NCBI RefSeq assembly: GCF_010686765.1
Contig: NZ_JAAGWF010000017.1
Span: forward strand, 1-64,000
DNA length: 64,000 bases
Direction of reading: 5' to 3'
Source of the DNA: Geodermatophilus sabuli
GTDB lineage: Bacteria > Actinomycetota > Actinomycetes > Mycobacteriales > Geodermatophilaceae
A model generated the notes under the pieces. The model did no database searches and had not been told where the DNA came from. It saw only the letters and a list, made by a program, of their open reading frames with translations. Below are positions 1 to 64,000 of this stretch, piece by piece. Position numbers and translations under genes: made by a program. Numbering within the stretch: position 1 is the first letter of the stretch; each line of letters opens with the position of its first letter.

Positions 1-57
1 GACCGGGGGCAGCGCGCGGGCTGCCCCCGGGGCGGCGAGGGGGAGGACGGCGGTCAT
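1..57 (-). CDS. Possible 5' end of a gene running off the left edge
   Basis: An ATG at 57 (minus strand), preceded by GGAGAAG eight bases upstream, opens a frame that leaves the window after 19 codons (it begins MTAVLPLAAPG). It lies 40 bp downstream of the TasA-like gene in the same direction, where SipW-type signal peptidases often sit, but the visible residues cannot confirm that. A perfect 11-bp hairpin (3-13 with 20-30) falls inside the frame. If the hairpin is the terminator of the TasA-like gene, this reading frame is spurious. Confidence 0.35.
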   Translation of the reverse strand, partial: MTAVLPLAAPGAARALPPV

Positions 58-97
58 GGCGGGCTCTTCTCCGGGTCGGGGCGGGTCGGCGGCCGGG

Positions 98-715
98 TCA
101 GCGGGCGGTGCCGGCGCGCTGCGTTCCGGAGAAGGTCAGCTCGAGCTTGCTGGTCTTGCCCTGGAAGGTGTTGTCCGCGGTGGTGGGCAGCGTGACGGTG
201 AAGACCAGGTGGTCGACGCCGGCGGGGTTGAGGCTGTTCGCGGCGGCCATCCCGAAGGTGCCGACGACCGGGCCGGCGCCGAAGGTCTTCTCGGTGCCGC
301 CGACGCAGGTGTAGGTCGGTGCGGTGGCGGTGCCGCCCTGGGTCCAGGCGACCGTGCAGGACTTCAGGGTCAGCTGCAGGCCGTTGGTGATGTCGGTGTT
401 GAGCACGCTGGAGACCGGGGCGGTCACGCCCAGGCTGACCATGGACAGCGCCGAGGTGCCCTTGTTGGACAGGGTGACGGTGCGGGAGAGCGAGTCGCCG
501 GGGACGAAGTCGGCGGTGGTGGCCGGGATGGTGACCGCGCCCTGGGCCAGGTCGATGTCCACGCTGCCGGCCTTGACCTCGGCCGAGATCGGGGTGGTGG
601 AGTCGGTGAAGGTGCCGAAGGTGCCCAGGCCGGCGACGGCGGCGGCGGTGCCGATCACGCCGAGGGAGCCGACGATCTTGCGGGCGGTGGTGGTGCGGGC
701 GGCCGTGGTGCGCAT
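98..715 (-). CDS. TasA/camelysin-like secreted protein with SipW-type signal
   Basis: A 205-residue exported protein. The N-terminus has a basic stretch, a hydrophobic segment (about residues 14-31) and then GTFGTFTDS, which resembles the cleavage region of SipW-dependent signal peptides in TasA, CalY and camelysin. The mature part is a Thr/Val/Gly-rich beta protein of the size of that family. By analogy it would be a fibre, biofilm-matrix or cell-surface protein; no protease motif is seen. The ATG at 715 is chosen because AGGAGA lies seven bases upstream; the frame stays open further upstream but that extension is Arg/Pro-rich and lacks a signal. A possible small downstream frame begins at 57. 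Confidence 0.72.
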   Translation of the reverse strand: MRTTAARTTTARKIVGSLGVIGTAAAVAGLGTFGTFTDSTTPISAEVKAGSVDIDLAQGAVTIPATTADFVPGDSLSRTVTLSNKGTSALSMVSLGVTAPVSSVLNTDITNGLQLTLKSCTVAWTQGGTATAPTYTCVGGTEKTFGAGPVVGTFGMAAANSLNPAGVDHLVFTVTLPTTADNTFQGKTSKLELTFSGTQRAGTAR

Positions 716-883
716 GTCCAGATCTCCTGTGTGCGGGACCGGAACGGGTTGTTCCGGTGACACAGACGACTCTGGGCGGCCAACCGCAGGGCACCCGCCC
801 GCCTCCCGCAAGACAACCGCAAGCCTCGATGGCCTCCCCGGCACGTCCCGGACCTGCGAGGGGTCAGGAGGCCGGGGTCCTTC

Positions 884-2146
884 TCAGCGGGGGAGGACGA
901 CGGTGAAGGTGGTGCCCTGGCCCTCGACGCTGGTGAGCTCCAGCGTCCCGCCGTGCGCGGTGGTGATCGCCTTGGTGATCGCCAGGCCCAGCCCGACCCC
1001 CGGCACGGCCGCGCGCCGGGCGCTGGAGGCCCGGAAGAAGCGGGCGAACAACTGCCCCTGCTCCCCGGCCGGGATGCCGATGCCGGTGTCGCGCACCGCC
1101 AACGTGGCGACGGGGAGTGCGCCCTCCACCGGTGTGGAGACGGCGTCGCCGTCCGCCGTCCGCCAGCCCGCCCGCAGGGTCAGGGTGACCCGGCCGCCGC
1201 GCGGGGTGAACTTCACCGCGTTGGACACCAGGTTGTCGCACGCCTGCCCCAGCCGGACGGCGTCCCCGCGGACGACGAGCCCCGCGTCGGGCACCTCGAC
1301 GTCCACGTCGACCCCGGCGGCCCGCGCGGTGACCCGGGCGGTCTCCTCCGCGCCGCGGACCACCTCCGACAGGTCGACGTCCTCCGGCTGCAGGGTGAAC
1401 CGGCCGGCGTCCACCTGGGCCGTGAACAGCAGGTCGCCCACCAGGCGCAGCAGCCGGTCGGCGTTGCGCTCGACCGTCGTCAGGTACGTCCGCTGGTCGT
1501 CGGTCAGCGGCTGGTCCTCGTCGTCCAGGACCAGCTCGAGGTAGCCCCTGATGGAGGTGAGCGGAGTGCGCAGTTCATGGCTGATGAGGCTCACGAACTG
1601 GTCCTTCATCCGCTCCGTCGCCCGGGCCTCGGTCATGTCGGTGCCGACGAAGTTCCAGCCCGCGTGCTCACCGCGGTCGTCGGCACGCGGGGTGACCGCC
1701 ACCGACACGGTGATCTCCGACCCGTCGGCGGCGACGTAGGTCCAGTCCCGGACGTCGCGGCCCTGCTCCCGGGCGACGCCGACCAGCGCGTCAAGCCCGC
1801 CCCCGGCCTCGTCGAGTTCCTCGGGCAGGTGGAACTCGGTGATCGACCGGGTGCGGACGACGTCCTGTCGGGGCAGCCTCAGCAGCTTCTCGGCACCGGG
1901 GTTCCAGACCCGGATGACCCCGTCCCGGTCGGTGCCGATGATCGACTGCTCGGTCACCGCGTCGATCACGCTGGTCATCGTCTGGGCCCGGGCCCGGAGC
2001 ATCCGGGCGGCGACCTCGAGCTCCTCGTCGCGGTGCTGCATCGCGTCCCGCAGCGCCGCGCGCTCGTCCTCGAGCCGGGCCACCTCGGCGCGCAGTCGCG
2101 ACAGCTCGGCCTCGAGCGGGAGGGCGGCGGCCTCGGTGGTGGTCAC
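884..2146 (-). CDS. Soluble PAS-domain sensor histidine kinase
   Basis: A 420-residue kinase without membrane segments. Residues about 10-55 form a heptad-like coiled coil, 60-175 a PAS domain, and the HisKA helix carries the phosphoacceptor in SLISHELRTPL (His190). The HATPase domain shows the N box (NLVSNAVKF, about 305-313), DTGIGIP and a GVGLGLAI G2 box. The GTG start at 2146 overlaps the receiver gene's stop (GTGA), so the two are translationally coupled. Lacking a transmembrane sensor, it probably reads an intracellular signal through PAS. The partner is a receiver with no output domain, so the pair either feeds another regulator or acts by protein contact. Confidence 0.93.
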   Translation of the reverse strand: MTTTEAAALPLEAELSRLRAEVARLEDERAALRDAMQHRDEELEVAARMLRARAQTMTSVIDAVTEQSIIGTDRDGVIRVWNPGAEKLLRLPRQDVVRTRSITEFHLPEELDEAGGGLDALVGVAREQGRDVRDWTYVAADGSEITVSVAVTPRADDRGEHAGWNFVGTDMTEARATERMKDQFVSLISHELRTPLTSIRGYLELVLDDEDQPLTDDQRTYLTTVERNADRLLRLVGDLLFTAQVDAGRFTLQPEDVDLSEVVRGAEETARVTARAAGVDVDVEVPDAGLVVRGDAVRLGQACDNLVSNAVKFTPRGGRVTLTLRAGWRTADGDAVSTPVEGALPVATLAVRDTGIGIPAGEQGQLFARFFRASSARRAAVPGVGLGLAITKAITTAHGGTLELTSVEGQGTTFTVVLPR

Positions 2147-2532
2147 GACGGACTCCCGGCGGTCAGCTCGCGGACGCGAGCGACCAGCGCGGCGACGGCG
2201 AAGGGTTTGGCGAGGTAGGCGTGGGCACCCGCGGCGAGGCCGCGGGCCACGTCGTCGGGCGAGGCCCCGGCCGAGAGCAGCAGCACCGCGACGTCCGCCG
2301 TCGCCGGGTCCGACCGCAGCGCGGCGCAGACCTCCGATCCGCTGGCTCCGGGCATCGACACGTCGAGGACGGCGAGGTCGGGAGCCTGCGACCGGGCGGC
2401 GGCGAGGGCCGCGGCGCCGTCGGTCACCTCGGCGAGGACCGTGCACCCGGCCCGGCGGACGGCCAGGCAGACCAGCGCCCGGATGTCGTCCTCGTCGTCT
2501 GCCACCAGCACGCGCGGGGGTGCGGTCGGCAC
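2143..2532 (-). CDS. Stand-alone response-regulator receiver domain
   Basis: A 129-residue protein made only of a CheY-like receiver. Acidic pocket residues (DDED, 12-15), phosphoacceptor Asp57 in LAVLDVSMPG and the conserved Lys109 in AYLAKPF are all present. There is no DNA-binding or enzymatic output domain, so it acts as a shuttle or by binding a partner. It is the first gene of a two-gene operon with the PAS kinase, whose GTG start overlaps its stop codon. The upstream side is closed by a strong terminator belonging to the neighbouring operon. Confidence 0.93.
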   Translation of the reverse strand: MPTAPPRVLVADDEDDIRALVCLAVRRAGCTVLAEVTDGAAALAAARSQAPDLAVLDVSMPGASGSEVCAALRSDPATADVAVLLLSAGASPDDVARGLAAGAHAYLAKPFAVAALVARVRELTAGSPS

Positions 2533-2674
2533 GGGGCGGGCTCCCTCGGTCGGCCGGCCGGTGCCCTGGGGCCCGCGCCGGAGCGGTCTTCTCCCTCCGA
2601 CGTCGGCCTCCCGCCCGTTCCGCTGCAGTCGCGGGCGGTGCCCCTCACCCCGAGGAGGGACCCGCTCCGGACAG

Positions 2675-2710
2675 CACTGCGCCCCGCCGGCGGACCGGCG
2701 GGGCGCAGTG
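2675..2710 (-). terminator. Strong stem-loop terminator of the LEA-like/Holin-X/DUF3618 operon
   Basis: A perfect 16-bp stem (2675-2690 with 2695-2710) closed by a CGGA tetraloop. It lies 67 bp downstream of the DUF3618 gene and upstream of the receiver gene, so it separates two same-strand operons. There is no U-tract, as is usual in high-GC actinobacteria. Confidence 0.8.
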
Positions 2711-2777
2711 GTGGGGCAGTGACCCCGTCCCGGGCCCCGCCCTCAGCGTGCGGGGGTGGGGAGGACGGGGTCCTCGT

Positions 2778-3479
2778 TCAGTTGCCGGACTGGCTCTGCA
2801 CCGTCTCCCGGGACTGCTGGGCCTGGCCCTGCACGTCCTGAGCCGCGGACTGGCCCTCGGCCTTGACGGTCTGGGCCGCGTCCTGCGCGGTCGACTTGAC
2901 CTCCTCGACGGCGTGCTGGGCCGCCGGCTTGAGCTCGTCGCCGATCTGCTGGGCGACCTGCTTGGCCGGTGCGAGCAGCGCGTCCTTGTTCTCCCGGACC
3001 GCGGTCTCGGCCTGCTGCGCGAGCTGCCGCTCCTTGTCCGTCGCGGGCATCAGGCTGGAGACCAGCCAGCCCACGCCGAAGGCGATCAGCCCGGCGGCCA
3101 GCGGGTTGCCCTGGGTCTGCCGGACGATGGTGTCCGGCGCCTGCTGCACCGCGCTGGCGGCGGAGGACGCCGCGCCCTGCACGCTCTCAACAGCGCTGTG
3201 CGCGGTGTCCTGGACCGTGCCGACCGCGCTCTGGGCGTGGTGCTGCGTCGCTGCGGTCGTGTTCTGGGCACTGCCCATGACCGAGCTGCGTGCGTTCTGA
3301 GCGCTCCCCATCACCTTCTCCTTCGCACTGGTGAGGCGGCCCTTGGCCGCAGTGACCCGCCGGTCCACCACGCGAGCGGGGTTGACCTTCTCGTTGAGGG
3401 CGTCGACGTCGTAGCTCAGCTCGCGCTGCGTCGCCTCGATCTGCCGCCGGATCGCGTCCGGGTCGTTGCTGGTGGTCAT
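2778..3479 (-). CDS. DUF3618 protein with LEA-like amphipathic repeats
   Basis: A 233-residue protein. The N-terminal 40 residues match the DUF3618 signature (DPDAIRRQIEATQRELSYDV). A long Ala/Gln/Ser-rich helical region follows, with recurring VMGSAQN and TVQDTAHSA units, then one membrane segment at about 124-143 and a second helical tail rich in Ala, Gln, Asp and Lys. The repetitive hydrophilic helices resemble late-embryogenesis-abundant proteins; that is a resemblance, not proven homology. It is the third gene of an operon, 40 bp after the Holin-X gene, followed by a strong terminator. A role in envelope stabilisation under stress is inferred; the biochemical function of DUF3618 is unknown. 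Confidence 0.85.
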   Translation of the reverse strand: MTTSNDPDAIRRQIEATQRELSYDVDALNEKVNPARVVDRRVTAAKGRLTSAKEKVMGSAQNARSSVMGSAQNTTAATQHHAQSAVGTVQDTAHSAVESVQGAASSAASAVQQAPDTIVRQTQGNPLAAGLIAFGVGWLVSSLMPATDKERQLAQQAETAVRENKDALLAPAKQVAQQIGDELKPAAQHAVEEVKSTAQDAAQTVKAEGQSAAQDVQGQAQQSRETVQSQSGN

Positions 3480-3519
3480 GTCCTGTACTCCGATGTCTGA
3501 GAGGGCCGGTGGCCGCGGG

Positions 3520-4065
3520 TCAGTTGGGCTTCAGGGCGCCGGGCACCTGCGACAAGGTGTCCACGGTGCGCTCCGGCTTGGGGTTGACGCGCTGGAGCTG
3601 CTTGCGGCCCATCACGAACGCCACCGCTCCGACGATGCCCCAGAGCACTGCGACGATCAGGGCGGACCAGCTGTGTCCCACCAGGTGGTAGAGGGCCCAC
3701 CACAGGGCGATGGAGAGGAACAGCAGCACCATGTAGCCGGCGAAGCCGGCGGCGCCCATCAGGCCCGCGCCCTTGCCCGCCTTGGTCGCCTCGGCCTTCA
3801 TCTCGACCTTGGCCAGCTCGAGTTCCTGGCGCATCAGGGTGGACAGGTCCTTGGCGATCTCGCCCATGAGCTGCCCGACCGAGGTGCCCTCGACGTCAGG
3901 GCGGCCCTCGTCGGTCATGGGCGTCCCGATGTTGCCGCTGTGTGCGCCGTAGCCCTGGGACTGCCCGGGGGAGACCGTGTAGTCCGACTGCCCGGTGGTG
4001 CCCGACGGGTCCTGGTAGCCCTGCGGCGTCCCGACCGGCGTGGCGCCGGAGTAGGGAGAGCTCAT
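3520..4065 (-). CDS. Holin-X family membrane protein
   Basis: A 181-residue protein. About 60 residues of Gly/Ser/Tyr/Gln-rich disordered sequence precede an amphipathic helix (GEIAKDLSTLMRQELELAKVEMK) typical of the actinobacterial Holin-X family, then two membrane helices with a short hairpin and a basic end (MGRKQLQRV). Despite the family name these chromosomal proteins are not phage lysis genes, and no phage genes surround it. It starts five bases after the upstream LEA-like gene ends, so the two are co-transcribed. It probably sits in the inner membrane with its helical arm on the cytoplasmic face; the function is unproven. Confidence 0.85.
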   Translation of the reverse strand: MSSPYSGATPVGTPQGYQDPSGTTGQSDYTVSPGQSQGYGAHSGNIGTPMTDEGRPDVEGTSVGQLMGEIAKDLSTLMRQELELAKVEMKAEATKAGKGAGLMGAAGFAGYMVLLFLSIALWWALYHLVGHSWSALIVAVLWGIVGAVAFVMGRKQLQRVNPKPERTVDTLSQVPGALKPN

Positions 4066-4070
4066 CGGTG

Positions 4071-4916
4071 TCAGACCCCCCGACCGGGGCTGCGGGTGGG
4101 GTCGTCCCAGCCGGCCGGCGTGGTCGGCGGGACGGCGGCGCCGGCCGGCGGCACGGTGCCGTACGGCGGCGGCGGCACCGGGGTGGTCCCGGTGGTCGTC
4201 TCGTAGCCGGTGGTGGTCCCGTAGCCGGTGGTCGACTCGTACCCGGTCGTGGACTCGTAGCCGGAGTAGGCCGGCGCGGGCGCGACGTAGTCGGTCTGGG
4301 TGTACCCGGTCGTCCCGGTCCGGTACTGCGAGCCGGTGCCCGTGGTGCCCGAGCTGCTGTGCGCGGCCTTGACGCCGCTGGTCAGGCGACCGGCGACGAT
4401 GCCGGCGAGCGCCGCCCCCAGCAGGAAGGTGCCGGGCTTGCGGCGGGCGAAGGACCGGACCTCGTCGAGCAGGTCGGCGGGCTCGCGGTTCTGCAGCCAG
4501 CCGGCGAACTCCTCGACCTTGTCGGTGGCCTGCTCGACCAGGTCGCGGGCGGGGCCGGGCGCCGGTGCGTTGCCCTGGACCATGCTGCGCAGCTGCGAGG
4601 CGAGGCCCTGCAGGCCCTCGGCCGCCTTCTGCTGCTGCCCGACCGCCTGCTGGCGGAGCTGGGTGCGGCCCTGGTTGATCAGGTCCTGCGCCTGCTGCTT
4701 GGTCTCGTAGGCGACCTCCTTGGCCTGGTCGGCGGCGGTCGAGGCGACCTGGCTGCCGGCCTGGGCGGCGGTCTGGCCCACGTTGCGGGCCTCGTCCTTG
4801 GCGACGTCGGCGGTGGACGGCGAGCCCGTCGTCGTCCCGGCGGTGGACCCGGCGGTGGCACCCGTGCCTGTGGTGGCGGGGGGCGGCGGGAATGGGGTGT
4901 CGATGGAGTGAGTCAT
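4071..4916 (-). CDS. LEA-like helical protein with membrane anchor and Tyr/Gly/Thr tail
   Basis: A 281-residue protein opening the operon that continues with Holin-X and DUF3618. Residues about 40-110 form a hydrophilic helix rich in Ala, Gln, Lys and Asp (AKDEARNVGQTAAQAGSQVA), like LEA group proteins. A single hydrophobic stretch follows (GTFLLGAALAGIVAGRL). The C-terminus is low-complexity, with recurring YESTTGYES and YGTTTGYET units and Pro-rich sequence. ATG 4916 is chosen for its AGGAGG ribosome site seven bases upstream; a longer start at 4997 lacks one. No enzyme motif is visible. Membrane protection during drying or oxidative stress is an inference from composition and operon partners. 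Confidence 0.8.
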   Translation of the reverse strand: MTHSIDTPFPPPPATTGTGATAGSTAGTTTGSPSTADVAKDEARNVGQTAAQAGSQVASTAADQAKEVAYETKQQAQDLINQGRTQLRQQAVGQQQKAAEGLQGLASQLRSMVQGNAPAPGPARDLVEQATDKVEEFAGWLQNREPADLLDEVRSFARRKPGTFLLGAALAGIVAGRLTSGVKAAHSSSGTTGTGSQYRTGTTGYTQTDYVAPAPAYSGYESTTGYESTTGYGTTTGYETTTGTTPVPPPPYGTVPPAGAAVPPTTPAGWDDPTRSPGRGV

Positions 4917-5283
4917 CGGTCCTCCTCGGCAGTGGGTGACTGGGGTGTACGTCGTGGTCGGTGCAGGCGCTACCCCTGTTGGCGATCTTCCACACATGCG
5001 CGGACGACGGCCGTCGGCCGTCGATGTGCGTGTATGGCTGGGGCCCGTTCCGCTCGCGAGGCGGATCGGGTCGCCCGGATCGCCCGGTCGCGCTCCGTCG
5101 CGGACCGGGGGCAGGGCGCGGGTCGAGTGGGAGGAGCGCTCGTCCGCGGCGTCCTGGCGGCATGGTGTCGCAGTCAGGCGGTACCCGTGCGGGTCCGGGC
5201 GAAACGGACCGGTGCCGGGGTCACACGGGCGGGCGGTCGACTAAGGTGAGGCACACCTTGCTTCGATCCGAGGAGTCGCACCC
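4917..5283. other. Divergent intergenic region (367 bp)
   Basis: This gap separates the leftward LEA-like operon from the rightward siderophore reductase gene. It carries the AGGAGG site for the left gene next to 4916, the iron box at 5242-5260 and the AGGAG site for the right gene. Between about 4940 and 5230 I see no convincing gene, only short frames with Arg/Gly-rich composition, and no clear hairpin. It must contain both promoters. Confidence 0.7.
5242..5260 (+). promoter_or_regulatory. IdeR/DtxR-type iron box
   Basis: The 19 bases TAAGGTGAGGCACACCTTG match 15 of 19 positions of the consensus TWAGGTWAGSCTWACCTWA, including both AGGT/ACCT arms. The box lies 23 bp before the start codon of a siderophore-interacting protein, exactly the kind of gene IdeR represses in iron-replete cells. 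Its position next to the ribosome site suggests it overlaps the transcription start. Confidence 0.8.
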
Positions 5284-6126
5284 ATGGCCGACCAGGCCCC
5301 GCGCCGTCCGCGCACGCCCCGGCTGGCCACCGTGCTCCGGACCTCCTGGCCCACCCCGCACCTCGTCCGGGTGGTGCTCGGGGGCGACGGGCTGGCCGGC
5401 TTCGACCCGCAGTTCACCGACTCGTACGTGAAGCTGCTGCTGCCGCCCGCCGGCGCTCCCTATGCCGCGCCGTTCGACGTGGAGGAGGTGCAGCGGACCC
5501 AGCCCCGTGAGCTGTGGCCCTGCACCCGCACGTACACCGTGCGCGGGTGGGACGCCGCCGCCGGCGAGCTGACCCTCGACCTCGTGGTCCACGGTGACGA
5601 GGGGGTGGCCGGCCCCTGGGCCCAGGGCGCGCGACCGGGGGACGTCGTCCACCTGCTCGGGCCGGGGGGTGCCTACACGCCCAGCCCGGACGCCGACTGG
5701 CACCTGCTGGCCGGGGACGAGACCGCGCTGCCGGCCATCGCGGCGTCGCTGGAGCGGCTGCCCGCCGGGGCGCGGGCGCAGGTGTTCGTCGAGGTGGCCG
5801 ACGCCGCCGAGGAGCAGCCGCTGGCGGTGCCGCCCGGGGTCCGGCTGGAGTGGGTGCACCGCAGTGGCGCGCCCGGCACGGCCCTGGTCGCGGCCGTGTG
5901 CGCGGCGGACCTCCCGGCCGGCTCCGTCCACGTGTTCGTGCACGGGGAAGCCGGCTGCGTGCGGGAGCTGCGCCGCTTCCTGCGGGCCGACCGGGAGCTC
6001 GCCCGTGAGTTCATGTCCGTCTCCGGGTACTGGCGGCTCGGCCGCACCGAGGACCGCTGGCAGGCGGAGAAGCGGGACTGGAACGCGGCCGTGGAGGCCG
6101 AGGACCAGTCGGTGACCGTCGGCTGA
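5284..6126 (+). CDS. Siderophore-interacting FAD/NAD(P)H ferric reductase
   Basis: A 280-residue member of the SIP family (ViuB/YqjH type), which reduces ferric siderophores in the cytoplasm to release iron. The N-terminal FAD-binding barrel carries RTYTVR (82-87), the flavin-contacting motif. The C-terminal half carries the SIP NAD(P)H-domain signature LLAGDETALPAIAASLERLP. The length is normal for the family. ATG 5284 has AGGAG upstream. The iron box at 5242-5260 predicts IdeR repression under iron-replete conditions. It is monocistronic and convergent with the metallopeptidase gene. Confidence 0.93.
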   Translation: MADQAPRRPRTPRLATVLRTSWPTPHLVRVVLGGDGLAGFDPQFTDSYVKLLLPPAGAPYAAPFDVEEVQRTQPRELWPCTRTYTVRGWDAAAGELTLDLVVHGDEGVAGPWAQGARPGDVVHLLGPGGAYTPSPDADWHLLAGDETALPAIAASLERLPAGARAQVFVEVADAAEEQPLAVPPGVRLEWVHRSGAPGTALVAAVCAADLPAGSVHVFVHGEAGCVRELRRFLRADRELAREFMSVSGYWRLGRTEDRWQAEKRDWNAAVEAEDQSVTVG

Positions 6127-6222
6127 CGGTGCCGGGAGCATCGCAGCGAGCGCCAGCGAGCGAGGAGCGGACCGGGGCCGGAGGTCGACCCGGGGGCACC
6201 GTCGGCTGACGGTGCCGGGAGC
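6115..6222. repeat. 25-bp direct repeat duplicating the 3' end of the SIP gene
   Basis: The 25 bases 6115-6139, which include the SIP stop codon, recur exactly at 6198-6222. Between them lies a GC-rich segment with the motif GCGAGCGCCAGCGAGCGAGG. The second copy forms the stem-loop terminator at 6195-6216; the first forms a shorter 6-bp version of the same stem. It looks like a duplicated terminator between convergent genes. Confidence 0.8.
6195..6216. terminator. Bidirectional terminator between convergent genes
   Basis: A perfect 9-bp stem (6195-6203 with 6208-6216) and a GGCT loop. It lies 69 bp after the SIP gene (plus strand) and 10 bp after the metallopeptidase gene (minus strand), so it can serve both. 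Confidence 0.65.
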
Positions 6223-6225
6223 GGC

Positions 6226-7146
6226 TCAGCCGAGGTCGTCGGTGGCGAACGTGTCGCAGCGTGCGGGGTCGCCGGTCTCGTAGCCGGTGAGGAACCAGCG
6301 CTGCCGCTGCTCGGAGGAGCCGTGGCTGAACGCGTCCTGGTCGACCGTCCCACCTCCGAGGTTCCGCTGGATGAAGTCGTCGCCGATGCGACCGGCGGCG
6401 TCCAGGGCGCGGGCCAGGTCGTCGTCGTTGATCTCGGCGATCAGCGGCACCCCGGACTCGTCCGGGACGGTCTCGGCGTGGTTGGCCCAGCTGCCGGCAT
6501 AGCAGTCGGCCTGCAGCTCGAGCCGCACCGTGCCGCTGGTCGGGCCGGTCTCGCCGGGCGTCACCTGCTGGTTGGTGCCGAGCAGGTTCTGCACGTGGTG
6601 GCCGTACTCGTGGGCGATGACGTAGGCGTTGACGAACAGCCCGCCCTGGGCGCCGAACTGCTGCTGCAGCTGGTCGAAGAACGACAGGTCGATGTACACA
6701 CGCTGGTCGGCCGGGCAGTAGAACGGACCCGAGCCGCTGGTGGCGCCCCCGCAGTCGGTCTGCACGGAGCCGGAGAAGAAGACCGTGACCGTCGGCTGGT
6801 AGCGGTCGCCGAGCACCTGGCCCCAGTAGTCCTGGATGGACTCCACGTCGGCGGCCACCGCGCAGTCGACCGACGCGTTGGCGTCCGCGCCGCTGGTGCA
6901 GCTGGCCGCCAGCTCGGTGTTGTCGGCCGTCTCGCCCTGGCCGAGGCCGGACAGGCCGCCCAGTGCCGCTCCGGCGCCGCCGTCCCCGCCGCCGAGGAGC
7001 TGGAAGAGCACCAGGACGACGACGCCGACCACCCCGAGCCCGCCGCCACCGACGGCCAGGCCGCGACCGCCGCCGAGTCCGCCGCCCCGTCCGCGGCGGT
7101 CCTGGATGCCCGACGTGTCGACGTCGGCGCGCTCGCTGTACCTCAC
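6226..7146 (-). CDS. Neutral zinc metallopeptidase (YpfJ/KPN_00809 type)
   Basis: A 306-residue membrane-anchored protein. A Gly/Arg-rich cytoplasmic stretch precedes one transmembrane helix (about 34-52). The extracellular domain carries the zinc-protease motif HEYGHH (179-184) and a downstream Glu in RLELQADCYAGSWA, which could be the third zinc ligand. Pairs of cysteines (83/95 and 132/144) are placed as they would be in an extracytoplasmic protein. This is the putative neutral zinc metallopeptidase family, whose substrates are unknown. I chose GTG 7146 because VRYSERADVDTSG is the usual start of actinobacterial members as I recall it; longer starts are Arg-rich. It is convergent with the SIP gene. 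Confidence 0.88.
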   Translation of the reverse strand: MRYSERADVDTSGIQDRRGRGGGLGGGRGLAVGGGGLGVVGVVVLVLFQLLGGGDGGAGAALGGLSGLGQGETADNTELAASCTSGADANASVDCAVAADVESIQDYWGQVLGDRYQPTVTVFFSGSVQTDCGGATSGSGPFYCPADQRVYIDLSFFDQLQQQFGAQGGLFVNAYVIAHEYGHHVQNLLGTNQQVTPGETGPTSGTVRLELQADCYAGSWANHAETVPDESGVPLIAEINDDDLARALDAAGRIGDDFIQRNLGGGTVDQDAFSHGSSEQRQRWFLTGYETGDPARCDTFATDDLG

Positions 7147-7240
7147 GGCTGGTCGTCCCTCATCGGTGCTGGCCCTCCCGGTCCGGTGGCACGCCGAGCC
7201 GGTGCCGTCCTCGAGCGGCGGTGCCCGCGCCGGGGGTGGG

Positions 7241-8104
7241 TCATGCGCGCTCGGGCGTCTCCCCGCCGGTCGGCGTCGCCGTGGGCTGCTCCGCCGGCTG
7301 GTCGCGGAGGAACAGGTACCAGTAGGAGGTGGCGACGAACACGACCGCGCCGACCAGGTTGCCCGCACCGGCCAGCAGCCAGTTGACCACCGTGTCGCCC
7401 CAGCCGACGCCGGGGACGCCGGCGAACACGGCCGCGGGCAGGAAGAACATGTTGGCCACGACGTGGTCGAAGCCCATGGCGACGAAGGCCATGACGGGGA
7501 AGAAGATCGCGAGGATCTTGCCTGACACGCTGCTGGCCGACAGCGACATCCAGACCGCCAGGCAGACCAGCCAGTTGCAGCCGACGCCCCGCAGGAACGT
7601 CTCCCAGGCGCTGTGCCCGGTGGCCTTGCCCTCGGCGATCTGGGCCAGCCGCTCGTGGGTCAGCAGCGCAGACCCGGTGCTGTCCGGGTCCCCGATCACC
7701 CCGGTCGCGACCGCGAGGAAGTAGGCGACGACGAGCGCGCCGATGAGGTTGCCCAGCAGCACCAGGGTCAGGTTCTTGGCGACGTCGGCCAGGCCGATCC
7801 GCCCCTGCATCGCGCCCAGCGGGACCAGCAGCATGTTGCCCGTCGCCAGGTCGGAGCCGGCGATGAGCACCAGCACCAGACCGAGGGTGAAGGCCGCCCC
7901 CATGAACAGCGTGGGGAGCGTGCCCCAGATCGCGGTGTCCAGCCCGGAGGAGACGGTGATCGCGACCAGTGCGCCGAAGGCGATGTACGCACCGCCCAGG
8001 AAGGCGCTGACCAGCACCCGGTCCCACGTGCGGTGGACCTTCTTCGCGCCGGTCTCGCTGGCCACCTGGGCCATCTCGGCGGGTTGCCTGGCCGACACGG
8101 GCAC
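7241..8104 (-). CDS. Formate/nitrite transporter family channel
   Basis: A 287-residue integral membrane protein of the FNT family, whose members form pentameric channels for formate, nitrite or hydrosulfide. Six hydrophobic helices can be counted. Family signatures include AFLGGAYIAFGAL in helix 1, GSDLATGNML in the first half-helix, GCNWLVCLAVWM and GFDHVVANMFFLP. No neighbouring nitrite reductase or formate lyase gene is present, so the substrate cannot be fixed. GTG 8104 is one start option; an internal ATG at 8074 would remove ten residues. Neither has a convincing ribosome site. Confidence 0.93.
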   Translation of the reverse strand: MPVSARQPAEMAQVASETGAKKVHRTWDRVLVSAFLGGAYIAFGALVAITVSSGLDTAIWGTLPTLFMGAAFTLGLVLVLIAGSDLATGNMLLVPLGAMQGRIGLADVAKNLTLVLLGNLIGALVVAYFLAVATGVIGDPDSTGSALLTHERLAQIAEGKATGHSAWETFLRGVGCNWLVCLAVWMSLSASSVSGKILAIFFPVMAFVAMGFDHVVANMFFLPAAVFAGVPGVGWGDTVVNWLLAGAGNLVGAVVFVATSYWYLFLRDQPAEQPTATPTGGETPERA

Positions 8105-8219
8105 CTCCGGCTGGGAGCGGCGCTGGGATCGGCAACGCTAGTGGCTCCGGGCCGTCTCCGCGCCGTGGCGCCGGGCAACTAGGGTCGGCGGAGGTCCCAC
8201 CACCGATCCGGGAGAGCAG

Positions 8220-8624
8220 ATGGCCGTCTCGAACCGCGTCCGCAGCGCCTTGACGACGACGGTGCTCGCGACCGCGGCGACCGGCTTCATGGCCGGCTGC
8301 GGAGCGGGCGGTGAGGACGACGAGCAGGAGCAGGTCGCCTACTGCACCAACGAGGACGGCGAGATCGTCGACGACGACCTCTGTGACGACGACCGCGGCG
8401 GGTTCGGCGGCGGCGGGCTGTTCTTCCTCTACCTCGGCGGATTCCGTCCCGGCCTGCCGGTCGGCACCGTGCTGCCCCGCGGTGGCACGCGCATCAGCCC
8501 GGGCGACACCGCCGCCCGCCAGCGCGCGGGTCTGCCGCCGAGCGGCAAGGTCACCGGCGGCACCCGGGTCAGCGGGGGCATCGGGTCGGGCATCGGCAAC
8601 CGCGCCGGCACCGCGGGCGGCTGA
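8220..8624 (+). CDS. Small lipoprotein, YgiB-like by context
   Basis: A 134-residue lipoprotein precursor: hydrophobic signal, then a lipobox FMAGC with acylated Cys27. An acidic patch (EDDEQEQ, DDDLCDDDR) follows, then a Gly/Phe hydrophobic stretch (GGGGLFFLYLGGF) and an Arg/Thr/Ser/Gly-rich disordered tail. The layout (lipobox, acidic region, glycine-rich hydrophobic segment, Thr/Arg/Gly tail) parallels E. coli YgiB (DUF1190), and as in E. coli it is followed by a YgiC-like ATP-grasp gene. A GGGAGAG ribosome site precedes ATG 8220. It likely tethers or presents something at the outer face of the membrane; the function is unknown. Confidence 0.7.
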   Translation: MAVSNRVRSALTTTVLATAATGFMAGCGAGGEDDEQEQVAYCTNEDGEIVDDDLCDDDRGGFGGGGLFFLYLGGFRPGLPVGTVLPRGGTRISPGDTAARQRAGLPPSGKVTGGTRVSGGIGSGIGNRAGTAGG

Positions 8625-8716
8625 CGGGTGCCGAACGCGCCGCGATCGGCCCACCTGTGGCCATCCGCCGCCGACGGGCACCGGTGTGCCGATCGCGTGC
8701 ACCGGCGGGCGGCGCG

Positions 8717-9961
8717 GTGAGGCGGATCGAGAGCGGCGTCGTCCGGCCCGGCTGGGAGGCCGAGATCGAGGCCCAGGGGCTGGTCTACAACCGCACCCAC
8801 CTGCCCGGCGGTGAGGTGCGCAGCTACTGGCGCGAGGGGCCGTTCTACGACTTCACGCTGGCCGAGGTGGACCGGCTGGAGGGCTGGGTCGCCCAGCTGT
8901 TCAGCATGTGCGAGGCGGCCGGGGACCACGTCGTGGAACGCGACCTGTTCGACCGGATGGGCATCCCGCCGATCGCCCGCCCGGAGATCCGCCGCACCTG
9001 GGAGGCCGAGCCGCCCAGCGTCTACGGCCGCTTCGACCTGCGCTACGACGGCGAGGGCCCGCCGAAGCTGCTTGAGTTCAACGCCGACACCCCCACCGGA
9101 CTGGTGGAGTCGGCGGTCACCCAGTGGAACTGGCACCTGTTCACCGGTCAGGGCGCCGACCAGTGGAACGCCCTGCACGACCGGCTGATCGCCGCGTGGC
9201 AGCGCAACCTGCTGCGTTGGGAGCGGCGGACCGGCGTCCGGCCGCGGGTGCACCTGGCGTGGACGTCGGAGGAGACCTCCGGTGAGGACCGGATGACCGT
9301 CGCGTACCTCATGGACACCGTCGTCCAGGCCGGCTACGAGGCGATCGAGCTGGTGGTCGAGGACATCGTGCTCGACGACGGCGACGGCCGGTTCTACGAC
9401 CCGCAGGGCCGCCACCTCGACGTCGTCTTCAAGCTCTACCCCTGGGAATGGCTGGTCGAGGACGAGTTCGGCGCGGCCGTCCTCGCCGACGCCGCCCGCC
9501 CCGGCGGGACGACGTGGGTCGAGCCGGCCTACAAGATGCTGTGGAGCACCAAGGCGCTGCTGCCGGTGCTGTGGCAGCTGTTCGGCGGCGACCCGGTGCT
9601 CTCCCAGCTGCTCCTCCCGGCCTACTTCGCCGACGAGATCCCCTCGAGCTGGCGGGACTACGTGCGCAAGCCGCTCTGGGGTCGCGAGGGCGCGAACGTG
9701 GCCATCGTCCGGGACGGCGTGGTCACCGCGGAGCTGCCCGGGCGCTACGGCACCGAGGGGTTCGTCGTGCAGGAGTTCGCCCCGCTGCCGGACTTCGCCG
9801 GCGTGGACGGGCCGCACCACCCCGTGCTGGGCGCCTGGGTGGTCGACGGCGAACCGGCCGGGCTGGGCATCCGGGAGAGCGACGGGTTGATCACCGACAA
9901 CCTGAGCTGGTTCGTGCCGCACACGGTCGACTTCACGCCTCCGGAGGCCGGACGGCGCTGA
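8717..9961 (+). CDS. Glutathionylspermidine synthase-like ATP-grasp protein (YgiC/YjfC type)
   Basis: A 414-residue protein of the GSP-synthetase C-terminal domain family, which adopts an ATP-grasp fold and couples a carboxylate to an amine. Recognisable segments are YGRFDLRYDGEGPPKLLEFN followed by ADTPTGLVESAVTQWNW, KPLWGREGANV in the nucleotide-binding region, and GIRESDGLITDNLSWFVPH near the end. The amidase half of the bifunctional E. coli Gss is absent, as in YgiC and YjfC, whose substrates are unsettled. It sits 92 bp after the YgiB-like lipoprotein gene, suggesting a conserved pair. GTG 8717 is preferred; frame upstream is Arg/Pro-rich. Confidence 0.88.
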   Translation: MRRIESGVVRPGWEAEIEAQGLVYNRTHLPGGEVRSYWREGPFYDFTLAEVDRLEGWVAQLFSMCEAAGDHVVERDLFDRMGIPPIARPEIRRTWEAEPPSVYGRFDLRYDGEGPPKLLEFNADTPTGLVESAVTQWNWHLFTGQGADQWNALHDRLIAAWQRNLLRWERRTGVRPRVHLAWTSEETSGEDRMTVAYLMDTVVQAGYEAIELVVEDIVLDDGDGRFYDPQGRHLDVVFKLYPWEWLVEDEFGAAVLADAARPGGTTWVEPAYKMLWSTKALLPVLWQLFGGDPVLSQLLLPAYFADEIPSSWRDYVRKPLWGREGANVAIVRDGVVTAELPGRYGTEGFVVQEFAPLPDFAGVDGPHHPVLGAWVVDGEPAGLGIRESDGLITDNLSWFVPHTVDFTPPEAGRR

Positions 9962-9979
9962 CCGATCTAGGTTCGGGTC

Positions 9980-10426
9980 ATGCCGCTGGAAGGTGAGTAC
10001 GAGCCGAGCACCCAGGCCTGGGTCCGCGAGCAGGTCGAACGCTACGAGGCGACCGGTGGCCGGGAGGCCAACACCCTGCGCGACACCGGCATCCCGATCG
10101 CGATCTTCTGGTCCCGGGGGGCGAAGAGCGGCAAGGTCCGCAAGAACGGCCTGATGCGGGTGGAGCACGAGGGCGCCTACGCGATGGTGGGCTCCCGGGG
10201 CGGCGCGCCCACCGATCCCGCCTGGGTGGCCAACGTGCGGGCGCACCCCGACCAGATCACCGTGCAGGACGGCCCCGAGCCGTGGGACGGCGTCGCCCGC
10301 GAGGTCACCGGTGAGGAGCGGGCGCAGTGGTGGGAACGCGCGGTCGCGGTCTACCCGGACTACGCCGACTACGCGCGCAAGACCGACCGGGAGATCCCGG
10401 TGTTCGTCGTCGAACGGCGGAACTGA
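9980..10426 (+). CDS. F420-type nitroreductase / deazaflavin-dependent oxidoreductase
   Basis: A 148-residue protein matching the Ddn-like deazaflavin-dependent nitroreductase family, split-barrel enzymes that use reduced F420 to reduce quinones or nitro compounds. Family-like segments are TGIPIAIFWSRGAKSGKVRK (the cofactor-contacting strand and basic loop), AYAMVGSRGGAPTDPAWVAN and the closing REIPVFVVERR. It starts 18 bp after the ATP-grasp gene and could be co-transcribed with it. The physiological substrate cannot be read from sequence. Confidence 0.88.
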   Translation: MPLEGEYEPSTQAWVREQVERYEATGGREANTLRDTGIPIAIFWSRGAKSGKVRKNGLMRVEHEGAYAMVGSRGGAPTDPAWVANVRAHPDQITVQDGPEPWDGVAREVTGEERAQWWERAVAVYPDYADYARKTDREIPVFVVERRN

Positions 10427-10435
10427 CCGGGGAGG

Positions 10436-10807
10436 TCAGCTCCCGGCGGTGAGCCGCTCGGGTGCCGTCGTCCGCCAGGCCTGGTCGAGCAGCGCGGCCA
10501 CCTCGTCCCAGTCCGCCCCGGCGGCCGGTGACAGGTCGACGCCGAGCCAGCCCCGCGCGCCCAGGTGTCCGGGCCGGGAGTAGCACGGGGCCGTGCCGAG
10601 GAGCGCCTCCTGCTCACCCGGCGGTGCCTTGACGACCAGCGCCAGCCGACCGTCGCCGTGGTGGTCGACCTGCAGCCAGGCGAACCGCCGGCCCGCGACG
10701 GCGTACCCGGTGTGGCCGTTGGCCTCCTCCCGGTCGACCCCCGGCCGGTCGGTGAGGACGCGCAGCCGGTCGGTCACGGTCTGCCGGTCCGCCCCGGTCC
10801 AGGTCAC
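10436..10807 (-). CDS. MmcQ/YjbR family protein
   Basis: A 123-residue protein of the MmcQ/YjbR fold, a CyaY-like alpha/beta structure sometimes labelled DNA-binding. Typical features are RRFAWLQVDHHGDGRLALVVK, PGEQEALL and the Trp-rich end GWLGVDLSPAAGADWDEVAALL. Its biochemical role is unknown; the family label rests on fold similarity. It ends ten bases from the stop of the nitroreductase gene (convergent). Confidence 0.85.
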   Translation of the reverse strand: MTWTGADRQTVTDRLRVLTDRPGVDREEANGHTGYAVAGRRFAWLQVDHHGDGRLALVVKAPPGEQEALLGTAPCYSRPGHLGARGWLGVDLSPAAGADWDEVAALLDQAWRTTAPERLTAGS

Positions 10808-10898
10808 GGGCCGATCCTGGCCCGGCGGAGGCCACCTCGACCGGGGCAGTCGGGGCTCCGCCGGGTCAGGGCCCGTCCTCGGCAGCGCGCGGGCGCGG

Positions 10899-11870
10899 TC
10901 AGAAGCCGACGACGGCGTGCGGCGTGTAGGGCTCCTCCAGCCGCGCGACCTCCTCCTCGGTCAGCTCCAGGTCGACGGCGGCGACGGCGTCGTCCAGGTG
11001 GGCGTCCTTGGTGACGCCGACGATGGGGGCGCTCACCACCGGCTTGCCCAGCACCCACGCCAGCGCCACCTGGGCGCGCGACACCCCGCGCGCGGCGGCG
11101 ACCTCGGCCACCCGCTCGACGATCGCGCGGTCGCTGGCCTCGTCGTAGAGCCGGCGGCCGAACTCGTCGGTGCCGGAGCGGTCGGTCGACTCGTCCCAGT
11201 CGCGGGTCAGCTTGCCGCGGGCCAGCGGGCTCCACGGGATGACGCCGATGCCCTGGTCGACGCACAGCGGGTGCATCTCCCGCTCCTCCTCGCGGTTGAG
11301 GAGGTTGTAGTGGTCCTGCATCGACACGAAGCGGTGCCAGCCGTGCTCCCCGGCCAGGTACAGCGCCTTGCTGAACTGCCAGGCGTACATCGAGGAGGCT
11401 CCGAGGTAGCGGACCAACCCCCTCCGGACGACGGCGTCCAGCGCCTCGAGCGTCTCCTCGACCGGGGTGGCCGGGTCCCAGCGGTGGATCTGGTAGAGGT
11501 CGACGTAGTCGGTGCCCAGGCGGCGCAGGCTGTCCTCGAGCTCCCGGACGATCACCTTGCGCGACAGCCCGGCACCGTTGGGCCCCGGCCGCATCCGCCC
11601 GTGCACCTTGGTCGCCAGGACGACGTCGTCCCGGTCGGCGAAGTCGCGGATCGCCCGGCCGGTGATCTCCTCGCTGGAGCCGTCGGAGTAGACGTTCGCG
11701 GTGTCGAAGAAGGTGATGCCCGCGGCGATCGCCTTCTCGATCAGCCGGCGGCTGTCCTCCTCCGGCAGGCTCCACGGGTGGTTGCCGCGGGCCGGGTCGC
11801 CGAAGCTCATCATCCCCAGGCAGATGCGCGAGACCTGCAGGCCGGTGCTGCCCAGACGCGTGTACTCCAT
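10899..11870 (-). CDS. Aldo/keto reductase
   Basis: A 323-residue NADPH-dependent aldo/keto reductase ((beta/alpha)8 barrel). The catalytic tetrad appears as Asp and Tyr in FFDTANVYSDG, Lys in VLATKVHG and His in DLYQIHRWD. The start MEYTRLGSTGLQVSRICLGM is the standard family start, so ATG 11870 is secure. The pattern resembles AKR families annotated as voltage-gated potassium channel beta-subunit-like or L-glyceraldehyde 3-phosphate reductases; the true substrate is unknown. It is monocistronic on the minus strand. Confidence 0.93.
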   Translation of the reverse strand: MEYTRLGSTGLQVSRICLGMMSFGDPARGNHPWSLPEEDSRRLIEKAIAAGITFFDTANVYSDGSSEEITGRAIRDFADRDDVVLATKVHGRMRPGPNGAGLSRKVIVRELEDSLRRLGTDYVDLYQIHRWDPATPVEETLEALDAVVRRGLVRYLGASSMYAWQFSKALYLAGEHGWHRFVSMQDHYNLLNREEEREMHPLCVDQGIGVIPWSPLARGKLTRDWDESTDRSGTDEFGRRLYDEASDRAIVERVAEVAAARGVSRAQVALAWVLGKPVVSAPIVGVTKDAHLDDAVAAVDLELTEEEVARLEEPYTPHAVVGF

Positions 11871-11919
11871 GCCGCCCAGCCAACTCCGTCCGCGAACCGG
11901 GGGCCAGTCCGGTCCCAGC

Positions 11920-12981
11920 TCACGGGAGTGCGGCGGCCAGCGCCGGGATGGCGGCGGCGACCTCGTCGGGGAACGTGGTGAACGGCACCGCGGTCACCGT
12001 CCGCCGCGCGCCCCGGCCGGTCCACTGCCACGTCCCGACCACCCGCCCGCGGTGGACGACGGTCGGTCGGAAGACGCCGTTGTTCCCCGGCACGATCCGG
12101 TCGGCGAACTCCGGCGGTACGGCGCAGCTGCGGTCGGCGTAGCCGAGGACGAACTCGTCGAAGCCGGGCAGCAGGTGCAGCTGCTCCGCCTCGGCCCGGT
12201 GCGCGGCCAGCAGGTCGGGCAGGGCCGGGTCCAGGAGGAACTCCCGGCCGTCCACCTCGACCGCGGTCAGGTCGGCGCGGACGGCGGCCACCCCCTCCCG
12301 GACGTCGCGTACCGGCAACCCGGCCCAGCGCGCGAGGTCGGCGACGGTGGCCGGCCCGTGCCCGGTGAGGAAGGTCCGTGCCAGCTCCGCCAGGGCCTCG
12401 GCCCGGTCCAGTCGGCGCGGAGCCGGGACCCACTCGCCGAGCAGCACGAACAGCTGGTCGCCGTCCTGCATCGGGCCCAGGCACAGCGTGCCGGTCTGGG
12501 CGAGGTACCAGAGCAGGTGGTACCCGCGCTGCCCGGTGGTCGGCACCCCGCCGTCGCTGATGACCCCGAGCAGCTCCCGGCGTCCGAGCCGGCCTCCGCC
12601 GGCCAGCGCGGCGCAGACCAGCTCCCGGGCCCGCTCGACCTCCGCCTCGGTCAGTCCGAGGCCGGCCCGACGCTGGGCGGCGCCGGCCAGCACCCGCGGC
12701 CCCACCAGGTCGAGCAGCCAGGGCAGGTCGCCGGCCGGCAGCAGGTGCAGCGTGCCGCGCATGGGCCAGGAGCGGACCACCGTGCCCGCCGCGAGGGCGG
12801 TCTCGACCGCGGCGCGTGACCGCGCCGCGGTGCGCAGGGCCACCGACGTGAGAGCGCCGGGGAGGTCCTGCGCCTGCACGCAACCCAACCGCGCGACGGC
12901 ACCCTCGACCGTGGGCTCGGGCGGGCCGGCGATCCGCTGGGCCACGAGCCGGAGCAGCGCGAGGTCGGACGCGGTCGTCAT
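11920..12981 (-). CDS. AlkZ/YcaQ-like winged-helix DNA glycosylase
   Basis: A 353-residue member of the HTH_42 winged-helix family that contains AlkZ and YcaQ, glycosylases that unhook bulky or crosslinked alkyl adducts. The catalytic QxQ motif is visible as QAQ at 36-38 in RLGCVQAQDLPGALTS. Other family segments are VVRSWPMRGTLHLLPA, RGYHLLWYLAQTGTLCLGP and LLPGFDEFVLGYADRS. Many genome annotations call such genes only winged helix DNA-binding domain-containing protein. The QAQ motif favours the glycosylase group over the QxD group. Neighbouring genes are unrelated. Confidence 0.82.
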   Translation of the reverse strand: MTTASDLALLRLVAQRIAGPPEPTVEGAVARLGCVQAQDLPGALTSVALRTAARSRAAVETALAAGTVVRSWPMRGTLHLLPAGDLPWLLDLVGPRVLAGAAQRRAGLGLTEAEVERARELVCAALAGGGRLGRRELLGVISDGGVPTTGQRGYHLLWYLAQTGTLCLGPMQDGDQLFVLLGEWVPAPRRLDRAEALAELARTFLTGHGPATVADLARWAGLPVRDVREGVAAVRADLTAVEVDGREFLLDPALPDLLAAHRAEAEQLHLLPGFDEFVLGYADRSCAVPPEFADRIVPGNNGVFRPTVVHRGRVVGTWQWTGRGARRTVTAVPFTTFPDEVAAAIPALAAALP

Positions 12982-13098
12982 GACCGCGAGCCTGACAGGC
13001 GGGTACGACGTCCGGGGGTCGGAACCAGGTGAGCGCCGAGGCGCAGTCGCGCAGGGGACCGGCCGGCCGCCTGCCCGCCGGACCGCCCGGTACGCACG

Positions 13099-13138
13099 CC
13101 GGTGGCCCGGACGCCGAGTGCGACGTCCGGGCCACCGG
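13099..13138 (-). terminator. Stem-loop terminator after the DGD-repeat secreted protein
   Basis: A perfect 15-bp stem (13099-13113 with 13124-13138) and a 10-nt loop, nine bases downstream of the stop of the secreted protein gene on the minus strand. It also closes off the AlkZ-like gene's promoter region. Confidence 0.75.
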
Positions 13139-13147
13139 GTGTGCGAG

Positions 13148-14713
13148 TTACCCGCGGACCCTCCAGAACCGGCCCCGGCCGGCCGCGAGGACCAGCCCGG
13201 CCAGCAGGGCCAGGGCAGCGGCCGTGGCCGTCACCGGTGTGGTGGCGACCGTCGCGGACGACGCCGGCTGCGTCGCGGTCGCCTGCGGCGAACCGGTCCC
13301 GCACGCGTCCGTCGCCGCCCCGGTGGTGGCGTCGCCGCCCGTGGCACCCGCGGCCGCGGGTCCCTCGCCGGCCGCGCCGGTCACGGGGCCGCCGTCGATG
13401 GCACCGCCGGTGGTGCCGGGAGCGGTACCCGTGCCGGTGCAGTCGCCGTCGTGGCCGTGGGCGGAGGCGCCGCCGGTTCCGCCGGTGCCGCTTCCGCTGG
13501 TGCCGGAGGTGGGGCCGCCGACCACGCCGGGCGCGAGGCCCGTGCCGTCAGCGGGAGCGGCGCCGTCACCGGAGGAGCCGCCGTCGCCGGTGGTGTCACC
13601 ATCGCCCGAGTCGCCGTCGCCGGTGGTGTCCCCGTCGCCGGTGTCGCCGTCACCCGTGTCGCCGTCGCCGGGAGTGCCGGCGTCGTCCGGGTCGTGACCG
13701 TCACCGGCGCCGGGCCCGGTCAGGCCCGACGGGTCGATCGGCAGGGTGATGCGGACCAGGAGGTCGCTGCCCGTGCCGGTGCCTCCCTCGTTGACCGGGA
13801 CGGCGATCACCGACCCGGTGCCGGCTCCGCCGCCCAGCAGGCCGCCGAGGTCGACGTCGACGGTGTCGTCGTGCAGCGCGTCCCCGCCGAGCAGGTCGGT
13901 GAGCAGGTCACCGGTGCCGATCGGCAGGCTCAGCAGCGGGTCGTGCTCCGCGGGCGCCTCCGCGGGGTCACGGCCGTCGCCGACGAGTCCGCCGACGGCG
14001 ACGTCGACGTCCTCCCCGGAGAGCGGTCCGCTGCCGCCGGCGGTGCCCGGCAGCGGCAGGGTCACCGTGGTCGGCCGGTCGCCGTCGAGGCCGACCGGCA
14101 GTTCGAGGACGGTGCCCGGCGAGGTCGTGCCGTCGGTGTCCCCGATGGTGACGGTGCCCTCCAGGTCGAGCAGGAGCCCGGCCCCGTCCGGCCCGGGCAC
14201 CAGCGGGTCGGCGAGGTCGACGTCGACCTCGTCCGCGGTCAGCAGGTCACCGTCGAGCACGTCGCCGACGTCGCCGGTGACCACCGGCGCGGTGATCGTG
14301 GTGCCCGCCGTGCCGCCGCCGGAGGTGTTGACCGGGACGGTGACGGTCAGGCCGTCCGCCGGGTCCGGCGGGGCGTCGTCGGCCTCGGTGACGCGCACCG
14401 GGACGCTGACTCCACCGCCATCGCCATCGCCGCCGCCGTCGCCGTCGAGGACGGTCGTCCCCGGTGCGGTGTCGGTGTCGACCGGGAGCACGACGCCGTC
14501 GCCGGCCCCGCCGCCCACGGACAGGTCCTCGCCGGTGCCGGTGACCACCGGCGTGCCCAGGACGGCACCGTCCTGCACCGGCACGGTCGTCGTCGCGCCG
14601 ATCACGTCGGCGACCAGGTCGTTCTCGTCGGCTGCGGCGACACCTGCTCCGGCGGCCAGGAGGCCTCCGGTGAGCAGGGCCGTGCGCAGGCCGCGCTTCA
14701 CCCATGCGTTCAT
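13148..14713 (-). CDS. Secreted low-complexity surface protein with DGD repeats and C-terminal anchor
   Basis: A 521-residue protein with a clear signal peptide (LRTALLTGGLLAAGAGVAAA) and a C-terminal membrane anchor (TAAALALLAGLVLAAG followed by RGRFWRVRG). In between it is extremely acidic and poor in aromatic residues. It has alternating Val/Thr beta-rich segments with recurring phrases such as VPV, LTVTVPVNTSGGGT and DVDLGGLL, then an array of GDGDTGDGDT units (about 13563-13674). DGD strings can bind calcium, but here that is only a suggestion. No LPXTG motif is present. GGAGAG precedes ATG 14713. It follows another repetitive secreted protein by 87 bp on the same strand. Confidence 0.78.
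   Translation of the reverse strand: MNAWVKRGLRTALLTGGLLAAGAGVAAADENDLVADVIGATTTVPVQDGAVLGTPVVTGTGEDLSVGGGAGDGVVLPVDTDTAPGTTVLDGDGGGDGDGGGVSVPVRVTEADDAPPDPADGLTVTVPVNTSGGGTAGTTITAPVVTGDVGDVLDGDLLTADEVDVDLADPLVPGPDGAGLLLDLEGTVTIGDTDGTTSPGTVLELPVGLDGDRPTTVTLPLPGTAGGSGPLSGEDVDVAVGGLVGDGRDPAEAPAEHDPLLSLPIGTGDLLTDLLGGDALHDDTVDVDLGGLLGGGAGTGSVIAVPVNEGGTGTGSDLLVRITLPIDPSGLTGPGAGDGHDPDDAGTPGDGDTGDGDTGDGDTTGDGDSGDGDTTGDGGSSGDGAAPADGTGLAPGVVGGPTSGTSGSGTGGTGGASAHGHDGDCTGTGTAPGTTGGAIDGGPVTGAAGEGPAAAGATGGDATTGAATDACGTGSPQATATQPASSATVATTPVTATAAALALLAGLVLAAGRGRFWRVRG
13563..13674 (-). repeat. Short tandem repeat encoding GDGDT units
   Basis: Reiterated GTCGCCGTC-type hexamers and nonamers encode the run of GDGDTGDGD units in the secreted protein. 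Such arrays are prone to copy-number change, so length may differ between strains. Confidence 0.75.
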
Positions 14714-14800
14714 CGCTGATCTCTCTCCAGGGTCTGAGTGGACCGGCCACGGACGGGCCGGTGTCCTGCCGTGCCGGCTCGGAGAGCCGGTCGGCGGTAC

Positions 14801-15772
14801 TCAGTCGGGAGAGAAGGAGGGGTCTGCGGCGACGTTCCCGGCCGCGTCGCGGGCGGTGTCGGACCGCGCGCCCGCGGCGGCCAGGACGGCGGCCGGGAGA
14901 GCGGCGGAGAGGACGGCGCTGCCGCCGTCCGGGCCGGAGCCGGCGGAACCGGCCGTGCCCGGAGAGGAGGGGACGCCGGGTGCGGTGCCCTGCCACGGGC
15001 CGGTCGGACCCGCCGGCGGCACGGTGTCCGCCCCGGGGTCACTGACGGTCGTGGCGGCAGGCCCGCCGGCCGCGGGGTCGCCGGCCAGCGCCACGGTGGT
15101 GCCCGCGGCCGGCGTCGGGCCGGCGACGGTGGACTGCGTGGTCGCCTGCGCGCCGTCCTGCGGCTGCTGCACGGTGACCGGGACGACGGTCTCGACCGCG
15201 ACGGGCCCGCCGGTCGCGGCGACGGGGCCGACGCCGGGGACCGCGGACGGCCCCACCACGGGCCGGACCGGCGCGACCGCCCCGGTGACCACGGGCCGCA
15301 CGACGGCGGTGACCACCGGCTGCACGACCTCGGTGACCACGGGATGGACGACCTCGGTGACGACGGGCTGCACGGCGGCCGTGACCACGGGGCGCACGAC
15401 CTCGGTGACCACGGGCTCGGCCACCTCGGTGACCACGGTCTGCACGAGCGGCGTCACGACCGGGTGGACCACGTCGGTGACCACTGGCTGCGCCACCGTG
15501 GCGGCCACGGGCGTGAGGACCTCCGCCACCACCGGCTCGGCGGCCGCCACGACGGGGTCGGTCACGAGTGACGGGACGTCGGCGAGGGCCGCGACGGTCC
15601 CGCTCAGGCCGCCGGTCGGCGGAGGTGCAGCGTCGGCCGTGGCGCCGGACGTGCCGGCCAGCCACAGGGCGCCGCCGAGGCCCGCGAGGAGGGCCGCACG
15701 CGCGGCCCAGCGGGGGACGGTCCGGCGACGGACGCGGCGGAGGGTGGGCGCAGGTGCACTCTGCTCGGACAC
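14801..15772 (-). CDS. Secreted protein with eight-residue PVVTEVV repeats
   Basis: A 323-residue exported protein of unknown function. A basic N-terminus precedes a hydrophobic signal (AALLAGLGGALWLAGTSGATA). From about residue 73 to 167 the sequence is built of eight-residue units near PVVTEVVx (nine clear copies at 96-167). A Val/Thr/Pro-rich middle and a Gly/Ser/Pro-rich end with one hydrophobic stretch (SAALPAAVLAAAGA) follow. The regular Pro-Val-Val pattern could form an extended fibrous or beta-stack domain. GTG 15772 is preceded by AGGGAGG. Together with the downstream DGD protein it forms a pair of low-complexity envelope proteins. Confidence 0.75.
   Translation of the reverse strand: MSEQSAPAPTLRRVRRRTVPRWAARAALLAGLGGALWLAGTSGATADAAPPPTGGLSGTVAALADVPSLVTDPVVAAAEPVVAEVLTPVAATVAQPVVTDVVHPVVTPLVQTVVTEVAEPVVTEVVRPVVTAAVQPVVTEVVHPVVTEVVQPVVTAVVRPVVTGAVAPVRPVVGPSAVPGVGPVAATGGPVAVETVVPVTVQQPQDGAQATTQSTVAGPTPAAGTTVALAGDPAAGGPAATTVSDPGADTVPPAGPTGPWQGTAPGVPSSPGTAGSAGSGPDGGSAVLSAALPAAVLAAAGARSDTARDAAGNVAADPSFSPD
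15272..15487 (-). repeat. Nine 24-bp repeats encoding PVVTEVVx
   Basis: Nine consecutive 24-bp units encode eight-residue repeats; degenerate further units extend toward 15556. At DNA level a CGGTGACCAC core recurs in phase. Nucleotide divergence between units suggests an old array kept by selection on the protein. Confidence 0.85.
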
Positions 15773-15951
15773 CCACCCACCTCCCTCACTCCGCGGAATC
15801 GTTCGGTGACTCTGAGGTTAGGAAGCCGCGCCGCCGGGCGCGCGTCGAGACGGGTCCCCCGACCGGGTGGACTCCTCCCAGCCGCCCTCACCCACGGTGA
15901 CGGCGCAACTGCCGCGCCCCGTCCGACGGCTCGTCCGGGACACTGCCGGAC

Positions 15952-16551
15952 GTGCAGGCACAGGACTGGGACGCCCGATACGCCGAGCAGCGTCAGTGGT
16001 CGGCCGAGCCCAACGCGCTGGTGGCCGAGCTGGTCGGCGTCCTGCCTCCGGGGACGGCGGTCGACCTCGCGGCGGGAGAGGGCCGGCACGCGCTCTGGCT
16101 GGCCGGGCGCGGATGGCGGGTGACCGCGGTCGACTTCTCCGCCACCGGGCTCGCCCGCGGCCGGGAGCGACCCGGCGCCGAGCGGGTCACGTGGGTGACC
16201 GCCGACGTCCTGACCTGGGCGGCACCGCCGGACTCACTGGACCTCGTCCTGGTGGCCTACCTGCACCTGCCGGAGGAGGAGGCGGTGTCGCTGCTGCGCC
16301 GGGCGGTCGGCTGGCTGCGGCTCGGTGGTCGGCTGCTGGTGCTCGGCCACGACGTCGACAACGTCGCCCACGGTGTCGGCGGCCCGCAGGACCCGGCGAT
16401 CCTGCACAGCGTGTCGCGGCTCGCCCCGGTGGCCGAGCTGCTCGACGTCGAGCGGCTGGAGCAGGTGCACCGGGAGGTCCCGGCCGGCACCGCGCTGGAC
16501 ACCCTGCTCTGGGGACGGCGGCGCGCCCGGACCGTCGTCCCCCGGCGGTAG
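15952..16551 (+). CDS. Class I SAM-dependent methyltransferase
   Basis: A 199-residue methyltransferase of the methyltransf_25/TehB-like type. The opening WDARYAEQRQWSAEPNALV is followed by the SAM-binding motif VDLAAGEGRHALWLAGRGW, then VTAVDFSATGLARGR (motif II acidic residue) and VTADVLTW (motif III). The compact size and lack of extra domains suggest a small-molecule substrate. GTG 15952 is the first start in the block of homology. A tiny membrane gene and a DUF1801 gene follow closely on the same strand. Confidence 0.85.
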   Translation: MQAQDWDARYAEQRQWSAEPNALVAELVGVLPPGTAVDLAAGEGRHALWLAGRGWRVTAVDFSATGLARGRERPGAERVTWVTADVLTWAAPPDSLDLVLVAYLHLPEEEAVSLLRRAVGWLRLGGRLLVLGHDVDNVAHGVGGPQDPAILHSVSRLAPVAELLDVERLEQVHREVPAGTALDTLLWGRRRARTVVPRR

Positions 16552-16561
16552 CCTCCCGCCC

Positions 16562-16687
16562 GTGATGGGGATGGGCGGTGCCGGTGGACGCGACGCGCAA
16601 CGCCGCCGCCGGCTGGTCGCCATGGTCGTCGTGCTCGCCATGCTCGTGGTGGCCGGTGCGACCGTGCTGTCCATCGCATTCGGCTGA
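16562..16687 (+). CDS. 41-residue single-pass membrane protein
   Basis: A short frame starting GTG-ATG at 16562. It encodes a Gly/Arg head (GRDAQRRRR) followed by one strong membrane helix (LVAMVVVLAMLVVAGATVLS). It is ten bases after the methyltransferase stop and eleven bases before the next gene, so it fits a three-gene operon. The positive-inside head gives Nin-Cout topology. Function is unknown; a small-protein gene this short cannot be certain without expression data. Confidence 0.6.
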   Translation: MMGMGGAGGRDAQRRRRLVAMVVVLAMLVVAGATVLSIAFG

Positions 16688-16698
16688 GGAGGTCGACG

Positions 16699-17130
16699 AT
16701 GAGCGCGCCCGACGAGATCGAGGCCTGGTTCGCCGAGGCCGGCCCGCGCGAGGAGGAGCTGCGCCGCGCGGACGCGCTGGTCATGGCGGCCGCTCCGGGC
16801 ATCGACCGGCAGCTCGTGCCCGCCGGCAGCGGCCGGATGCTCGGCTACGGGCTCATGCCCTACCGGCCGAGGTCGGCCAAGGAGACGACGATGTGGCCGC
16901 TGATCGCCCTCGCGGCGCAGAAGCGGCACCTGTCCCTCTACGTCTGCGCCGTCGTCGACGGGGAGTACCTCGCCGAGACCCGCGCGGCACGCCTCGGCAG
17001 GGTCTCCTGCGGCAAGAGCTGCATCCGGTTCACCGCGCTCGATCGGGTCGATGGGAGCGAGCTCGCCACCCTGCTGCGTGACGCGGTCGCCGCGACCCGG
17101 AACGGGGACAACGCCTACTACGCCGCCTGA
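16699..17130 (+). CDS. DUF1801 (YdhG-like) protein
   Basis: A 143-residue protein resembling the DUF1801/YdhG family, an alpha/beta fold related to CyaY-like iron chaperones. Recognisable parts are MLGYGLMPYRPRSAKETTMW, LIALAAQKRHLSLYVCAVVD and RVSCGKSCIRFTALDRVDG. AGGAGG precedes ATG 16699. The two cysteines in SCGKSC are noticeable, but a metal-binding role is not established. It is last in the short operon with the methyltransferase. Confidence 0.75.
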   Translation: MSAPDEIEAWFAEAGPREEELRRADALVMAAAPGIDRQLVPAGSGRMLGYGLMPYRPRSAKETTMWPLIALAAQKRHLSLYVCAVVDGEYLAETRAARLGRVSCGKSCIRFTALDRVDGSELATLLRDAVAATRNGDNAYYAA

Positions 17131-17163
17131 CCGTGCGGACGTGGGTGGACGGGGTCACCTCGG

Positions 17164-18435
17164 TCAGGCCCGCCGGAGATGGGTGAGGAACCAGTCGCGC
17201 GCCAGCTCCGCCACCTGCTCGAGCGTCCCCGGCTCCTCGAACAGGTGCGTGGCCCCGGGGACCACGGCCAGCCGGTTCGGGCAGCGCAGCCGGGCCTGCG
17301 CCAGCCGGTTGAGCTCCAGCACGGCGTCGTCACGGCCGCCCACGACGAGCAGCGTCGGGGCCCGGACGCCCGCCAGCGCCGGCCCGGCCAGGTCGGGCCG
17401 CCCACCGCGGGAGACCACGGCCGCCACCCCGGCGTCCGCGGCGGCCACCAGCGCGGCCCCGGCCCCGGTGCTGGCGCCGAAGAAGCCCACCTCCAGCCCC
17501 GCGCACGCCGGCTGCGCGCGCAGCCACCGCGTGACCGCGGCCAGCCGGCCGGCCAGCAGCTCGATGTCGAACACCGCGGCCCGCCCGGCCTCCTCCGCGG
17601 GCGAGAGCAGGTCGACCAGCACCGTGCCCAGGCCGGCTCCCGCGAGGACCTCGGCGACGCGGCGGTTGCGGGGGCTGTGCCGCCCGCTGCCGCTGCCGTG
17701 GGCGAAGACGACCAGGCCGGAGGCCGCCGCGGGCAGGGTCAGTCGCCCGGCCAGGCGGACCGGCCCGGCGTCGACCGACACCTCCTCGTCCCGGACGGGG
17801 CGGGGACCCGACCGGCGGAGCAGCTCCACCACCTCCGCCTCGCCGGTGGGGCGGAAGTCGTCATAGGCCTGCCCGACCGCGGCGAACCCGGACGGGCTCT
17901 CCAGGCAGACCACCTCGTCGACCTCACCGGCGAGTTGCCGCACCGTGGCCGGTGACCCCACCGGGACGGCCAGCACCACGCGCCCGGCGCCCTCGGCCCG
18001 CACCACCGCGCAGGCCGCTCGCGCCGTCGCGCCGGTCGCCAGGCCGTCGTCCACCACCAGCGCCGTCCGGCCCGCCAGCGGCACGCGAGGACGCACGTCG
18101 CGGTAGTCCCGGGCGCGCCGCGCCACCTCCGCCCGCTCGCGCCGCTCCACCTCGGCGAAGGCCTCGGCGTCGACGCGGGCCGCGTGCACGACGTCGTCGT
18201 TGACCACGAGGACGCCGTCCTCGCCGACCGCCCCCATCGCCAGCTCCGGACGCCGGGGCAGGCCGAGCTTCCGGACGAGGACGACGTCCAGCGGGGCGCC
18301 CAGCGCCGTGGCGACCTCCGCGGCCACGGCGACCCCACCGCGGGGCAGACCGAGGACGACGACGGCGGGTCCGGCCATCGGCGCCAGTCGCCGGCCGAGC
18401 CTGCGGCCGGCGTCCCGGCGGTCGTGGAACGGCAC
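17164..18435 (-). CDS. Phosphoribosyltransferase fused to an alpha/beta hydrolase
   Basis: A 423-residue two-domain protein. Residues about 1-205 form a type I phosphoribosyltransferase with the PRPP loop LVVDDGLATGATARAA. Residues about 220-423 form a dienelactone-hydrolase-like domain with oxyanion segment VVFAHGSGSGRHSPRNR, nucleophile Ser in FFGASTGAG, acid Asp in VVGGRDDAVLEL and His in GATHLFEEPG. The same fusion exists in mycobacteria (Rv0571c type), where it sits among dormancy genes. The start is GTG 18435, decided by AGGAGG at the right distance; an ATG at 18456 lies upstream of that site. The substrate is unknown. Confidence 0.88.
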   Translation of the reverse strand: MPFHDRRDAGRRLGRRLAPMAGPAVVVLGLPRGGVAVAAEVATALGAPLDVVLVRKLGLPRRPELAMGAVGEDGVLVVNDDVVHAARVDAEAFAEVERRERAEVARRARDYRDVRPRVPLAGRTALVVDDGLATGATARAACAVVRAEGAGRVVLAVPVGSPATVRQLAGEVDEVVCLESPSGFAAVGQAYDDFRPTGEAEVVELLRRSGPRPVRDEEVSVDAGPVRLAGRLTLPAAASGLVVFAHGSGSGRHSPRNRRVAEVLAGAGLGTVLVDLLSPAEEAGRAAVFDIELLAGRLAAVTRWLRAQPACAGLEVGFFGASTGAGAALVAAADAGVAAVVSRGGRPDLAGPALAGVRAPTLLVVGGRDDAVLELNRLAQARLRCPNRLAVVPGATHLFEEPGTLEQVAELARDWFLTHLRRA

Positions 18436-18441
18436 GAGCCA

Positions 18442-18447
18442 CCTCCT
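18442..18447 (-). promoter_or_regulatory. Ribosome site that fixes the GTG start at 18435
   Basis: AGGAGG on the minus strand, six bases before GTG 18435. It argues against the in-frame ATG at 18456, which would place the ribosome site inside the coding sequence. Confidence 0.8.
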
Positions 18448-18640
18448 CGACCCCATGCTCGGCGGGAGGCGGCGGAGCCCGCCAGGGGACGTTGGTCCCG
18501 GCTCCCGGCGTGTCGGCCCGGCCGGGACGAAGGTCCCTGGTGCCGGGGATCGACGCCCGACACGGTGGTGGGGACCGATTCCGCAGCGCCACGACGGCGC
18601 CGCTACCCGCCCGGACCCGCTCGCACGAAGGGGCCACCGC

Positions 18641-18835
18641 ATGCCGCTCACCGAGGACCCCGCCGTCGACCAGGCCGTCGCCCGCCTCGCCGACGAGTTC
18701 CGGGCCCGTCTGCGGCCCCAGGTGATCGGGACCGTGGTCCGCAACTGCCGGCGGGACCTCAGCGGCGTGCCGGCCACCGCGCTGCCCGAGCTGGTCGAGC
18801 GCCTGGCGCGCGAACGCCTGCTGTCCGTGGCCTGA
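18641..18835 (+). CDS. Three-helix bundle dimerisation-domain protein
   Basis: A 64-residue all-helical protein (MPLTEDPAVDQAVARLADEF as opening, then RLRPQVIGTVVRNCRRDLSG and ATALPELVERLARERLLSV). It resembles the small three-helix bundle dimerisation domains found beside stress genes in actinobacteria. It is divergent from the phosphoribosyltransferase-hydrolase fusion across 205 bp and could share its control. No catalytic residues are evident. Confidence 0.7.
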   Translation: MPLTEDPAVDQAVARLADEFRARLRPQVIGTVVRNCRRDLSGVPATALPELVERLARERLLSVA

Positions 18836-18928
18836 GGGGACCCGGTCCCACCCACCCGTCGCAGGCCCCGGGCGGGACGGGGCCGACGGCCGGTGGAACC
18901 CGGTTGCCCGGTCCCGGAGGATGTCCCG

Positions 18929-20548
18929 GTGGGCTACGTGGACGTGAGCGCGGTACGGCACACCCTCTCCGACGGGCGGGTGCTGCTGGACGACGTCAGC
19001 TTCCGCGTCGGTGAGGGTGCCCGGGCGGCGCTGGTCGGTGAGAACGGTGCCGGGAAGACGACGCTGCTGAGGATCATCTCCGGCGACCTCGCCGCGGAGT
19101 CCGGCGCGATCGCCCGGACCGGCGGCCTGGGTGTGATGCGGCAGTTCATCGGCTCGGTCCGCGACGACACGACGGTCCAGCAGATGCTGGTCGACCTCGC
19201 GCCGCCCGCCGTCCAGGAGGCCTGGCACGCCGTCGAGGCCGCCGAGCTGGCCATGATGGAGGACGACGACGAGCCCACCCAGATGGCCTACGCGAACGCG
19301 CTCGCGCACTGGGGCGACGTCGGCGGGTACGACGTCGAGGTCACCTGGGACACCGTCACCGTCGCCGCGCTCGGCGTCCCCTACGACGGGTGCAAGTACC
19401 GGGAGCTGAACACGCTCTCCGGCGGGGAGCAGAAGCGGCTGGCGCTCGAGGCGTTGCTGCGCGGCCCCGACGAGGTGCTGCTCCTCGACGAGCCGGACAA
19501 CTACCTCGACGTCCCGGGCAAGCGGTGGCTGGAGGAGCGGCTGCTCGACACCCGCAAGACCGTGCTGTTCGTCAGTCACGACCGGGAGCTGCTCGCCCGG
19601 GTCGCCGACCGGGTGGTCACCGTCGAGGGCGGGACGGCGTGGGTCCACGGCGGGGGGTTCGTCAGCTACCACGCGGCCCGGACGGCGCGGCACGAGCGGC
19701 TGGCCGAGCTGCGCCGGCGGTGGGACGAGGAACACCAGCGGCTGGTCGACCTGGTCCGGACGCTGCAGCAGCAGGCGGCGAACTCGCCCGACATGGCCAA
19801 CCGGTACCACGCGATGCAGACCCGGCTGGCCAAGTTCGAGGCCGCCGGTCCGCCCCCGGAGCGCCCGCCGGAGCAGAAGGTGGCGATGCGGCTGCGCGGC
19901 GGGCGCACGGGCGTGCGGGCGGTCATCGCCGAGCAGCTGGAGCTGACCGGGCTGATGAAGCCGTTCGACCTGGAGGTCTTCTACGGCGACCGGGTCGGCG
20001 TCCTGGGTGCCAACGGAGCCGGCAAGTCGCACTTCCTGCGGCTGCTGGCCGGCCAGTCGGTGACCCACACCGGCGACTGGCGGCTGGGCGCGCGCGTCGT
20101 CCCCGGGTTCTTCGCCCAGACGCACGCCCATCCCGAGTGGCAGGACCGCACGCCGGTCGACCTGCTGTGGCACGGCGAGCCGGGTCGGCCGGGAGTCGAC
20201 CGTGGCCGGGCGATGGCGGCGCTGCGCCGGTACGGGCTGGCCGAGGCGGGGGAGCAGCCGTTCCGGACGATGTCGGGCGGGCAGCAGGCGCGGTTCCAGA
20301 TCCTGCTGCTCGAGCTGTCGGGATCGACGCTGCTGCTGCTCGACGAGCCGACCGACAACCTCGACGTCCTCTCGGCCGAGGCGCTGGAGGAGGCGCTGGC
20401 CGCCTTCGACGGCACGGTCCTGGCCGTCACCCACGACCGCTGGTTCGCCCGGTCCTTCGACCGGTTCGTGGTGTTCGGCGCCGACGGCCGGGTCTACGAG
20501 TCGGCCGAGCCGGTCTTCGACGAGACCCGGGTGCAGCGCGCCCGTTGA
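18929..20548 (+). CDS. ABC-F family ATPase
   Basis: A 539-residue soluble protein with two ABC cassettes and no membrane domain, the arrangement of ABC-F translation factors. Cassette 1: Walker A GENGAGKTT, signature LSGGEQKRLALEALL, Walker B VLLLDEPDNYLDV. A linker rich in Arg, Glu and Gln (about 230-310) is followed by cassette 2: Walker A GANGAGKSH, signature MSGGQQARFQILLLEL, Walker B LLLLDEPTDNLDV. Such proteins act at the ribosomal E site in translation rescue or antibiotic resistance; which of these applies is not decidable. GTG 18929 follows GGAGG by eight bases. Confidence 0.92.
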   Translation: MGYVDVSAVRHTLSDGRVLLDDVSFRVGEGARAALVGENGAGKTTLLRIISGDLAAESGAIARTGGLGVMRQFIGSVRDDTTVQQMLVDLAPPAVQEAWHAVEAAELAMMEDDDEPTQMAYANALAHWGDVGGYDVEVTWDTVTVAALGVPYDGCKYRELNTLSGGEQKRLALEALLRGPDEVLLLDEPDNYLDVPGKRWLEERLLDTRKTVLFVSHDRELLARVADRVVTVEGGTAWVHGGGFVSYHAARTARHERLAELRRRWDEEHQRLVDLVRTLQQQAANSPDMANRYHAMQTRLAKFEAAGPPPERPPEQKVAMRLRGGRTGVRAVIAEQLELTGLMKPFDLEVFYGDRVGVLGANGAGKSHFLRLLAGQSVTHTGDWRLGARVVPGFFAQTHAHPEWQDRTPVDLLWHGEPGRPGVDRGRAMAALRRYGLAEAGEQPFRTMSGGQQARFQILLLELSGSTLLLLDEPTDNLDVLSAEALEEALAAFDGTVLAVTHDRWFARSFDRFVVFGADGRVYESAEPVFDETRVQRAR

Positions 20549-20569
20549 CCGGCACCCGGCCGCCTCGAC

Positions 20570-20620
20570 GTCAGGGCGGCTGGACCGTCAGGGTGGCTTG
20601 ACAGTCAGGGTGACCTGACG
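20570..20620 (+). promoter_or_regulatory. Three 17-bp operator-like repeats overlapping a -35 element
   Basis: Three head-to-tail units begin at 20570, 20587 and 20604, each near GTCAGGGTGGCTTGACA. Each unit is itself an imperfect palindrome of the form GTCAGG-N4-CYTGAC; the third is best. TTGACA at 20598-20603 overlaps the junction of units 2 and 3. It would place transcription start at or next to the ATG at 20632, so the mRNA may be leaderless. The downstream gene encodes a small helix-turn-helix protein, so autoregulation is likely. Confidence 0.6.
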
Positions 20621-20631
20621 GACGCTGGGGC

Positions 20632-21030
20632 ATGGACGTCGACGCACTAGACCGCGAGCACACCCTCTCCACGGCCGTCCGCAGGTACGAGGAGCTGCGG
20701 ACGCGGGACTCCCTCGCCGATCCCGACGAGCCCGACGGACCGCGACCGCTGGGCCGTGCCGAGGCGCTGGAGCTGCTGGCGTTGGCCGAGGTGATCGCCC
20801 GCAAGGCCGGCCAGGGTCGGCAGCTGACGGTCCGGACGGCCCGCTCGGCCGGCGCCTCGTGGGCCGAGATCGGCCAGGCGTCGGGGACCACGCGGCAGTC
20901 GGCGTGGGAGGCGCACCGCCGCTGGATCGACGGCCAGGCCGCACAGCACGGCGCGGTGGGCCAGCTCGGCTTCGACGCGGCCGACGCCGCGTCCGCCCGG
21001 GCGCTGGCCGGCGACCGGCCGCCGCGTTGA
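20632..21030 (+). CDS. Small helix-turn-helix protein, likely autoregulated
   Basis: A 132-residue protein of unknown family. The middle reads as a helix-turn-helix (VRTARSAGASWAEIGQASG followed by TTRQSAWEAHRRW), with an acidic helical N-terminal region. No sensory domain is visible. It follows directly on a cluster of three 17-bp operator-like repeats, and its stop codon lies inside the left arm of the 72-nt inverted repeat at 21026-21097. Actinobacterial proteins of this pattern are annotated only as hypothetical. Confidence 0.75.
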   Translation: MDVDALDREHTLSTAVRRYEELRTRDSLADPDEPDGPRPLGRAEALELLALAEVIARKAGQGRQLTVRTARSAGASWAEIGQASGTTRQSAWEAHRRWIDGQAAQHGAVGQLGFDAADAASARALAGDRPPR

Positions 21031-21097
21031 TCATGGGGTTGGTGCACGTCGCGCCGGCATGTGGCGCCGAGTCGGCAGCAACGACCCCATGATCAAC
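21026..21097. repeat. 72-nt inverted-repeat element, copy A
   Basis: Left arm 21026-21045 and right arm 21078-21097 are 20-nt inverted repeats (18 of 20 pair) around a 32-nt spacer with its own small hairpin (GCGCC...GGCGC). It lies between convergent genes and includes the stop of the plus-strand gene. Copy B at 31850-31921 has the same 20-32-20 plan. Confidence 0.85.
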
Positions 21098-21123
21098 GGC
21101 GGGGTCGCGGTCGGTCGAGGAGG

Positions 21124-21960
21124 TCAGGCGACGGCGAAGAACACCCGCTCGTCGTCGAAGCTCAGCGTGGGCTCGATCGACAGCTGGCCACCCGGGATCG
21201 CGGCCGGCGGCACGTCCATGCAGAACTGGAAGGTGTCGGAGCCGCCGGGGTTCAGGGTGGGTGCCGACATGGCGTCGTCCGGCAGGACCGCCGAACACTC
21301 CGCGTCGCTGTACTGGCGGGCGTCGGTCCCGTGGAAGATCGCCGTCAGGTCGAAGCCGGGCGTGCCTTCCTCGGCGCCGGTGTAGGTCACCGTCAGCTGG
21401 GTGATCACGTACTGGCCGGCGGGTGGCTCGTTGAACTGGTTCGCCCCGGCCACGGTCGCGTTCGCGTCCACGTCGACACCGTCGACGACCACCTCGTAGT
21501 CACCGACCTGGGCGGGGACCCCGAGCGGCACGACCTCCGCCGTCTCGGCGACGTCCTCCGCCCCACCCGGGTCGACGGGCGCGGCCTCGACCTGCGCGAG
21601 GCCTTCGTCCAGGCTGTCCTGCACCTCGTCGATGGCCTTGACGAAGAGCATCTGGGTGAGGATCACGAGGACGATGGCGAGCACCGAGGTCACCAGGCCG
21701 GTGATCGCCATGCCGGTGCCGTTGTGGGTCCCCCGGCGAGCGCGGATCAGCGCCGGGATGCCCAGGCCCAGGCCGACGACCGCGATGACCGCAGCGAGGT
21801 TGTTGATGATCGGGATCCAGCACAGCAGCAGCGCGATGATGCCGAGCACCATCGAGGCGATCGCGAGCCCCGCTCCCTGCTTCGGCGGCGGGCCGTAGGA
21901 CGGCGGACCGTAGGACGGAGGCCCGTACTGCTGGTAGGGGGCCTGGCTCGGGTGGGACAC
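21124..21960 (-). CDS. DUF4190/DUF4352-type membrane lipoprotein-like protein
   Basis: A 278-residue protein. A Pro/Tyr-rich head with repeated SYGPP precedes two membrane helices of DUF4190 type (GLAIASMVLGIIALLLCWIP and GTGMAITGLVTSVLAIVLVI). An acidic helix and an extracellular immunoglobulin-like DUF4352 domain follow (about 150-278, with VDANATVAGANQF and GQYVITQLTVTYTG). The family is widespread in actinobacterial envelopes; partners are unknown. GTG 21960 is chosen because GAGGAG lies five bases upstream; a GTG at 21981 would overlap the terminator of the previous gene. Confidence 0.8.
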   Translation of the reverse strand: MSHPSQAPYQQYGPPSYGPPSYGPPPKQGAGLAIASMVLGIIALLLCWIPIINNLAAVIAVVGLGLGIPALIRARRGTHNGTGMAITGLVTSVLAIVLVILTQMLFVKAIDEVQDSLDEGLAQVEAAPVDPGGAEDVAETAEVVPLGVPAQVGDYEVVVDGVDVDANATVAGANQFNEPPAGQYVITQLTVTYTGAEEGTPGFDLTAIFHGTDARQYSDAECSAVLPDDAMSAPTLNPGGSDTFQFCMDVPPAAIPGGQLSIEPTLSFDDERVFFAVA

Positions 21961-21965
21961 GTGGA

Positions 21966-21971
21966 CTCCTC
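21966..21971 (-). promoter_or_regulatory. Ribosome site that fixes the GTG start at 21960
   Basis: GAGGAG on the minus strand, five bases before GTG 21960. The alternative start at 21981 has no such site. Confidence 0.75.
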
Positions 21972-21980
21972 GGGCTGACA

Positions 21981-22008
21981 CACGGATACGGACGGGACCG
22001 TATCCGTG
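21981..22008 (-). terminator. Stem-loop terminator after the deaminase/aldolase gene
   Basis: A perfect 11-bp stem (21981-21991 with 21998-22008) and a 6-nt loop. It stands between two minus-strand genes, 88 bp after the upstream stop and just ahead of the DUF4190 gene's ribosome site. Confidence 0.65.
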
Positions 22009-22095
22009 CGGTCGGTCGTCCCGTGGAGGTCGCGGCTGACACGGGGAGGGCGCTCACCACGCGCCTCACGAGCACCCGGTGACGCGCTGCCCGGC

Positions 22096-23322
22096 TCAGC
22101 CGAACGCCCGTCCCTCGCCCCGGTAGGTGGGGACGGCACCGGTGACCGCGTCGCCCACCACGGTGTGCAGGACGTCGACGTGCTCGCACAGCTCCCCGGC
22201 CTTCGCGTGCCGGAACCACACCCGGTCACCGACGGCGAGGGCCCGCGTGCCCGGGCCGCGGAGCGGGGTCTGCACCTCCCCGGCGCCCTCGGCGCGGAGC
22301 AGGCGCAGCCCCGCGGGGTGCACCGGCCGCGGCAACCGGTCGGCACCGGCCGGTCCGGAGGCGGTCCAGCCACCGCTGGCGACGGTGACCACACCGGGCG
22401 CCGGCACCCGGGTGACCGGCAGCGCGAAGAGCGCGGCCGGCCGCGCGGTGAACGCCCGGTAGCCGTCGAAGAGGGTGGGGCAGTACAGGCCGGACCCCGC
22501 CGCCAGCTCGGTCACCGACGGATCGGACGCGGTCCGCTCGAGGCTGCCGGTGCCGCCGCCGTTGACGAACTCCAGCGGTGCGACGGCGGAGACCGCGGCC
22601 ACGACCGCCGCCCGCCGGGTCGTCAGCTCCCGCGCCGACATGCCCTGCAGCGCCCGCACCGCCAGCCCCCGCAGCGGCCGCCGCGCGGGGGCGTCCTGGA
22701 CGCCGGCGATCTGTGCCTCGTAGGCCATGACGCCGGCCAGGGTGAAACCCGCACGGCCGGCCACCGCCTGCGCGAGCGTCGCGGCCTCCGCCGGGTCGTG
22801 CACCGGGGAGCGGCGCACGCCCACGTGCACCCGGCCGGCGGCGGCTCGCAGCGAGGCGTCGACGTCGAGGCAGACGCGCACCGGCGGGCGCCGGCCCGGC
22901 GGTGCCACGGCGTCGACGGCGTCCAGGTGCCCGACCGAGTCGATCATCAGCGTCACCCGGCCCGCCGCGGTCTCGTCGGTGACCAGCCGGCGCAGGCCGC
23001 CGCGGTCGACCGTGGGGTAGCCGACGACGACGTCGGTCGCGACCGGGTCCTCGCCGCCGGTCAGCCACAGCGCCTCGGCGAGCGTGTAGGCCAGCACGCC
23101 GGCGAAACCGGGACGGGCCAGCACCCGGCGGAGCAGCGCCCGGCAGCGGACCGACTTGCTCGCCACCCGGATCGGCCGGCCCGCGGCCCGCGAGACGAGG
23201 TCGGCGGCGTTGGCGTCGAGCGCGTCGAGGTCCACGACGGCCAGTGGCGGGTCGAGGTCGGCGGTGGCCCGGTCCAGACGGGTACGGGCCGACAGCGGGG
23301 CGGCGTGCAGGCGGGCGGGCAT
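22096..23322 (-). CDS. Amino acid deaminase/aldolase (D-threonine aldolase/alanine racemase fold)
   Basis: A 408-residue PLP enzyme with the alanine-racemase-like N-terminal barrel and a D-serine-dehydratase-like C-terminal domain. The PLP lysine is Lys56 in IRVASKSVRCRAL. GVMAYEAQIAGV and EFVNGGGTGSLE mark the barrel's phosphate-binding region, and DRVWFRHAKAGELCEHVDVL the metal/active-site region (His and Cys). The family acts on D-threonine, D-serine or related hydroxy amino acids; the exact substrate is not predictable. ATG 23322 is preferred over a TTG at 23358. It is divergent from the lactone oxidase gene over 110 bp. Confidence 0.87.
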   Translation of the reverse strand: MPARLHAAPLSARTRLDRATADLDPPLAVVDLDALDANAADLVSRAAGRPIRVASKSVRCRALLRRVLARPGFAGVLAYTLAEALWLTGGEDPVATDVVVGYPTVDRGGLRRLVTDETAAGRVTLMIDSVGHLDAVDAVAPPGRRPPVRVCLDVDASLRAAAGRVHVGVRRSPVHDPAEAATLAQAVAGRAGFTLAGVMAYEAQIAGVQDAPARRPLRGLAVRALQGMSARELTTRRAAVVAAVSAVAPLEFVNGGGTGSLERTASDPSVTELAAGSGLYCPTLFDGYRAFTARPAALFALPVTRVPAPGVVTVASGGWTASGPAGADRLPRPVHPAGLRLLRAEGAGEVQTPLRGPGTRALAVGDRVWFRHAKAGELCEHVDVLHTVVGDAVTGAVPTYRGEGRAFG

Positions 23323-23432
23323 CCCCGCGAGGGTCGCCGTCCGACAGCGGACGGTCAACCCCCTGGACGGGCCGTTGACCTGCGTAGAACCGCCATGCAG
23401 AGTCGCTGCGACCGACCGCGGAGGAGGACCCG

Positions 23433-24767
23433 GTGACGGCTGAGCGGGCGTGGTCCGACCCTGCGGTGCGCTGGCGCAACTGGGGCGGCAACCAGCGCGC
23501 GGAGGTGATGGTGGCCCGCGCGGCGTCGGTGGACGACGTGGTCGCCGTCCTGACGGCCGCCGCGCTGGCCGGACGGCGGGTGCGGCCCATCGGCAGCAGC
23601 CACTCCTTCAGCGCCATCGGGCGGCCGGAGGAGACCCAGCTGGTGCTCGACGAGCTCTGCCACATCACCGTGGGGGACGACGGGCTGGTCACCGTGGGTG
23701 CGGGCACGCCCCTGTACCGGCTCAACGCCGAGCTGGCCCGCACCGGCTGGGCGCTGACCAACCTCGGCGACATCGACCGGCAGAGCGTGGCCGGCGCCCT
23801 GGCCACCGGCACGCACGGCACCGGTGCCGGCTTCGGGGGGCTCGCCACCCAGGTGCGGGCGCTGCAGCTGGTGACCCCGGCGGGGGAGGTGCTGCACTGC
23901 GACGCCGGCACCCACCCGGAGGTGTTCGCCGCCGGGCGGGTCGGTCTGGGTGCCCTCGGGGTGGTGACCGCGGTGACGCTGCAGGCCGAGCCAGCGTTCG
24001 CGCTGCACGCCGTCGAGGGGCCCGGCCGGCTCAGCGCGGCGCTGGAGTGCTTCGAGGAACTGATGACCTCCACCGACCACGTCGAGTTCTACTGGTTCCC
24101 GCACACCGACGCGACGCTGCTGAAGTGCAACACCCGGGTGCCGCTGAGCGTCGGCCTGGACCCGCTGCCCCGCTGGCGGGCGGTCTGGGACGACGAGATC
24201 CTCGCCAACGCCGCGTTCGCCGGGGTGGTGGCTGCCGGACGGCGGTTGCCCGCGCTGGTGCCGCCGCTGGCGCGGGTCTCGGCGCGAGCCCTGGGTCGGC
24301 GCAGCTGGACCGACCACTCCCACCGGGTGTTCGTGAGCCGCCGGCGGGTGCGCTTCCTCGAGATGGAGTACGCCGTGCCGCGCGAGCAGGCGCCGGCGGT
24401 GCTCGAGCAGCTGCGCCGGGTGCACGAGGACGGCGACTGGCGCACCGCCTTCCCCGTCGAGGTGCGGCTGGCCGCCGCCGACGACATCCCGCTGTCGACG
24501 GCGTCCGGGCGGGACACCGCCTACATCGCCGCGCACGTGCCGGCCGGCACCGAGCCGGGGCCGTGGTTCGCCGCGCTCGAGGCGATCGCCGGGGAGGTCG
24601 GCGGGCGGCCGCACTGGGGCAAGCTGCACGGCCTGGACGCGGCGGTGCTGCGGCAGCGCTATCCGCGGTTCGGCGAGTTCCTGGCCGTCCGGGACCGGTT
24701 GGACCCCACCGGCGTGCTGGCCAACGCCCACCTCGACCGCGTGCTCGGCCCGGCCCCAGGGCGCTGA
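23433..24767 (+). CDS. D-arabinono-1,4-lactone oxidase / L-gulonolactone dehydrogenase family
   Basis: A 444-residue FAD enzyme of the vanillyl-alcohol-oxidase fold. The N-terminal FAD domain shows VRPIGSSHSFSAIG and SVAGALATGTHGTG; the C-terminal ALO domain carries HWGK (394-397) near the flavin. It oxidises a sugar-1,4-lactone toward ascorbate-like products in homologues, including the mycobacterial L-gulono-1,4-lactone dehydrogenase. I cannot tell oxidase from dehydrogenase activity from sequence alone. GAGGAGG precedes GTG 23433. Confidence 0.9.
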   Translation: MTAERAWSDPAVRWRNWGGNQRAEVMVARAASVDDVVAVLTAAALAGRRVRPIGSSHSFSAIGRPEETQLVLDELCHITVGDDGLVTVGAGTPLYRLNAELARTGWALTNLGDIDRQSVAGALATGTHGTGAGFGGLATQVRALQLVTPAGEVLHCDAGTHPEVFAAGRVGLGALGVVTAVTLQAEPAFALHAVEGPGRLSAALECFEELMTSTDHVEFYWFPHTDATLLKCNTRVPLSVGLDPLPRWRAVWDDEILANAAFAGVVAAGRRLPALVPPLARVSARALGRRSWTDHSHRVFVSRRRVRFLEMEYAVPREQAPAVLEQLRRVHEDGDWRTAFPVEVRLAAADDIPLSTASGRDTAYIAAHVPAGTEPGPWFAALEAIAGEVGGRPHWGKLHGLDAAVLRQRYPRFGEFLAVRDRLDPTGVLANAHLDRVLGPAPGR

Positions 24768-24834
24768 GCCCCGGGCCCGCCACCAGGGCGCCGAGCCCGG
24801 CCCCGGTGCCGGGGCGCCGCGGCCGGGCGGGCGC

Positions 24835-25713
24835 TCAGGCGGTGGGGGTGCCGCCGATCGCGTCGAGCTCCTCGAGCTCGCGCGGGCCGAGCGCCAGCGC
24901 ACCGGCGGTGAGGTTCTCCTCCAGGTGCGCCACCGTCGACGTCCCGGGGATCAGCAGCACGTTGGGGCTGCGGGCGAGCAGCCAGGCCAGCGCGACCTGC
25001 ATGGGGGAGGCCTCGAGCCGGCGGGCGACGGTGTCCAGCGCCGCCGACTGCAGCGGCGTGAAGCCGCCCAGCGGGAAGAACGGCACGAAGGGGACACCCT
25101 CGCGGGCCAGCGCGTCGATCATCGGGTCGTCGTGCCGGTGCACCAGGTTGTAGTGGTTCTGCACGCACACCACCGGCGCGATCGACCGGGCCTCGGCCAG
25201 CTGCTGCGTCGTCACGTGGCTCACCCCGAGGTGCCGGATGAGCCCCTCCTGCTGCATCGCCGCCAGGGCCTCGAACGACTCGGCGATCGACCGCTCGCCC
25301 GGCCCGGCGATCTGGGTGATCCGCAGGTTCACCACGTCGAGGACGTCCACGCCGAGGTGGTCGAGGTTGTCCTGCACCGCCGAGCGCAGCTCCTCGGGCG
25401 AGAGGGCCTCCGGCCAGCCGCCCTCCGGCGTCCGGCGCGCCCCCACCTTCGTCACCAGCACCAGGTCGTCGGGATAGGGGTGCAGAGCCTCCCGGATCAC
25501 CTCGTTGGTGACGTGCGGGCCGTAGTAGTCGCTGGTGTCGATGTGGTCCACCCCCAGCTCCACCGCACGGCGGAGGACGGCGACCGCGGCGGCGCGGTCG
25601 GCCGGAGGTCCCATCACGTGCGGGCCGCTGAGCTGCATCGCGCCGTAACCGAGGCGGTGCACCGACCGGTCGCCGAGGGGGAACTGCCCGGCTCGCTCCA
25701 GGGGGTTGGTCAT
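24835..25713 (-). CDS. Aldo/keto reductase, MFS-linked
   Basis: A 292-residue aldo/keto reductase. Catalytic residues lie in HIDTSDYYGP (Asp, Tyr) and LVTKVGARR (Lys). At the position of the usual catalytic His the sequence has VVNLRITQ, so that His is replaced by Arg or Asn; oxidoreductases of this YdbC/Tas-like branch often vary here. It lies 29 bp downstream of an MFS exporter gene and is probably co-transcribed with it, suggesting joint handling of a reactive carbonyl compound. That link is inference. Confidence 0.9.
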   Translation of the reverse strand: MTNPLERAGQFPLGDRSVHRLGYGAMQLSGPHVMGPPADRAAAVAVLRRAVELGVDHIDTSDYYGPHVTNEVIREALHPYPDDLVLVTKVGARRTPEGGWPEALSPEELRSAVQDNLDHLGVDVLDVVNLRITQIAGPGERSIAESFEALAAMQQEGLIRHLGVSHVTTQQLAEARSIAPVVCVQNHYNLVHRHDDPMIDALAREGVPFVPFFPLGGFTPLQSAALDTVARRLEASPMQVALAWLLARSPNVLLIPGTSTVAHLEENLTAGALALGPRELEELDAIGGTPTA

Positions 25714-25742
25714 GTCTGGCCCCCTACCCGTGGATCGGCCGG

Positions 25743-26945
25743 TCAGACGGTGGCGCCGCACACCTCGGCGGGGACCTCCGCACCGGCCGCGACCGGCTCG
25801 TCGGCGCGGCGGCCGATCCCGCGCGCGAGGACGGCGATCCCGGCGCCGACGAGCGCGAGGACGGCGCCCACCCAGATCGGCGCGGTGTAGCCGAACCCGG
25901 CGGAGAGGACCAGCGCACCCAGCGCCGCACCCAGGGCGTTGGCCACGTTGAACGCCCCCTGGTTCGCTGCCGCCACCAGGCTGCCGCCGCGCACCCGCGC
26001 CGCCTCGATGACGCCGTTCTGGACCACCGGGCCGAGCGAGAACGACACGGTCCCGAAGAGGACGAGCAGGACGACGGCAGCGACCGGCGTGCGGGCGAGG
26101 AAGGCGAACGCAGCCAGGATGACGGCGGTCGCCACGAGGCCCACGGCGACGAAGGATAAGCCGTACCGGTCGCCGAACCGGCCACCGACCAGGGTGCCCA
26201 CCGTGGTGCCCACCCCGAAGAGGGCCAGCACCGGTGTCACCCACGCTGTCGGGATGCCGCCCAGCTCGGTGAGGATCGGGCTGACGTAGCTGTAGACGGC
26301 GAACAGCGCCGCGAACCCGACCATCGTCAGGCCGAGCACGAGCCACACCTGACTGCGACGGAACGCGGCCAGCTCGGACCGCAGGTCGCTCGGCTCGCCC
26401 ACCCCGGCCGGGAGCCAGGCCAGCAGGCCGGCGATGGTGACCAGGCCGATCACGGCGATCCCGCCGAGCACGAGCCGCCAGCTGGTCTGCTGGGCGACGA
26501 ACGTGCCCAGCGGCACGCCGATCACGTTGGCGAGGGTGAGGCCGACCATCATCAGCGAGATGGCCTGGGTGGACCGATCGGGCGCGACCAGCCGGCGGGC
26601 GGCGACGGCGCCCACGCCGAAGAAGGAGCCGTGCGCCAGGGCGGTGAGCACCCGGGCGGCGGCGAGCGTCTCGTAGGTGGGGGCCACGGCCGACAGCGCG
26701 TTGCCGACGACGAAGACGACCATGAGGGCGACCAGTGTCTGGCGGGGGGAGAAGCGGACCCCCAGCGCGGTCAGGGTCGGGGCGCCGACGACCACACCGA
26801 CGGCGTAGGCGGAGATCAGCATGCCGACCGCCGACACGGACACCCCGAGGCCGGCCGCGATCTCGGGCAGCATGCCCATCACGACGAACTCGGTGGTGCC
26901 GATGCCGAAGGCGCCGATGGCGAGGGCGAGCAGGGCGCGGGGCAC
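25743..26945 (-). CDS. MFS transporter, DHA1/AraJ type
   Basis: A 400-residue major-facilitator protein with twelve predicted helices. The first helix IGAFGIGTTEFVVMGMLPEI and the motif LTALAHGSFFGVGAVAARRL are characteristic of the AraJ/CmlR-like DHA1 group, drug or sugar efflux pumps. The motif-A-like segment between helices 2 and 3 is TALGVRFSPRQT. GTG 26945 starts the gene. It is the first gene of a pair with the aldo/keto reductase. The substrate is unknown. Confidence 0.92.
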   Translation of the reverse strand: MPRALLALAIGAFGIGTTEFVVMGMLPEIAAGLGVSVSAVGMLISAYAVGVVVGAPTLTALGVRFSPRQTLVALMVVFVVGNALSAVAPTYETLAAARVLTALAHGSFFGVGAVAARRLVAPDRSTQAISLMMVGLTLANVIGVPLGTFVAQQTSWRLVLGGIAVIGLVTIAGLLAWLPAGVGEPSDLRSELAAFRRSQVWLVLGLTMVGFAALFAVYSYVSPILTELGGIPTAWVTPVLALFGVGTTVGTLVGGRFGDRYGLSFVAVGLVATAVILAAFAFLARTPVAAVVLLVLFGTVSFSLGPVVQNGVIEAARVRGGSLVAAANQGAFNVANALGAALGALVLSAGFGYTAPIWVGAVLALVGAGIAVLARGIGRRADEPVAAGAEVPAEVCGATV

Positions 26946-27136
26946 GGGGAGCGACTCCAGGGAGAGCGGACGACTGGGGGTGCGGACTCCGTCGTCCGGC
27001 CGGGGGGCCTACCGACCCTCCCTCGGGGCAAGGCCCTGCCCCCGCACGGCATGCCCCGAACCCGACGTGGGGCTGCTCACAGGCCGTGCCCGTCCGCGGA
27101 TCGGCACCGGGCCGGTCCGCGGACGCGCACGGGGGG

Positions 27137-28318
27137 TCAGGGCTGCAGCAGCACCTTGACCGCGCCGTCCTTCTTCTCCCGGAAGTTGGCGTAGGCCTCG
27201 GGCGCCTGCTCCAGCGGCACCCGGTGCGTGGCGAAGTCGTCGACGCCGAGCGGGTCGCCCTCGGTCAGCAGCGGCAGGATGTCGGGCACCCAGCGCCACA
27301 CGTTGGCCTGGCCCATCCGCAACTGGATCTGCTTGTCGAACATGCGCATCAGCGGCAGCGGGTCGGTGGCGCCGCCGTAGACACCCGACAGCGAGATCGT
27401 GCCGCCGCGGCGGACGGTGTCGATGGCCGTGTTGAGGGCCGCGAGCCGGTCGACGCCGGCCACCTGCATGACCTTCTCCATGATCGCGTCCGGGACGATC
27501 GCCGTCGCCTTCTGCGCGAGCGAGGCCAGGGGCGAGCCGTGCGCCTCCATGCCGACGGCGTCGATGACGGCGTCGGCTCCCCGCCCGTCGGTGGCGTCCT
27601 GGATGGCCTGGAGGACCTCCTTGCGGTCCGTGGAGCGGATGACGTTCGTGCCGCGGGCGCTCGCCCGGGCCAGGCGCTCGGGGACGACGTCGGACGCGTA
27701 CACCTTGTCGATCCCCAGGTGGTGGGCGATGCGGGTGCACATGTCGCCGATCGGGCCCAGTCCGAGCACCAGCAGCGTGCCGCCGGGTGGGGTCGCGGCG
27801 TATTGGACCGCCTGCCAGGCGGTGGGCAGGACGTCGGAGAGGTAGACGAAGCGGTCGTCCGGCAGGCCCGCGGGGACCTTGATGGGCAGGGTGTTGCCGA
27901 AGGGCACCCGCAGGTACTCGGCCTGCCCACCGGGCACCTGCCCGTAGAGCTTGGTGTAGCCGAACAGGGAGGCCCCGAAGCCCTGGTCGCGGTTCTGCGT
28001 CGTCTCGCACTGGGACTGCAGGCCCTGCGAGCACATCCAGCAGGTGCCGCAGGAGATGTTGAACGGCACGACGACCCGGTCGCCGGGCTTGACGGCGGTG
28101 ACCGCGGACCCCACCTCGCGGACGACGCCCATCGGTTCGTGTCCCATCACGTCACCGACGCTCATGAAGGGCGCCATCACCTCGATCAGGTGGAGGTCCG
28201 AGCCGCAGATGCCGCTCGAGGTGACCTCGATGACGACGTCGGTGGGGTCCTGGATCGTGGGGTCGGGGACGGTGTCCACCCGGACGTCGGCTCGGCCGTG
28301 CCAGGTCACTGCGCGCAT
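27137..28318 (-). CDS. Zinc-dependent alcohol dehydrogenase (formaldehyde dehydrogenase-like)
   Basis: A 393-residue medium-chain dehydrogenase. Catalytic zinc residues are Cys38 (SSGICGSDLH) and His60-Glu61 (MGHEPMG). The structural zinc loop is CGTCWMCSQGLQSQC. The nucleotide-binding motif is LLVLGLGPIGDMCTRIA, followed by an Asp (YASDVVPERLA) that favours NAD over NADP. The long insertion resembles glutathione-independent formaldehyde dehydrogenases and threonine-dehydrogenase-like proteins. It diverges from the M23 peptidase gene across 291 bp. Confidence 0.93.
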   Translation of the reverse strand: MRAVTWHGRADVRVDTVPDPTIQDPTDVVIEVTSSGICGSDLHLIEVMAPFMSVGDVMGHEPMGVVREVGSAVTAVKPGDRVVVPFNISCGTCWMCSQGLQSQCETTQNRDQGFGASLFGYTKLYGQVPGGQAEYLRVPFGNTLPIKVPAGLPDDRFVYLSDVLPTAWQAVQYAATPPGGTLLVLGLGPIGDMCTRIAHHLGIDKVYASDVVPERLARASARGTNVIRSTDRKEVLQAIQDATDGRGADAVIDAVGMEAHGSPLASLAQKATAIVPDAIMEKVMQVAGVDRLAALNTAIDTVRRGGTISLSGVYGGATDPLPLMRMFDKQIQLRMGQANVWRWVPDILPLLTEGDPLGVDDFATHRVPLEQAPEAYANFREKKDGAVKVLLQP

Positions 28319-28473
28319 GGGGATGTGCTCCTCGGATCGGCGTCGGAGAGCTCCGACAGGGTCCTTCTGCCCCGTCGTGAGCTGGATCGCCCCTGTTTCC
28401 GCCGCAACTCGGCGCGCCCCGCACAGACAGTCATGTCGGTTGGACGCACCGCTGAATCACATGGCTGCAGCTT

Positions 28474-28489
28474 TGTGGGCCACGCCACA
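28474..28489 (+). promoter_or_regulatory. CRP/GlxR-like palindrome
   Basis: TGTGG-N6-CCACA, extended to seven-base arms by flanking TT and AA (28472-28491). The CRP/GlxR consensus is TGTGA-N6-TCACA, so each half site differs at one position. It lies 121 bp before the M23 peptidase start and 156 bp from the alcohol dehydrogenase start, in a patch of lower GC that probably holds both promoters. No c-di-AMP riboswitch was recognised here. Confidence 0.4.
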
Positions 28490-28609
28490 AATGTGCAGGT
28501 CAGGACCCCCGTTCTCACATCACGAACCGATAACGGCATGTTTACATGGGTCCCGTTCGCGAGCCGGACACCCGCACGACGTCCCCCGTTCCCCACGGAA
28601 GCCAGGTGC

Positions 28610-29713
28610 ATGACTCCGCTCCACCACGACCGCCTCCTCGTCGAGGGGACGGCGCCCGCTCCGGGCGCACGGACCCCGCTCGGCACGGCCGCGGCCCCGT
28701 CCCCGCGACGGACGCCCCGCCCGGTCCCTGAGACGGCAGACCCGACCATCCCGACGCAGCGCTCGGGGGACGCGCAGCTGCTGGGGACCATCGGTACCGA
28801 CCGACCCGCCGAGGACCGGACGCCCGAGCTCGCCGAGGTGACGGACCTGGCCGGGCTGACCGGGCTGGCCGAGGCCACCGCCCGGGCCGGCATCGAGGAC
28901 CTGACCGACGTCCGTGCCGAGGACGCCGCGCCCACCGGTGCCGCATCCACGGTCGTGGCCGTCCCCCGGAGCGGGCGCGGCCGGCGCCTCCGGTTCGCGC
29001 CCCCGTCGGCCGCCCGCCGTCCGGCGGTCTTCCTGGCCGTCGCGCTGGTGGGGGCCACCGGGCTGGCCCTCGTCACCGCGGGGGACCACGTGGCGCAGGC
29101 CGACGCACCCGAGGCGGAGACCGCCTCGGTCAGCGTCGCCGCCGAGCTCGGCCTGGACCAGCAGTCGCAGTCCGCCGTGATCGAGGACGACGCCGCTGCC
29201 CGGCTGGAGCAGATGACCGCCAGCCGCACCGCCCGGGAGGCCGAGCAGGCCGCGGCCGCGCAGGTGCAGGCGGACGCCGACCGCCTCGCCTCGGAGGCCG
29301 CGGCGGAGGCCGCCCGTCCCGACGCCGTCCTCCCCGTCTCCGGAGCGCGGCTGACCAGTGGCTTCGGAGCGCGGTGGGGCACCCAGCACGCCGGCATCGA
29401 CCTGGCCGCGCCGATGCTGACGCCGGAGTACGCCGCCATGGACGGGATCGTCCTCGAGGCGGGCCCGGCCAGCGGCTACGGCAACGTCGTCTACGTCCAG
29501 CACGAGAACGGCGACGTCACCGTCTACGGCCACATGGAGGAGATCCTCGTGTCGCCGGGCCAGGTGGTGCAGGCCGGCGAGACCATCGCGCTGCTCGGCA
29601 ACCGCGGCCAGTCCACCGGCCCGCACCTGCACTTCGAGGTGCACGTGGGCGGGCTCAACGGGCAGAAGATCGACCCGATCCCGTGGCTGCGAGACCGCGG
29701 CGTGGCCGTCTGA
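28610..29713 (+). CDS. Membrane-anchored M23 (LytM-type) peptidoglycan endopeptidase
   Basis: A 367-residue protein. About 130 residues of disordered, Pro/Thr/Glu-rich cytoplasmic sequence precede one membrane helix (FLAVALVGATGLALVTAG), an Ala/Glu/Gln coiled coil (about 185-240) and a C-terminal M23 domain. Zinc ligands are the His and Asp of QHAGIDLA and the His of HLHFEV; GYGNVVYVQHENG and VYGHM are the usual strands. It would cleave peptide crosslinks in the wall, or serve as an amidase activator if inactive, but the zinc ligands are all present. ATG 28610 is chosen; an in-frame ATG at 28538 would add 24 residues. Confidence 0.88.
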   Translation: MTPLHHDRLLVEGTAPAPGARTPLGTAAAPSPRRTPRPVPETADPTIPTQRSGDAQLLGTIGTDRPAEDRTPELAEVTDLAGLTGLAEATARAGIEDLTDVRAEDAAPTGAASTVVAVPRSGRGRRLRFAPPSAARRPAVFLAVALVGATGLALVTAGDHVAQADAPEAETASVSVAAELGLDQQSQSAVIEDDAAARLEQMTASRTAREAEQAAAAQVQADADRLASEAAAEAARPDAVLPVSGARLTSGFGARWGTQHAGIDLAAPMLTPEYAAMDGIVLEAGPASGYGNVVYVQHENGDVTVYGHMEEILVSPGQVVQAGETIALLGNRGQSTGPHLHFEVHVGGLNGQKIDPIPWLRDRGVAV

Positions 29714-29742
29714 ACCAGCGCCCCGCAGCCCCAGCACGCACC

Positions 29743-29779
29743 GGCGCCCCCCTCCCGCAGTTCGCGGGCGGGGGGCGCC
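29743..29779 (+). terminator. Strong terminator after the M23 peptidase gene
   Basis: A long stem begins GGCGCC at 29743 and ends GGCGCC at 29779, about 16 bp per arm with a loop near 29759-29763. Flanking CAGCAC and GTGCTG (about 29732 and 29780) extend the helix. It lies 29 bp after the peptidase stop. Confidence 0.8.
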
Positions 29780-29834
29780 GTGCTGGTGCGGCACACTCGG
29801 AGGCAGCAGCAGCGGCGCCGGCTGGGAGGGGCAG

Positions 29835-30752
29835 ATGGGGCACGGGCACGCGCACGGTCCGGTCACCGCCTCGGCCGGGCACCGCCGCCGGCTGGTGGTC
29901 GTCCTCGCGCTGACCGTCGCCGTGCTGGCCGCCGAGGTGGTCGGCGCGCTCGTGTCGGGCTCCCTCGCCCTGCTGGCCGACGCCGGCCACATGGCCACCG
30001 ACGCGCTGGGGATCGCCCTGGCCCTCGGCGCGGTCACGCTGGCCCAGCGACCGGCGCGGGGCCGCCGCACCTTCGGCTGGCAACGCGCCGAGATCCTCGC
30101 CGCGGTCGCCAACGCCCTGCTGCTGATGGCCGTGGCCGGCTACGTGCTGGTGGAGGCGGTCCGCCGGTTCGGGGACCCGCCGGAGATCGGCTCGGGCGTG
30201 ATGCTCGCCGTCGCCGTGGCCGGCCTGGCGGCCAACCTCGTCGGCCTGGCCCTGCTGCACCGCGGCCGGCGCGACTCGCTCGCGGTGCGCGGCGCCCACC
30301 TCGAGGTGCTCGGCGACGCGCTGGGTTCGGTCGCGGTGATCGTGGCCGCGGTCGTGATCGCCGCCACCGGCTGGACGCCGGCCGACACCCTCGCCTCCGT
30401 GCTGATCGGCTGCCTGGTGCTGCCGCGCGCCTGGTCCTTGCTGCGGGAGGCCGTCGACGTGCTCCTGGAGACCGCGCCCCGCGGGGTCGACCTGCGCGAG
30501 GTGCGTGAGCACATCCTCGGGGTGGACGGCGTGCTGGACGTCCACGACCTGCACGCCTGGACGATCACCTCCGGGTTGCCGGTGCTCTCCGCGCACGTCG
30601 TGGTGACCGACGAGGCGCTCGAGGCCGGTCACGGCGGCCGGGTGCTCGACGCCCTCTGTGCCTGCCTGGGCAGCCACTTCGACGTCCCGCACTGCACCTT
30701 CCAGCTCGAGGCCGCCACGCACGCCGGACACGAGGCGCCGGTACACGACTGA
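29835..30752 (+). CDS. Cation diffusion facilitator (CzcD/ZitB-like zinc exporter)
   Basis: A 305-residue CDF protein with six membrane helices and a C-terminal cytoplasmic ferredoxin-like domain. Metal site residues are the HxxxD pairs HMATD in helix 2 and HLEVLGD in helix 5, the signature of Zn-CDFs. The His-rich start MGHGHAHG and the C-terminal HAGHEAPVHD are extra metal-binding ends. It exports zinc or cobalt by proton antiport in homologues. GGGAGGGG precedes ATG 29835. A short stem-loop (30757-30774) follows the stop. Confidence 0.93.
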   Translation: MGHGHAHGPVTASAGHRRRLVVVLALTVAVLAAEVVGALVSGSLALLADAGHMATDALGIALALGAVTLAQRPARGRRTFGWQRAEILAAVANALLLMAVAGYVLVEAVRRFGDPPEIGSGVMLAVAVAGLAANLVGLALLHRGRRDSLAVRGAHLEVLGDALGSVAVIVAAVVIAATGWTPADTLASVLIGCLVLPRAWSLLREAVDVLLETAPRGVDLREVREHILGVDGVLDVHDLHAWTITSGLPVLSAHVVVTDEALEAGHGGRVLDALCACLGSHFDVPHCTFQLEAATHAGHEAPVHD

Positions 30753-30852
30753 AGAAGGACCCCCCGCAGGGTCCCGCCATTCGCCGGCTCGGGTCGGGAC
30801 CCGGTACGGGGACGTCGGGGTGGGACAGTGGGGGAGCACTGGACGGTCGGGC

Positions 30853-30858
30853 AGGAGG
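30853..30858 (+). promoter_or_regulatory. Ribosome site that favours GTG 30864
   Basis: AGGAGG five bases before GTG 30864. The upstream GTG at 30828 has no comparable site, so the shorter CtaG start is preferred. Confidence 0.7.
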
Positions 30859-30863
30859 CAGCG

Positions 30864-31829
30864 GTGGAGCACGGGTCGCACTCGGGCATGTGGGTGCCCG
30901 CCGAGCCGCCGACCTGGGGACGGATGTTCCTGCCGCACCTCGACGGCTGGTCGGTGCTGGCGGTGCTCAGCCTGCTCGGCGTGGCCGGCTACCTCGTCGC
31001 GGTCGTCCGCCTGCGCCGCTCGGGGGTGTCCTGGCCGTGGTGGCGGACCGCCGCCTGGATGGTCGGATGCCTGTCGCTGTTCGCCGTCACGGGCACCTGG
31101 CTCAACGGCTACAGCATGGTGCTGTTCAGCGTGCACATGGCCCAGCACATGGTGCTGTCGATGGTGTCGCCGCTGCTGCTGCTCGTCGGCTCACCGGTCA
31201 CGCTGGCCCTGCGCACCCTGCCCCGCGGCAAGGGGCTCGTCGGTGTCCCACGGGCCCTGCTCCTGGACGCGCTGCACAGCCGGGTCGCGCGCTTCCTCTC
31301 GCACCCGGCGTTCACGCTGCCGCTCTTCCTCGCCAGCCTGTACGGCGTCTACTTCACGCCGGTCTTCGACGCGCTCATGGGCGATCCGCTCGGCCACCAG
31401 TTCATGCTGGCCCACTTCACCGTGACCGGACTGCTGTTCTTCGGGCCGATCCTGGGGCAGGACCCCTGGCCGCGGAGCATCGGCCACGGCGCGCGGATGC
31501 TGGAGCTGCTGATCCCCATGCCCCTGCACGCCTTCTTCGGCGTCGCGGTCATGATGGCCGGCTCGCTGGTCGTGTCGACCTTCGCCGACCCACCCGCGGC
31601 CTGGGGGGTGGACCCGCTGTCCGACCAGAGCACCGCCGGCAGCATCGCCTGGTCCTTCGGCGAGCTGCCGACGGTGTTCGTCATGGTCGTCGTGCTGTTC
31701 TCGTGGATGGGCTCCGAGGAGCGGCGTGCGCGCCGGATCGACCGGACCGCCGTCCGCACCGAGGACGCCGAGCTGGATGCCTACAACGCCCGGCTGCGGG
31801 CCATGGCGACGCGGACGTCGCCTTCCTGA
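30864..31829 (+). CDS. Cytochrome c oxidase assembly protein, CtaG/Caa3 type
   Basis: A 321-residue membrane protein of the caa3_CtaG family with seven hydrophobic segments. Conserved His/Met-rich stretches are FSVHMAQHMVLSMVSPLLLL and LGHQFMLAHFTVTGLLFFGP, consistent with copper delivery to oxidase. MPLHAFFGVAVMM is a third typical helix. Bacterial CtaG of this type is needed for Cu(A)/Cu(B) assembly. The oxidase subunit I gene lies 3.2 kb downstream, separated by unrelated genes. Copy B of the 72-nt inverted repeat follows the stop. Confidence 0.9.
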   Translation: MEHGSHSGMWVPAEPPTWGRMFLPHLDGWSVLAVLSLLGVAGYLVAVVRLRRSGVSWPWWRTAAWMVGCLSLFAVTGTWLNGYSMVLFSVHMAQHMVLSMVSPLLLLVGSPVTLALRTLPRGKGLVGVPRALLLDALHSRVARFLSHPAFTLPLFLASLYGVYFTPVFDALMGDPLGHQFMLAHFTVTGLLFFGPILGQDPWPRSIGHGARMLELLIPMPLHAFFGVAVMMAGSLVVSTFADPPAAWGVDPLSDQSTAGSIAWSFGELPTVFVMVVVLFSWMGSEERRARRIDRTAVRTEDAELDAYNARLRAMATRTSPS

Positions 31830-31849
31830 CCCCGCGACCTCGACCTCGC

Positions 31850-31921
31850 GTCGATCATGGGCTCGTCGCCGGCGACACGGCGGGACATCCCGCTCGCGTC
31901 AGCAACGAGCCCATGATCGAC
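31850..31921. repeat. 72-nt inverted-repeat element, copy B
   Basis: Arms 31850-31869 and 31902-31921 (19 of 20 pair) surround a 32-nt spacer containing GCGGGA-CA-TCCCGC. It lies between convergent genes (CtaG and an MFS pump), as copy A does. Arm positions 3 and 13 differ from copy A together with their pairing partners on the other arm. Confidence 0.85.
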
Positions 31922-31935
31922 CGCGGACGCCCGGT

Positions 31936-33483
31936 TCAGCCGACGTGCGCGACGGCGTCGGTGTCGGTGGGGATGTCGTCCTTGGTCGCCTTGATCAGCA
32001 GCGCCGAGGCCACCGCGCCGAGGACGAGCAGGGCGGCCGCCCACGTGAACGCGGTCGTGTAGCCCTCCACCTGGGCCTGGAGGACGACAGCCGGGTCCTG
32101 CGGGTTGCCCCCGCTGGTGGCGACGCCGGTGACGTAGTCGGTGATCGCGCCGACCGAGAGGGTCGCGAGCAGCGCGGTGCCGATCGAGGCGCCGATCTGC
32201 TGCGTGGCGTTGAGCACCGCGCTGGCCGCGCCGGCGTCGTGCCCGCCCACGCCGATGAGGGCGAGGTTCGACAGCGGGACGAACGTGAAGCCCAGCCCCA
32301 GGCCGAGCAGCAGCTGGCCGGGGAAGGCCAGCCCCCAGAAGCCGCTGTCGACCTCGAGGAAGGACATGACGAACAGGCCGGCGGCCGCGAGCAGCCCGCC
32401 GAGCACCATCAGCGGCTTCGGACCGACCCTCGGCACCAGGCCGCTGGCCGCGCCGGCGGAGACCAGGACGCCCAGCGTGGTCGGCAGCGACGCGAAGCCC
32501 GCCGTGACCGGCGTGTAGCCGAGCACCTGCTGGAAGTAGAGGCTGAGGAAGAAGAACGCGCCGAGGAGTCCCGCCCCGACCAGGGTCGAGGTCAGGTAGG
32601 CCCCACCCCGGTTGCGGTCGAGCAGCAGCCGCATCGGCAGCAGCGGGTTGCGGGTGCGCAGTTCCACGACGACGAAGGCGGCCACGGCCAGCACCCCCAC
32701 GCCGATGAACAGCAGGGCCCACGGGTCGGCCCACGCACTGTCGGTGGAACCGGTCGCGGCGTTCTCCTCGGCGGCCTGGGCGACGCGGGTGAAGCCGTAG
32801 ACGAAGGACGCGAGGCCCAGCGTGCCGAGGACGGCCCCCGGGACGTCGTAGCTGGTGTCCCCCGGCGTCCGGCTCTCCGGCACGATGCGGATCGCCGCCG
32901 CGATCGCGAGGACGGCGACCGGCACGTTGACCCAGAAGCACCAGCGCCAGTCGGCGTACTCGGTGAGCACGCCGCCGAGCAGCAGGCCCACGGCCGAGCC
33001 GCCACCGGCGATCGCGCCGTAGACGGCGAAGGCCTTGGCGCGCTCCTTCGCGTCGGTGAACAGGACCGTGATCAGTGCCAGCGAGGCGGGGGCCAGCAGC
33101 GCCCCGAAGGCACCCTGCAGGGCGCGCGCGGCGAACAGCAGCTCCTCGCTGGTCGCGATGCCGCCCAGCGCGGAGGCGACCGCGAAGCCGCCGGCGCCGA
33201 CCAGGTAGGTGCGCTTGCGCCCCCAGAAGTCGGCGATCCGGCCACCGAGCAGCAGCAGTCCGCCGAACGTGAGCGTGTAGGCGGTGACGATCCACTGCAG
33301 GTTGGCCGAGGCGATGTCCAGATCGGCGGCGACGGCCGGCATGGCGATGTTCACGATGGTCGCGTCGAGGATGACCATCAGGATGGTGACGGCGATGACC
33401 GCCAGCGCCAGCCACCGCCTCGGGTACGGCTCGTCACCGATGTGGCCGGCGCCGGAGGCGCGGGTGGGCGTGGGGTCTGTCAT
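31936..33483 (-). CDS. MFS multidrug transporter, DHA2/EmrB-QacA family
   Basis: A 515-residue transporter with fourteen predicted helices. DHA2 landmarks are LDATIVNIAMPAVAADL in helix 1, motif A GGRIADFWGRKRTYL, and the antiporter motif region GGGSAVGLLLGGVLTEY in helix 5. It would expel drugs, dyes or natural products using proton motive force. ATG 33483 is chosen for the GAGGA site six bases upstream; longer frames read into the divergent gene. No adjacent regulator is seen. Confidence 0.93.
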   Translation of the reverse strand: MTDPTPTRASGAGHIGDEPYPRRWLALAVIAVTILMVILDATIVNIAMPAVAADLDIASANLQWIVTAYTLTFGGLLLLGGRIADFWGRKRTYLVGAGGFAVASALGGIATSEELLFAARALQGAFGALLAPASLALITVLFTDAKERAKAFAVYGAIAGGGSAVGLLLGGVLTEYADWRWCFWVNVPVAVLAIAAAIRIVPESRTPGDTSYDVPGAVLGTLGLASFVYGFTRVAQAAEENAATGSTDSAWADPWALLFIGVGVLAVAAFVVVELRTRNPLLPMRLLLDRNRGGAYLTSTLVGAGLLGAFFFLSLYFQQVLGYTPVTAGFASLPTTLGVLVSAGAASGLVPRVGPKPLMVLGGLLAAAGLFVMSFLEVDSGFWGLAFPGQLLLGLGLGFTFVPLSNLALIGVGGHDAGAASAVLNATQQIGASIGTALLATLSVGAITDYVTGVATSGGNPQDPAVVLQAQVEGYTTAFTWAAALLVLGAVASALLIKATKDDIPTDTDAVAHVG

Positions 33484-33562
33484 GGGTGGTCCTCGGGGTC
33501 GCGCTCGGGGAGATGGCCGCGGTCGGGCGCTGAGGAACCTAGCCGCCTGAGACCATCTCCAC

Positions 33563-34081
33563 GTGCCGGTTTCCGTGGTGTTCACCGCCGACACGCACGT
33601 CCCCAAGCGTGCGCGTGACCTACCTCATTCCCTGTGGGCCGCCGTCGACGCCGCCGACGTCGTCGTGCACGCCGGTGACTGGGTCGACGTCGCACTGCTC
33701 GACCGGCTCGAGGAGCGCTCCGCCCGGCTGGTCCCGGTGCACGGCAACAACGACCACGGCGCGCTGCGCGTGCGGCTGCCCGAGGTGGCGCGGGTCGAGC
33801 TCGAGGGCCTCCGGCTCGCCGTCGTCCACGAGACCGGTGACCGGACGGGGCGGGAGGCCCGCTGCGCGGCCCGGTTCCCGGACGTCGACGTGCTGGTGTT
33901 CGGGCACAGCCACATCCCGTGGGACACGGTGGCGCCGGTCGAGGGCCGGGCCACGGGTCTCCGGCTGCTCAACCCCGGCTCGCCGACCGACCGCCGCCGG
34001 CAGCCGCACGGCACCTTCGTGACCGCGGTGATCGCGGACGGGGCGCTGCACGACGTCACCTTCCACCCGGTCCCGAGGTGA
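33563..34081 (+). CDS. YfcE/MJ0936-type metallophosphoesterase
   Basis: A 172-residue calcineurin-like phosphoesterase. All metal motifs are visible: DTH (9-11), VVHAGD, GNNDHGALR, VVHETGDR and GHSH. Members hydrolyse phosphodiesters such as model compounds or 2',3'-cyclic nucleotides; the native substrate is unknown. GTG 33563 is the start; the upstream region diverges toward the MFS gene. The stop overlaps the start of the rRNA-methyltransferase-like gene (GTGA), so they are coupled. Confidence 0.92.
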   Translation: MPVSVVFTADTHVPKRARDLPHSLWAAVDAADVVVHAGDWVDVALLDRLEERSARLVPVHGNNDHGALRVRLPEVARVELEGLRLAVVHETGDRTGREARCAARFPDVDVLVFGHSHIPWDTVAPVEGRATGLRLLNPGSPTDRRRQPHGTFVTAVIADGALHDVTFHPVPR

Positions 34082-34950
34082 CGGCGGCGCACGCCCGCCG
34101 TCCCTGGCCGGCGCGCGCGGTCGACCTGCTGGCCTGCCCGGTCTGCGGCGGGCCACTGGCCGCCCTCCCCGGCGACACCGGGCTGCGCTGCTCCGGCGGC
34201 CACGCCTACGACCGGGCGCGCCAGGGACACGTCACGCTCCTGCCGCCGGGGCACGTCCCGCCCTCGGGTGACTCCGCGGCGATGGTCGCCGACCGGGCGG
34301 CCTTCCTGTCCGCCGGCCACTACCGCGGCGTCACCCGCGCCCTGGCCGACGCCGTCCTCGCCGACGGGCCACCGCCCGGCACCCTGCTCGACCTCGGCGG
34401 GGGCACCGGGCAGCACCTGGCCGGCGTCCTCGACCGGCTGCCGGACGCCGTGGGCGTCGGTCTGGACTCCTCGCGGTACGCCGCCCGCCGCGCGGCCGGG
34501 GCGCACCCGCGGGCCCTCGCCGTCGTCGCCGACACGTGGGCGCGGCTGCCGCTGCGCGACGCCGCCGTGGACCGGGTGCTGGTCGTCTTCGCCCCGCGCA
34601 ACGGTCCCGAGACCGCCCGGGTGCTGGCACCGGGCGGCCGGCTGGTGGTGGTCACACCGGCCGCGGACCACCTGGCCGAGCTGATCGGCCCGCTCGGCCT
34701 GTTGCAGGTCGATCCGGACAAGGCCCGCCGGCTGACCGCGGCGCTCGAGCCGTCCCTGCGCCCGGCGGGCCGGAGCGGCCACCGCGAGCGGCTGGAGCTG
34801 GACAGGGCGGCGCTCACGACGCTGGTCGGCATGGGCCCGCACGCCCGGCATCTCAGCCCCGAGCGGCTCGCGGCGGCCGTGGACCGACTCCCGGAACGGA
34901 CGGCCGTGACCGTCTCGGTGGACGTCAGCACCTGGGCGCCGGCCGCGTGA
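34078..34950 (+). CDS. RlmA/TlrB-like 23S rRNA guanine-N1 methyltransferase
   Basis: A 290-residue methyltransferase. The N-terminal zinc-binding region LLACPVCGGPLAAL...LRCSGGHAYDRARQGHV carries the Cys-Cys-Cys-His set of RlmA proteins. The SAM-binding motif is LLDLGGGTGQHLA, followed by GVGLDSSRYAARRAA and LPLRDAAVDRVLVVFAPRN. RlmA(I) methylates G745 and TlrB-type RlmA(II) G748 of 23S rRNA; gram-positive members are usually the G748 type, which affects tylosin response. The assignment between them is inference. The start overlaps the preceding stop by four bases. Confidence 0.85.
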   Translation: MTAAHARRPWPARAVDLLACPVCGGPLAALPGDTGLRCSGGHAYDRARQGHVTLLPPGHVPPSGDSAAMVADRAAFLSAGHYRGVTRALADAVLADGPPPGTLLDLGGGTGQHLAGVLDRLPDAVGVGLDSSRYAARRAAGAHPRALAVVADTWARLPLRDAAVDRVLVVFAPRNGPETARVLAPGGRLVVVTPAADHLAELIGPLGLLQVDPDKARRLTAALEPSLRPAGRSGHRERLELDRAALTTLVGMGPHARHLSPERLAAAVDRLPERTAVTVSVDVSTWAPAA

Positions 34951-35008
34951 CCGGCGCGCCCCCGACGTCGACGGGAACACCCGGCCGTGGACCGTCTAAG
35001 CTGCGGCC

Positions 35009-36760
35009 GTGACGATCGCACCGGCGCCGATCGTGAGCCGGCCGAGCCCGGCTCGCGAGGTCGAGAAGGGCTCGCGGCTCTCGAACCTGCTGCGGACCAC
35101 CGACCACAAGACCATCGGCCTCATGTACCTGGCCACCTCCTTCGCATGGTTCATGGTCGGCGGGCTGATGGCCATGCTGATCCGCGGGGAGCTGGCCCAG
35201 CCGGGTCTGCAGTTCCTCTCCCCGGAGCAGTACAACCAGCTGTTCACCATGCACGGCACGGTGATGCTGCTGATGTTCGCGACGCCGCTGTTCTTCGCGT
35301 TCGGCAACCTGATCATGCCGCTGCAGATCGGCGCTCCCGACGTCGCGTTCCCGCGGCTGAACGCCTTCTCCTACTGGCTGTTCGCCTTCGGGTCCCTCAT
35401 CGCGGTCTCCGGCTTCCTGACCCCCGGCGGCGCGGCGGACTTCGGGTGGACGGCCTACACGCCGCTGTCCGACGTCGCCCACAGCCCCGGCGCCGGCGGG
35501 AACCTGTGGATCACGGGTCTGGCGGTCAGCGGTCTGGGCACCATCCTCGGCGGTGTCAACTTCATCGCCACGATCGTCTGCCTCCGCGCGCCCGGCATGA
35601 CGCTGTTCCGGATGCCGATCTTCACCTGGAACGCGCTGGTCACGAGCGTCCTGATCCTGCTCGCCTTCCCGATCCTCACCGCGGCGCTGCTCGCGCTGCT
35701 GGCCGACCGGAACCTCGGCGCCCTGGTCTACTCGGAGGAGAACGGGGGGCCGATGCTGTGGCAGCACCTGTTCTGGTTCTTCGGGCACCCCGAGGTCTAC
35801 ATCATCGCGCTGCCGTTCTTCGGCATCATCACCGAGATCATCCCGGTCTTCAGCCGTAAACCGCTGTTCGGCTACAAGGGCATGGTCGGCGCCACGCTGC
35901 TGATCGGTGGCCTGTCGCTCACCGTGTGGGCGCACCACATGTACGCCACCGGTGCGGTGCTGCTGCCGTTCTTCGCGTTCCTGACCTACCTGATCGCCGT
36001 GCCGACCGGCATCAAGTTCTTCAACTGGATCGGCACCATGTGGCGCGGTCAGATGACCTTCGAGACGCCCATGCTGTTCTCGATCGGCTTCATGGTCACC
36101 TTCCTCCTCGGTGGACTGACCGGCGTCCTGCTGGCCAGCCCGCCGCTGGACTGGCACGTGTCCGACACCTACTTCGTCGTCGCGCACTTCCACTACGTCG
36201 TGTTCGGCACGGTCGTGTTCGCCGCCTACGCCGGCATCTACTTCTGGTTCCCCAAGATGTGCGGCCGGATGATGGACGAGCGGCTGGGCAAGCTGCACTT
36301 CTGGCTGACGTTCATCGGCTTCCACGGCACGTTCCTCGTCCAGCACTGGCTGGGCAACGAGGGCATGCCGCGGCGCTACGTCAACTACCTGCCCACCGAC
36401 GGGTTCACCACCCTGAACACCGTGTCCACGATCTTCTCGTTCGTGCTGGGTGCCTCCACCATCCCGTTCCTCTACAACGTGGTGAAGTCGTGGAAGTACG
36501 GCCGGCTCGCCGTCCGCGACGACCCGTGGGGTCACGGGAACTCGCTGGAGTGGGCGACGTCGTCCCCGCCGCCGCGGCACAACTTCGTGGAGATCCCGAA
36601 GATCCGCTCCGAGCGTCCGGCGTTCGAGGCGCACTACCCGCACCTGCTCGACCGCCTGCAGCGTGAGGCGCACGCAGGCAAGCGGCACGAGCCGTATGCC
36701 GCCGAGCTGGGCGGCACGGCCGGGCCGCGCCAGGGGCCCAACGACCCCGACCCCACCTGA
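35009..36760 (+). CDS. ctaD: Cytochrome c oxidase subunit I
   Basis: A 583-residue heme-copper oxidase subunit I (A-type) with twelve helices. Heme a ligand His is in [20 protein letters not shown]. The Cu(B) region shows [19 protein letters not shown] with the His-Tyr pair, and [10 protein letters not shown] supplies the other Cu(B) histidines. Heme a3 and heme a ligands lie in [13 protein letters not shown]. It reduces oxygen to water and pumps protons in the aerobic chain. Other subunits (CtaC, CtaE, qcr genes) are not in this window; CtaG lies 3.2 kb upstream. Confidence 0.97.
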
Positions 36761-36763
36761 CGG

Positions 36764-36817
36764 ACGCCCCCTCCTCCCCGCTCCTCACGAGCGCGGGGCG
36801 GTGCCCTCGAGGGGGCC
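36764..36817 (+). repeat. Stop-adjacent stem-loop repeat, copy after ctaD
   Basis: GC-rich element starting a few bases after the ctaD stop. Outer arms are GCCCCCTC and GAGGGGGC, inner arms CCCCGC and GCGGGG. It shares the segment GGGGCGGTGCCCT with the element after the MBL gene at 44231. It is followed at once by a second hairpin. Confidence 0.65.
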
Positions 36818-36818
36818 A

Positions 36819-36860
36819 GCAGCGACGCCCCGTCGGCCCCGGCCGGCGGGGCGTCGCTGC
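36819..36860 (+). terminator. Terminator after ctaD
   Basis: A perfect 14-bp stem (36819-36832 with 36847-36860) with a 14-nt loop, 58 bp after the ctaD stop and 78 bp before serB. Confidence 0.75.
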
Positions 36861-36938
36861 GTCGAGGGCCCGGCGTCCGGCGGCCGCCTGTACGGCCCGG
36901 CGACCGGAGGCCCGGGGTCGGTAGGGGACGATGACGCC

Positions 36939-38219
36939 GTGCCGTTCGACGACCCGACCGACCGACCGCCGACCGCGCAGGACGGCGCGTGCGCCCAGCT
37001 GACCCTCACCGGTGCCGACCGGACGGGGCTCACCGCGTCGCTGTTCGCCGAGCTGGCCGCGCCCGGCCGCGACCTCCCGCCGGTCGAGGTGGTCGACGTC
37101 GAGCAGGTCGTCGTGCACGGGCAGCTGGTGCTCGGCGTCGTCGTCCGGGTCCTGCCCGACGAGGGGAGGGTGGCCCTGCCACCGGAGGTGCTCCTGGACC
37201 GGCTGCGGCGGCTCGCCGCCGACGTGGCCGAGGCCGCAGGGGTCGACGTCGTCGCGGAGCTGGCCCCCCACCGCGCGCCCGCGGCGCGGCGGCCGGGCCG
37301 CCCGCACCACGTGATCGTGCTGGGTCGCCCCGTGCCGCCCGAGGCGGTGGCCGGTGCGGCGTCGGCGATCGCCGCGATCGGCGGGAACATCGAGGGCATC
37401 CGCCGGCTGTCCGACTTCCCGGTCACCAGCTTCGAGATGACCGTGACGGGGGCCGAGGCCACCGCCCTGCGCAGCGCGCTCGGCGAGGTGGCCTCGGCCA
37501 CCGGTGCCGACATCGCCGTCGAGCAGGTCGGCCTGACCCGGCGCAGCAAGCGGCTGATCGTGCTCGACGTCGACTCGACCCTGGTGCGGGGGGAGGTGAT
37601 CGACGAGCTGGCTGCGCGCGCCGGGCGGGCCGCCGAGGTCGCCCGGATCACCGCCGCGGCGATGAACGGCGAGCTGGACTTCGCCGAGTCGCTGCGGGCC
37701 CGGGTCGCGGCGCTGGCCGGGCTCCCGGTGGAGGTGCTGGCGGAGGTGCGCGAGCACCTCGTGCTCACCCCGGGCGCCCGCACCCTGATCCGCACGCTCA
37801 AACGGCTCGGGTTCCGCTGCGGGATCGTCAGCGGCGGGTTCACCCAGATCACCGACCACCTGGCCGAGGAACTCGGGCTGGACTTCGCCGCCGCGAACAC
37901 CCTCGAGGTGCGCGACGGCCAGCTGACCGGCGGCCTCGTGGGGGAGATCGTCGACCGGGCGGGCAAGGCGCGGGCGCTGGAGCGGTTCGCCGCGACGTAC
38001 GACATCCCGCTGGAGCAGACCGTCGCCGTGGGTGACGGCGCCAACGACCTCGACATGCTGGGCGTCGCGGGCCTGGGCATCGCCTTCAACGCCAAGCCCT
38101 ACGTGCGGGAGCAGGCGCACACGGCGCTCAACCTGCCCTACCTCGACGCGGTGCTGCAGGTGCTCGGGTTCACCCGCGACGAGGTCCTCGACGCCATCCC
38201 CACGCCCTCCTCCGGATGA
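36939..38219 (+). CDS. serB: Phosphoserine phosphatase
   Basis: A 426-residue SerB, the last step of serine synthesis. Two N-terminal ACT-like regulatory domains (about 15-110 and 124-195, the second with VIVLGRPVPPEAVAGAASAI) precede a HAD domain. Catalytic Asp210 and Asp212 lie in VLDVDSTLVRGEVIDELAA; motif II Ser is in GIVSGGFTQI and motif III in AVGDGANDLDML. The tandem ACT plus HAD layout matches the mycobacterial SerB2 type, which is feedback-controlled by serine. GTG 36939 follows AGGGGA. Confidence 0.95.
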   Translation: MPFDDPTDRPPTAQDGACAQLTLTGADRTGLTASLFAELAAPGRDLPPVEVVDVEQVVVHGQLVLGVVVRVLPDEGRVALPPEVLLDRLRRLAADVAEAAGVDVVAELAPHRAPAARRPGRPHHVIVLGRPVPPEAVAGAASAIAAIGGNIEGIRRLSDFPVTSFEMTVTGAEATALRSALGEVASATGADIAVEQVGLTRRSKRLIVLDVDSTLVRGEVIDELAARAGRAAEVARITAAAMNGELDFAESLRARVAALAGLPVEVLAEVREHLVLTPGARTLIRTLKRLGFRCGIVSGGFTQITDHLAEELGLDFAAANTLEVRDGQLTGGLVGEIVDRAGKARALERFAATYDIPLEQTVAVGDGANDLDMLGVAGLGIAFNAKPYVREQAHTALNLPYLDAVLQVLGFTRDEVLDAIPTPSSG

Positions 38220-38283
38220 CACCGCGGCCACGGCGACCGGCACGGCGGAGGCCCGACGGGGCTGGGACGGCCAGCTGTGCCCC

Positions 38284-38856
38284 TCAGGGCGCGTGGACGG
38301 CGCCCTCGAGGTGCACGCCCGCGGTGCGGAGCTGGTCGAGAGCGGCCTCGGTGGTCCCTTCGGCGACTCCGGCGGTGAGGGGCAGCAGCACCCGGGTGGC
38401 GAAGCCCTCGGCGACGGCGTCCAGCGCGGTCGCCCGCACGCAGTGGTCGGTGGCGATCCCGACCACGTCGACCGCGTCCACCCCGTGCTCCCGCAGCCAG
38501 TCGGCCAGCGGCACGCCGTCGGCGCGGCCCTCGAACCCGGAGTAGGCGGCCGCGTACTCGCCCTTGTCGAACACCGCCTCCAGCGACCCACGGTCCAGCC
38601 GGGGGTGCAGCTCCACCCCGCCGGTGCCGACCACGCAGTGCGACGGCCAGGTCTCGACGAAGTCCGGCTCCTGGGCGAAGTGCCCGCCGGGGTCGACGTG
38701 GTGGTCCCGGGTGGCGACGACGTGGGCGTAGTCGCCGGCGTGCGCGCGCAGGTGCTCGCTGATCGCCGCTGCGACCGCCGTCCCGCCGGCCACCGCGAGG
38801 CTGCCGCCCTCGCAGAAGTCGTTCTGCACGTCCACCACCACCAGTGCGCGGCTCAT
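38284..38856 (-). CDS. pncA: Nicotinamidase
   Basis: A 190-residue isochorismatase-fold enzyme converting nicotinamide to nicotinate. The catalytic triad is Asp9, Lys98 and Cys139 (DVQNDF, VFDKGEYAAAYSGF, IATDHCVRATALD). Metal-binding Asp51 and His53 lie in RDHHVDPGGH, with His59 as a further candidate. This is also the enzyme that activates pyrazinamide in mycobacteria. ATG 38856 has GGGGAGGAG upstream, and the gene begins 16 bp after the pncB stop, forming an NAD-salvage operon. Confidence 0.95.
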   Translation of the reverse strand: MSRALVVVDVQNDFCEGGSLAVAGGTAVAAAISEHLRAHAGDYAHVVATRDHHVDPGGHFAQEPDFVETWPSHCVVGTGGVELHPRLDRGSLEAVFDKGEYAAAYSGFEGRADGVPLADWLREHGVDAVDVVGIATDHCVRATALDAVAEGFATRVLLPLTAGVAEGTTEAALDQLRTAGVHLEGAVHAP

Positions 38857-38872
38857 CGCAGCTCCTCCCCGC

Positions 38873-40156
38873 TCAGTCGTGCACCGTCTCGATGGCGCAC
38901 TCGCCCCGCGAGAGCGCCCACGCCTCATCGGGCATCGCGGCCCGCGCCCGCTGGTGGTGCGCCCGCGCCGCGGCCAGCGCCGCCCGGGGCGGCGCGTCGT
39001 CGCAGAGCTGCCCACCGCGCACCAGCTCGACGACCAGCTGGCGGTCGCCGTCCTGCGGCGCGATCGGGCGGCTGCTGACGACCTCCGCCGTCGCCGTCCC
39101 GGAGGCGTCGTGCCGGCGGACGGCGTGCTTGCGGCCGCCGACGGAGTTCTTCCCCTCCGAGCGCTTGGCCACCGGCACCCCGTCCCGCTCCACCAGCTTG
39201 TAGACCATCCCCGCCGTCGGGGCGCCCGAACCGGTCACCAGCGACGTGCCGACGCCGTAGCCGTCGACCGGTGCGGCCATGAGCCCGGAGATGGCGAACT
39301 CGTCGAGGTCGCTGGTCACGATGATCTTCGTGCGGGTGGCACCGAGCTCGTCGAGCAGCTGCCGCGCGCGGGTGGCGAGGGTCGGCAGGTCCCCGGAGTC
39401 CAGCCGGATGGCGCCCAGGTCGGGGCCGGCGACCTCGACCGCCGTCCGGATGCCGCGCTCGACGTCGTAGGTGTCCACCAGCAGGGTCGTCCCGACGCCG
39501 AGGGTGGCCACCTGGGCCCGGAAGGCCGCGGCCTCGTCGTCGTGCAGCAGGGTGAAGGCGTGCGCGCTCGTGCCGGCGGTGGGTACGCCGTAGCGGTGGC
39601 CGGCCTCCAGGTTCGAGGTGGTGCCGAAGCCGACCAGGTGGGCGGCGCGGGCCGCGGCGACGGCGGCCTGCTCGTGGGTCCGCCGGGAGCCCATCTCGAT
39701 GCACGGCCGCTCGCAGGCCGCGGCCACCATCCGGGCGGCGGCCGAGGCGATCGCGCTGTCGTGGTTGAGCACGGAGAGGATGAGCGTCTCCAGCAGCACC
39801 CCCTCGGCGAACGACGCACGGACCGTGAGCACGGGGGAGCCGGGGAAGAAGAAGTCGCCCTCGGCGTAGCCGTCGACGTCCCCGTTGAAGGAGAAGCCGG
39901 CCAGCCAGTCGAGCAGCCGGGCGTCGGTGAGGCCCTGCTCGCGCAGGGCGGCCAGGTCGTCGTCGGTGAACCGGAACCGCGGCAGCTGCTCCAGCAGCCG
40001 CCCGGTGCCGGCGACCACCCCGTACCGGCGGCCGTGCGGCAGCCGCCGGGCGAACACCTCGAACACGCAGTCGCGATCGGCGGTGCCGTCGGCGAGGGCG
40101 GCGGCGAGCATCGTGAGCTCGTACCGGTCGGTGAGCAGCGCGGGACCCGTCGGCAT
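38873..40156 (-). CDS. pncB: Nicotinate phosphoribosyltransferase
   Basis: A 427-residue type II phosphoribosyltransferase that couples nicotinate and PRPP to nicotinate mononucleotide. Landmarks are LLTDRYELTMLAAAL at the start, ERPCIEMGSRRTHEQAA, VGFGTTSNLEAGHRYGVPTAGTSAHAF (reported here in parts; the substrate-binding His lies in it) and AIRLDSGDLPTLATRAR. ATG 40156 is the start. It is divergent from clpS as in mycobacteria and leads the pncB-pncA operon. Confidence 0.95.
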   Translation of the reverse strand: MPTGPALLTDRYELTMLAAALADGTADRDCVFEVFARRLPHGRRYGVVAGTGRLLEQLPRFRFTDDDLAALREQGLTDARLLDWLAGFSFNGDVDGYAEGDFFFPGSPVLTVRASFAEGVLLETLILSVLNHDSAIASAAARMVAAACERPCIEMGSRRTHEQAAVAAARAAHLVGFGTTSNLEAGHRYGVPTAGTSAHAFTLLHDDEAAAFRAQVATLGVGTTLLVDTYDVERGIRTAVEVAGPDLGAIRLDSGDLPTLATRARQLLDELGATRTKIIVTSDLDEFAISGLMAAPVDGYGVGTSLVTGSGAPTAGMVYKLVERDGVPVAKRSEGKNSVGGRKHAVRRHDASGTATAEVVSSRPIAPQDGDRQLVVELVRGGQLCDDAPPRAALAAARAHHQRARAAMPDEAWALSRGECAIETVHD

Positions 40157-40222
40157 GGCTCCGGAGCGTAGGCGCAGGCGGCGGGGCCCCACCCCTCGAG
40201 GACCGTCTCCTAGAGTGGACGG

Positions 40223-40519
40223 GTGGCCGGACCGCTCGCGCCTGAACGCACCCCGGACACCACCGTCGACGAGGAGCACGACCTCGACCGGCCGTGGGTC
40301 ACCATCGTCTGGAACGACCCGGTGAACCTGATGACCTACGTGACCTTCGTGCTGCAGGAGCTGTTCGGCTACGACGAGCCGACGGCGACCACCCTGATGC
40401 TGCAGGTCCACCACGAGGGCCGCGCGATCGTCAGCTCCGGCCCGCGCGAGCGGATGGAGCACGACACCAGCCGGCTGCACGCCTACGGGCTGTGGGCCAG
40501 TTTCCAGCGCGACTCATGA
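40223..40519 (+). CDS. clpS: ClpS adaptor
   Basis: A 98-residue adaptor that delivers N-degron substrates to the Clp protease. After a disordered acidic N-terminus the core reads [20 protein letters not shown], in which the Asn-Asp pair contacts the N-terminal residue, and continues through [23 protein letters not shown] 40223 is the start; its stop overlaps the ATG of the DUF2017 gene. The order pncB(divergent)-clpS-DUF2017 matches Mycobacterium Rv1330c-Rv1332. Confidence 0.95.
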
Positions 40520-41013
40520 AGCCCTTCCGCCGCCGCGGGGAGGACGTGGTCGCGAGGCTGGAGCCGGCCGAGGCCCGCATCATGGGACTGCTCCTGGACC
40601 AGCTCGAACAGCTGCTCACCGCGGACGCCGACGACGTCCGCGGCGACCCGGTCGTCGCCCGGCTCCTGCCCGAGGGGCACCGCGGTGACCCCGAGCTGGC
40701 GGCCGACTACCGGGAGATGACCGAGTCCGCGCTGCGCTCGGGCAAGGCCGACGACCTCGCCACCGTGCGGGCCGGCCTGCCGCCCGACGGCGGGGCGGTC
40801 CGTCTCGACGCCGACCAGGCCGGCGCGTGGCTGCGCACCAGCAACGACCTGCGGCTGGCGCTCGGCACCCGGCTGGGCATCGAGGAGGACACCGAGCCGC
40901 CGGAGGACCTCAGCAGCGAGGAGGGCCAGCAGCTGGCCGTCTACTACTGGCTCACCGGCCTGCAGGGGTCGCTCGTCGACGCACTCGTCGCCGGTCGCGC
41001 CGGCCGAAGGTGA
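40516..41013 (+). CDS. DUF2017 protein
   Basis: A 165-residue protein of DUF2017, an actinobacterial family nearly always next to clpS. It opens [20 protein letters not shown], continues as an acidic helical protein ([17 protein letters not shown]) and ends with [20 protein letters not shown]. Its ATG overlaps the clpS stop (ATGA), so it is coupled; a role linked to ClpS-dependent proteolysis is inference from conserved neighbourhood. Its last 62 bases are overlapped on the other strand by a possible membrane gene. Confidence 0.88.
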
Positions 41014-41290
41014 GCAGCACGAGGACGGCGAGCAGGAGGTCGAGCACGAAGAACACCGACACCAGGCGGGGCATCTCGAGGTCCCGGACCAGTGCCCCGA
41101 TCGCGGAGACCAGGACGGCCGTCGACAGGGCGAACACCAGCAGCAGCGTCAGGGCCCGGATCGAGACGAGGAGCACCAGGGACGCCCGGTCGGCCCCGAC
41201 GTCGTTGCTGAAGTGCCCGGTGCGGCGCCGCAGGCCGCCGATGCCCAGCGCGAGTGCCGGCAGCGCCAGCAGGACGACGCCGGCGATCAT
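40952..41290 (-). CDS. Possible three-helix membrane protein overlapping DUF2017
   Basis: The frame encodes about 112 residues with three good hydrophobic helices (MIAGVVLLALPALALGIGGL, SLVLLVSIRALTLLLVFALS and [20 protein letters not shown]) and a basic C-terminus. Real coding is supported by the ordered membrane pattern, which antisense shadows in this genome usually lack. It fills the otherwise empty 41014-41453 gap. Against it, the C-terminus overlaps DUF2017 by 62 bp in antisense and ATG 41290 has no strong ribosome site; GTG 41308 is an alternative. No family is recognised. Confidence 0.55.
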   Translation of the reverse strand: MIAGVVLLALPALALGIGGLRRRTGHFSNDVGADRASLVLLVSIRALTLLLVFALSTAVLVSAIGALVRDLEMPRLVSVFFVLDLLLAVLVLLTFGRRDRRRVRRRATPAGR

Positions 41291-41453
41291 GGACAACTCG
41301 AGCACCACGAGAGCGCACCGTATCCGCCGGGACCCCCTCCGGGGCACCGCCCCGGCCCGCGACGGGTCGGCCGCCCCCTGTCCAGCACACCGTTCCGAGC
41401 CGGCGAGGGGTGGGGACGGCGGGCTCCTCCCCGGGTCCTCCTAGACTGGCGGC

Positions 41454-43386
<1,933 letters not shown>

Positions 43387-43486
43387 GCCGGGGCCTGCTC
43401 GGTCCCTGAGCCGGGTCCTGATCCGGGCGTGAGCCCGGTCTCCCGGAGGTGCGAGCTAGCCTGGCCCGCGTGCAGGGGACGGACGA

Positions 43487-44227
43487 GTGAGGCTCACGGT
43501 CATCGGGTGCTCAGGCAGCGGACCGGGCCCGGAGTCCCCGGCCTCCTGCTACCTCGTGGAGCACGACGGGTTCCGGCTGCTGCTCGACCTCGGCAACGGC
43601 TCGTTCGGCGCCCTGCAGGCGCTGGCCGACCCCGCCACCGTGGACGCGGTCTTCCTCTCGCACCTGCACGCCGACCACTGCCTCGACGTCGCTCCGTTCG
43701 TCGTGTGGCACCGGTACTCCGGGCGCTCCACCCGTGAGCTGGTGCCGATGTACGCCCCGGTCGGGGCCGAGCGACGGCTGGCCCTGGCCTACGACATCGA
43801 CGGGGACGGCCTCACCGACGTCTTCGACTTCGTGCCGGTCGGGCCCGGCGAGCTGCCCATCGGGCCGTTCGCCGCGACGCTCGCACGGACCGCCCACCCG
43901 ATCGAGTGCTACGCGATCCGGCTGACCGCCGACGGCCGGTCCCTGGTCTACACCGGTGACACCGGGGCCAGCGCGGACGTCGTGACGCTCGCCCGCGGCG
44001 CCGACGTCCTGCTCGCCGAGGCCGCGCACGCCGACGTCCCCGGACTGCCGCCGGCGCTGCACCTCACCGGCCGCGAGGCCGGCGAGCACGCCGCGGCCGC
44101 CGGGGTCGACCGGCTGCTGCTCACCCACGTGCCGGCCTGGATCGACCGCGAGGCCCAGCTGGCCGACGCCCGTGCGGTGTTCCCCGCGAGCGAGCTGGTC
44201 GCGCCCAACGGTCAGTACGACATCTGA
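43487..44227 (+). CDS. MBL-fold phosphodiesterase-like hydrolase (Rv1339 type)
   Basis: A 246-residue metallo-beta-lactamase-fold protein. Metal motifs are SHLHADHCLDVAPF (HxHxDH), a His in ARTAHPIECYAI, Asp in LVYTGDTGAS and a final His in LLLTHVPAW. Together with its place after cysM, this matches mycobacterial Rv1339, reported as an atypical cAMP phosphodiesterase. The rhomboid and murI genes that separate them in Mycobacterium are absent here. GTG 43487 has GGGGAC upstream. Confidence 0.88.
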   Translation: MRLTVIGCSGSGPGPESPASCYLVEHDGFRLLLDLGNGSFGALQALADPATVDAVFLSHLHADHCLDVAPFVVWHRYSGRSTRELVPMYAPVGAERRLALAYDIDGDGLTDVFDFVPVGPGELPIGPFAATLARTAHPIECYAIRLTADGRSLVYTGDTGASADVVTLARGADVLLAEAAHADVPGLPPALHLTGREAGEHAAAAGVDRLLLTHVPAWIDREAQLADARAVFPASELVAPNGQYDI

Positions 44228-44230
44228 CGG

Positions 44231-44336
44231 AGGACCCCGTCCTCCCCACCCCTCGCTTGCTCGGGGCGGTGCCCTGGACGGGGCCGCAGTGGACGGGCCA
44301 CTCGCAGGCTCGCGGCGGGCCTCTGCAGGAGGGCCG
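44231..44336 (+). repeat. Double stop-adjacent stem-loop repeat after the MBL gene
   Basis: First unit: arms GACCCCGTCC (44233-44242) and GGACGGGGCC (44276-44285) with inner CCCC/GGGG pairing. The second unit (about 44286-44336) repeats the right half of the post-mec element, including GCTCGCGGCGGG and CTGCAGGAGGGCC. It starts three bases after the stop codon. Confidence 0.75.
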
Positions 44337-44394
44337 CACGGGACCGCGGGAACGGGCGCTTGCCTGCCGCGGCCGGGGCGGGCACGGTAGCCGG

Positions 44395-45345
44395 GTGGAC
44401 GACGAGCGCGACGGCGTGCGGCTGACCAGCCTGGACGCGCCGCTGGGTGACGGGCTCGACGTCACCAAGGGCGACCTGGTCGACCACCTGGACGCGTTCT
44501 CCGACCGGCTGGTGCCGCTGCTGGCCGGCCGGCCGCTGTCGGTCATGCGGGTGCGGCCGGGGCAGCAGCCGTTCATGCAGCGCAACGTGGCCAAGGGCGC
44601 GCCGGACTGGGTCCGGACGGTGGCCGTCTGGTCGACGGGGGCGCACCGCGAGGTGCACCAGGTGCTCTGCGACGACCGCCGGACGCTGCTCTGGCTGGCC
44701 AACCAGCGTGCCGTCGAGTTCCACGTGCCGTTCGTCCGCGCCGGGGAGGAGGGGCCGACCGGATTGGTGGTCGACCTCGACCCGCCCGAGGGCGCCGGCT
44801 TCGAGCAGGTGGTGGCCGCGGCCGAGCTGGTCCGCCGCGCACTGGCCGACGCGGGACTGGCCGGGGCGGTGAAGACCAGCGGCTCCAAGGGCGTGCACGT
44901 CGTGGTCCCGCTCCGGGACGTGCGGGCCGAGGACGCCGCCGCGGCGACCCGCGCCCTCGCCGTCCGGGCCGAGCGGCTGGATCCGGAGCTGGCCACGACC
45001 GCCTACATCAAGGACGACCGGCACGGCCGGGTCTTCCTCGACTCCACCCGCTCGTACGCCTCGACGATCGTCGCCGCGTACAGCCCGCGCATCCGGCCCG
45101 GCCTACCGGTCTCGGCGCCGGTCGCGTGGGACGACCTGCCCGCCGTCCGCCCCGGCGACGTCACGGTGCGGACCGCCCGTCAGCGGCTGGGGGACGGCGA
45201 CCCGTGGGCGGCGCTGCTGCCGGCCCCGCAGCAGCTGCCCGCCGACCTGGTCGCCGAGGGACACACCATCCCCGTCGCCCGCGTGCAGGCGATGCACGAG
45301 GGCCGGCGGCGGGCCCGCGCCCGCCGCGCGGAGTCCGGCGACTGA
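44395..45345 (+). CDS. LigD-type primase-polymerase domain protein
   Basis: A 316-residue stand-alone member of the LigD polymerase-domain family of archaeo-eukaryotic primases. The catalytic acidic pair lies in LVVDLDPPEGAGF; KTSGSKGVHVVVPL carries the nucleotide-contacting His region, and YIKDDRHGRVFLDSTRSYAS the third acidic residue and basic groove. In full LigD this domain fills gaps during non-homologous end joining. No Ku or ligase domain is encoded next to it, so it is an orphan PolDom as in several actinobacteria. GTG 44395 is the start. Confidence 0.88.
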   Translation: MDDERDGVRLTSLDAPLGDGLDVTKGDLVDHLDAFSDRLVPLLAGRPLSVMRVRPGQQPFMQRNVAKGAPDWVRTVAVWSTGAHREVHQVLCDDRRTLLWLANQRAVEFHVPFVRAGEEGPTGLVVDLDPPEGAGFEQVVAAAELVRRALADAGLAGAVKTSGSKGVHVVVPLRDVRAEDAAAATRALAVRAERLDPELATTAYIKDDRHGRVFLDSTRSYASTIVAAYSPRIRPGLPVSAPVAWDDLPAVRPGDVTVRTARQRLGDGDPWAALLPAPQQLPADLVAEGHTIPVARVQAMHEGRRRARARRAESGD

Positions 45346-45439
45346 CGTCTTCCGCGCACCCTCCACAGGAGCGCGGCCGTCCACAACCGGGGGTGCCGGT
45401 GCGGGCGCGACGTCCGGCCCCCGGGCCAGGCTCCCCGGC

Positions 45440-45925
45440 ATGACGACCGACCCGCAGACCATCGCCTGGCTCGACCAGGAGGACGCCCATCTCGCCACCG
45501 TCGTCCGGGAGTGCCGCTGGGCGGTGCAGTACGTCGGCCCGGGGGATGAGACCCACGAACCGGCGTTCGGCTACACCGTCGGCCTGTTCGGGCTGGGCCA
45601 CCCGGAGCTGGTCGTGGCCGGCCTCGGACCGGAGCGCACCCACGGCCTGATCGGTGAGGTCGCGGCGATGGTGACCGCCGGGCGAGCCCTCGTACCCGGG
45701 GAGCCCGTCTCCTGCGACGGCTGGCCGGGGCCGGTGTGCGTGGAGACCTGCCCCAACCCGGGCGAGGTCCTGTTCGCCGCCAACCGCTTCTACCGGCGCC
45801 CGGCCGAGTACTCCGTCCCGGCGTACCAGCTGACCTGGCCGCACCGCGACGGCAGCTACCCGTGGGACGCCGGCCACCCCTGCGGTCCGGCCTGCCAACC
45901 GCGTCCGGGCACGTGGCGGGCGTGA
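45440..45925 (+). CDS. DUF4262 protein
   Basis: A 161-residue protein of DUF4262. Typical segments are TIAWLDQEDAHLATVVRECR, FGYTVGLFGLGHPELVVAGL and AYQLTWPHRDGSYPWDAGH. The family is found across actinobacteria with unknown function. Four cysteines (CDGW, VCVETC, PCGPAC) are concentrated in the second half. It stands alone, 94 bp after the polymerase-domain gene and followed by a stop-adjacent stem-loop. Confidence 0.85.
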   Translation: MTTDPQTIAWLDQEDAHLATVVRECRWAVQYVGPGDETHEPAFGYTVGLFGLGHPELVVAGLGPERTHGLIGEVAAMVTAGRALVPGEPVSCDGWPGPVCVETCPNPGEVLFAANRFYRRPAEYSVPAYQLTWPHRDGSYPWDAGHPCGPACQPRPGTWRA

Positions 45926-45926
45926 C

Positions 45927-45980
45927 GGAGGACGCCCGCACCACTCGCACGCTCGCGGCGGGTCCCTGCAGGGAGGCCGC
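45927..45980 (+). repeat. Stop-adjacent stem-loop repeat, copy after the DUF4262 gene
   Basis: Contains CACTCGCACGCTCGCGGCGGG and then TCCCTGCAGGGAGGCC, nearly the same as the post-mec element but with TCCCTGCAGGGA as a perfect palindrome. It lies between convergent genes and ends two bases from the peroxiredoxin stop, so it may terminate both. Confidence 0.7.
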
Positions 45981-45981
45981 G

Positions 45982-46482
45982 TCAGCCGAGGCCGAGCTCC
46001 CGGCGCAGCTTGGCGACGTGTCCGGTGGCCTTGACGTTGTACGACGCCTTCTCGATGCGGCCCTCGCCGTCGACGACGAACGTCGAGCGGATCACCCCGA
46101 CGACCTCCTTGCCGTACAGCTTCTTCGGGCCGAACGCGCCGTAGGCACGCAGCACCTCCTTGTCCACGTCCGAGACCAGGGTGATGCCCAGCTCCTCCTT
46201 CTCGCGGAAGCGCAGCAGCTTCTCGGGCGGGTCGGGGGAGATGCCGATGATGTCCAGCCCCGCCTCGGCCAGCTCACCGGCGGCGGCGGTGAAGTCGATG
46301 GCCTGGGTCGTGCAGCCGGGGGTGAGCGCGGCCGGGTAGCAGTAGACGATCACCCGGCGTCCCCGGTGGTCGGCCAGGGACACCGGCGTCCCGTCGGCGT
46401 CGGGCAGCGTGAACTCCGGCGCCGGGTCGCCGGGGGCCAGCCGGACGGGAGCCGGTTCGAGGCCGCTGTCGCTGTCGGTCAT
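45982..46482 (-). CDS. bcp: Thioredoxin-dependent thiol peroxidase, BCP/PrxQ type
   Basis: A 166-residue peroxiredoxin. The peroxidatic cysteine is Cys57 in YPAALTPGCTTQAIDF. The resolving cysteine expected five residues later in typical PrxQ is replaced by Ile, so it works as a one-Cys type, or uses Cys48 (VIVYCYP), which lies nearby. It reduces peroxides with thioredoxin or another thiol. ATG 46482 is the start. It is convergent with the DUF4262 gene. Confidence 0.92.
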   Translation of the reverse strand: MTDSDSGLEPAPVRLAPGDPAPEFTLPDADGTPVSLADHRGRRVIVYCYPAALTPGCTTQAIDFTAAAGELAEAGLDIIGISPDPPEKLLRFREKEELGITLVSDVDKEVLRAYGAFGPKKLYGKEVVGVIRSTFVVDGEGRIEKASYNVKATGHVAKLRRELGLG

Positions 46483-46543
46483 GCACCGCATCCTGCCGTG
46501 CCCTCCCGGCCCCCCTCCACAGGGTGTGGCCGGCGGGCCGACG

Positions 46544-46948
46544 TCAGCCGGCGAGGAAGGACAGCCGGACGTGGCGCTGCGGGTTGTCGGTGTTGGTGTC
46601 CACCAGGCAGATGCGCTGCCAGGTGCCCAGCTGGAGCAGCCCGTCGAGCACCGGGATGCACGCATGCGGCGCGACGATCGCGGGCAGCACGTGGTCCCGC
46701 CCGTGCCCGGCGCTGCCGTGCCGGTGCCGCCACCGGTCGTCCCGGGGCAGCAGGACGTCGAGCTGGGCCAGGAGGTCCTCATCGCTGCCCGAGCCGGTCT
46801 CGATGAGGGCGACGCCGGCCGTGGCGTGCGGCACGAACACGTGGAGCAGGCCGTCGGCCTCGCCACGGACGAACTCGGCGCACTCGTCGGTCAGGTCGGC
46901 CACCGTGGGTACCCCGCCGGTCCGGATCGCTCGCAGCTCCGATCGCAT
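46544..46948 (-). CDS. YjbQ/UPF0047 family protein
   Basis: A 134-residue protein of UPF0047, also annotated as secondary thiamine-phosphate synthase. The conserved core is [20 protein letters not shown], then [19 protein letters not shown] with metal-binding histidines, and [12 protein letters not shown]. The thiamine role rests on weak complementation in E. coli and should be treated as tentative. ATG 46948 is preferred; ATG 46966 would add six residues. It lies 61 bp upstream of the peroxiredoxin gene on the same strand. Confidence 0.88.
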
Positions 46949-47097
46949 GCGGCGATTCCACCGCATCCGCCGGCTGGGGGCCCGGCGAGGTGCCCTCCCC
47001 CCGCCGCACCGAGCGGCCGCCCCGGTCCAGGTGGGCGGCCTCCGTGCCCGACGACCGCCCCGCCCCGCCGGACGGGGCCGCACTACCCTCGGCGTAC

Positions 47098-47853
47098 GTG
47101 ACCCCGACCCCCGGCAAGCCCCGCCCCGACGGCCGGGCGGCCGACCAGCTCCGCCCCGTGACGATCACCCGCAACTGGCTCGACCACGCCGAGGGGTCGG
47201 TGCTCGTCGAGTTCGGCCGGACCCGCGTGCTGTGCGCTGCGAGCGTCACCGAGGGCGTGCCGCGCTGGCGCCGGGGCTCGGGCCTGGGCTGGGTCACCGC
47301 CGAGTACTCGATGCTGCCCCGGGCGACCCACACGCGCAGCGACCGGGAGTCGGTCAAGGGGCGCATCGGGGGCCGCACCCACGAGATCAGCCGGCTCATC
47401 GGGCGCTCCCTGCGCGCCTCCATCGACCTCGCGGCGCTGGGGGAGAACAGCATCGCGATCGACTGCGACGTGCTGCAGGCCGACGGCGGCACCCGGACGG
47501 CCGCCATCACCGGCGCCTACGTCGCCCTGGCCGACGCCGTGAGCTGGCTGGGTGGCCGCAAGAAGCTGGCCCGCCCGACGGCGATCGTGCAGTCGGTGGC
47601 CGCGGTCAGCGTGGGCGTCGTCGACGGGGAACCGCGGCTCGACCTCGCCTATGAGGAGGACGTCCGCGCCGGCACCGACATGAACGTCGTGTGCACCGGC
47701 GACGGCAGCTTCGTCGAGGTGCAGGGGACCGCGGAGAACGGCGTGTTCGACCGGGCCGCCCTCGACGCGCTGCTCGACCTGGCCGTCGGCGGGTGCGCCG
47801 AGCTGTCCAGGCTGCAGGCCGAGGCCCTCCGGCAGTCCGCCGCCGCACGATGA
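47098..47853 (+). CDS. rph: Ribonuclease PH
   Basis: A 251-residue phosphorolytic 3'-5' exoribonuclease that trims tRNA 3' ends. Signature segments are [37 protein letters not shown], the phosphate-binding and hexamer-interface Arg region [19 protein letters not shown], and [19 protein letters not shown] with the catalytic Asp. GTG 47098 is the start. Its stop overlaps the ATG of rdgB, as in Mycobacterium Rv1340-Rv1341. Confidence 0.96.
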
Positions 47854-48461
47854 GCTCCCGGCTGCTGCTGGCCACCCGCAACCCCGGCAAGCTCGCCGAG
47901 CTGCAGCGGCTGCTGACCAGCGCGGTGCCCGGGGTGGCCGTGCTCGGTCTCGGAGACGTGCCCGCCTATCCGGAGGTCCCCGAGACCGGCGCCAGCTTCG
48001 CCGAGAACGCACTGCTCAAGGCGCGCGAGGCGGTGCGGCACACCGGCCTCCCGGCGGTGGCCGACGACTCGGGTCTGGCCGTCGACGCGCTCAACGGGAT
48101 GCCGGGGATCTTCTCCGCCCGGTGGTCGGGCCGGCACGGCGACGACGGTGCCAACACCGCGCTGCTGCTCGGCCAGCTCGCCGACGTGCCCGACGAGCGG
48201 CGTGGCGCGGCGTTCGTCTGTGCCGCGGCGCTGGTCACCCCCGAGGGTGCCGAGCGGGTGCTGGAACGGTCCTGGCGCGGCCGGGTCGTGCGCGAGGGAC
48301 GCGGCCGCAACGGGTTCGGCTACGACCCGGTGTTCGTGCCGGACGGGCTGGAGCTCACCTCGGCCGAGCTCACGCCGGAGCAGAAGGACGCCGCCAGTCA
48401 CCGCGGTCAGGCCTTCGCGGCGCTGGTCCCGATGGTGGCCGAGCTGCTCCGTCGCCGCTGA
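47850..48461 (+). CDS. rdgB: RdgB/HAM1 (d)ITP/XTP pyrophosphatase
   Basis: A 203-residue house-cleaning nucleotide pyrophosphatase. Substrate motif [54 protein letters not shown] with the catalytic Asp, and [17 protein letters not shown] are all intact. It removes deaminated purine nucleotides such as ITP and XTP. Its ATG overlaps the rph stop (ATGA). It is convergent with the glycosyltransferase operon, six bases away. Confidence 0.96.
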
Positions 48462-48467
48462 GCCCGG

Positions 48468-49049
48468 TCACCGCCCCGCGACCCACCCGATGAACCACAG
48501 CGAGAAGGCGGCGATCGCCGGCGGGAAGGCCAGGACCAGGTAGGCGGCGAACACGCGGTCCAGTCGCCAGCTGATCCGCTGCCGGGGACCGTTCATGCGG
48601 TGCCGGCCGGTGACCGGCAACGGCGCCCGGGCCACGGCGGCCTCCTCCCCGGCGGTCAGGGCGACCGAGCGTGCTGCCTGCCAGGCCTCGACGCGGGCCC
48701 AGCCCGGCGCCACGCCGCAGATCAGCGCCAGCACCGCCGCGCCGGCCAGGACCGGCAGCAGGTCGACGGTCCCCAGCAGGAGCAGCCCGGCAGCGGCGGC
48801 GCCGGCGGTGAAGCCGGCGACGGTGACCGCGGCGAAGCAGAAGACCGCCCCGAAGGTGACCATCAGGATCGCGTAGCCGGGCAGCATGGCGTCGACCCAC
48901 GAGCCGCCCATGACGAGCATCAGCGGCACCTCGGCGGCGAGCACCAGCCCGCAGGTGAGGAACACGCGGCGCAGCGGCACCCGCGGGGGCCGCACCGCCC
49001 ACGACGTGTCCAGTCGATCGGCCACCGTCGGCGTGAGCACCGCGCTCAT
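48468..49049 (-). CDS. Membrane partner of the MshEN glycosyltransferase
   Basis: A 193-residue membrane protein without a known family. The N-terminal cytoplasmic segment (VADRLDTSWAVRPPRVPLRR) is followed by four hydrophobic helices, including VFLTCGLVLAAEVPLMLVMG and ILMVTFGAVFCFAAVTVAGF. A cytoplasmic loop holding VARAPLPVTGRHRMNGPRQR follows, then a last helix pair near FAAYLVLAFPPAIAAFSLWF. Its ATG overlaps the stop of the glycosyltransferase gene (ATGA), so they are made together, as with accessory subunits of polysaccharide synthases. Function is inferred only from this coupling. Confidence 0.75.
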   Translation of the reverse strand: MSAVLTPTVADRLDTSWAVRPPRVPLRRVFLTCGLVLAAEVPLMLVMGGSWVDAMLPGYAILMVTFGAVFCFAAVTVAGFTAGAAAAGLLLLGTVDLLPVLAGAAVLALICGVAPGWARVEAWQAARSVALTAGEEAAVARAPLPVTGRHRMNGPRQRISWRLDRVFAAYLVLAFPPAIAAFSLWFIGWVAGR

Positions 49050-51106
49050 CGCTGCACCTCCGTGGAGACGTCGGTCCAGGCCAGCCGGCCGTGGACGTCG
49101 CCGGCGGCGTGCCGGCCCGCGCCGGCGGGTGCCGGCGGCTGCACGGTCCGGTCCTCCGCCTGCGTCTCGGCGGCCGGCCCGTCGGGCGCACCGCCCTGGA
49201 CGTGGGCGGACAGGCCGTGCTGGGTCTTCTCCCAGTAGAAGGGCTTGGTCAGCAGCTGCCAAGCGGCCTTGTAGGACGCGATGGAGTGCAGCAGCCAGTA
49301 GACCGGGGAGAACAGCGCGAAGGGCACCAGCCCGTAGCTGCGGCGCTTGAAGCCGGCCAGCAGCGACAGGTAGATGATCACGCCGTTGCCGAACAGCAGG
49401 TTGGCCAGGCTGACCAGCACCACCCACTCCGGCAGGGCCGGCACCAGCACGCCCGGGAAGACCAGCTCGGCGAGGAACAGCAGGTAGAGCCACGGGGTGG
49501 CCAGGAACATCAGCGGCGTCCCACCGATCAGCAGCGCGAAGCCCGCGGCCTGCCGGAGACCGACGGTGCGGACCAGCCTCACCGGGTGGCGGGTGTGCAC
49601 CAGGACCGTCTGCATGTAGCCCTTGATCCAGCGGCTGCGCTGCCGGATCCAGTTGCCGACGGCCATGTTGGCCTCTTCGTAGGTCGTCGAGTTGACGACC
49701 GCGACGCGGTGGCCACGGGCCGACGCGCGGATGCCCAGGTCGGCGTCCTCGGTGACGTTGTAGGGGTCCCAGCCACCGAGCTGGCGCAGCAGGTCGGTCC
49801 GGAAGTGGTTGCTCGTGCCGCCCAGCGGGATGGGCAGCCGCAGCTTGTCCAGGCCGGCGAGGGTGTAGTCGAACCAGGAGGAGTACTCGAGGGTGAACAT
49901 GCGGGTCAGCAGGTTCTCCCGCGCGTTGAAGTAGTTCAGCGCCGCCTGCACGCACACCAGGTCGTCGCCGCCCTTGCGGAACGCGATGAGCGACTTCTTC
50001 AGCTGGTCGGGGTCGGGGCGGTCCTCGGCGTCGTAGATGACGACGAACTCGCCGCGCGCGAAGGCCAGCCCCACGTTGCACGCCCGCGGCTTGGTCTTGG
50101 GCAGCGAGTGGGGGACCACGATGATCCGGACGAGGTCCGGCGGGGCGGCGGCCAGTGCGGCGGCCAGCGTCTCGGGGTCGTCCTCCTCCAGCAGGAGCAG
50201 GATCTCCAGCTTCTCGCGCGGGTAGTCCAGCGCGGCCAGGTTGCGCATGAGCAGGCCGACGATCCCGGCCTCCTTGTAGACCGGCACGAGGATCGTGTAC
50301 CGGGGCAGGTCGGTGTCGACCAGGGCCTCGACCTCGGCGTCGCTGACCTGCTCGACGGTCTCGTAGGCGGTGCCGACGGTGCTGATCAGCGCCTTGGTGC
50401 CCACGGCGAGGGCGACGGCGACGTTCACGGTCGTGACCAGGACCAGCATGGTCGTGGAGAACCACAGGGCGGCGCTGAGGATCGTGCCGGCGGCCACGGT
50501 GATGCCGAGGGCGACCTGCTGCCAGACGAACACCGTCGAGGCCGACTCGTCGGGGCGCCGCTCGGCGAGCGAGCGGACCGCGTCGTGGACCAGCTCGTCG
50601 CGCCACACGGTCCGCAGCGCCCGCTGCACGTCCCAGTCGGTGGTGACGACCTGGCGGACTCGCCGGATGCCGGTGCGGTCGACGACCTCCTGCGCGATGT
50701 GCGCCGAGGGCCGGCCCGCGGTGGCCACCACGACCTGCAGCTCGCCGTCGTCGTCCCGCTCCACCTGCAGCGGCACCCAGACCTCGCGGGCGAGCATCGC
50801 GGAGGGGAACAGGCGGGCCAGGTCGGTGTCGACCTCCATCGGGTCCACGAACGCCATGTCCGCGCCCCACACCTCCGCGAGGGCGACGTACAGCTGGCGT
50901 CGGGTCACCAGACCGCGGGCGAGCAGGACGGCACCCAGGGGCTCACCGATCCGCTCGTGCTGGCGGAGGGCGTCGAAGAGCTGGGCCTCGGTCAGCACGC
51001 CCTGCTCGACGAGGACGTCGCCGAGCCGGCGTTCGGGTGCTGACGGCGGCCCGGACACCGGGGTGGCCCGGCCGGCGGTCGTCGGCTTCGAGAACAGGAG
51101 CGTCAC
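49046..51106 (-). CDS. Family-2 glycosyltransferase with c-di-GMP-binding MshEN domain
   Basis: A 686-residue fusion. Residues 27-50 (RLGDVLVEQGVLTEAQLFDA start) and 56-79 (PLGAVLLARGLVTRRQLYVA start) are the two 24-residue MshEN motifs, with exactly five residues between. A T2SSE N-terminal-like region continues to about 165. Two helices (195-235) lead to a GT2 domain with ILVPVYKEAG (272-281), DAED (359-362), TED (452-454) and QRSRW (489-493), the catalytic and product-binding motifs of processive synthases. Three or more helices follow. MshEN binds c-di-GMP in secretion and pilus ATPases, so an exopolysaccharide synthase switched on by c-di-GMP is inferred. GTG 51106 is the start. Confidence 0.88.
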   Translation of the reverse strand: MTLLFSKPTTAGRATPVSGPPSAPERRLGDVLVEQGVLTEAQLFDALRQHERIGEPLGAVLLARGLVTRRQLYVALAEVWGADMAFVDPMEVDTDLARLFPSAMLAREVWVPLQVERDDDGELQVVVATAGRPSAHIAQEVVDRTGIRRVRQVVTTDWDVQRALRTVWRDELVHDAVRSLAERRPDESASTVFVWQQVALGITVAAGTILSAALWFSTTMLVLVTTVNVAVALAVGTKALISTVGTAYETVEQVSDAEVEALVDTDLPRYTILVPVYKEAGIVGLLMRNLAALDYPREKLEILLLLEEDDPETLAAALAAAPPDLVRIIVVPHSLPKTKPRACNVGLAFARGEFVVIYDAEDRPDPDQLKKSLIAFRKGGDDLVCVQAALNYFNARENLLTRMFTLEYSSWFDYTLAGLDKLRLPIPLGGTSNHFRTDLLRQLGGWDPYNVTEDADLGIRASARGHRVAVVNSTTYEEANMAVGNWIRQRSRWIKGYMQTVLVHTRHPVRLVRTVGLRQAAGFALLIGGTPLMFLATPWLYLLFLAELVFPGVLVPALPEWVVLVSLANLLFGNGVIIYLSLLAGFKRRSYGLVPFALFSPVYWLLHSIASYKAAWQLLTKPFYWEKTQHGLSAHVQGGAPDGPAAETQAEDRTVQPPAPAGAGRHAAGDVHGRLAWTDVSTEVQR

Positions 51107-51460
51107 GACCAGGGAGTCGGCATCCGCGGCGGCGCGGTCAAATCGGCGGGTCACCGCCGTCACCCGTACGGGTGAGTGCTCAGCCGCCGGCGACCGGGGC
51201 GAACCCCAGCCACTCGAGGAGATCGCCGTCCACCCGCGGGTCGTGGTCCTCACGGTTCCAGCCGGGGGCCCCGCGGTGCCGGTCGGCGGCGTGCCGCCCG
51301 CGGCCGGCGACGGGAGCGGGGCCGGTGCGGTTGCGGTGGGGCGCCCGGTGGCGCGCGCGCCCGGCGGTCGACGGTGCGAAGGGGATCACGAGGACGTCGT
51401 CGGCACCGATCCGGCCGGACCGGAGCCGGTTCCCCCAGGACGACCCGATCGGGGGACCGG
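51107..51460. other. 354-bp gap upstream of the glycosyltransferase operon
   Basis: This gap must hold the glycosyltransferase promoter. A minus-strand frame 51180-51389 could encode 69 residues (GTG start; ends with WLGFAPVAGG). It is Arg/His/Pro-rich at first, has no convincing ribosome site and no recognised family, so I do not call it a gene. No strong hairpin or operator was seen. Confidence 0.5.
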
Positions 51461-53056
51461 TCAGCGGCGGCGGCGCCGGGTGCCGAACAGGCCGCGGGTG
51501 ATCTCGCGGCCCAGCGCCGAGGCCGCCGACCGGGCGAAGGACCGGAAGACCGAGGAGCCCAGCACCTGGTCGAGGACGCCCTCCTCCGGCTCCTCGGCAC
51601 GGGTCCGGGACCGTGCGGGCCGGGCCCGGGGTGCCCGCCGTGCCGGCTCGTCCGGTGCCGGCTCCTGGTCCGGCGGGGCCGCCAGCCGCGCGGCCAGCCG
51701 CTCGTAGGCGGAGTCGCGGTCAACCGGCTGCCCGTACCGCGCCGACAGCGGCGAGGAGGCGACCGCCTGCCGCAGGCTGGCCGGGTCCGCCGGTGCCATG
51801 AGTGAGCGCGGTGCGCGGAGCAGCGTCGCGGCCACCGGCGTGGGCGAGCCGCGCTCGGACAGCACGGTGATCGCGGCCTCACCGGTGCCCAGCGAGGTGA
51901 GCAGCTCCTCGAGGTCGTAGTCCTCCGAGGTCGGGAAGGTCGACACCGTCCGGCGCAGGGCCTTGGCGTCCTCGGGGGTGAAGGTGCGCAGCGCGTGCTG
52001 CACGCGGTTGCCGAGCTGGCCGAGCACGGCACCGGGCACGTCGCCCGGGACCTGCGTCACGAAGAAGACGCCGACGCCCTTGGAGCGGATCAGCCGCACG
52101 GTCAGCGTCACCGCCTCGAGGAACGCCTTGCTCGCCCCGGTGAACAGCAGGTGTGCCTCGTCGAGGAAGAAGACCAGCCTCGGCCGCTCCAGGTCGCCGA
52201 CCTCCGGGAGCTCCTCGAACAGCTCCGCGAGCAGCCACATGAGGAAGGTCGAGAACAGGGCGGGCCGGTCCTGCACCGCGGCCAGCTCCACCGCGGTGAT
52301 CACGCCCCGGCCGTCGGGGGCGGTGCGCAGCAGGTCGGCGGGTGCGAAGGCGGGTTCCCCGAAGAAGACGTCACCGCCGATGTCCTCGAGGGCCACGAGC
52401 TCGCGCAGGATCACCCCCACCGTGGCCGGGGACAGCCCGCCCAGCCCGCGGAGCTCCGCCCGGCCCTCGTCGCTGACCAGCCAGCTGAGCAGGGCCCGCA
52501 GGTCCTTGAGGTCGAGCAGGGGCAGGCCGGCCTCGTCGGCGTGGTGGAAGACCAGGCCGAGCGAGCTCTCCTGGGTCGCGTTCAGCCCGAGGACCTTGGC
52601 GAGCAGCACCGGACCGAAGTCGGTGACGGTGGCGCGGACCGGGACGCCGTCGCCCAGCCCGCCCAGGGCGAGGAACTCGACGGGGGAGGCGGTCGGCGTC
52701 CAGGGGTCCCCGGTCTGCGCCGCCCGGGCGGTGACCCGTTCCCCGGGCGGGCCCGGCTGGGACAGTCCGCTCAGGTCGCCCTTCACGTCGGCGACGACGA
52801 CGGGCACGCCGGCCGCCGACAGCTGCTCGGCCATCAGCTGGAGCGTCTTCGTCTTGCCCGTGCCGGTCGCACCGGCGATGAGACCGTGCCGGGTCAGCAT
52901 GGCCAGGGGCAGCCGCACGGCCGCACCCGGGTGCGGCTGCCCGCCGTGGACGACCGAGCCCAGGTCGAGTGCGGGGCCGCTGGTCGCGTAGCCGGACGCG
53001 ATCCGCGCGGCCGTCTCGTCGACGGGCGGGCCGGGGGACGGCGGGGGCTGCGTCAC
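51461..53056 (-). CDS. HerA-like ATPase (DUF853)
   Basis: A 531-residue P-loop ATPase of the DUF853/HerA-like family. Walker A is GATGTGKTKTLQLMAEQL (about 62-79), Walker B is RLVFFLDEAHLLF, and an arginine-finger region RTFTPEDAKALRR follows. The C-terminus is a disordered Pro/Arg/Glu stretch, then a short basic helix ending in RRRR. These proteins resemble DNA-translocating HerA, but the DUF853 branch has no proven role. It lies upstream of the glycosyltransferase on the same strand across a 354-bp gap, so co-transcription is doubtful. Confidence 0.88.
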   Translation of the reverse strand: MTQPPPSPGPPVDETAARIASGYATSGPALDLGSVVHGGQPHPGAAVRLPLAMLTRHGLIAGATGTGKTKTLQLMAEQLSAAGVPVVVADVKGDLSGLSQPGPPGERVTARAAQTGDPWTPTASPVEFLALGGLGDGVPVRATVTDFGPVLLAKVLGLNATQESSLGLVFHHADEAGLPLLDLKDLRALLSWLVSDEGRAELRGLGGLSPATVGVILRELVALEDIGGDVFFGEPAFAPADLLRTAPDGRGVITAVELAAVQDRPALFSTFLMWLLAELFEELPEVGDLERPRLVFFLDEAHLLFTGASKAFLEAVTLTVRLIRSKGVGVFFVTQVPGDVPGAVLGQLGNRVQHALRTFTPEDAKALRRTVSTFPTSEDYDLEELLTSLGTGEAAITVLSERGSPTPVAATLLRAPRSLMAPADPASLRQAVASSPLSARYGQPVDRDSAYERLAARLAAPPDQEPAPDEPARRAPRARPARSRTRAEEPEEGVLDQVLGSSVFRSFARSAASALGREITRGLFGTRRRRR

Positions 53057-53216
53057 GGCGCCGACCGTAGTGGCCGGCCCGGGACCCGACGGCGTCCCGG
53101 CGTCACCCGACCGGGTGACCCGCGCTCCGGGACGGATCCGGTCCGTCGGCTCCGCGGCCGATCACCGGGACGAGCGCGGTCCCACAGGGGGCCGCCACCG
53201 CTGGGGGGACCAGACC

Positions 53217-55205
53217 ATGAGCACGCGGACGAGCGGCACGTCGGGGGGTCGCGCTCCACTGCGACGGGTCCGGCGCAGTGCCCGGAGGCGGCTGTCCACG
53301 CACGCCGCCACGGCCGGGCTGGTGGCGGTGCTCCTGGTGCTGACCGTCTTCTCGGTGTTCGCCGCCATCCTGAACGCGCGGGCGACGACCGAGGCCCAGC
53401 TGAGTGCCTCGGTCACCGAGGCCTCCGAGGAGGCCGAGCGGCTGCTCCTGGTCATGGAGGACCTCGGTGACGAGCTGGCCGTCGAGCCGGACGCCGAGCT
53501 GCGCGCGGAGTACGACGAGGCGAGTGCCGCCACCAGGGACGCCCTGCTCGAGCTCGGGGCGATCCCCGGCACCGGGCACGACGCGCTGGTCGCCGGCTGG
53601 CTGGGGCTGCACGAGGACTACGGCCAGGCCGTCGAGGCACTGATCGCCGCGGCGTCGATCGACCCCGCGGGCGCGCAGGCGTTCGAGGAGGCCTACGTCG
53701 ACCCGCACTTCGACCCGCTCGAGGCCGTCGTGGAGGACGAGGCCAGGGAGCACGTGAACGACGCCCAGCAGGCGCTGGCCGCCATGAGCCGGTCCCAGCT
53801 GCTGCTGCTCTGGGCCACCCTCGCCGTCTTCGGCGTCGGGCTGGGGCTGGTGGGCTGGTTCACCGCGGTGCTCACCCGCAGCCGGCGCGAGACGGTCGCC
53901 CAGGCCGAGGCGAACCGGCAGCAGGCGCTGCACGACGCGCTCACCGGCCTGCCCAACCGCACGCTCCTGCGCCAGCGCGGCGAGGCCGCCCTGGACGCGG
54001 ACGGACCCTCGGCGCTCATGCTCATCGACCTCGACCGGTTCAAGGAGATCAACGACACGCTGGGCCACGCCCACGGCGACCTCGTGCTGCAGGTGGTCTC
54101 GGCCCGGCTCCGGGAGACCGTCCGGGCCGCGGACACCGTCGCCCGGCTGGGCGGCGACGAGTTCGCCATCCTGCTGCCGGCCGTCGGGGACGCCGCCACC
54201 GCCCTGGAGCTCGCCGCCCGGGCACTGGCGGCGATGGAGGCTCCCATCGAGGCCGACGGCGTCTTCCTCGACGTCGACGCCAGCATCGGGATCGCGCTGT
54301 CGGGGGAGCACGGGACCGACGTCGAGACCCTGCTGCAGAACGCCGACATCGCCATGTACTCCGCGAAGGACCGCGGGCTCGGCGTCTGCGTGTACGACGC
54401 CGACCTCAACGAGCACAGCCCCGAGCGCCTGGGCCTGCTGGGTGAACTGAAGCGGGCCATCGACACCGGTGAGCTGGTGCTGCACTACCAGCCCAAGGTC
54501 GGCCTGCCGGGGGAGGACGTGCGCGGGGTCGAGGCACTGGTCCGGTGGGAGCACCCCCAGCGCGGCACCGTGCCCCCGGCGGTGTTCATCCCGCTCGCCG
54601 AGCGGACGCCGCTGATCCGGCCGCTCACCCGGTACGTCATCGACGCCGCGCTGCAGCAGTGCGCGCAGTGGCTCGCGGAGGGCCGCTCCCTGCACGTCGC
54701 CGTCAACATCTCCGCCCGCAACCTCCTGGACGAGCGGTTCGTCGACGACGTCCTCGAGGCGCTGGCACGCTCGCAGGTGCCGGCGCACTTCCTGGAGCTC
54801 GAGGTCACCGAGAGCGCGATCATGGCCGACCCGACCCGGGCGCGGGCCATCCTCGGCCGCCTGGCCGACCTCGGCATCACGCTGTCGATCGACGACTTCG
54901 GCGCCGGCTACACCTCTCTGGCCCACCTCAAGGACCTCCCGGTCCACCGCCTGAAGATCGACCGGTCGTTCGTGTCCTCCATGGCCACCGACCCGAGCAA
55001 CGCCCTCATCGTGCGGTCGATCGTCGAGCTCGGGCACAACCTCGGGCTCAGCACCGTCGCCGAGGGGGTCGAGGACCAGGACACCTGGGAGCTCCTGGGC
55101 AGGCTGGGCTGCGACGTGGCCCAGGGGTACCACCTGTGCCGTCCCCAGCCGGCCGACGTCCTGGCGGCGTGGTTCGACAGCGTCCAGTCGGCCCTGCCCG
55201 CCTGA
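53217..55205 (+). CDS. Membrane GGDEF-EAL protein (c-di-GMP synthase/phosphodiesterase)
   Basis: A 662-residue protein. A basic N-terminus, helix 1 (about 31-52), a roughly 140-residue acidic helical extracytoplasmic sensor and helix 2 (about 194-220) lead to a GGDEF domain with an intact GGDEF (312-316). An RxxD inhibitory site (RAAD 303-306) lies exactly five residues before it. The EAL domain is intact as well: EAL 439-441, NISARN, LEVTES, DDFGAGY (559-565) and Lys580. Both activities are therefore possible, with net direction set by the sensor. It is divergent from the HerA-like gene and 2.1 kb from a synthase gene with a c-di-GMP-binding domain. Confidence 0.94.
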   Translation: MSTRTSGTSGGRAPLRRVRRSARRRLSTHAATAGLVAVLLVLTVFSVFAAILNARATTEAQLSASVTEASEEAERLLLVMEDLGDELAVEPDAELRAEYDEASAATRDALLELGAIPGTGHDALVAGWLGLHEDYGQAVEALIAAASIDPAGAQAFEEAYVDPHFDPLEAVVEDEAREHVNDAQQALAAMSRSQLLLLWATLAVFGVGLGLVGWFTAVLTRSRRETVAQAEANRQQALHDALTGLPNRTLLRQRGEAALDADGPSALMLIDLDRFKEINDTLGHAHGDLVLQVVSARLRETVRAADTVARLGGDEFAILLPAVGDAATALELAARALAAMEAPIEADGVFLDVDASIGIALSGEHGTDVETLLQNADIAMYSAKDRGLGVCVYDADLNEHSPERLGLLGELKRAIDTGELVLHYQPKVGLPGEDVRGVEALVRWEHPQRGTVPPAVFIPLAERTPLIRPLTRYVIDAALQQCAQWLAEGRSLHVAVNISARNLLDERFVDDVLEALARSQVPAHFLELEVTESAIMADPTRARAILGRLADLGITLSIDDFGAGYTSLAHLKDLPVHRLKIDRSFVSSMATDPSNALIVRSIVELGHNLGLSTVAEGVEDQDTWELLGRLGCDVAQGYHLCRPQPADVLAAWFDSVQSALPA

Positions 55206-55257
55206 CCGCGCCGCGACCCGGGCGCATGGGACGCCGATCCTCGGGCACACCGCACCG

Positions 55258-56178
55258 GTGCGGGTCTTCGTCGACGACGTCCGGGTGCTGCGCTTCGACG
55301 ACGGCAGCCCGGTCACCGCGGCCTCCGGCCTGGCGCCGCTGGGCGCGGGCTGGCTGATCGCGCAGGACGACGCCACGTCCGTCGCCTGGGATCGCGGCGG
55401 CCGCGTCACCGCGCTGCGGGTGCTGCCGCCGGTGGAGGGCCACGACCGGTTCAGCGAGGCGGCGGGGACCAAACGCCTGAAACCCGACCTCGAGGCGGCG
55501 TGCCCGGCCGGGGTGGACGGCGAACCGGCCGTCCTCCTCCTGGGCTCGGGCTCCTCGGACCGGCGCATGCGGGGCGTCCTCGTGCGGCTGGAGTCCGGGC
55601 ACCCGGTCGTGCACGTCGGTGACCTCGGCCCGCTGTACCACCGCGTCGCCGAGCGCCTGGACCTGCCGGTCGACCAGCTCAACCTGGAGGGCGCCAGCCG
55701 GCACGGCGGCACCCTGCGCTGGTTCAACCGGGGCAACCTGGCCGCCGGGGTGCACTCCGGCAGCGTCGCCGTCCCGCTGCCGGACCTGGTGGACGTCGTC
55801 CTGGGCCGGGCCCCTGCCGCCTCCGTGCCGGTCGGGGAGCCGCAGCTGCACGACCTCGGGGAGGTGGACGGGGTCGGCCTGGCGGTGACCGACGCGATCG
55901 CCCTGCCGGACGGCCGGGTGCTGCTCTGCGCCGCCGCGGAGGACACCCCGAACGCCATCGACGACGGCCCTGTCGTGGCCGCCGCCCTCGTGCTCGTCGA
56001 CGGGGAGAGGGTGCTGGACGTCGCACCCGTCCCCGAGGTGGACGGCCGCGTGCACAAGATCGAGGGGCTGGCCCTGCGGGGCTCCTACGCCGGCCGGGTC
56101 GACCTGCGCGCCGTCGTGGACGCCGACGACCCGGCGGCGCCGTCGGTCGAGCTCGACCTCCGGGTCGACCTGGGGTGA
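55258..56178 (+). CDS. Beta-propeller-like hypothetical protein (DUF6910/DUF6929 type)
   Basis: A 306-residue cytoplasmic-looking protein with alternating short strands. Characteristic segments are GTKRLKPDLEAACPAGVDGE, LLLGSGSSDRRMRGVLVRLE, LNLEGASRHGGTLRWFNRGN and KIEGLALRGSYAGRVDLRAV. These match what I recall of a family annotated DUF6910 or DUF6929, thought to be a beta-propeller; the enzymatic role is unknown. GTG 55258 starts 52 bp after the GGDEF-EAL stop on the same strand, so the two may be co-transcribed. Confidence 0.75.
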   Translation: MRVFVDDVRVLRFDDGSPVTAASGLAPLGAGWLIAQDDATSVAWDRGGRVTALRVLPPVEGHDRFSEAAGTKRLKPDLEAACPAGVDGEPAVLLLGSGSSDRRMRGVLVRLESGHPVVHVGDLGPLYHRVAERLDLPVDQLNLEGASRHGGTLRWFNRGNLAAGVHSGSVAVPLPDLVDVVLGRAPAASVPVGEPQLHDLGEVDGVGLAVTDAIALPDGRVLLCAAAEDTPNAIDDGPVVAAALVLVDGERVLDVAPVPEVDGRVHKIEGLALRGSYAGRVDLRAVVDADDPAAPSVELDLRVDLG

Positions 56179-56246
56179 GGTCAGGCGGTGCGCGTACCCG
56201 TCGCCTCCGCCGCGCTCCGTGCGGCCCACCGAGGCCGGGCGCCGGC

Positions 56247-56804
56247 TCAGCGGGTCCGGTAGCGCGCGTAGACCAGACCGGTGTCGAAGGCGCGCTCCTC
56301 GACCAGGTCCAGGTCGAGGCGGACGCCGTCGGGGAAGAACCGGGTGCCGCCACCGACCACGCTGGTCGTCACGAAGAGGTGGTACTCGTCCACCAGGCCC
56401 GCGGCGATCGCCTGGGCGGCGAGGGTCGGGCCGTCGACGCTGAGGTCGTGGTCGGACTCGGCCTTGAGCCGGCGCACCGCGTCCGGGTCGAACGTCCGCT
56501 CGATCCTGGTCCTCGTGCTCGAGACCGACTCCAGGGTCGTGGAGTAGACGATCTTGTCGGCGGCCTGCCAGTCCCGGGCGTACTCCAGGATGTGCGCGGG
56601 CACGTCGGGCTCTCTGTCCGCGGTCTCCCAGAACACCATCGTCTCGTACATCCGCCGGCCGTAGAGGAACGTCCGGACCGGGCGGAAGACGTCGCCGATG
56701 AAGGTGTGCACCTCCGGGTCCTCGGCTCCGGTGCCGAGGTCGCCCTCCGCCGCCACGGCGTAGCCGTCCAGCGAGGTGATCATCGAGTAGACCAGCTTGC
56801 CCAT
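56247..56804 (-). CDS. Dihydrofolate-reductase-fold (RibD C-terminal-like) protein
   Basis: A 185-residue protein of the dihydrofolate reductase family, RibD C-terminal type. Segments KLVYSMITSLDGYAVAAEGD, VRTFLYGRRMYETMVFWET, DKIVYSTTLESVSSTRTRIE and VVGGGTRFFPDGVRLDLDLV are typical. Such actinobacterial proteins are usually not true folate reductases; NADPH-dependent reduction of another substrate is likely. GGAGGAG precedes ATG 56804. Confidence 0.9.
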   Translation of the reverse strand: MGKLVYSMITSLDGYAVAAEGDLGTGAEDPEVHTFIGDVFRPVRTFLYGRRMYETMVFWETADREPDVPAHILEYARDWQAADKIVYSTTLESVSSTRTRIERTFDPDAVRRLKAESDHDLSVDGPTLAAQAIAAGLVDEYHLFVTTSVVGGGTRFFPDGVRLDLDLVEERAFDTGLVYARYRTR

Positions 56805-56948
56805 GCGTCTCCTCCGCGAACGGCGCGTCCGTGTCCCAGCGGGTACTGGGGGCTCTGACCGCACGCGGGCCCGGAACTCATCGACCAGCCGGCGGAGCCG
56901 CCGCGTCGACCGGTTGCCACGGACCCGGAGCGGCTGAGCGCGTCGACG

Positions 56949-57029
56949 TGCGGGAGGGGGGACTCGAACCCCCACGCCCGAAGGCACCAGATCCTAAGTC
57001 TGGCGTGGCTGCCGTTACACCACTCCCGC
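56949..57029 (-). tRNA. tRNA-Leu (anticodon UAG)
   Basis: Read on the minus strand: acceptor arms GCGGGAG and CTCCCGC (57023-57029 and 56950-56956), discriminator A, anticodon stem CCAGA/TCTGG with loop CTTAGGA giving anticodon TAG. A class II variable arm (GCC-TTCG-GGC) and T-loop TTCGAGT complete it. The long variable arm and anticodon fix leucine, codon CUA. CCA is not encoded. Confidence 0.97.
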
Positions 57030-57120
57030 GCGGGACACGAGTGTAGGGAGGTCGCCCACCCGGGTGCCCTGGACCGGCGGGAACGCGCTGGACCGGGTGC
57101 CGTCTGGCAGGCTGTCGCCC

Positions 57121-57351
57121 GTGCCTCGCGACCCTCGACAGATCCAGCTGGAGATCGACGCCGCCCGGGAGTCGCTGGCGGCGACCCTCGACCAGCTGGC
57201 CGACCGGAGCAGCCCCCAGCGTCTCAAGGCGAAGGGGCAGGCCGCCGTCCAGCACTTCCTGCAGACCCCCGCGGGCATGGCCGCGGCCGGTGCGCTCGGC
57301 CTGCTGGTGACCCTCGTCCTGGTCCAGAAGGTCCGGCACCGCAAGGACTGA
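57121..57351 (+). CDS. Short DUF3618 protein
   Basis: A 76-residue protein. RDPRQIQLEIDAARESLAAT then LDQLADR is the DUF3618 signature, followed by a basic stretch (SPQRLKAKGQAAVQ) and one membrane helix (AAAGALGLLVTLVLVQKV) near the C-terminus. It is the small form of the family; the larger LEA-like relative lies at 2778-3479. GTG 57121 is the start. The DUF427 gene begins five bases after its stop. Confidence 0.88.
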   Translation: MPRDPRQIQLEIDAARESLAATLDQLADRSSPQRLKAKGQAAVQHFLQTPAGMAAAGALGLLVTLVLVQKVRHRKD

Positions 57352-57356
57352 CCGGC

Positions 57357-57854
57357 GTGCGGCATCCCCGCCCCGACCCGGTCGGGCCCGGGCAGGAGTC
57401 GGTCTGGGACTACCCGCGGCCGCCCTCGGCGGAGGTGACCGGCCGCAGGGTGGTGGTCGAGCTCGCCGGCCGGGTGGTCGCCACCACCGACCGCGCCATC
57501 CGGGTGTGCGAGACGAGTCACCCGCCCGTCTACTACGTCCCGCGGGACGACGTCGCCGACGGCGTCCTGGAGCGGGCGGCCGGCACCTCCTGGTGCGAGT
57601 GGAAGGGTGCAGCCACCTACTGGGACGCCGTCGTCGACGGCCGCCGCGTGCCGGCCGTCGGCTGGTCCTACGAGCAGCCGACGCAGCGCTACGCGCACCT
57701 GCGGGGAGCCGTCGCGTTCTACCCGAGCCGGGTCGACCGCGCGCTGGTCGACGGCGAGGTCGTGCGGGCGCAGGCGGGCGACTTCTACGGCGGCTGGATC
57801 ACCGCCGACGTGGTCGGCCCGTTCAAGGGCGAGGCGGGGACCCGGGGCTGGTGA
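57357..57854 (+). CDS. DUF427 protein
   Basis: A 165-residue protein of DUF427. Characteristic segments are VVVELAGRVVATTDRAIRVC, HPPVYYVPRDDVADGVLE, SWCEWKGAATYWDAVVDG and VAFYPSRVDRALVDGE. The family has a beta-sandwich-like fold and is widespread in actinobacteria with no assigned reaction. GTG 57357 starts five bases after the DUF3618 gene, so they form an operon. It is convergent with the TetR gene, one base between stops. Confidence 0.9.
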   Translation: MRHPRPDPVGPGQESVWDYPRPPSAEVTGRRVVVELAGRVVATTDRAIRVCETSHPPVYYVPRDDVADGVLERAAGTSWCEWKGAATYWDAVVDGRRVPAVGWSYEQPTQRYAHLRGAVAFYPSRVDRALVDGEVVRAQAGDFYGGWITADVVGPFKGEAGTRGW

Positions 57855-57855
57855 G

Positions 57856-58482
57856 TCAGCCCTGTACCGGCCGGGCGTTGGCGACCAGCGGCCGCACCAC
57901 GGTCTCGAACACCTCGTCGACGTACGCGGCGTCCAGCGGTTCGCCGGTCAGCAGCCACCGCTGCACGAGCAGGGCGGTGGTCGCCTCGGCGGTGACCGAC
58001 TGGTCCAGGCCCGGGCGCACCTCGCCGCGGGCCTCCGCCCGGGCCCACGTCTGGGCGTAGGCGGCTCGCCAGACCGCGAGCGGGCCGGTGCGGAAGGCCT
58101 CCACGAGAGCGGGCTGGTACTGCATGGCCGGCAGGATGGAGCGGATGGCACCGCCCGCCGGGCTGTTCACGGTCGCGACCACGAGGCTCATGATCTGGCG
58201 CAGGTCGCCCTCGACGGAGCCGGTGTCGGGCGGCTCCGCGATCGCCTGGTTGAGCTCGGAGATCGTGTCGACGACGAGGTCCTGCTTGGTACGCCATCGG
58301 CGGTAGATGGTGGCCTTGCCCACCCCCGCCTCGGCGGCGACCGCGTCCATGGTGAGACCGCCGTACCCGACCTCCGCCAGCAGCCGCAGGATGGCCGCCC
58401 GGATCACCCCGTCCCGGCTGGGGTCCCGGGGGCGTCCACCGCGGCTGGTCCGCGGCGGCTCCATTCTCTGTGCTGCGAGCAT
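57856..58482 (-). CDS. TetR/AcrR family regulator
   Basis: A 208-residue repressor. The N-terminal helix-turn-helix (about 25-65) reads GVIRAAILRLLAEVGYGGLT then MDAVAAEAGVGKATIYRRWR. The C-terminal half is an all-helical ligand and dimer domain with AIRSILPAMQYQPALVEAFR. The upstream region 58483-58510 contains the near-palindrome CTTAGACATTCAAG, which could be its operator. The divergent neighbour is an EAL-domain gene, so control of that gene or of itself is possible. The ligand is unknown. Confidence 0.92.
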   Translation of the reverse strand: MLAAQRMEPPRTSRGGRPRDPSRDGVIRAAILRLLAEVGYGGLTMDAVAAEAGVGKATIYRRWRTKQDLVVDTISELNQAIAEPPDTGSVEGDLRQIMSLVVATVNSPAGGAIRSILPAMQYQPALVEAFRTGPLAVWRAAYAQTWARAEARGEVRPGLDQSVTAEATTALLVQRWLLTGEPLDAAYVDEVFETVVRPLVANARPVQG

Positions 58483-58613
58483 GAACTGACCTTAGACATT
58501 CAAGTTGGCGACGGCCGACAGGCCATGAACGTGCGTGTGGTGGCGGGTGTTCCGGCGGCCCGGGACCGCGCGCCTGCCCGCTCCGCCGGGCGCCCTCGGT
58601 CATCCTGCTGGGC

Positions 58614-59726
58614 GTGGCGAGCGACGGTGGCGGAGGCCGGCGCCGGGAGACGTGGGACGTCCCCGGGGCCGCGACCCGTGCGCTGCTCGCGACGGCCGAC
58701 GAGCACCTGCTGCCGGAGGTGGCCCGGACGGCGCGCGCCCTGGGCCTGTCGGTGTTCGCGACCCCCGGGCTCGTGGACCTCGTGGACGAGCCGGGCGGGG
58801 GGCGGATCGAGCGGCTGTTCCGCCGGCTGGCGCGGGAGCTGACCCCGGCCGAGGCGGAGCACGTCCGGGTGGCCGCCGATCCGCCGGAGGAGTGGAGCGC
58901 CATGGCCGCGCGCCTGCTGACCGCTCCCACGCTCGCCGTCGAGCTGGCCCGGCGCGGCGTGACCGCCGACATCGGCGTGCTCGCCGAGGCCGAGCTGTGG
59001 TCGGTCTACCAGCCGGTGGTCCGGCTGTCCGACCGGTCGGTGGTCGCCCACGAGGCGCTGCTGCGCGGGTTGGTCGACGGCCGGGAGGTCGGCGGTGGAG
59101 ACCTGTTCTTCGTCGCGGAGTCGGCCGGCTGGCTGCCCCGGCTGGACCGGATCGGCCGCGAGTCGGCGATCGCGGGTGCGGCGTCCTGGCTGGGTGAGGC
59201 CGACCTGTTCGTCAACTCCGACCCGGCCTCGATCCACCGGCCGCAGGTCAGCCTGTCCTCCACCGAGCAGGCGGTGCACGACGCCGGCATCGACGCCTCG
59301 CGGCTGGTCATCGAGGTCGGGGAGGTCTCGGCGGTCACCGACCGCGGGCACCTGGTGTCGGTGCTCGAGCACTACCGCACCCTCGGCTGGCGGGTGGCCC
59401 TCGACGACGTGGCCGCCGGCTGGTCGAGCCGGGCGCTGCTCGCCGCCGTCCGGCCGGACGTCGTGAAGCTCGGCAAGTCGCTGGTCCAGGCCCTGCCCGA
59501 CGACGGCGCCCGGACGACGGTGCGGACGGTCGTGGAGCAGGCCCACCGCCTCGGCGCGCAGGTGGTGGCCGAAGGCGTCGAGACCGACCAGGTCGCCGAG
59601 GAGGTCGCCGCGCTCGGCGCCGACCTCGGCCAGGGCTGGCTGTTCGGCCGCCCGGTGACCCCACCCTCGGACGAGGCGGAACCCGTGTCCACGTGGACGC
59701 CGGTCCACCGGGGAGGCCCGCGCTGA
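58614..59726 (+). CDS. Stand-alone EAL-domain protein
   Basis: A 370-residue cytoplasmic protein. The N-terminal 120 residues are an unrecognised helical domain (RALLATADEHLLPEVARTAR). The EAL domain follows from about 125: the EAL motif is in VVAHEALLRG, the Asn motif is LFVNSDP, the second Glu is in VIEVGEVSAV, the Asp pair in VALDDVAAGWSS, Lys in DVVKLGKSLV and the final Glu in VVAEGVET. Substitutions around the core make full activity uncertain, but metal ligands appear kept. It would hydrolyse or bind c-di-GMP. GTG 58614 is the start; a TetR gene is divergent. Confidence 0.85.
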   Translation: MASDGGGGRRRETWDVPGAATRALLATADEHLLPEVARTARALGLSVFATPGLVDLVDEPGGGRIERLFRRLARELTPAEAEHVRVAADPPEEWSAMAARLLTAPTLAVELARRGVTADIGVLAEAELWSVYQPVVRLSDRSVVAHEALLRGLVDGREVGGGDLFFVAESAGWLPRLDRIGRESAIAGAASWLGEADLFVNSDPASIHRPQVSLSSTEQAVHDAGIDASRLVIEVGEVSAVTDRGHLVSVLEHYRTLGWRVALDDVAAGWSSRALLAAVRPDVVKLGKSLVQALPDDGARTTVRTVVEQAHRLGAQVVAEGVETDQVAEEVAALGADLGQGWLFGRPVTPPSDEAEPVSTWTPVHRGGPR

Positions 59727-59895
59727 GCCGTGGCTGCGCACCTCCGCAGCCTGCCCGCCGCGGCCCGGACGCACCCGGGCCCGACGACGTGTCTCCGAGA
59801 GGCCGGAGGGCCCTGCGGTGCCGGGTCGGGGGCTCACACGTCTGACGACGCTCCCGGCGGCACCGCATGACGGAGGGACCGGGCGGCCCCGGTCC

Positions 59896-60477
59896 TCAGC
59901 GCAGACCCCAGCCGGTCAGGGCCGGGCGGCGGTGTTCGTGGCCGAGCACGCCGTAGGACCCCGCCGGCAGGGCGAACAGCGAGCCGGCCGCCGGGTCGAG
60001 CCCGAGCCAGCGGGCGGTGAGGACCCGCAGCACGTGCCCGTGCGCCACGAGGGCGACGTCCCCGTCGTCGAGCACCTCGCGAGCCCGGGTCAGGACCCGG
60101 TCCACGCGCGTGCCGACGTCGTCCAGGGTCTCCCCGGGCGTCGCGCCGGGCACCGTGCCGTCCCGCCAGATGGACCACTCCCGGCCGAGCTCCTCGCTGA
60201 TCTCCGCCGTGGTGCGGCCTTCGTAGCCGCCGTAGTCGAGCTCGACGAGGTCCTCGTCGGTGCCGGTCGGGACCAGCCCGGCCAGCTCGGCGGTCCGGGC
60301 CGCCCGCTGCCGCGGGCTGACCCACACCCGCGTGAAGGACCACTGCCCGAGCACCGGCGCGAGCCGACGGGCCTGCTCCTCGCCCTCCGGGAGCAGCGGC
60401 ACGTCGGTGACGCCGGTGTGCTGGCCGCTGCGGCTCCACTCCGTCTGGCCGTGCCGAAGCACCACGATCTCGCCCAC
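59896..60477 (-). CDS. Histidine phosphatase (phosphoglycerate mutase-like)
   Basis: A 193-residue member of the histidine phosphatase superfamily. The phosphohistidine is in VVLRHGQTEWS, with Arg in VWVSPRQRAARTAELAG, an acidic Glu in VELDYGGYEGR and the second His in VALVAHGHVLRVL. It dephosphorylates a small phosphomonoester; the short length and single domain do not tell which. GTG 60477 is chosen for GGGAGG upstream. Confidence 0.9.
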   Translation of the reverse strand: MGEIVVLRHGQTEWSRSGQHTGVTDVPLLPEGEEQARRLAPVLGQWSFTRVWVSPRQRAARTAELAGLVPTGTDEDLVELDYGGYEGRTTAEISEELGREWSIWRDGTVPGATPGETLDDVGTRVDRVLTRAREVLDDGDVALVAHGHVLRVLTARWLGLDPAAGSLFALPAGSYGVLGHEHRRPALTGWGLR

Positions 60478-60579
60478 CGGGCCTCCCTGTCTCGACGTCA
60501 CAGCGAGGACGAGCATCCCCGGTGCCGTGCCCCGGCGCCCCGGCGTCGAGGACGTCGCCCGGCCGGACCGGGAGGAGCG

Positions 60580-61065
60580 TCAGCGCCAGCGGCGCAGCGT
60601 GCGGGTGCGGCGGCGGACCGGACGGTCCTCGGTCCGCATCCGCACCTCGTGCGGGGCCACCGCCCGGCGGGTCGGCGGAGCCGGCAGGTGGGGGATGGGC
60701 GCCGTCACGGCGGGCGCCCGCAGCGGGCGCACCGGATCGGCGCCGGCGAGCGGGCCGTCGAGCTCCAGCCGGTCGGCCAGGCCGGCCGCGCGCACCAGGC
60801 GGCGGGTCGCCGGCGGAGCGCCGACCACCCGGCACTGCCGCCCGGCCGGGGCGAGCGCCGCGGTGAAGGCGGTCAGCGCCTGCAGGCCCGAGCTGTCCCG
60901 GAACCGCGTCCCGGCGACGTCCACGACGACCCGGCCGGTGCCGAGGGCGGCCGCTTCCTCGAGCGCGCCGGTCAGGCGGGCGACGGTGGAGACGTCGGCG
61001 TCGCCGGTCACGCGGACGACGACCTGGTCCGGGGCGGGGACGAGAGCGACCTGCAGGTGCGGCAC
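60580..61065 (-). CDS. STAS-domain anti-sigma factor antagonist
   Basis: A 161-residue protein. Residues 5-105 form a STAS domain with RVTGDADVSTVARLTGALEE, VVVDVAGTRFRDSSGLQAL and the phosphorylatable Ser58. A Pro/Arg-rich tail of about 50 residues (ending RRRTRTLRRWR) follows, which is longer than in SpoIIAA. It would relieve an anti-sigma kinase in a partner-switching pathway; no kinase is nearby. GTG 61065 is the start. Confidence 0.87.
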   Translation of the reverse strand: MPHLQVALVPAPDQVVVRVTGDADVSTVARLTGALEEAAALGTGRVVVDVAGTRFRDSSGLQALTAFTAALAPAGRQCRVVGAPPATRRLVRAAGLADRLELDGPLAGADPVRPLRAPAVTAPIPHLPAPPTRRAVAPHEVRMRTEDRPVRRRTRTLRRWR

Positions 61066-61213
61066 GGGGACTCCGGCGGGGGTGTGCTGCTGACGCCACG
61101 GGCTCGGCGGGTGCACCGACCGTAGGCCGCCGGAGCAGCGCCCACAACACCGAGTGCGTGCGCGGTTGCTCAACGCTTCGATCAGGGCGCGCAACCCGGT
61201 TGCCCAGGGCACG

Positions 61214-62377
61214 ATGTCGGCCGTGGACGCCGAGGACTTCGCTCAGGTCAGGGACGCCGTCCGGCAGCTGGTCCGGGAGGTCGTCGTCCCGCTGGAGGAG
61301 CGCATCGAGCTCGAGGACCGGATACCCGACGGCCTCCGGGCCCGCGCCGCCGAGATGGGCCTGTTCGGGTACGCGCTGCCGGAGGAGTACGGCGGACTCG
61401 GCGTCACGATGTCCGAGGACGTCGAACTGGCCATGGAGCTCGGCTACACGACGCCGGCGTTCCGGTCGCTGTTCGGCACCAACAACGGCATCGCCGGCCA
61501 GGTGATCGCCCGGTTCGGCAGCGCGGAGCAGAAGCAGGCCTGGTTGCCCGGACTGGCCGAGGGCCGGCTGATCGGCTCCTTCGCGCTCACCGAGGCCGAG
61601 GCCGGCTCGGATCCCGCGGGGCTGCGCACCACCGCCCGGCGGGACGGCGACGGCTGGCTCCTCGACGGCACCAAGCGCTACATCACGAACGCGCCGATCG
61701 CCGACCTGTTCGTGGTCTTCGCCCGCAGCGATCCCGCGGAGCGTGGTGGCCGGGGCATCTCCAGCTTCATCGTGGCGGCCACCACCCCCGGGCTCACCGT
61801 GGGCCCGCGCGACGCGAAGATGGGCCAGTCGGGCGCCTGGACCGCCGAGGTCGTCCTCGACGGGGTGCGGGTGCCGGCCGACGCCCTGGTCGGCGAGGAG
61901 GGCCGGGGGTACGCCAAGGCCCTCACCGTGCTCTCCCGCGGCCGGTTGCACATCGCCGCGCTCTGCGTGGGGATGGCCCAGCGGGTGCTCGACGAGTCGG
62001 TCGGCTACGCCGCCAGCGCCCACCAGGGCGGCGCCCCCATCGGACGGTTCCAGCTGGTCCAGGCGCTGCTCGCCGACATGCACGCCGAGCTGCTGGCCGG
62101 CCGGGCCATGGTGCGCGACGTGGCCGCCGGGTACGACAGCGGCGCGGACACCTCGATCGGCCCGTCGTCGGCCAAGCTCTTCTGCACCGAGATGGTCGGC
62201 CGGGCGGTCGACCGCGCCGTGCAGGTGCACGGTGGCCTGGGGTACCTGCGCTCCACCCCGGTCGAGCGCTTCTACCGCGACGCCCGGCTCTTCCGCCTGT
62301 ACGAGGGGACCAGCGAGGTGCAGCGCGTGATCATCGGGAGCGGGCTGCTCCGGGAGGCGGGCATGCCGCGCACCTGA
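61214..62377 (+). CDS. Acyl-CoA dehydrogenase
   Basis: A 387-residue flavoenzyme with the three ACAD domains. Segments are FGYALPEEYGGLGVTMSED, GSFALTEAEAGSDPAGLRTT and RYITNAPIADLFVVFAR for FAD and substrate binding. The catalytic Glu region near the C-terminus is YEGTSEVQRVIIG. It oxidises an acyl-CoA at the alpha-beta position; chain length is not predictable. ATG 61214 is the start. Its 3' end overlaps the convergent MerR-type gene by 47 bp. Confidence 0.94.
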   Translation: MSAVDAEDFAQVRDAVRQLVREVVVPLEERIELEDRIPDGLRARAAEMGLFGYALPEEYGGLGVTMSEDVELAMELGYTTPAFRSLFGTNNGIAGQVIARFGSAEQKQAWLPGLAEGRLIGSFALTEAEAGSDPAGLRTTARRDGDGWLLDGTKRYITNAPIADLFVVFARSDPAERGGRGISSFIVAATTPGLTVGPRDAKMGQSGAWTAEVVLDGVRVPADALVGEEGRGYAKALTVLSRGRLHIAALCVGMAQRVLDESVGYAASAHQGGAPIGRFQLVQALLADMHAELLAGRAMVRDVAAGYDSGADTSIGPSSAKLFCTEMVGRAVDRAVQVHGGLGYLRSTPVERFYRDARLFRLYEGTSEVQRVIIGSGLLREAGMPRT

Positions 62378-63092
62378 GGGGCTGGGCCGCGGAGTCGAGG
62401 TAGGCGTCCAGTGCGGCGGCGCCGGCGAGCATGGCGCGGCTCCTGGCCGACAGGCGGGCGCGCCAGTCCCGCAGCATCGACTCCAGCGGCGCCACACCTC
62501 CGGCCGAGCGGACCTGGGCGATCACCGGGGCGATCTGCTCCAGCAGGTAGCCGCCCCGCCGGAGCTGGTGGGCCAGCAGGGCGTCGCGCACGTCCGCCGC
62601 GCCGTACACCCGGTAGCCGGTCTGCGGATCGCGGCGCGGCCGGACCAGGCCGGCGCGTTCCCACGTGCGCAGGGTGGCCGGGCGGATGCCGAGCCTGCGT
62701 GCCAGTGGACCGACGAACACGTCGCCCGGACGCTGCACCAGCGGTTCGAGGTCGCCGACCGCGGCCTCGACGGCCTCGAGGGTGCGGCGGTCGTCGACGA
62801 CCTGGGCATGGCTCTCGTCGACGAGCCGGAGGGCCTCCTCGGTCGCGCCCCGGTTGACCGCGCGCATGATCGCCGCGGCGGCCTGGTGTCCGTGGCCGGG
62901 CACGAGGGCGAGGAAGGCGCGCAGGGCCTGCGCGTGCAGCGGCGTGTAGGTGCGGTAGCCGTGCGCGGTGCGTCCGGCGCTCGGCAGGATGCCGGCCGCC
63001 TCGTAGTTCCTCACCGCCTGGGTGGACAGGCCGTGGCCGCGCGCCAGGTCGACCGGCCTGAGCCTGCCGTCGACTTTGAGGGTTCGTCCCAT
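62331..63092 (-). CDS. Double-MerR (TioE-like) regulator
   Basis: A 253-residue regulator with two MerR helix-turn-helix domains. The first is at about 10-80 (PVDLARGHGLSTQAVRNYEA then GYRTYTPLHAQALRAF). The second is at about 128-195 (GPLARRLGIRPATLRTWERA then GLVRPRRD and GYRVYGAADV). A helical C-terminus with CAACPPP follows. This TioE-like arrangement is seen in actinobacteria; ligand and targets are unknown. The upstream region has GTTGAA-CTCCCG-GTTGAG, a possible site. It diverges from the erythromycin-esterase-like gene. Confidence 0.88.
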   Translation of the reverse strand: MGRTLKVDGRLRPVDLARGHGLSTQAVRNYEAAGILPSAGRTAHGYRTYTPLHAQALRAFLALVPGHGHQAAAAIMRAVNRGATEEALRLVDESHAQVVDDRRTLEAVEAAVGDLEPLVQRPGDVFVGPLARRLGIRPATLRTWERAGLVRPRRDPQTGYRVYGAADVRDALLAHQLRRGGYLLEQIAPVIAQVRSAGGVAPLESMLRDWRARLSARSRAMLAGAAALDAYLDSAAQPLRCAACPPPGAARSR

Positions 63093-63151
63093 CGTCCTGC
63101 CTGGAGTCGCGGAGAAGTCTCAACCGGGAGTTCAACGATACCGTCGAAGGG

Positions 63152-64000
63152 ATGACCGCCCTTGCTGGAGACATCGCCCAACCCGTCGAGGCCGCGACCG
63201 TCATGCGGCTGCTCCCCACCCGGCCGCGGCTGCTCGCCCTCGGCGAGCCCACCCACGGCGACGACGTCCTGCTGGAGCTGCGGAACGACCTCTTCCGGCA
63301 ACTCGTCGAGCAGGAGGGCTACCGGACGATCGCGATCGAGAGCGACTGCCTGATGGGCCTGGTCGTGGACGACCACGTCACCTCGGGCACCGGCGTCCTC
63401 GACGACGTCGTGGAGCGCGGCTTCAGCCACGAGTGGGGTGCCTTCCCGGGCAACCGTGACCTGGTGCGCTGGATGCGCGCGTACAACGACGGCCGGCCCG
63501 CGGCGGAGCAGGTCCGCTTCGCCGGGTTCGACGGCCCTCTCGAGATCACCGGCGCCGCGAGCCCTCGGCAGGCCCTCACCGCACTGCACGCCCACCTCGC
63601 CGCCCGGGTGGACGCCGCCCTGCTCCCCTGCACCGCGGAGACGCTCGACGGCCTGCTCGGTGCCGACGACCGGTGGACCGACCCCGCAGCGATGAGGGAC
63701 CCGTCCCGGTCCGTGGGGCGGACGCCGGACGCCGTCGCACTGCGGCTGCTCGCCGACGACCTGGTGGCGTTGCTCGACGCGCAGGCGCCCCGGCTGCAGG
63801 CGTCGTCCGCACCCGAGGACCGGGATCGGGCGCTCCTGTACGGGCGGACCGCCACCGGCCTGCTCCGGTACCACTCCTGGATGGCCGACACCTCCCCGGG
63901 CCGCCTGGCGTGGCTGCTCGGAGTACGCGACTCGATGATGGCCGCCAACCTGCTCGCGCTCGCCGACCGGGGCCCGACGCTGGTCAGCGCCCACAACGGC
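63152..64000 (+). CDS. Erythromycin-esterase-like protein (3' end outside the window)
   Basis: The first 283 residues of a protein of the erythromycin esterase (Ere/SuccA) family. The N-terminal catalytic region LLALGEPTHGDDVLLELRND carries the Glu and His typical of the family, and TIAIESDCLMGLVV follows. FSHEWGAFPGNRDLVRWMRA and VRFAGFDGP are further family segments. Members hydrolyse lactones, but most chromosomal ones have unknown substrates and need not confer macrolide resistance. ATG 63152 has AGGG upstream; the neighbouring MerR-type gene may control it. Confidence 0.85.
   Translation, partial: MTALAGDIAQPVEAATVMRLLPTRPRLLALGEPTHGDDVLLELRNDLFRQLVEQEGYRTIAIESDCLMGLVVDDHVTSGTGVLDDVVERGFSHEWGAFPGNRDLVRWMRAYNDGRPAAEQVRFAGFDGPLEITGAASPRQALTALHAHLAARVDAALLPCTAETLDGLLGADDRWTDPAAMRDPSRSVGRTPDAVALRLLADDLVALLDAQAPRLQASSAPEDRDRALLYGRTATGLLRYHSWMADTSPGRLAWLLGVRDSMMAANLLALADRGPTLVSAHNG

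Follow-up and report, generated by a model that had tools for sequence, protein, structure and literature searches.

Two genes on the reverse strand of a 64,000-nucleotide stretch of Geodermatophilus sabuli DNA (the window) raise the question of whether a glycan synthase can be switched by a c-di-GMP sensor built into its own N-terminus, and of what the small membrane protein encoded next to it does. The first gene (49046-51106, reverse strand) encodes an MshEN-GT2 synthase of 686 aa, counted from the GTG that the first-pass annotation took as its start; this start is assumed, and the reading frame is open further 5′. The second (48468-49049, reverse strand) encodes a 193 aa membrane protein that is probably a shortened XagC-like protein. 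As annotated, the synthase stop overlaps the partner start, with the 4 nt of ATGA at 49046-49049 (reverse strand) common to both. We find that the two genes form a real glycan synthase module of the sensor type. Modules of this kind are known; here the sensor is divergent and the partner has probably been reduced.

The synthase motifs DAED, TED and QRSRW had been named from the sequence, and we locate them on the reverse strand at residues 359-362 (50021-50032), 452-454 (49745-49753) and 489-493 (49628-49642), respectively. DAED, TED, Q489, R490, R492 and W493 are invariant across the 11 sequences of alignment A1, and GT2 families match residues 268-554 (Pfam). The AlphaFold model of the synthase (pLDDT 88.4, pTM 0.86, 46-row alignment A2) has four helices at residues 28-79, an alpha/beta part to residue 167, and then the catalytic domain between membrane helices. 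Hyaluronan and cellulose synthases top the Foldseek list. Among the structural matches listed there is no MshEN chain, but the synthase part accounts for those rows, so this has no bearing on the MshEN reading. The GT2 catalytic domain with its membrane helices, residues 206-642 (49181-50491, reverse strand), has a cellulose/hyaluronan synthase-like fold, and over a span of about 206-642 the model aligns with E. coli BcsA 9fnn_A (Z 26.3, 3.6 Å, 379 residues, VIA-align) and with hyaluronan synthase 8snc_A (Z 24.2, 4.1 Å, 383 residues). The model therefore has the appearance of a processive-type GT2 with a cellulose/hyaluronan-synthase-like membrane fold, a supported assignment for which a polymer product is predicted. 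The top Z, 28.4 (VIA-align), belongs to the membrane mannosyltransferase 6yv7_B, which is not a polymer synthase and is not known to polymerise. This match favors an alternative that we consider improbable, in which the GT2 would place one or a few sugars on a carrier, lipid or protein, and the partner would make use of the lipid-linked sugar. However, the stretch matched by the mannosyltransferase also aligns with BcsA and hyaluronan synthase, and the available text of PMC8669469 calls DxD, TED and QxxRW signatures of processive glycosyltransferases.

The N-terminus had been read as an MshEN-type domain with two 24-residue motifs separated by a five-residue spacer, and this reading is borne out. 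Motif I (residues 27-50, 50957-51028) has the sequence RLGDVLVEQGVLTEAQLFDALRQH, motif II (residues 56-79, 50870-50941) has the sequence PLGAVLLARGLVTRRQLYVALAEV, the spacer between them is ERIGE, and the MshEN_C part follows at residues 87-166 (50609-50848; all on the reverse strand). NCBIfam NF053729, a c-di-GMP motif related to MshE, matches residues 27-78 with 55.9 bits against a curated cut-off of 38 (E 2.7e-15), and Pfam MshEN PF05157 matches residues 87-166 with 31.8 bits against a curated cut-off of 23.1. Since V. cholerae MshE chain 5htl_A also matches by sequence (residues 25-107, E 5.1e-8), the resemblance to MshEN is more than chance. PilB/PilF chains match the N-terminus by sequence as well. 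The NCBIfam NfrB model gives the synthase 67.2 bits, under its cut-off of 1170, with its best stretch at residues 26-183, the MshEN part. None of the Pfam PilZ models match the protein.

The final residue of each motif is changed, from Gln to His50 in motif I and from Gln to Val79 in motif II, and motif II opens with Pro rather than Arg. These points are absent from the first-pass annotation.

Relative to V. cholerae MshE, motif I keeps the equivalents of R9, L10, G11, L25 and L29 and has His50 for Gln32, and motif II keeps those of L39, G40, L54 and L58 and has Pro56 for Arg38 and Val79 for Gln61. All eight guanine contacts (the Leu and Gly positions) are thus present. Each motif meets 10 of the 11 positions of the relaxed motif given in PMC5013675, in which Pro is allowed, and fails at the last. 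We measured conservation in 25 sequences of the family, the window protein and L003-L026; L027 has no MshEN domain and was excluded. The R9, L10, G11, L29, L39, G40, L54 and L58 positions are invariant in all 25 and L25 in 24, so that 8 of 9 positions of the contact clamp are invariant, versus 1 of 8 core positions and 7 of 33 others. Only 4 of 100,000 random nine-position sets from a pool of 50 positions are equally conserved, and 22 of 100,000 when sets are drawn from 37 hydrophobic/Gly/Ala/Arg-type positions; the three polar positions (Gln32, Arg38 and Gln61 equivalents) were removed from the pools beforehand, and kinship and structural need can raise these figures, which are support and not proof. 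The polar positions behave differently: the Arg38 equivalent is Pro and the Gln61 equivalent is Val in 25 of 25 sequences, and the Gln32 equivalent is His in 10, Ala in 5, Gly in 4, Gln in 3 and Ser in 3. Among the matches listed, the 11 named loci with the highest identity (L058-L068) have Gln32 in 11, Arg38 in 9 and Gln61 in 3. These are from Chloroflexota, Thermomicrobia, other Actinomycetota and one Gemmatimonadota and do not form one clade. Because all 11 keep Gln32, this residue was probably lost in the window's family. In 24 Bacteroidota rows (a set that omits L072, L099 and L106), none of the 9 contacts is invariant, and both contact Gly residues are missing from every row.

Synthases of this type extend far beyond the window. 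At E 1e-40 or better we find the synthase in 26 of 112 genomes of the window's family, and in a class sample in 38 of 394 genomes; in 19 of the class loci fetched (L038-L057, L046 excepted) the alignment starts at residue 164 or beyond and so leaves out MshEN. Named genomes gave at least 589 synthase relatives, of which 80 were kept, and among the matches listed are Chloroflexota, Actinomycetota, Bacteroidota, Pseudomonadota, Bacillota, Synergistota, Aquificota and others. In A2, 40 of the 46 rows match NF053729 at E 0.001 or better. In a 103-row tree of the catalytic part the window's family is one clade (SH-aLRT 100); the tree omits 13 family rows and 12 Mucilaginibacter-type rows as redundant, and L027, L029, L046, L084, L099, L102 and L106 as cut or broken. 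The sensor is a clamp with Gln in 37 rows, a clamp without Gln in 11, partial in 11, degenerate in 20 and absent in 24, where "absent" describes where the alignment begins and not a search for a separate upstream gene. With partial rows excluded, the tree requires at least 8 changes between clamp and lost sensor.

How likely is it that the domain in the window senses c-di-GMP? In MshE, mutating any single conserved hydrophobic contact costs >10-fold, and changes of Arg9, Asp12 or Gln32 cost at most 5-fold (PMC5013675, available text). NfrB binds c-di-GMP with a Kd of 1.0 µM (PMC8669469), and in its motif I Pro replaces Arg and Arg replaces the last Gln, while its motif II is full. Given a clamp that is kept, with other residues at the Arg38 and Gln61 equivalents in all 25 family sequences and at the Gln32 equivalent in 22 of them, binding by the MshEN domain of the window's family is likely, perhaps weak. 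Judged by its contact and polar residues against MshE, NfrB and the Bacteroidota rows, the window domain would sit between clear binders and clear non-binders. Since the Gln32, Arg38 and Gln61 equivalents are changed, c-di-GMP sensing here is something that we infer; control of the synthase by c-di-GMP is likely on this reading of the residues.

Loss of these three residues is also what would be expected if the MshEN region were a vestige or a purely structural cap that does not bind c-di-GMP, with the synthase controlled by expression or substrate. We give this explanation a real but clearly minor chance. The region is degenerate or absent, the latter by alignment start, in 44 of the 103 rows, the 24 Bacteroidota rows have neither contact Gly, and one close relative has no such domain. 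Additionally, XpsE, a non-binder, shares Q61V and an altered R38 with the window protein according to the available text of PMC5013675. However, XpsE has lost Gly and Leu contacts too, and in the window's family these contacts are almost invariant while other positions vary. The Bacteroidota rows, in turn, suggest that the region can persist without the clamp contacts. A c-di-GMP-binding clamp is our preferred reading.

The first-pass annotation described an MshEN-fused GT2 with a coupled membrane partner. The arrangement itself stands, but it is preceded by NfrB and by proteins of the XagB/Sfz2 kind: the MshEN-GT2 architecture is not new, and N-terminal MshEN-GT2 proteins of the XagB/Sfz2 kind are widespread in several phyla. 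PMC5013675 already states that the MshEN domain can be fused with a glycosyltransferase. NfrB of E. coli is a published MshEN-regulated exopolysaccharide synthase that binds c-di-GMP (PMC8669469). Like the window synthase it is a GT2 with DxD/TED/QxxRW and MshEN, it has an imperfect motif I, and its gene overlaps the next in the operon (by 14 nt, against 4 nt in the window). In contrast, its MshEN is at the C-terminus rather than the N-terminus, its partners are NfrA and YbcH, its motif II is complete where that of the window is incomplete, and its spacer is one residue shorter. From V. cholerae MshE, which shares the two 24-residue motifs, the five-residue spacer and the Gly/Leu/Arg contacts, the window protein differs by His, Pro and Val for Gln32, Arg38 and Gln61 and by an effector that is a glycosyltransferase and not an ATPase. 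BcsA has the same catalytic and membrane fold as the modelled synthase and senses c-di-GMP through a PilZ domain, for which the window protein has no match. As a comparison with BcsA, the proposal that MshEN stands in for PilZ is a fair analogy. In the open-access literature we found no published paper on the synthase of the window's family.

The layout is also like that of XagB/Sfz2, in which an N-terminal MshEN-type region is followed by GT2 and the similarity covers nearly the full length of the window protein: the X. cucurbitae protein L109 has 45% identity over window residues 28-638 and the Mariprofundus protein L092 has 45% over residues 27-634. From gene order, and for L109 also from kinship, L109 would be XagB and the neighbors of L109 and L092 would be XagC/Sfz3. 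The xagC and sfz3 genes directly follow the synthase gene in Xanthomonas and in stalk-forming iron oxidisers, respectively (PMC4643136, PMC8250860), as the XagC-like membrane protein does at the L109 and L092 loci and as the partner does in the window; the neighbors of L109 and L092 have 452 and 501 aa, against 193 aa for the window partner. No BcsB-like or XagD-like gene is among the flanking genes that were named. PMC8250860 describes Sfz2 as a GT2 preceded by an EpsE-like domain at the N-terminus and proposes RxxD and RxxxR as its c-di-GMP motifs; a simpler reading of c-di-GMP sensing by Sfz2 may come from the MshEN-type motifs seen in L092. Deletion data from Xanthomonas bear on the transfer of single sugars as well as on polymer synthesis. 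In the available text of PMC3609779, single deletion of xagA or xagB in X. oryzae pv. oryzicola gives no EPS drop such as that of gumD, in keeping with a non-polymerising GT2. However, in an rpfG mutant, whose biofilm is raised, deletion of xagA or of xagB brings the biofilm down, and for X. campestris the same source describes a xag deletion with less EPS and without biofilm.

The partner had been proposed as an accessory or export subunit. The first half probably holds; it does not appear to be a known export subunit, but rather a reduced XagC-like protein. It has about four hydrophobic stretches (five overlapping windows) and no Pfam or NCBIfam match below E 0.1, and its 21 family relatives have scattered weak family-model matches only. 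XagC-like proteins in the 80 named loci were found by an iterated profile at E 1e-5. A XagC-like membrane protein, mostly of 350-550 residues, lies within 400 nt of the synthase in 70 of these loci (62 downstream and 8 upstream), with 6 farther away and 4 not found; the count includes the broken synthase frames L084, L102 and L106, and the L065 row is over-trimmed. Comparison of the family partner alignment A3 (21 rows) with the XagC-like alignment A5 (34 rows) gave a score of 38.4 over 126 columns (E 1.2e-4), with an hhalign probability of only 55%. None of 300 block shuffles reached this score (maximum 31.2). Three smaller comparisons scored 29.3, 33.8 and 34.0 against maxima of 25.3, 27.2 and 31.5 in 100 shuffles each, and the controls, reversed columns and the synthase profile, scored 16-17 and 17.3. 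The window partner is therefore best described as probably a reduced XagC-like protein.

The absence of family-model matches would also fit a partner that is unrelated to XagC and is a family-specific export or assembly subunit, which we think unlikely. Protein-by-protein searches with the XagC-like profile reach only E 0.0055, with the window partner itself not ranking in the top 12 rows of the single-sequence search, and A5 has 0 matches in the partner's own genome, in a search made without a positive control. Against this, the profile comparisons beat all of their shuffles, the top two of 3,103 proteins in a trimmed search are family partners, and the partner occupies the same position beside the synthase as the XagC-like proteins. 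At that place Kineosporia has a 114-residue ORF that matches the XagC-like profile at 7.1e-8. In a class-level search the partner profile matches 12 of 296 genomes, including the window's own. The other 11 are weak hits, at E 4.5e-5 or worse, and 10 of these span some 50 positions within open frames of about 770-820 residues.

The structure of a full-length XagC-like protein indicates what the partner may have lost. The model of L058 (pLDDT 92, pTM 0.91, from the 34 rows of A5) has a GT-C fold, nearest to Pmt4 9i5l_A (Z 18.0) and then ArnT 5f15 (Z 16.3), with oligosaccharyltransferases at Z 15.5 or less. In Pfam, the 14 XagC-like proteins of A4 match PMT_2 in 2 cases and PRA1 in 1, all weakly. 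A sequence search of the XagC-like profile against solved structures returned 1 match at E 0.56, which we took as chance. In GT-C enzymes the first loop and the PP(L) segment are functional, and loop 1 carries an acidic residue. This loop-1 acidic residue is not conserved throughout A5. The partner matches L058 at residues 120-249 only, and the L058 segments at 55-87 are outside the match, so that the first loop and the PP(L) segment have no counterpart in the window partner. Matching only the central helices of the GT-C fold, the partner is probably an accessory, non-catalytic companion. The GT-C fold of the L058 model, that of enzymes using lipid-linked sugars, lends some weight to the improbable carrier-transfer alternative described above for the GT2.

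Taken together, we regard it as fairly probable that the pair is an exopolysaccharide synthase module of the XagB-XagC kind in which the MshEN clamp switches the synthase on and the small partner is non-catalytic. The GT2 would extend a chain with sugars taken from a nucleotide-sugar, working at the inner membrane face, and would export the chain through its own helices in the manner of cellulose and hyaluronan synthases. For c-di-GMP binding, MshEN would rely chiefly on the Gly/Leu/Arg clamp, with polar contacts that anchor less strongly than those of MshE, and the bound form would switch the synthase on, while the small overlapping membrane protein may stabilise the synthase or its pore. A bolder version, which we hold only tentatively, makes the combination of MshEN-GT2 with a GT-C-fold protein an ancient glycan machine found across phyla, in which the c-di-GMP sensor has decayed several times; in the window's lineage the clamp would sense without glutamines and the GT-C partner would have shrunk to a helix bundle that is catalytically dead but that the synthase still requires. 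Should the clamp suffice for c-di-GMP binding, real receptors are being missed by sequence rules that require the glutamines. Otherwise, a synthase-fused sensor has gone blind and yet been retained. Either way, the family offers natural sensor variants of one synthase (complete, clamp-only, degenerate and absent) that suit tests of the coupling between a sensor and a glycan polymerase; it also flags XagC-like proteins as a conserved, little-studied synthase partner.

As to the supply of the signal, the own genome has 30 GGDEF matches (29 over the cut-off), 21 EAL matches and 1 PilZ match, and the single PF05157 match in its 4.79 Mb is the window synthase. In 20 relatives, taken from the 25 other family genomes with a synthase match, the pair adjoins rph and rdgB in 19, and a start codon lies at the 4-nt overlap in all 20. 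For comparison we used 20 same-genus genomes without a synthase match, among those listed. All 20 have rdgB. A GGDEF-EAL gene at 53217-55205 was considered as a dedicated cyclase for the pair and rejected, as its kin already adjoins rdgB where the intact pair is missing (within 1.5 kb after rdgB in 4 of the 20 genomes: L162, L164, L169 and L172); it is therefore a neighbor of the locus and does not prove that a signalling pair exists there. In 19 of the 20 genomes the synthase and partner genes have left no trace up to 1.5 kb to each side; in the remaining one, G053 (L175), both genes survive as broken remnants, and weak traces of MshEN motif I are left. Another relative, G104, keeps the synthase and partner with no MshEN in any frame of the 1.5 kb upstream of the synthase. 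We infer an old presence of the pair in the family followed by loss that is still going on, and a single case in which only the sensor disappeared.

Two genes for GGDEF- or EAL-domain proteins lie near the synthase on the forward strand of the window: a GGDEF-EAL protein (53217-55205), in which both domains are strong matches, and an EAL-only protein (58614-59726). Of the 20 relatives compared, 17 have EAL-only ORFs resembling the latter in the 20 kb surrounding their synthase gene. Between the synthase gene and the GGDEF-EAL gene is a HerA-like ATPase gene on the reverse strand (51461-53056), which may be a local insertion, since the 20-kb stretches searched in 20 relatives gave no match to it at E 1e-8. 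Relatives of the GGDEF-EAL gene adjoin rdgB, the usual neighbor of the synthase-partner pair, in some genomes that do not have the pair.

The sensor region differs among relatives. In the Bacteroidota loci among L081-L130, the MshEN region retains its length with altered c-di-GMP contacts, which in Mucilaginibacter are SIPE-type in place of RLGD. Because length is retained but the contacts are altered, these sequences suggest that the sensor has become structural or has a different ligand. In one locus of the window's family (L027), no MshEN domain was found in the stretch examined, though synthase and partner are both there.

Open-frame length also varies. In L031-L036 the open frame extends about 190 to 490 residues ahead of the aligned MshEN region, perhaps as a second MshEN-like unit. 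Among L018-L026, several of the synthases of a single genus (e.g. L018, L020-L022) lie within far longer open frames of 911-1059 residues, with long C-terminal tails.

In a same-genus genome (L175, about 2128-2867), both synthase and partner genes are decayed copies adjoining rdgB. A partner-like ORF of only 114 residues in Kineosporia (L063, 12433-12777) possibly bridges the larger XagC-like proteins and the window partner.
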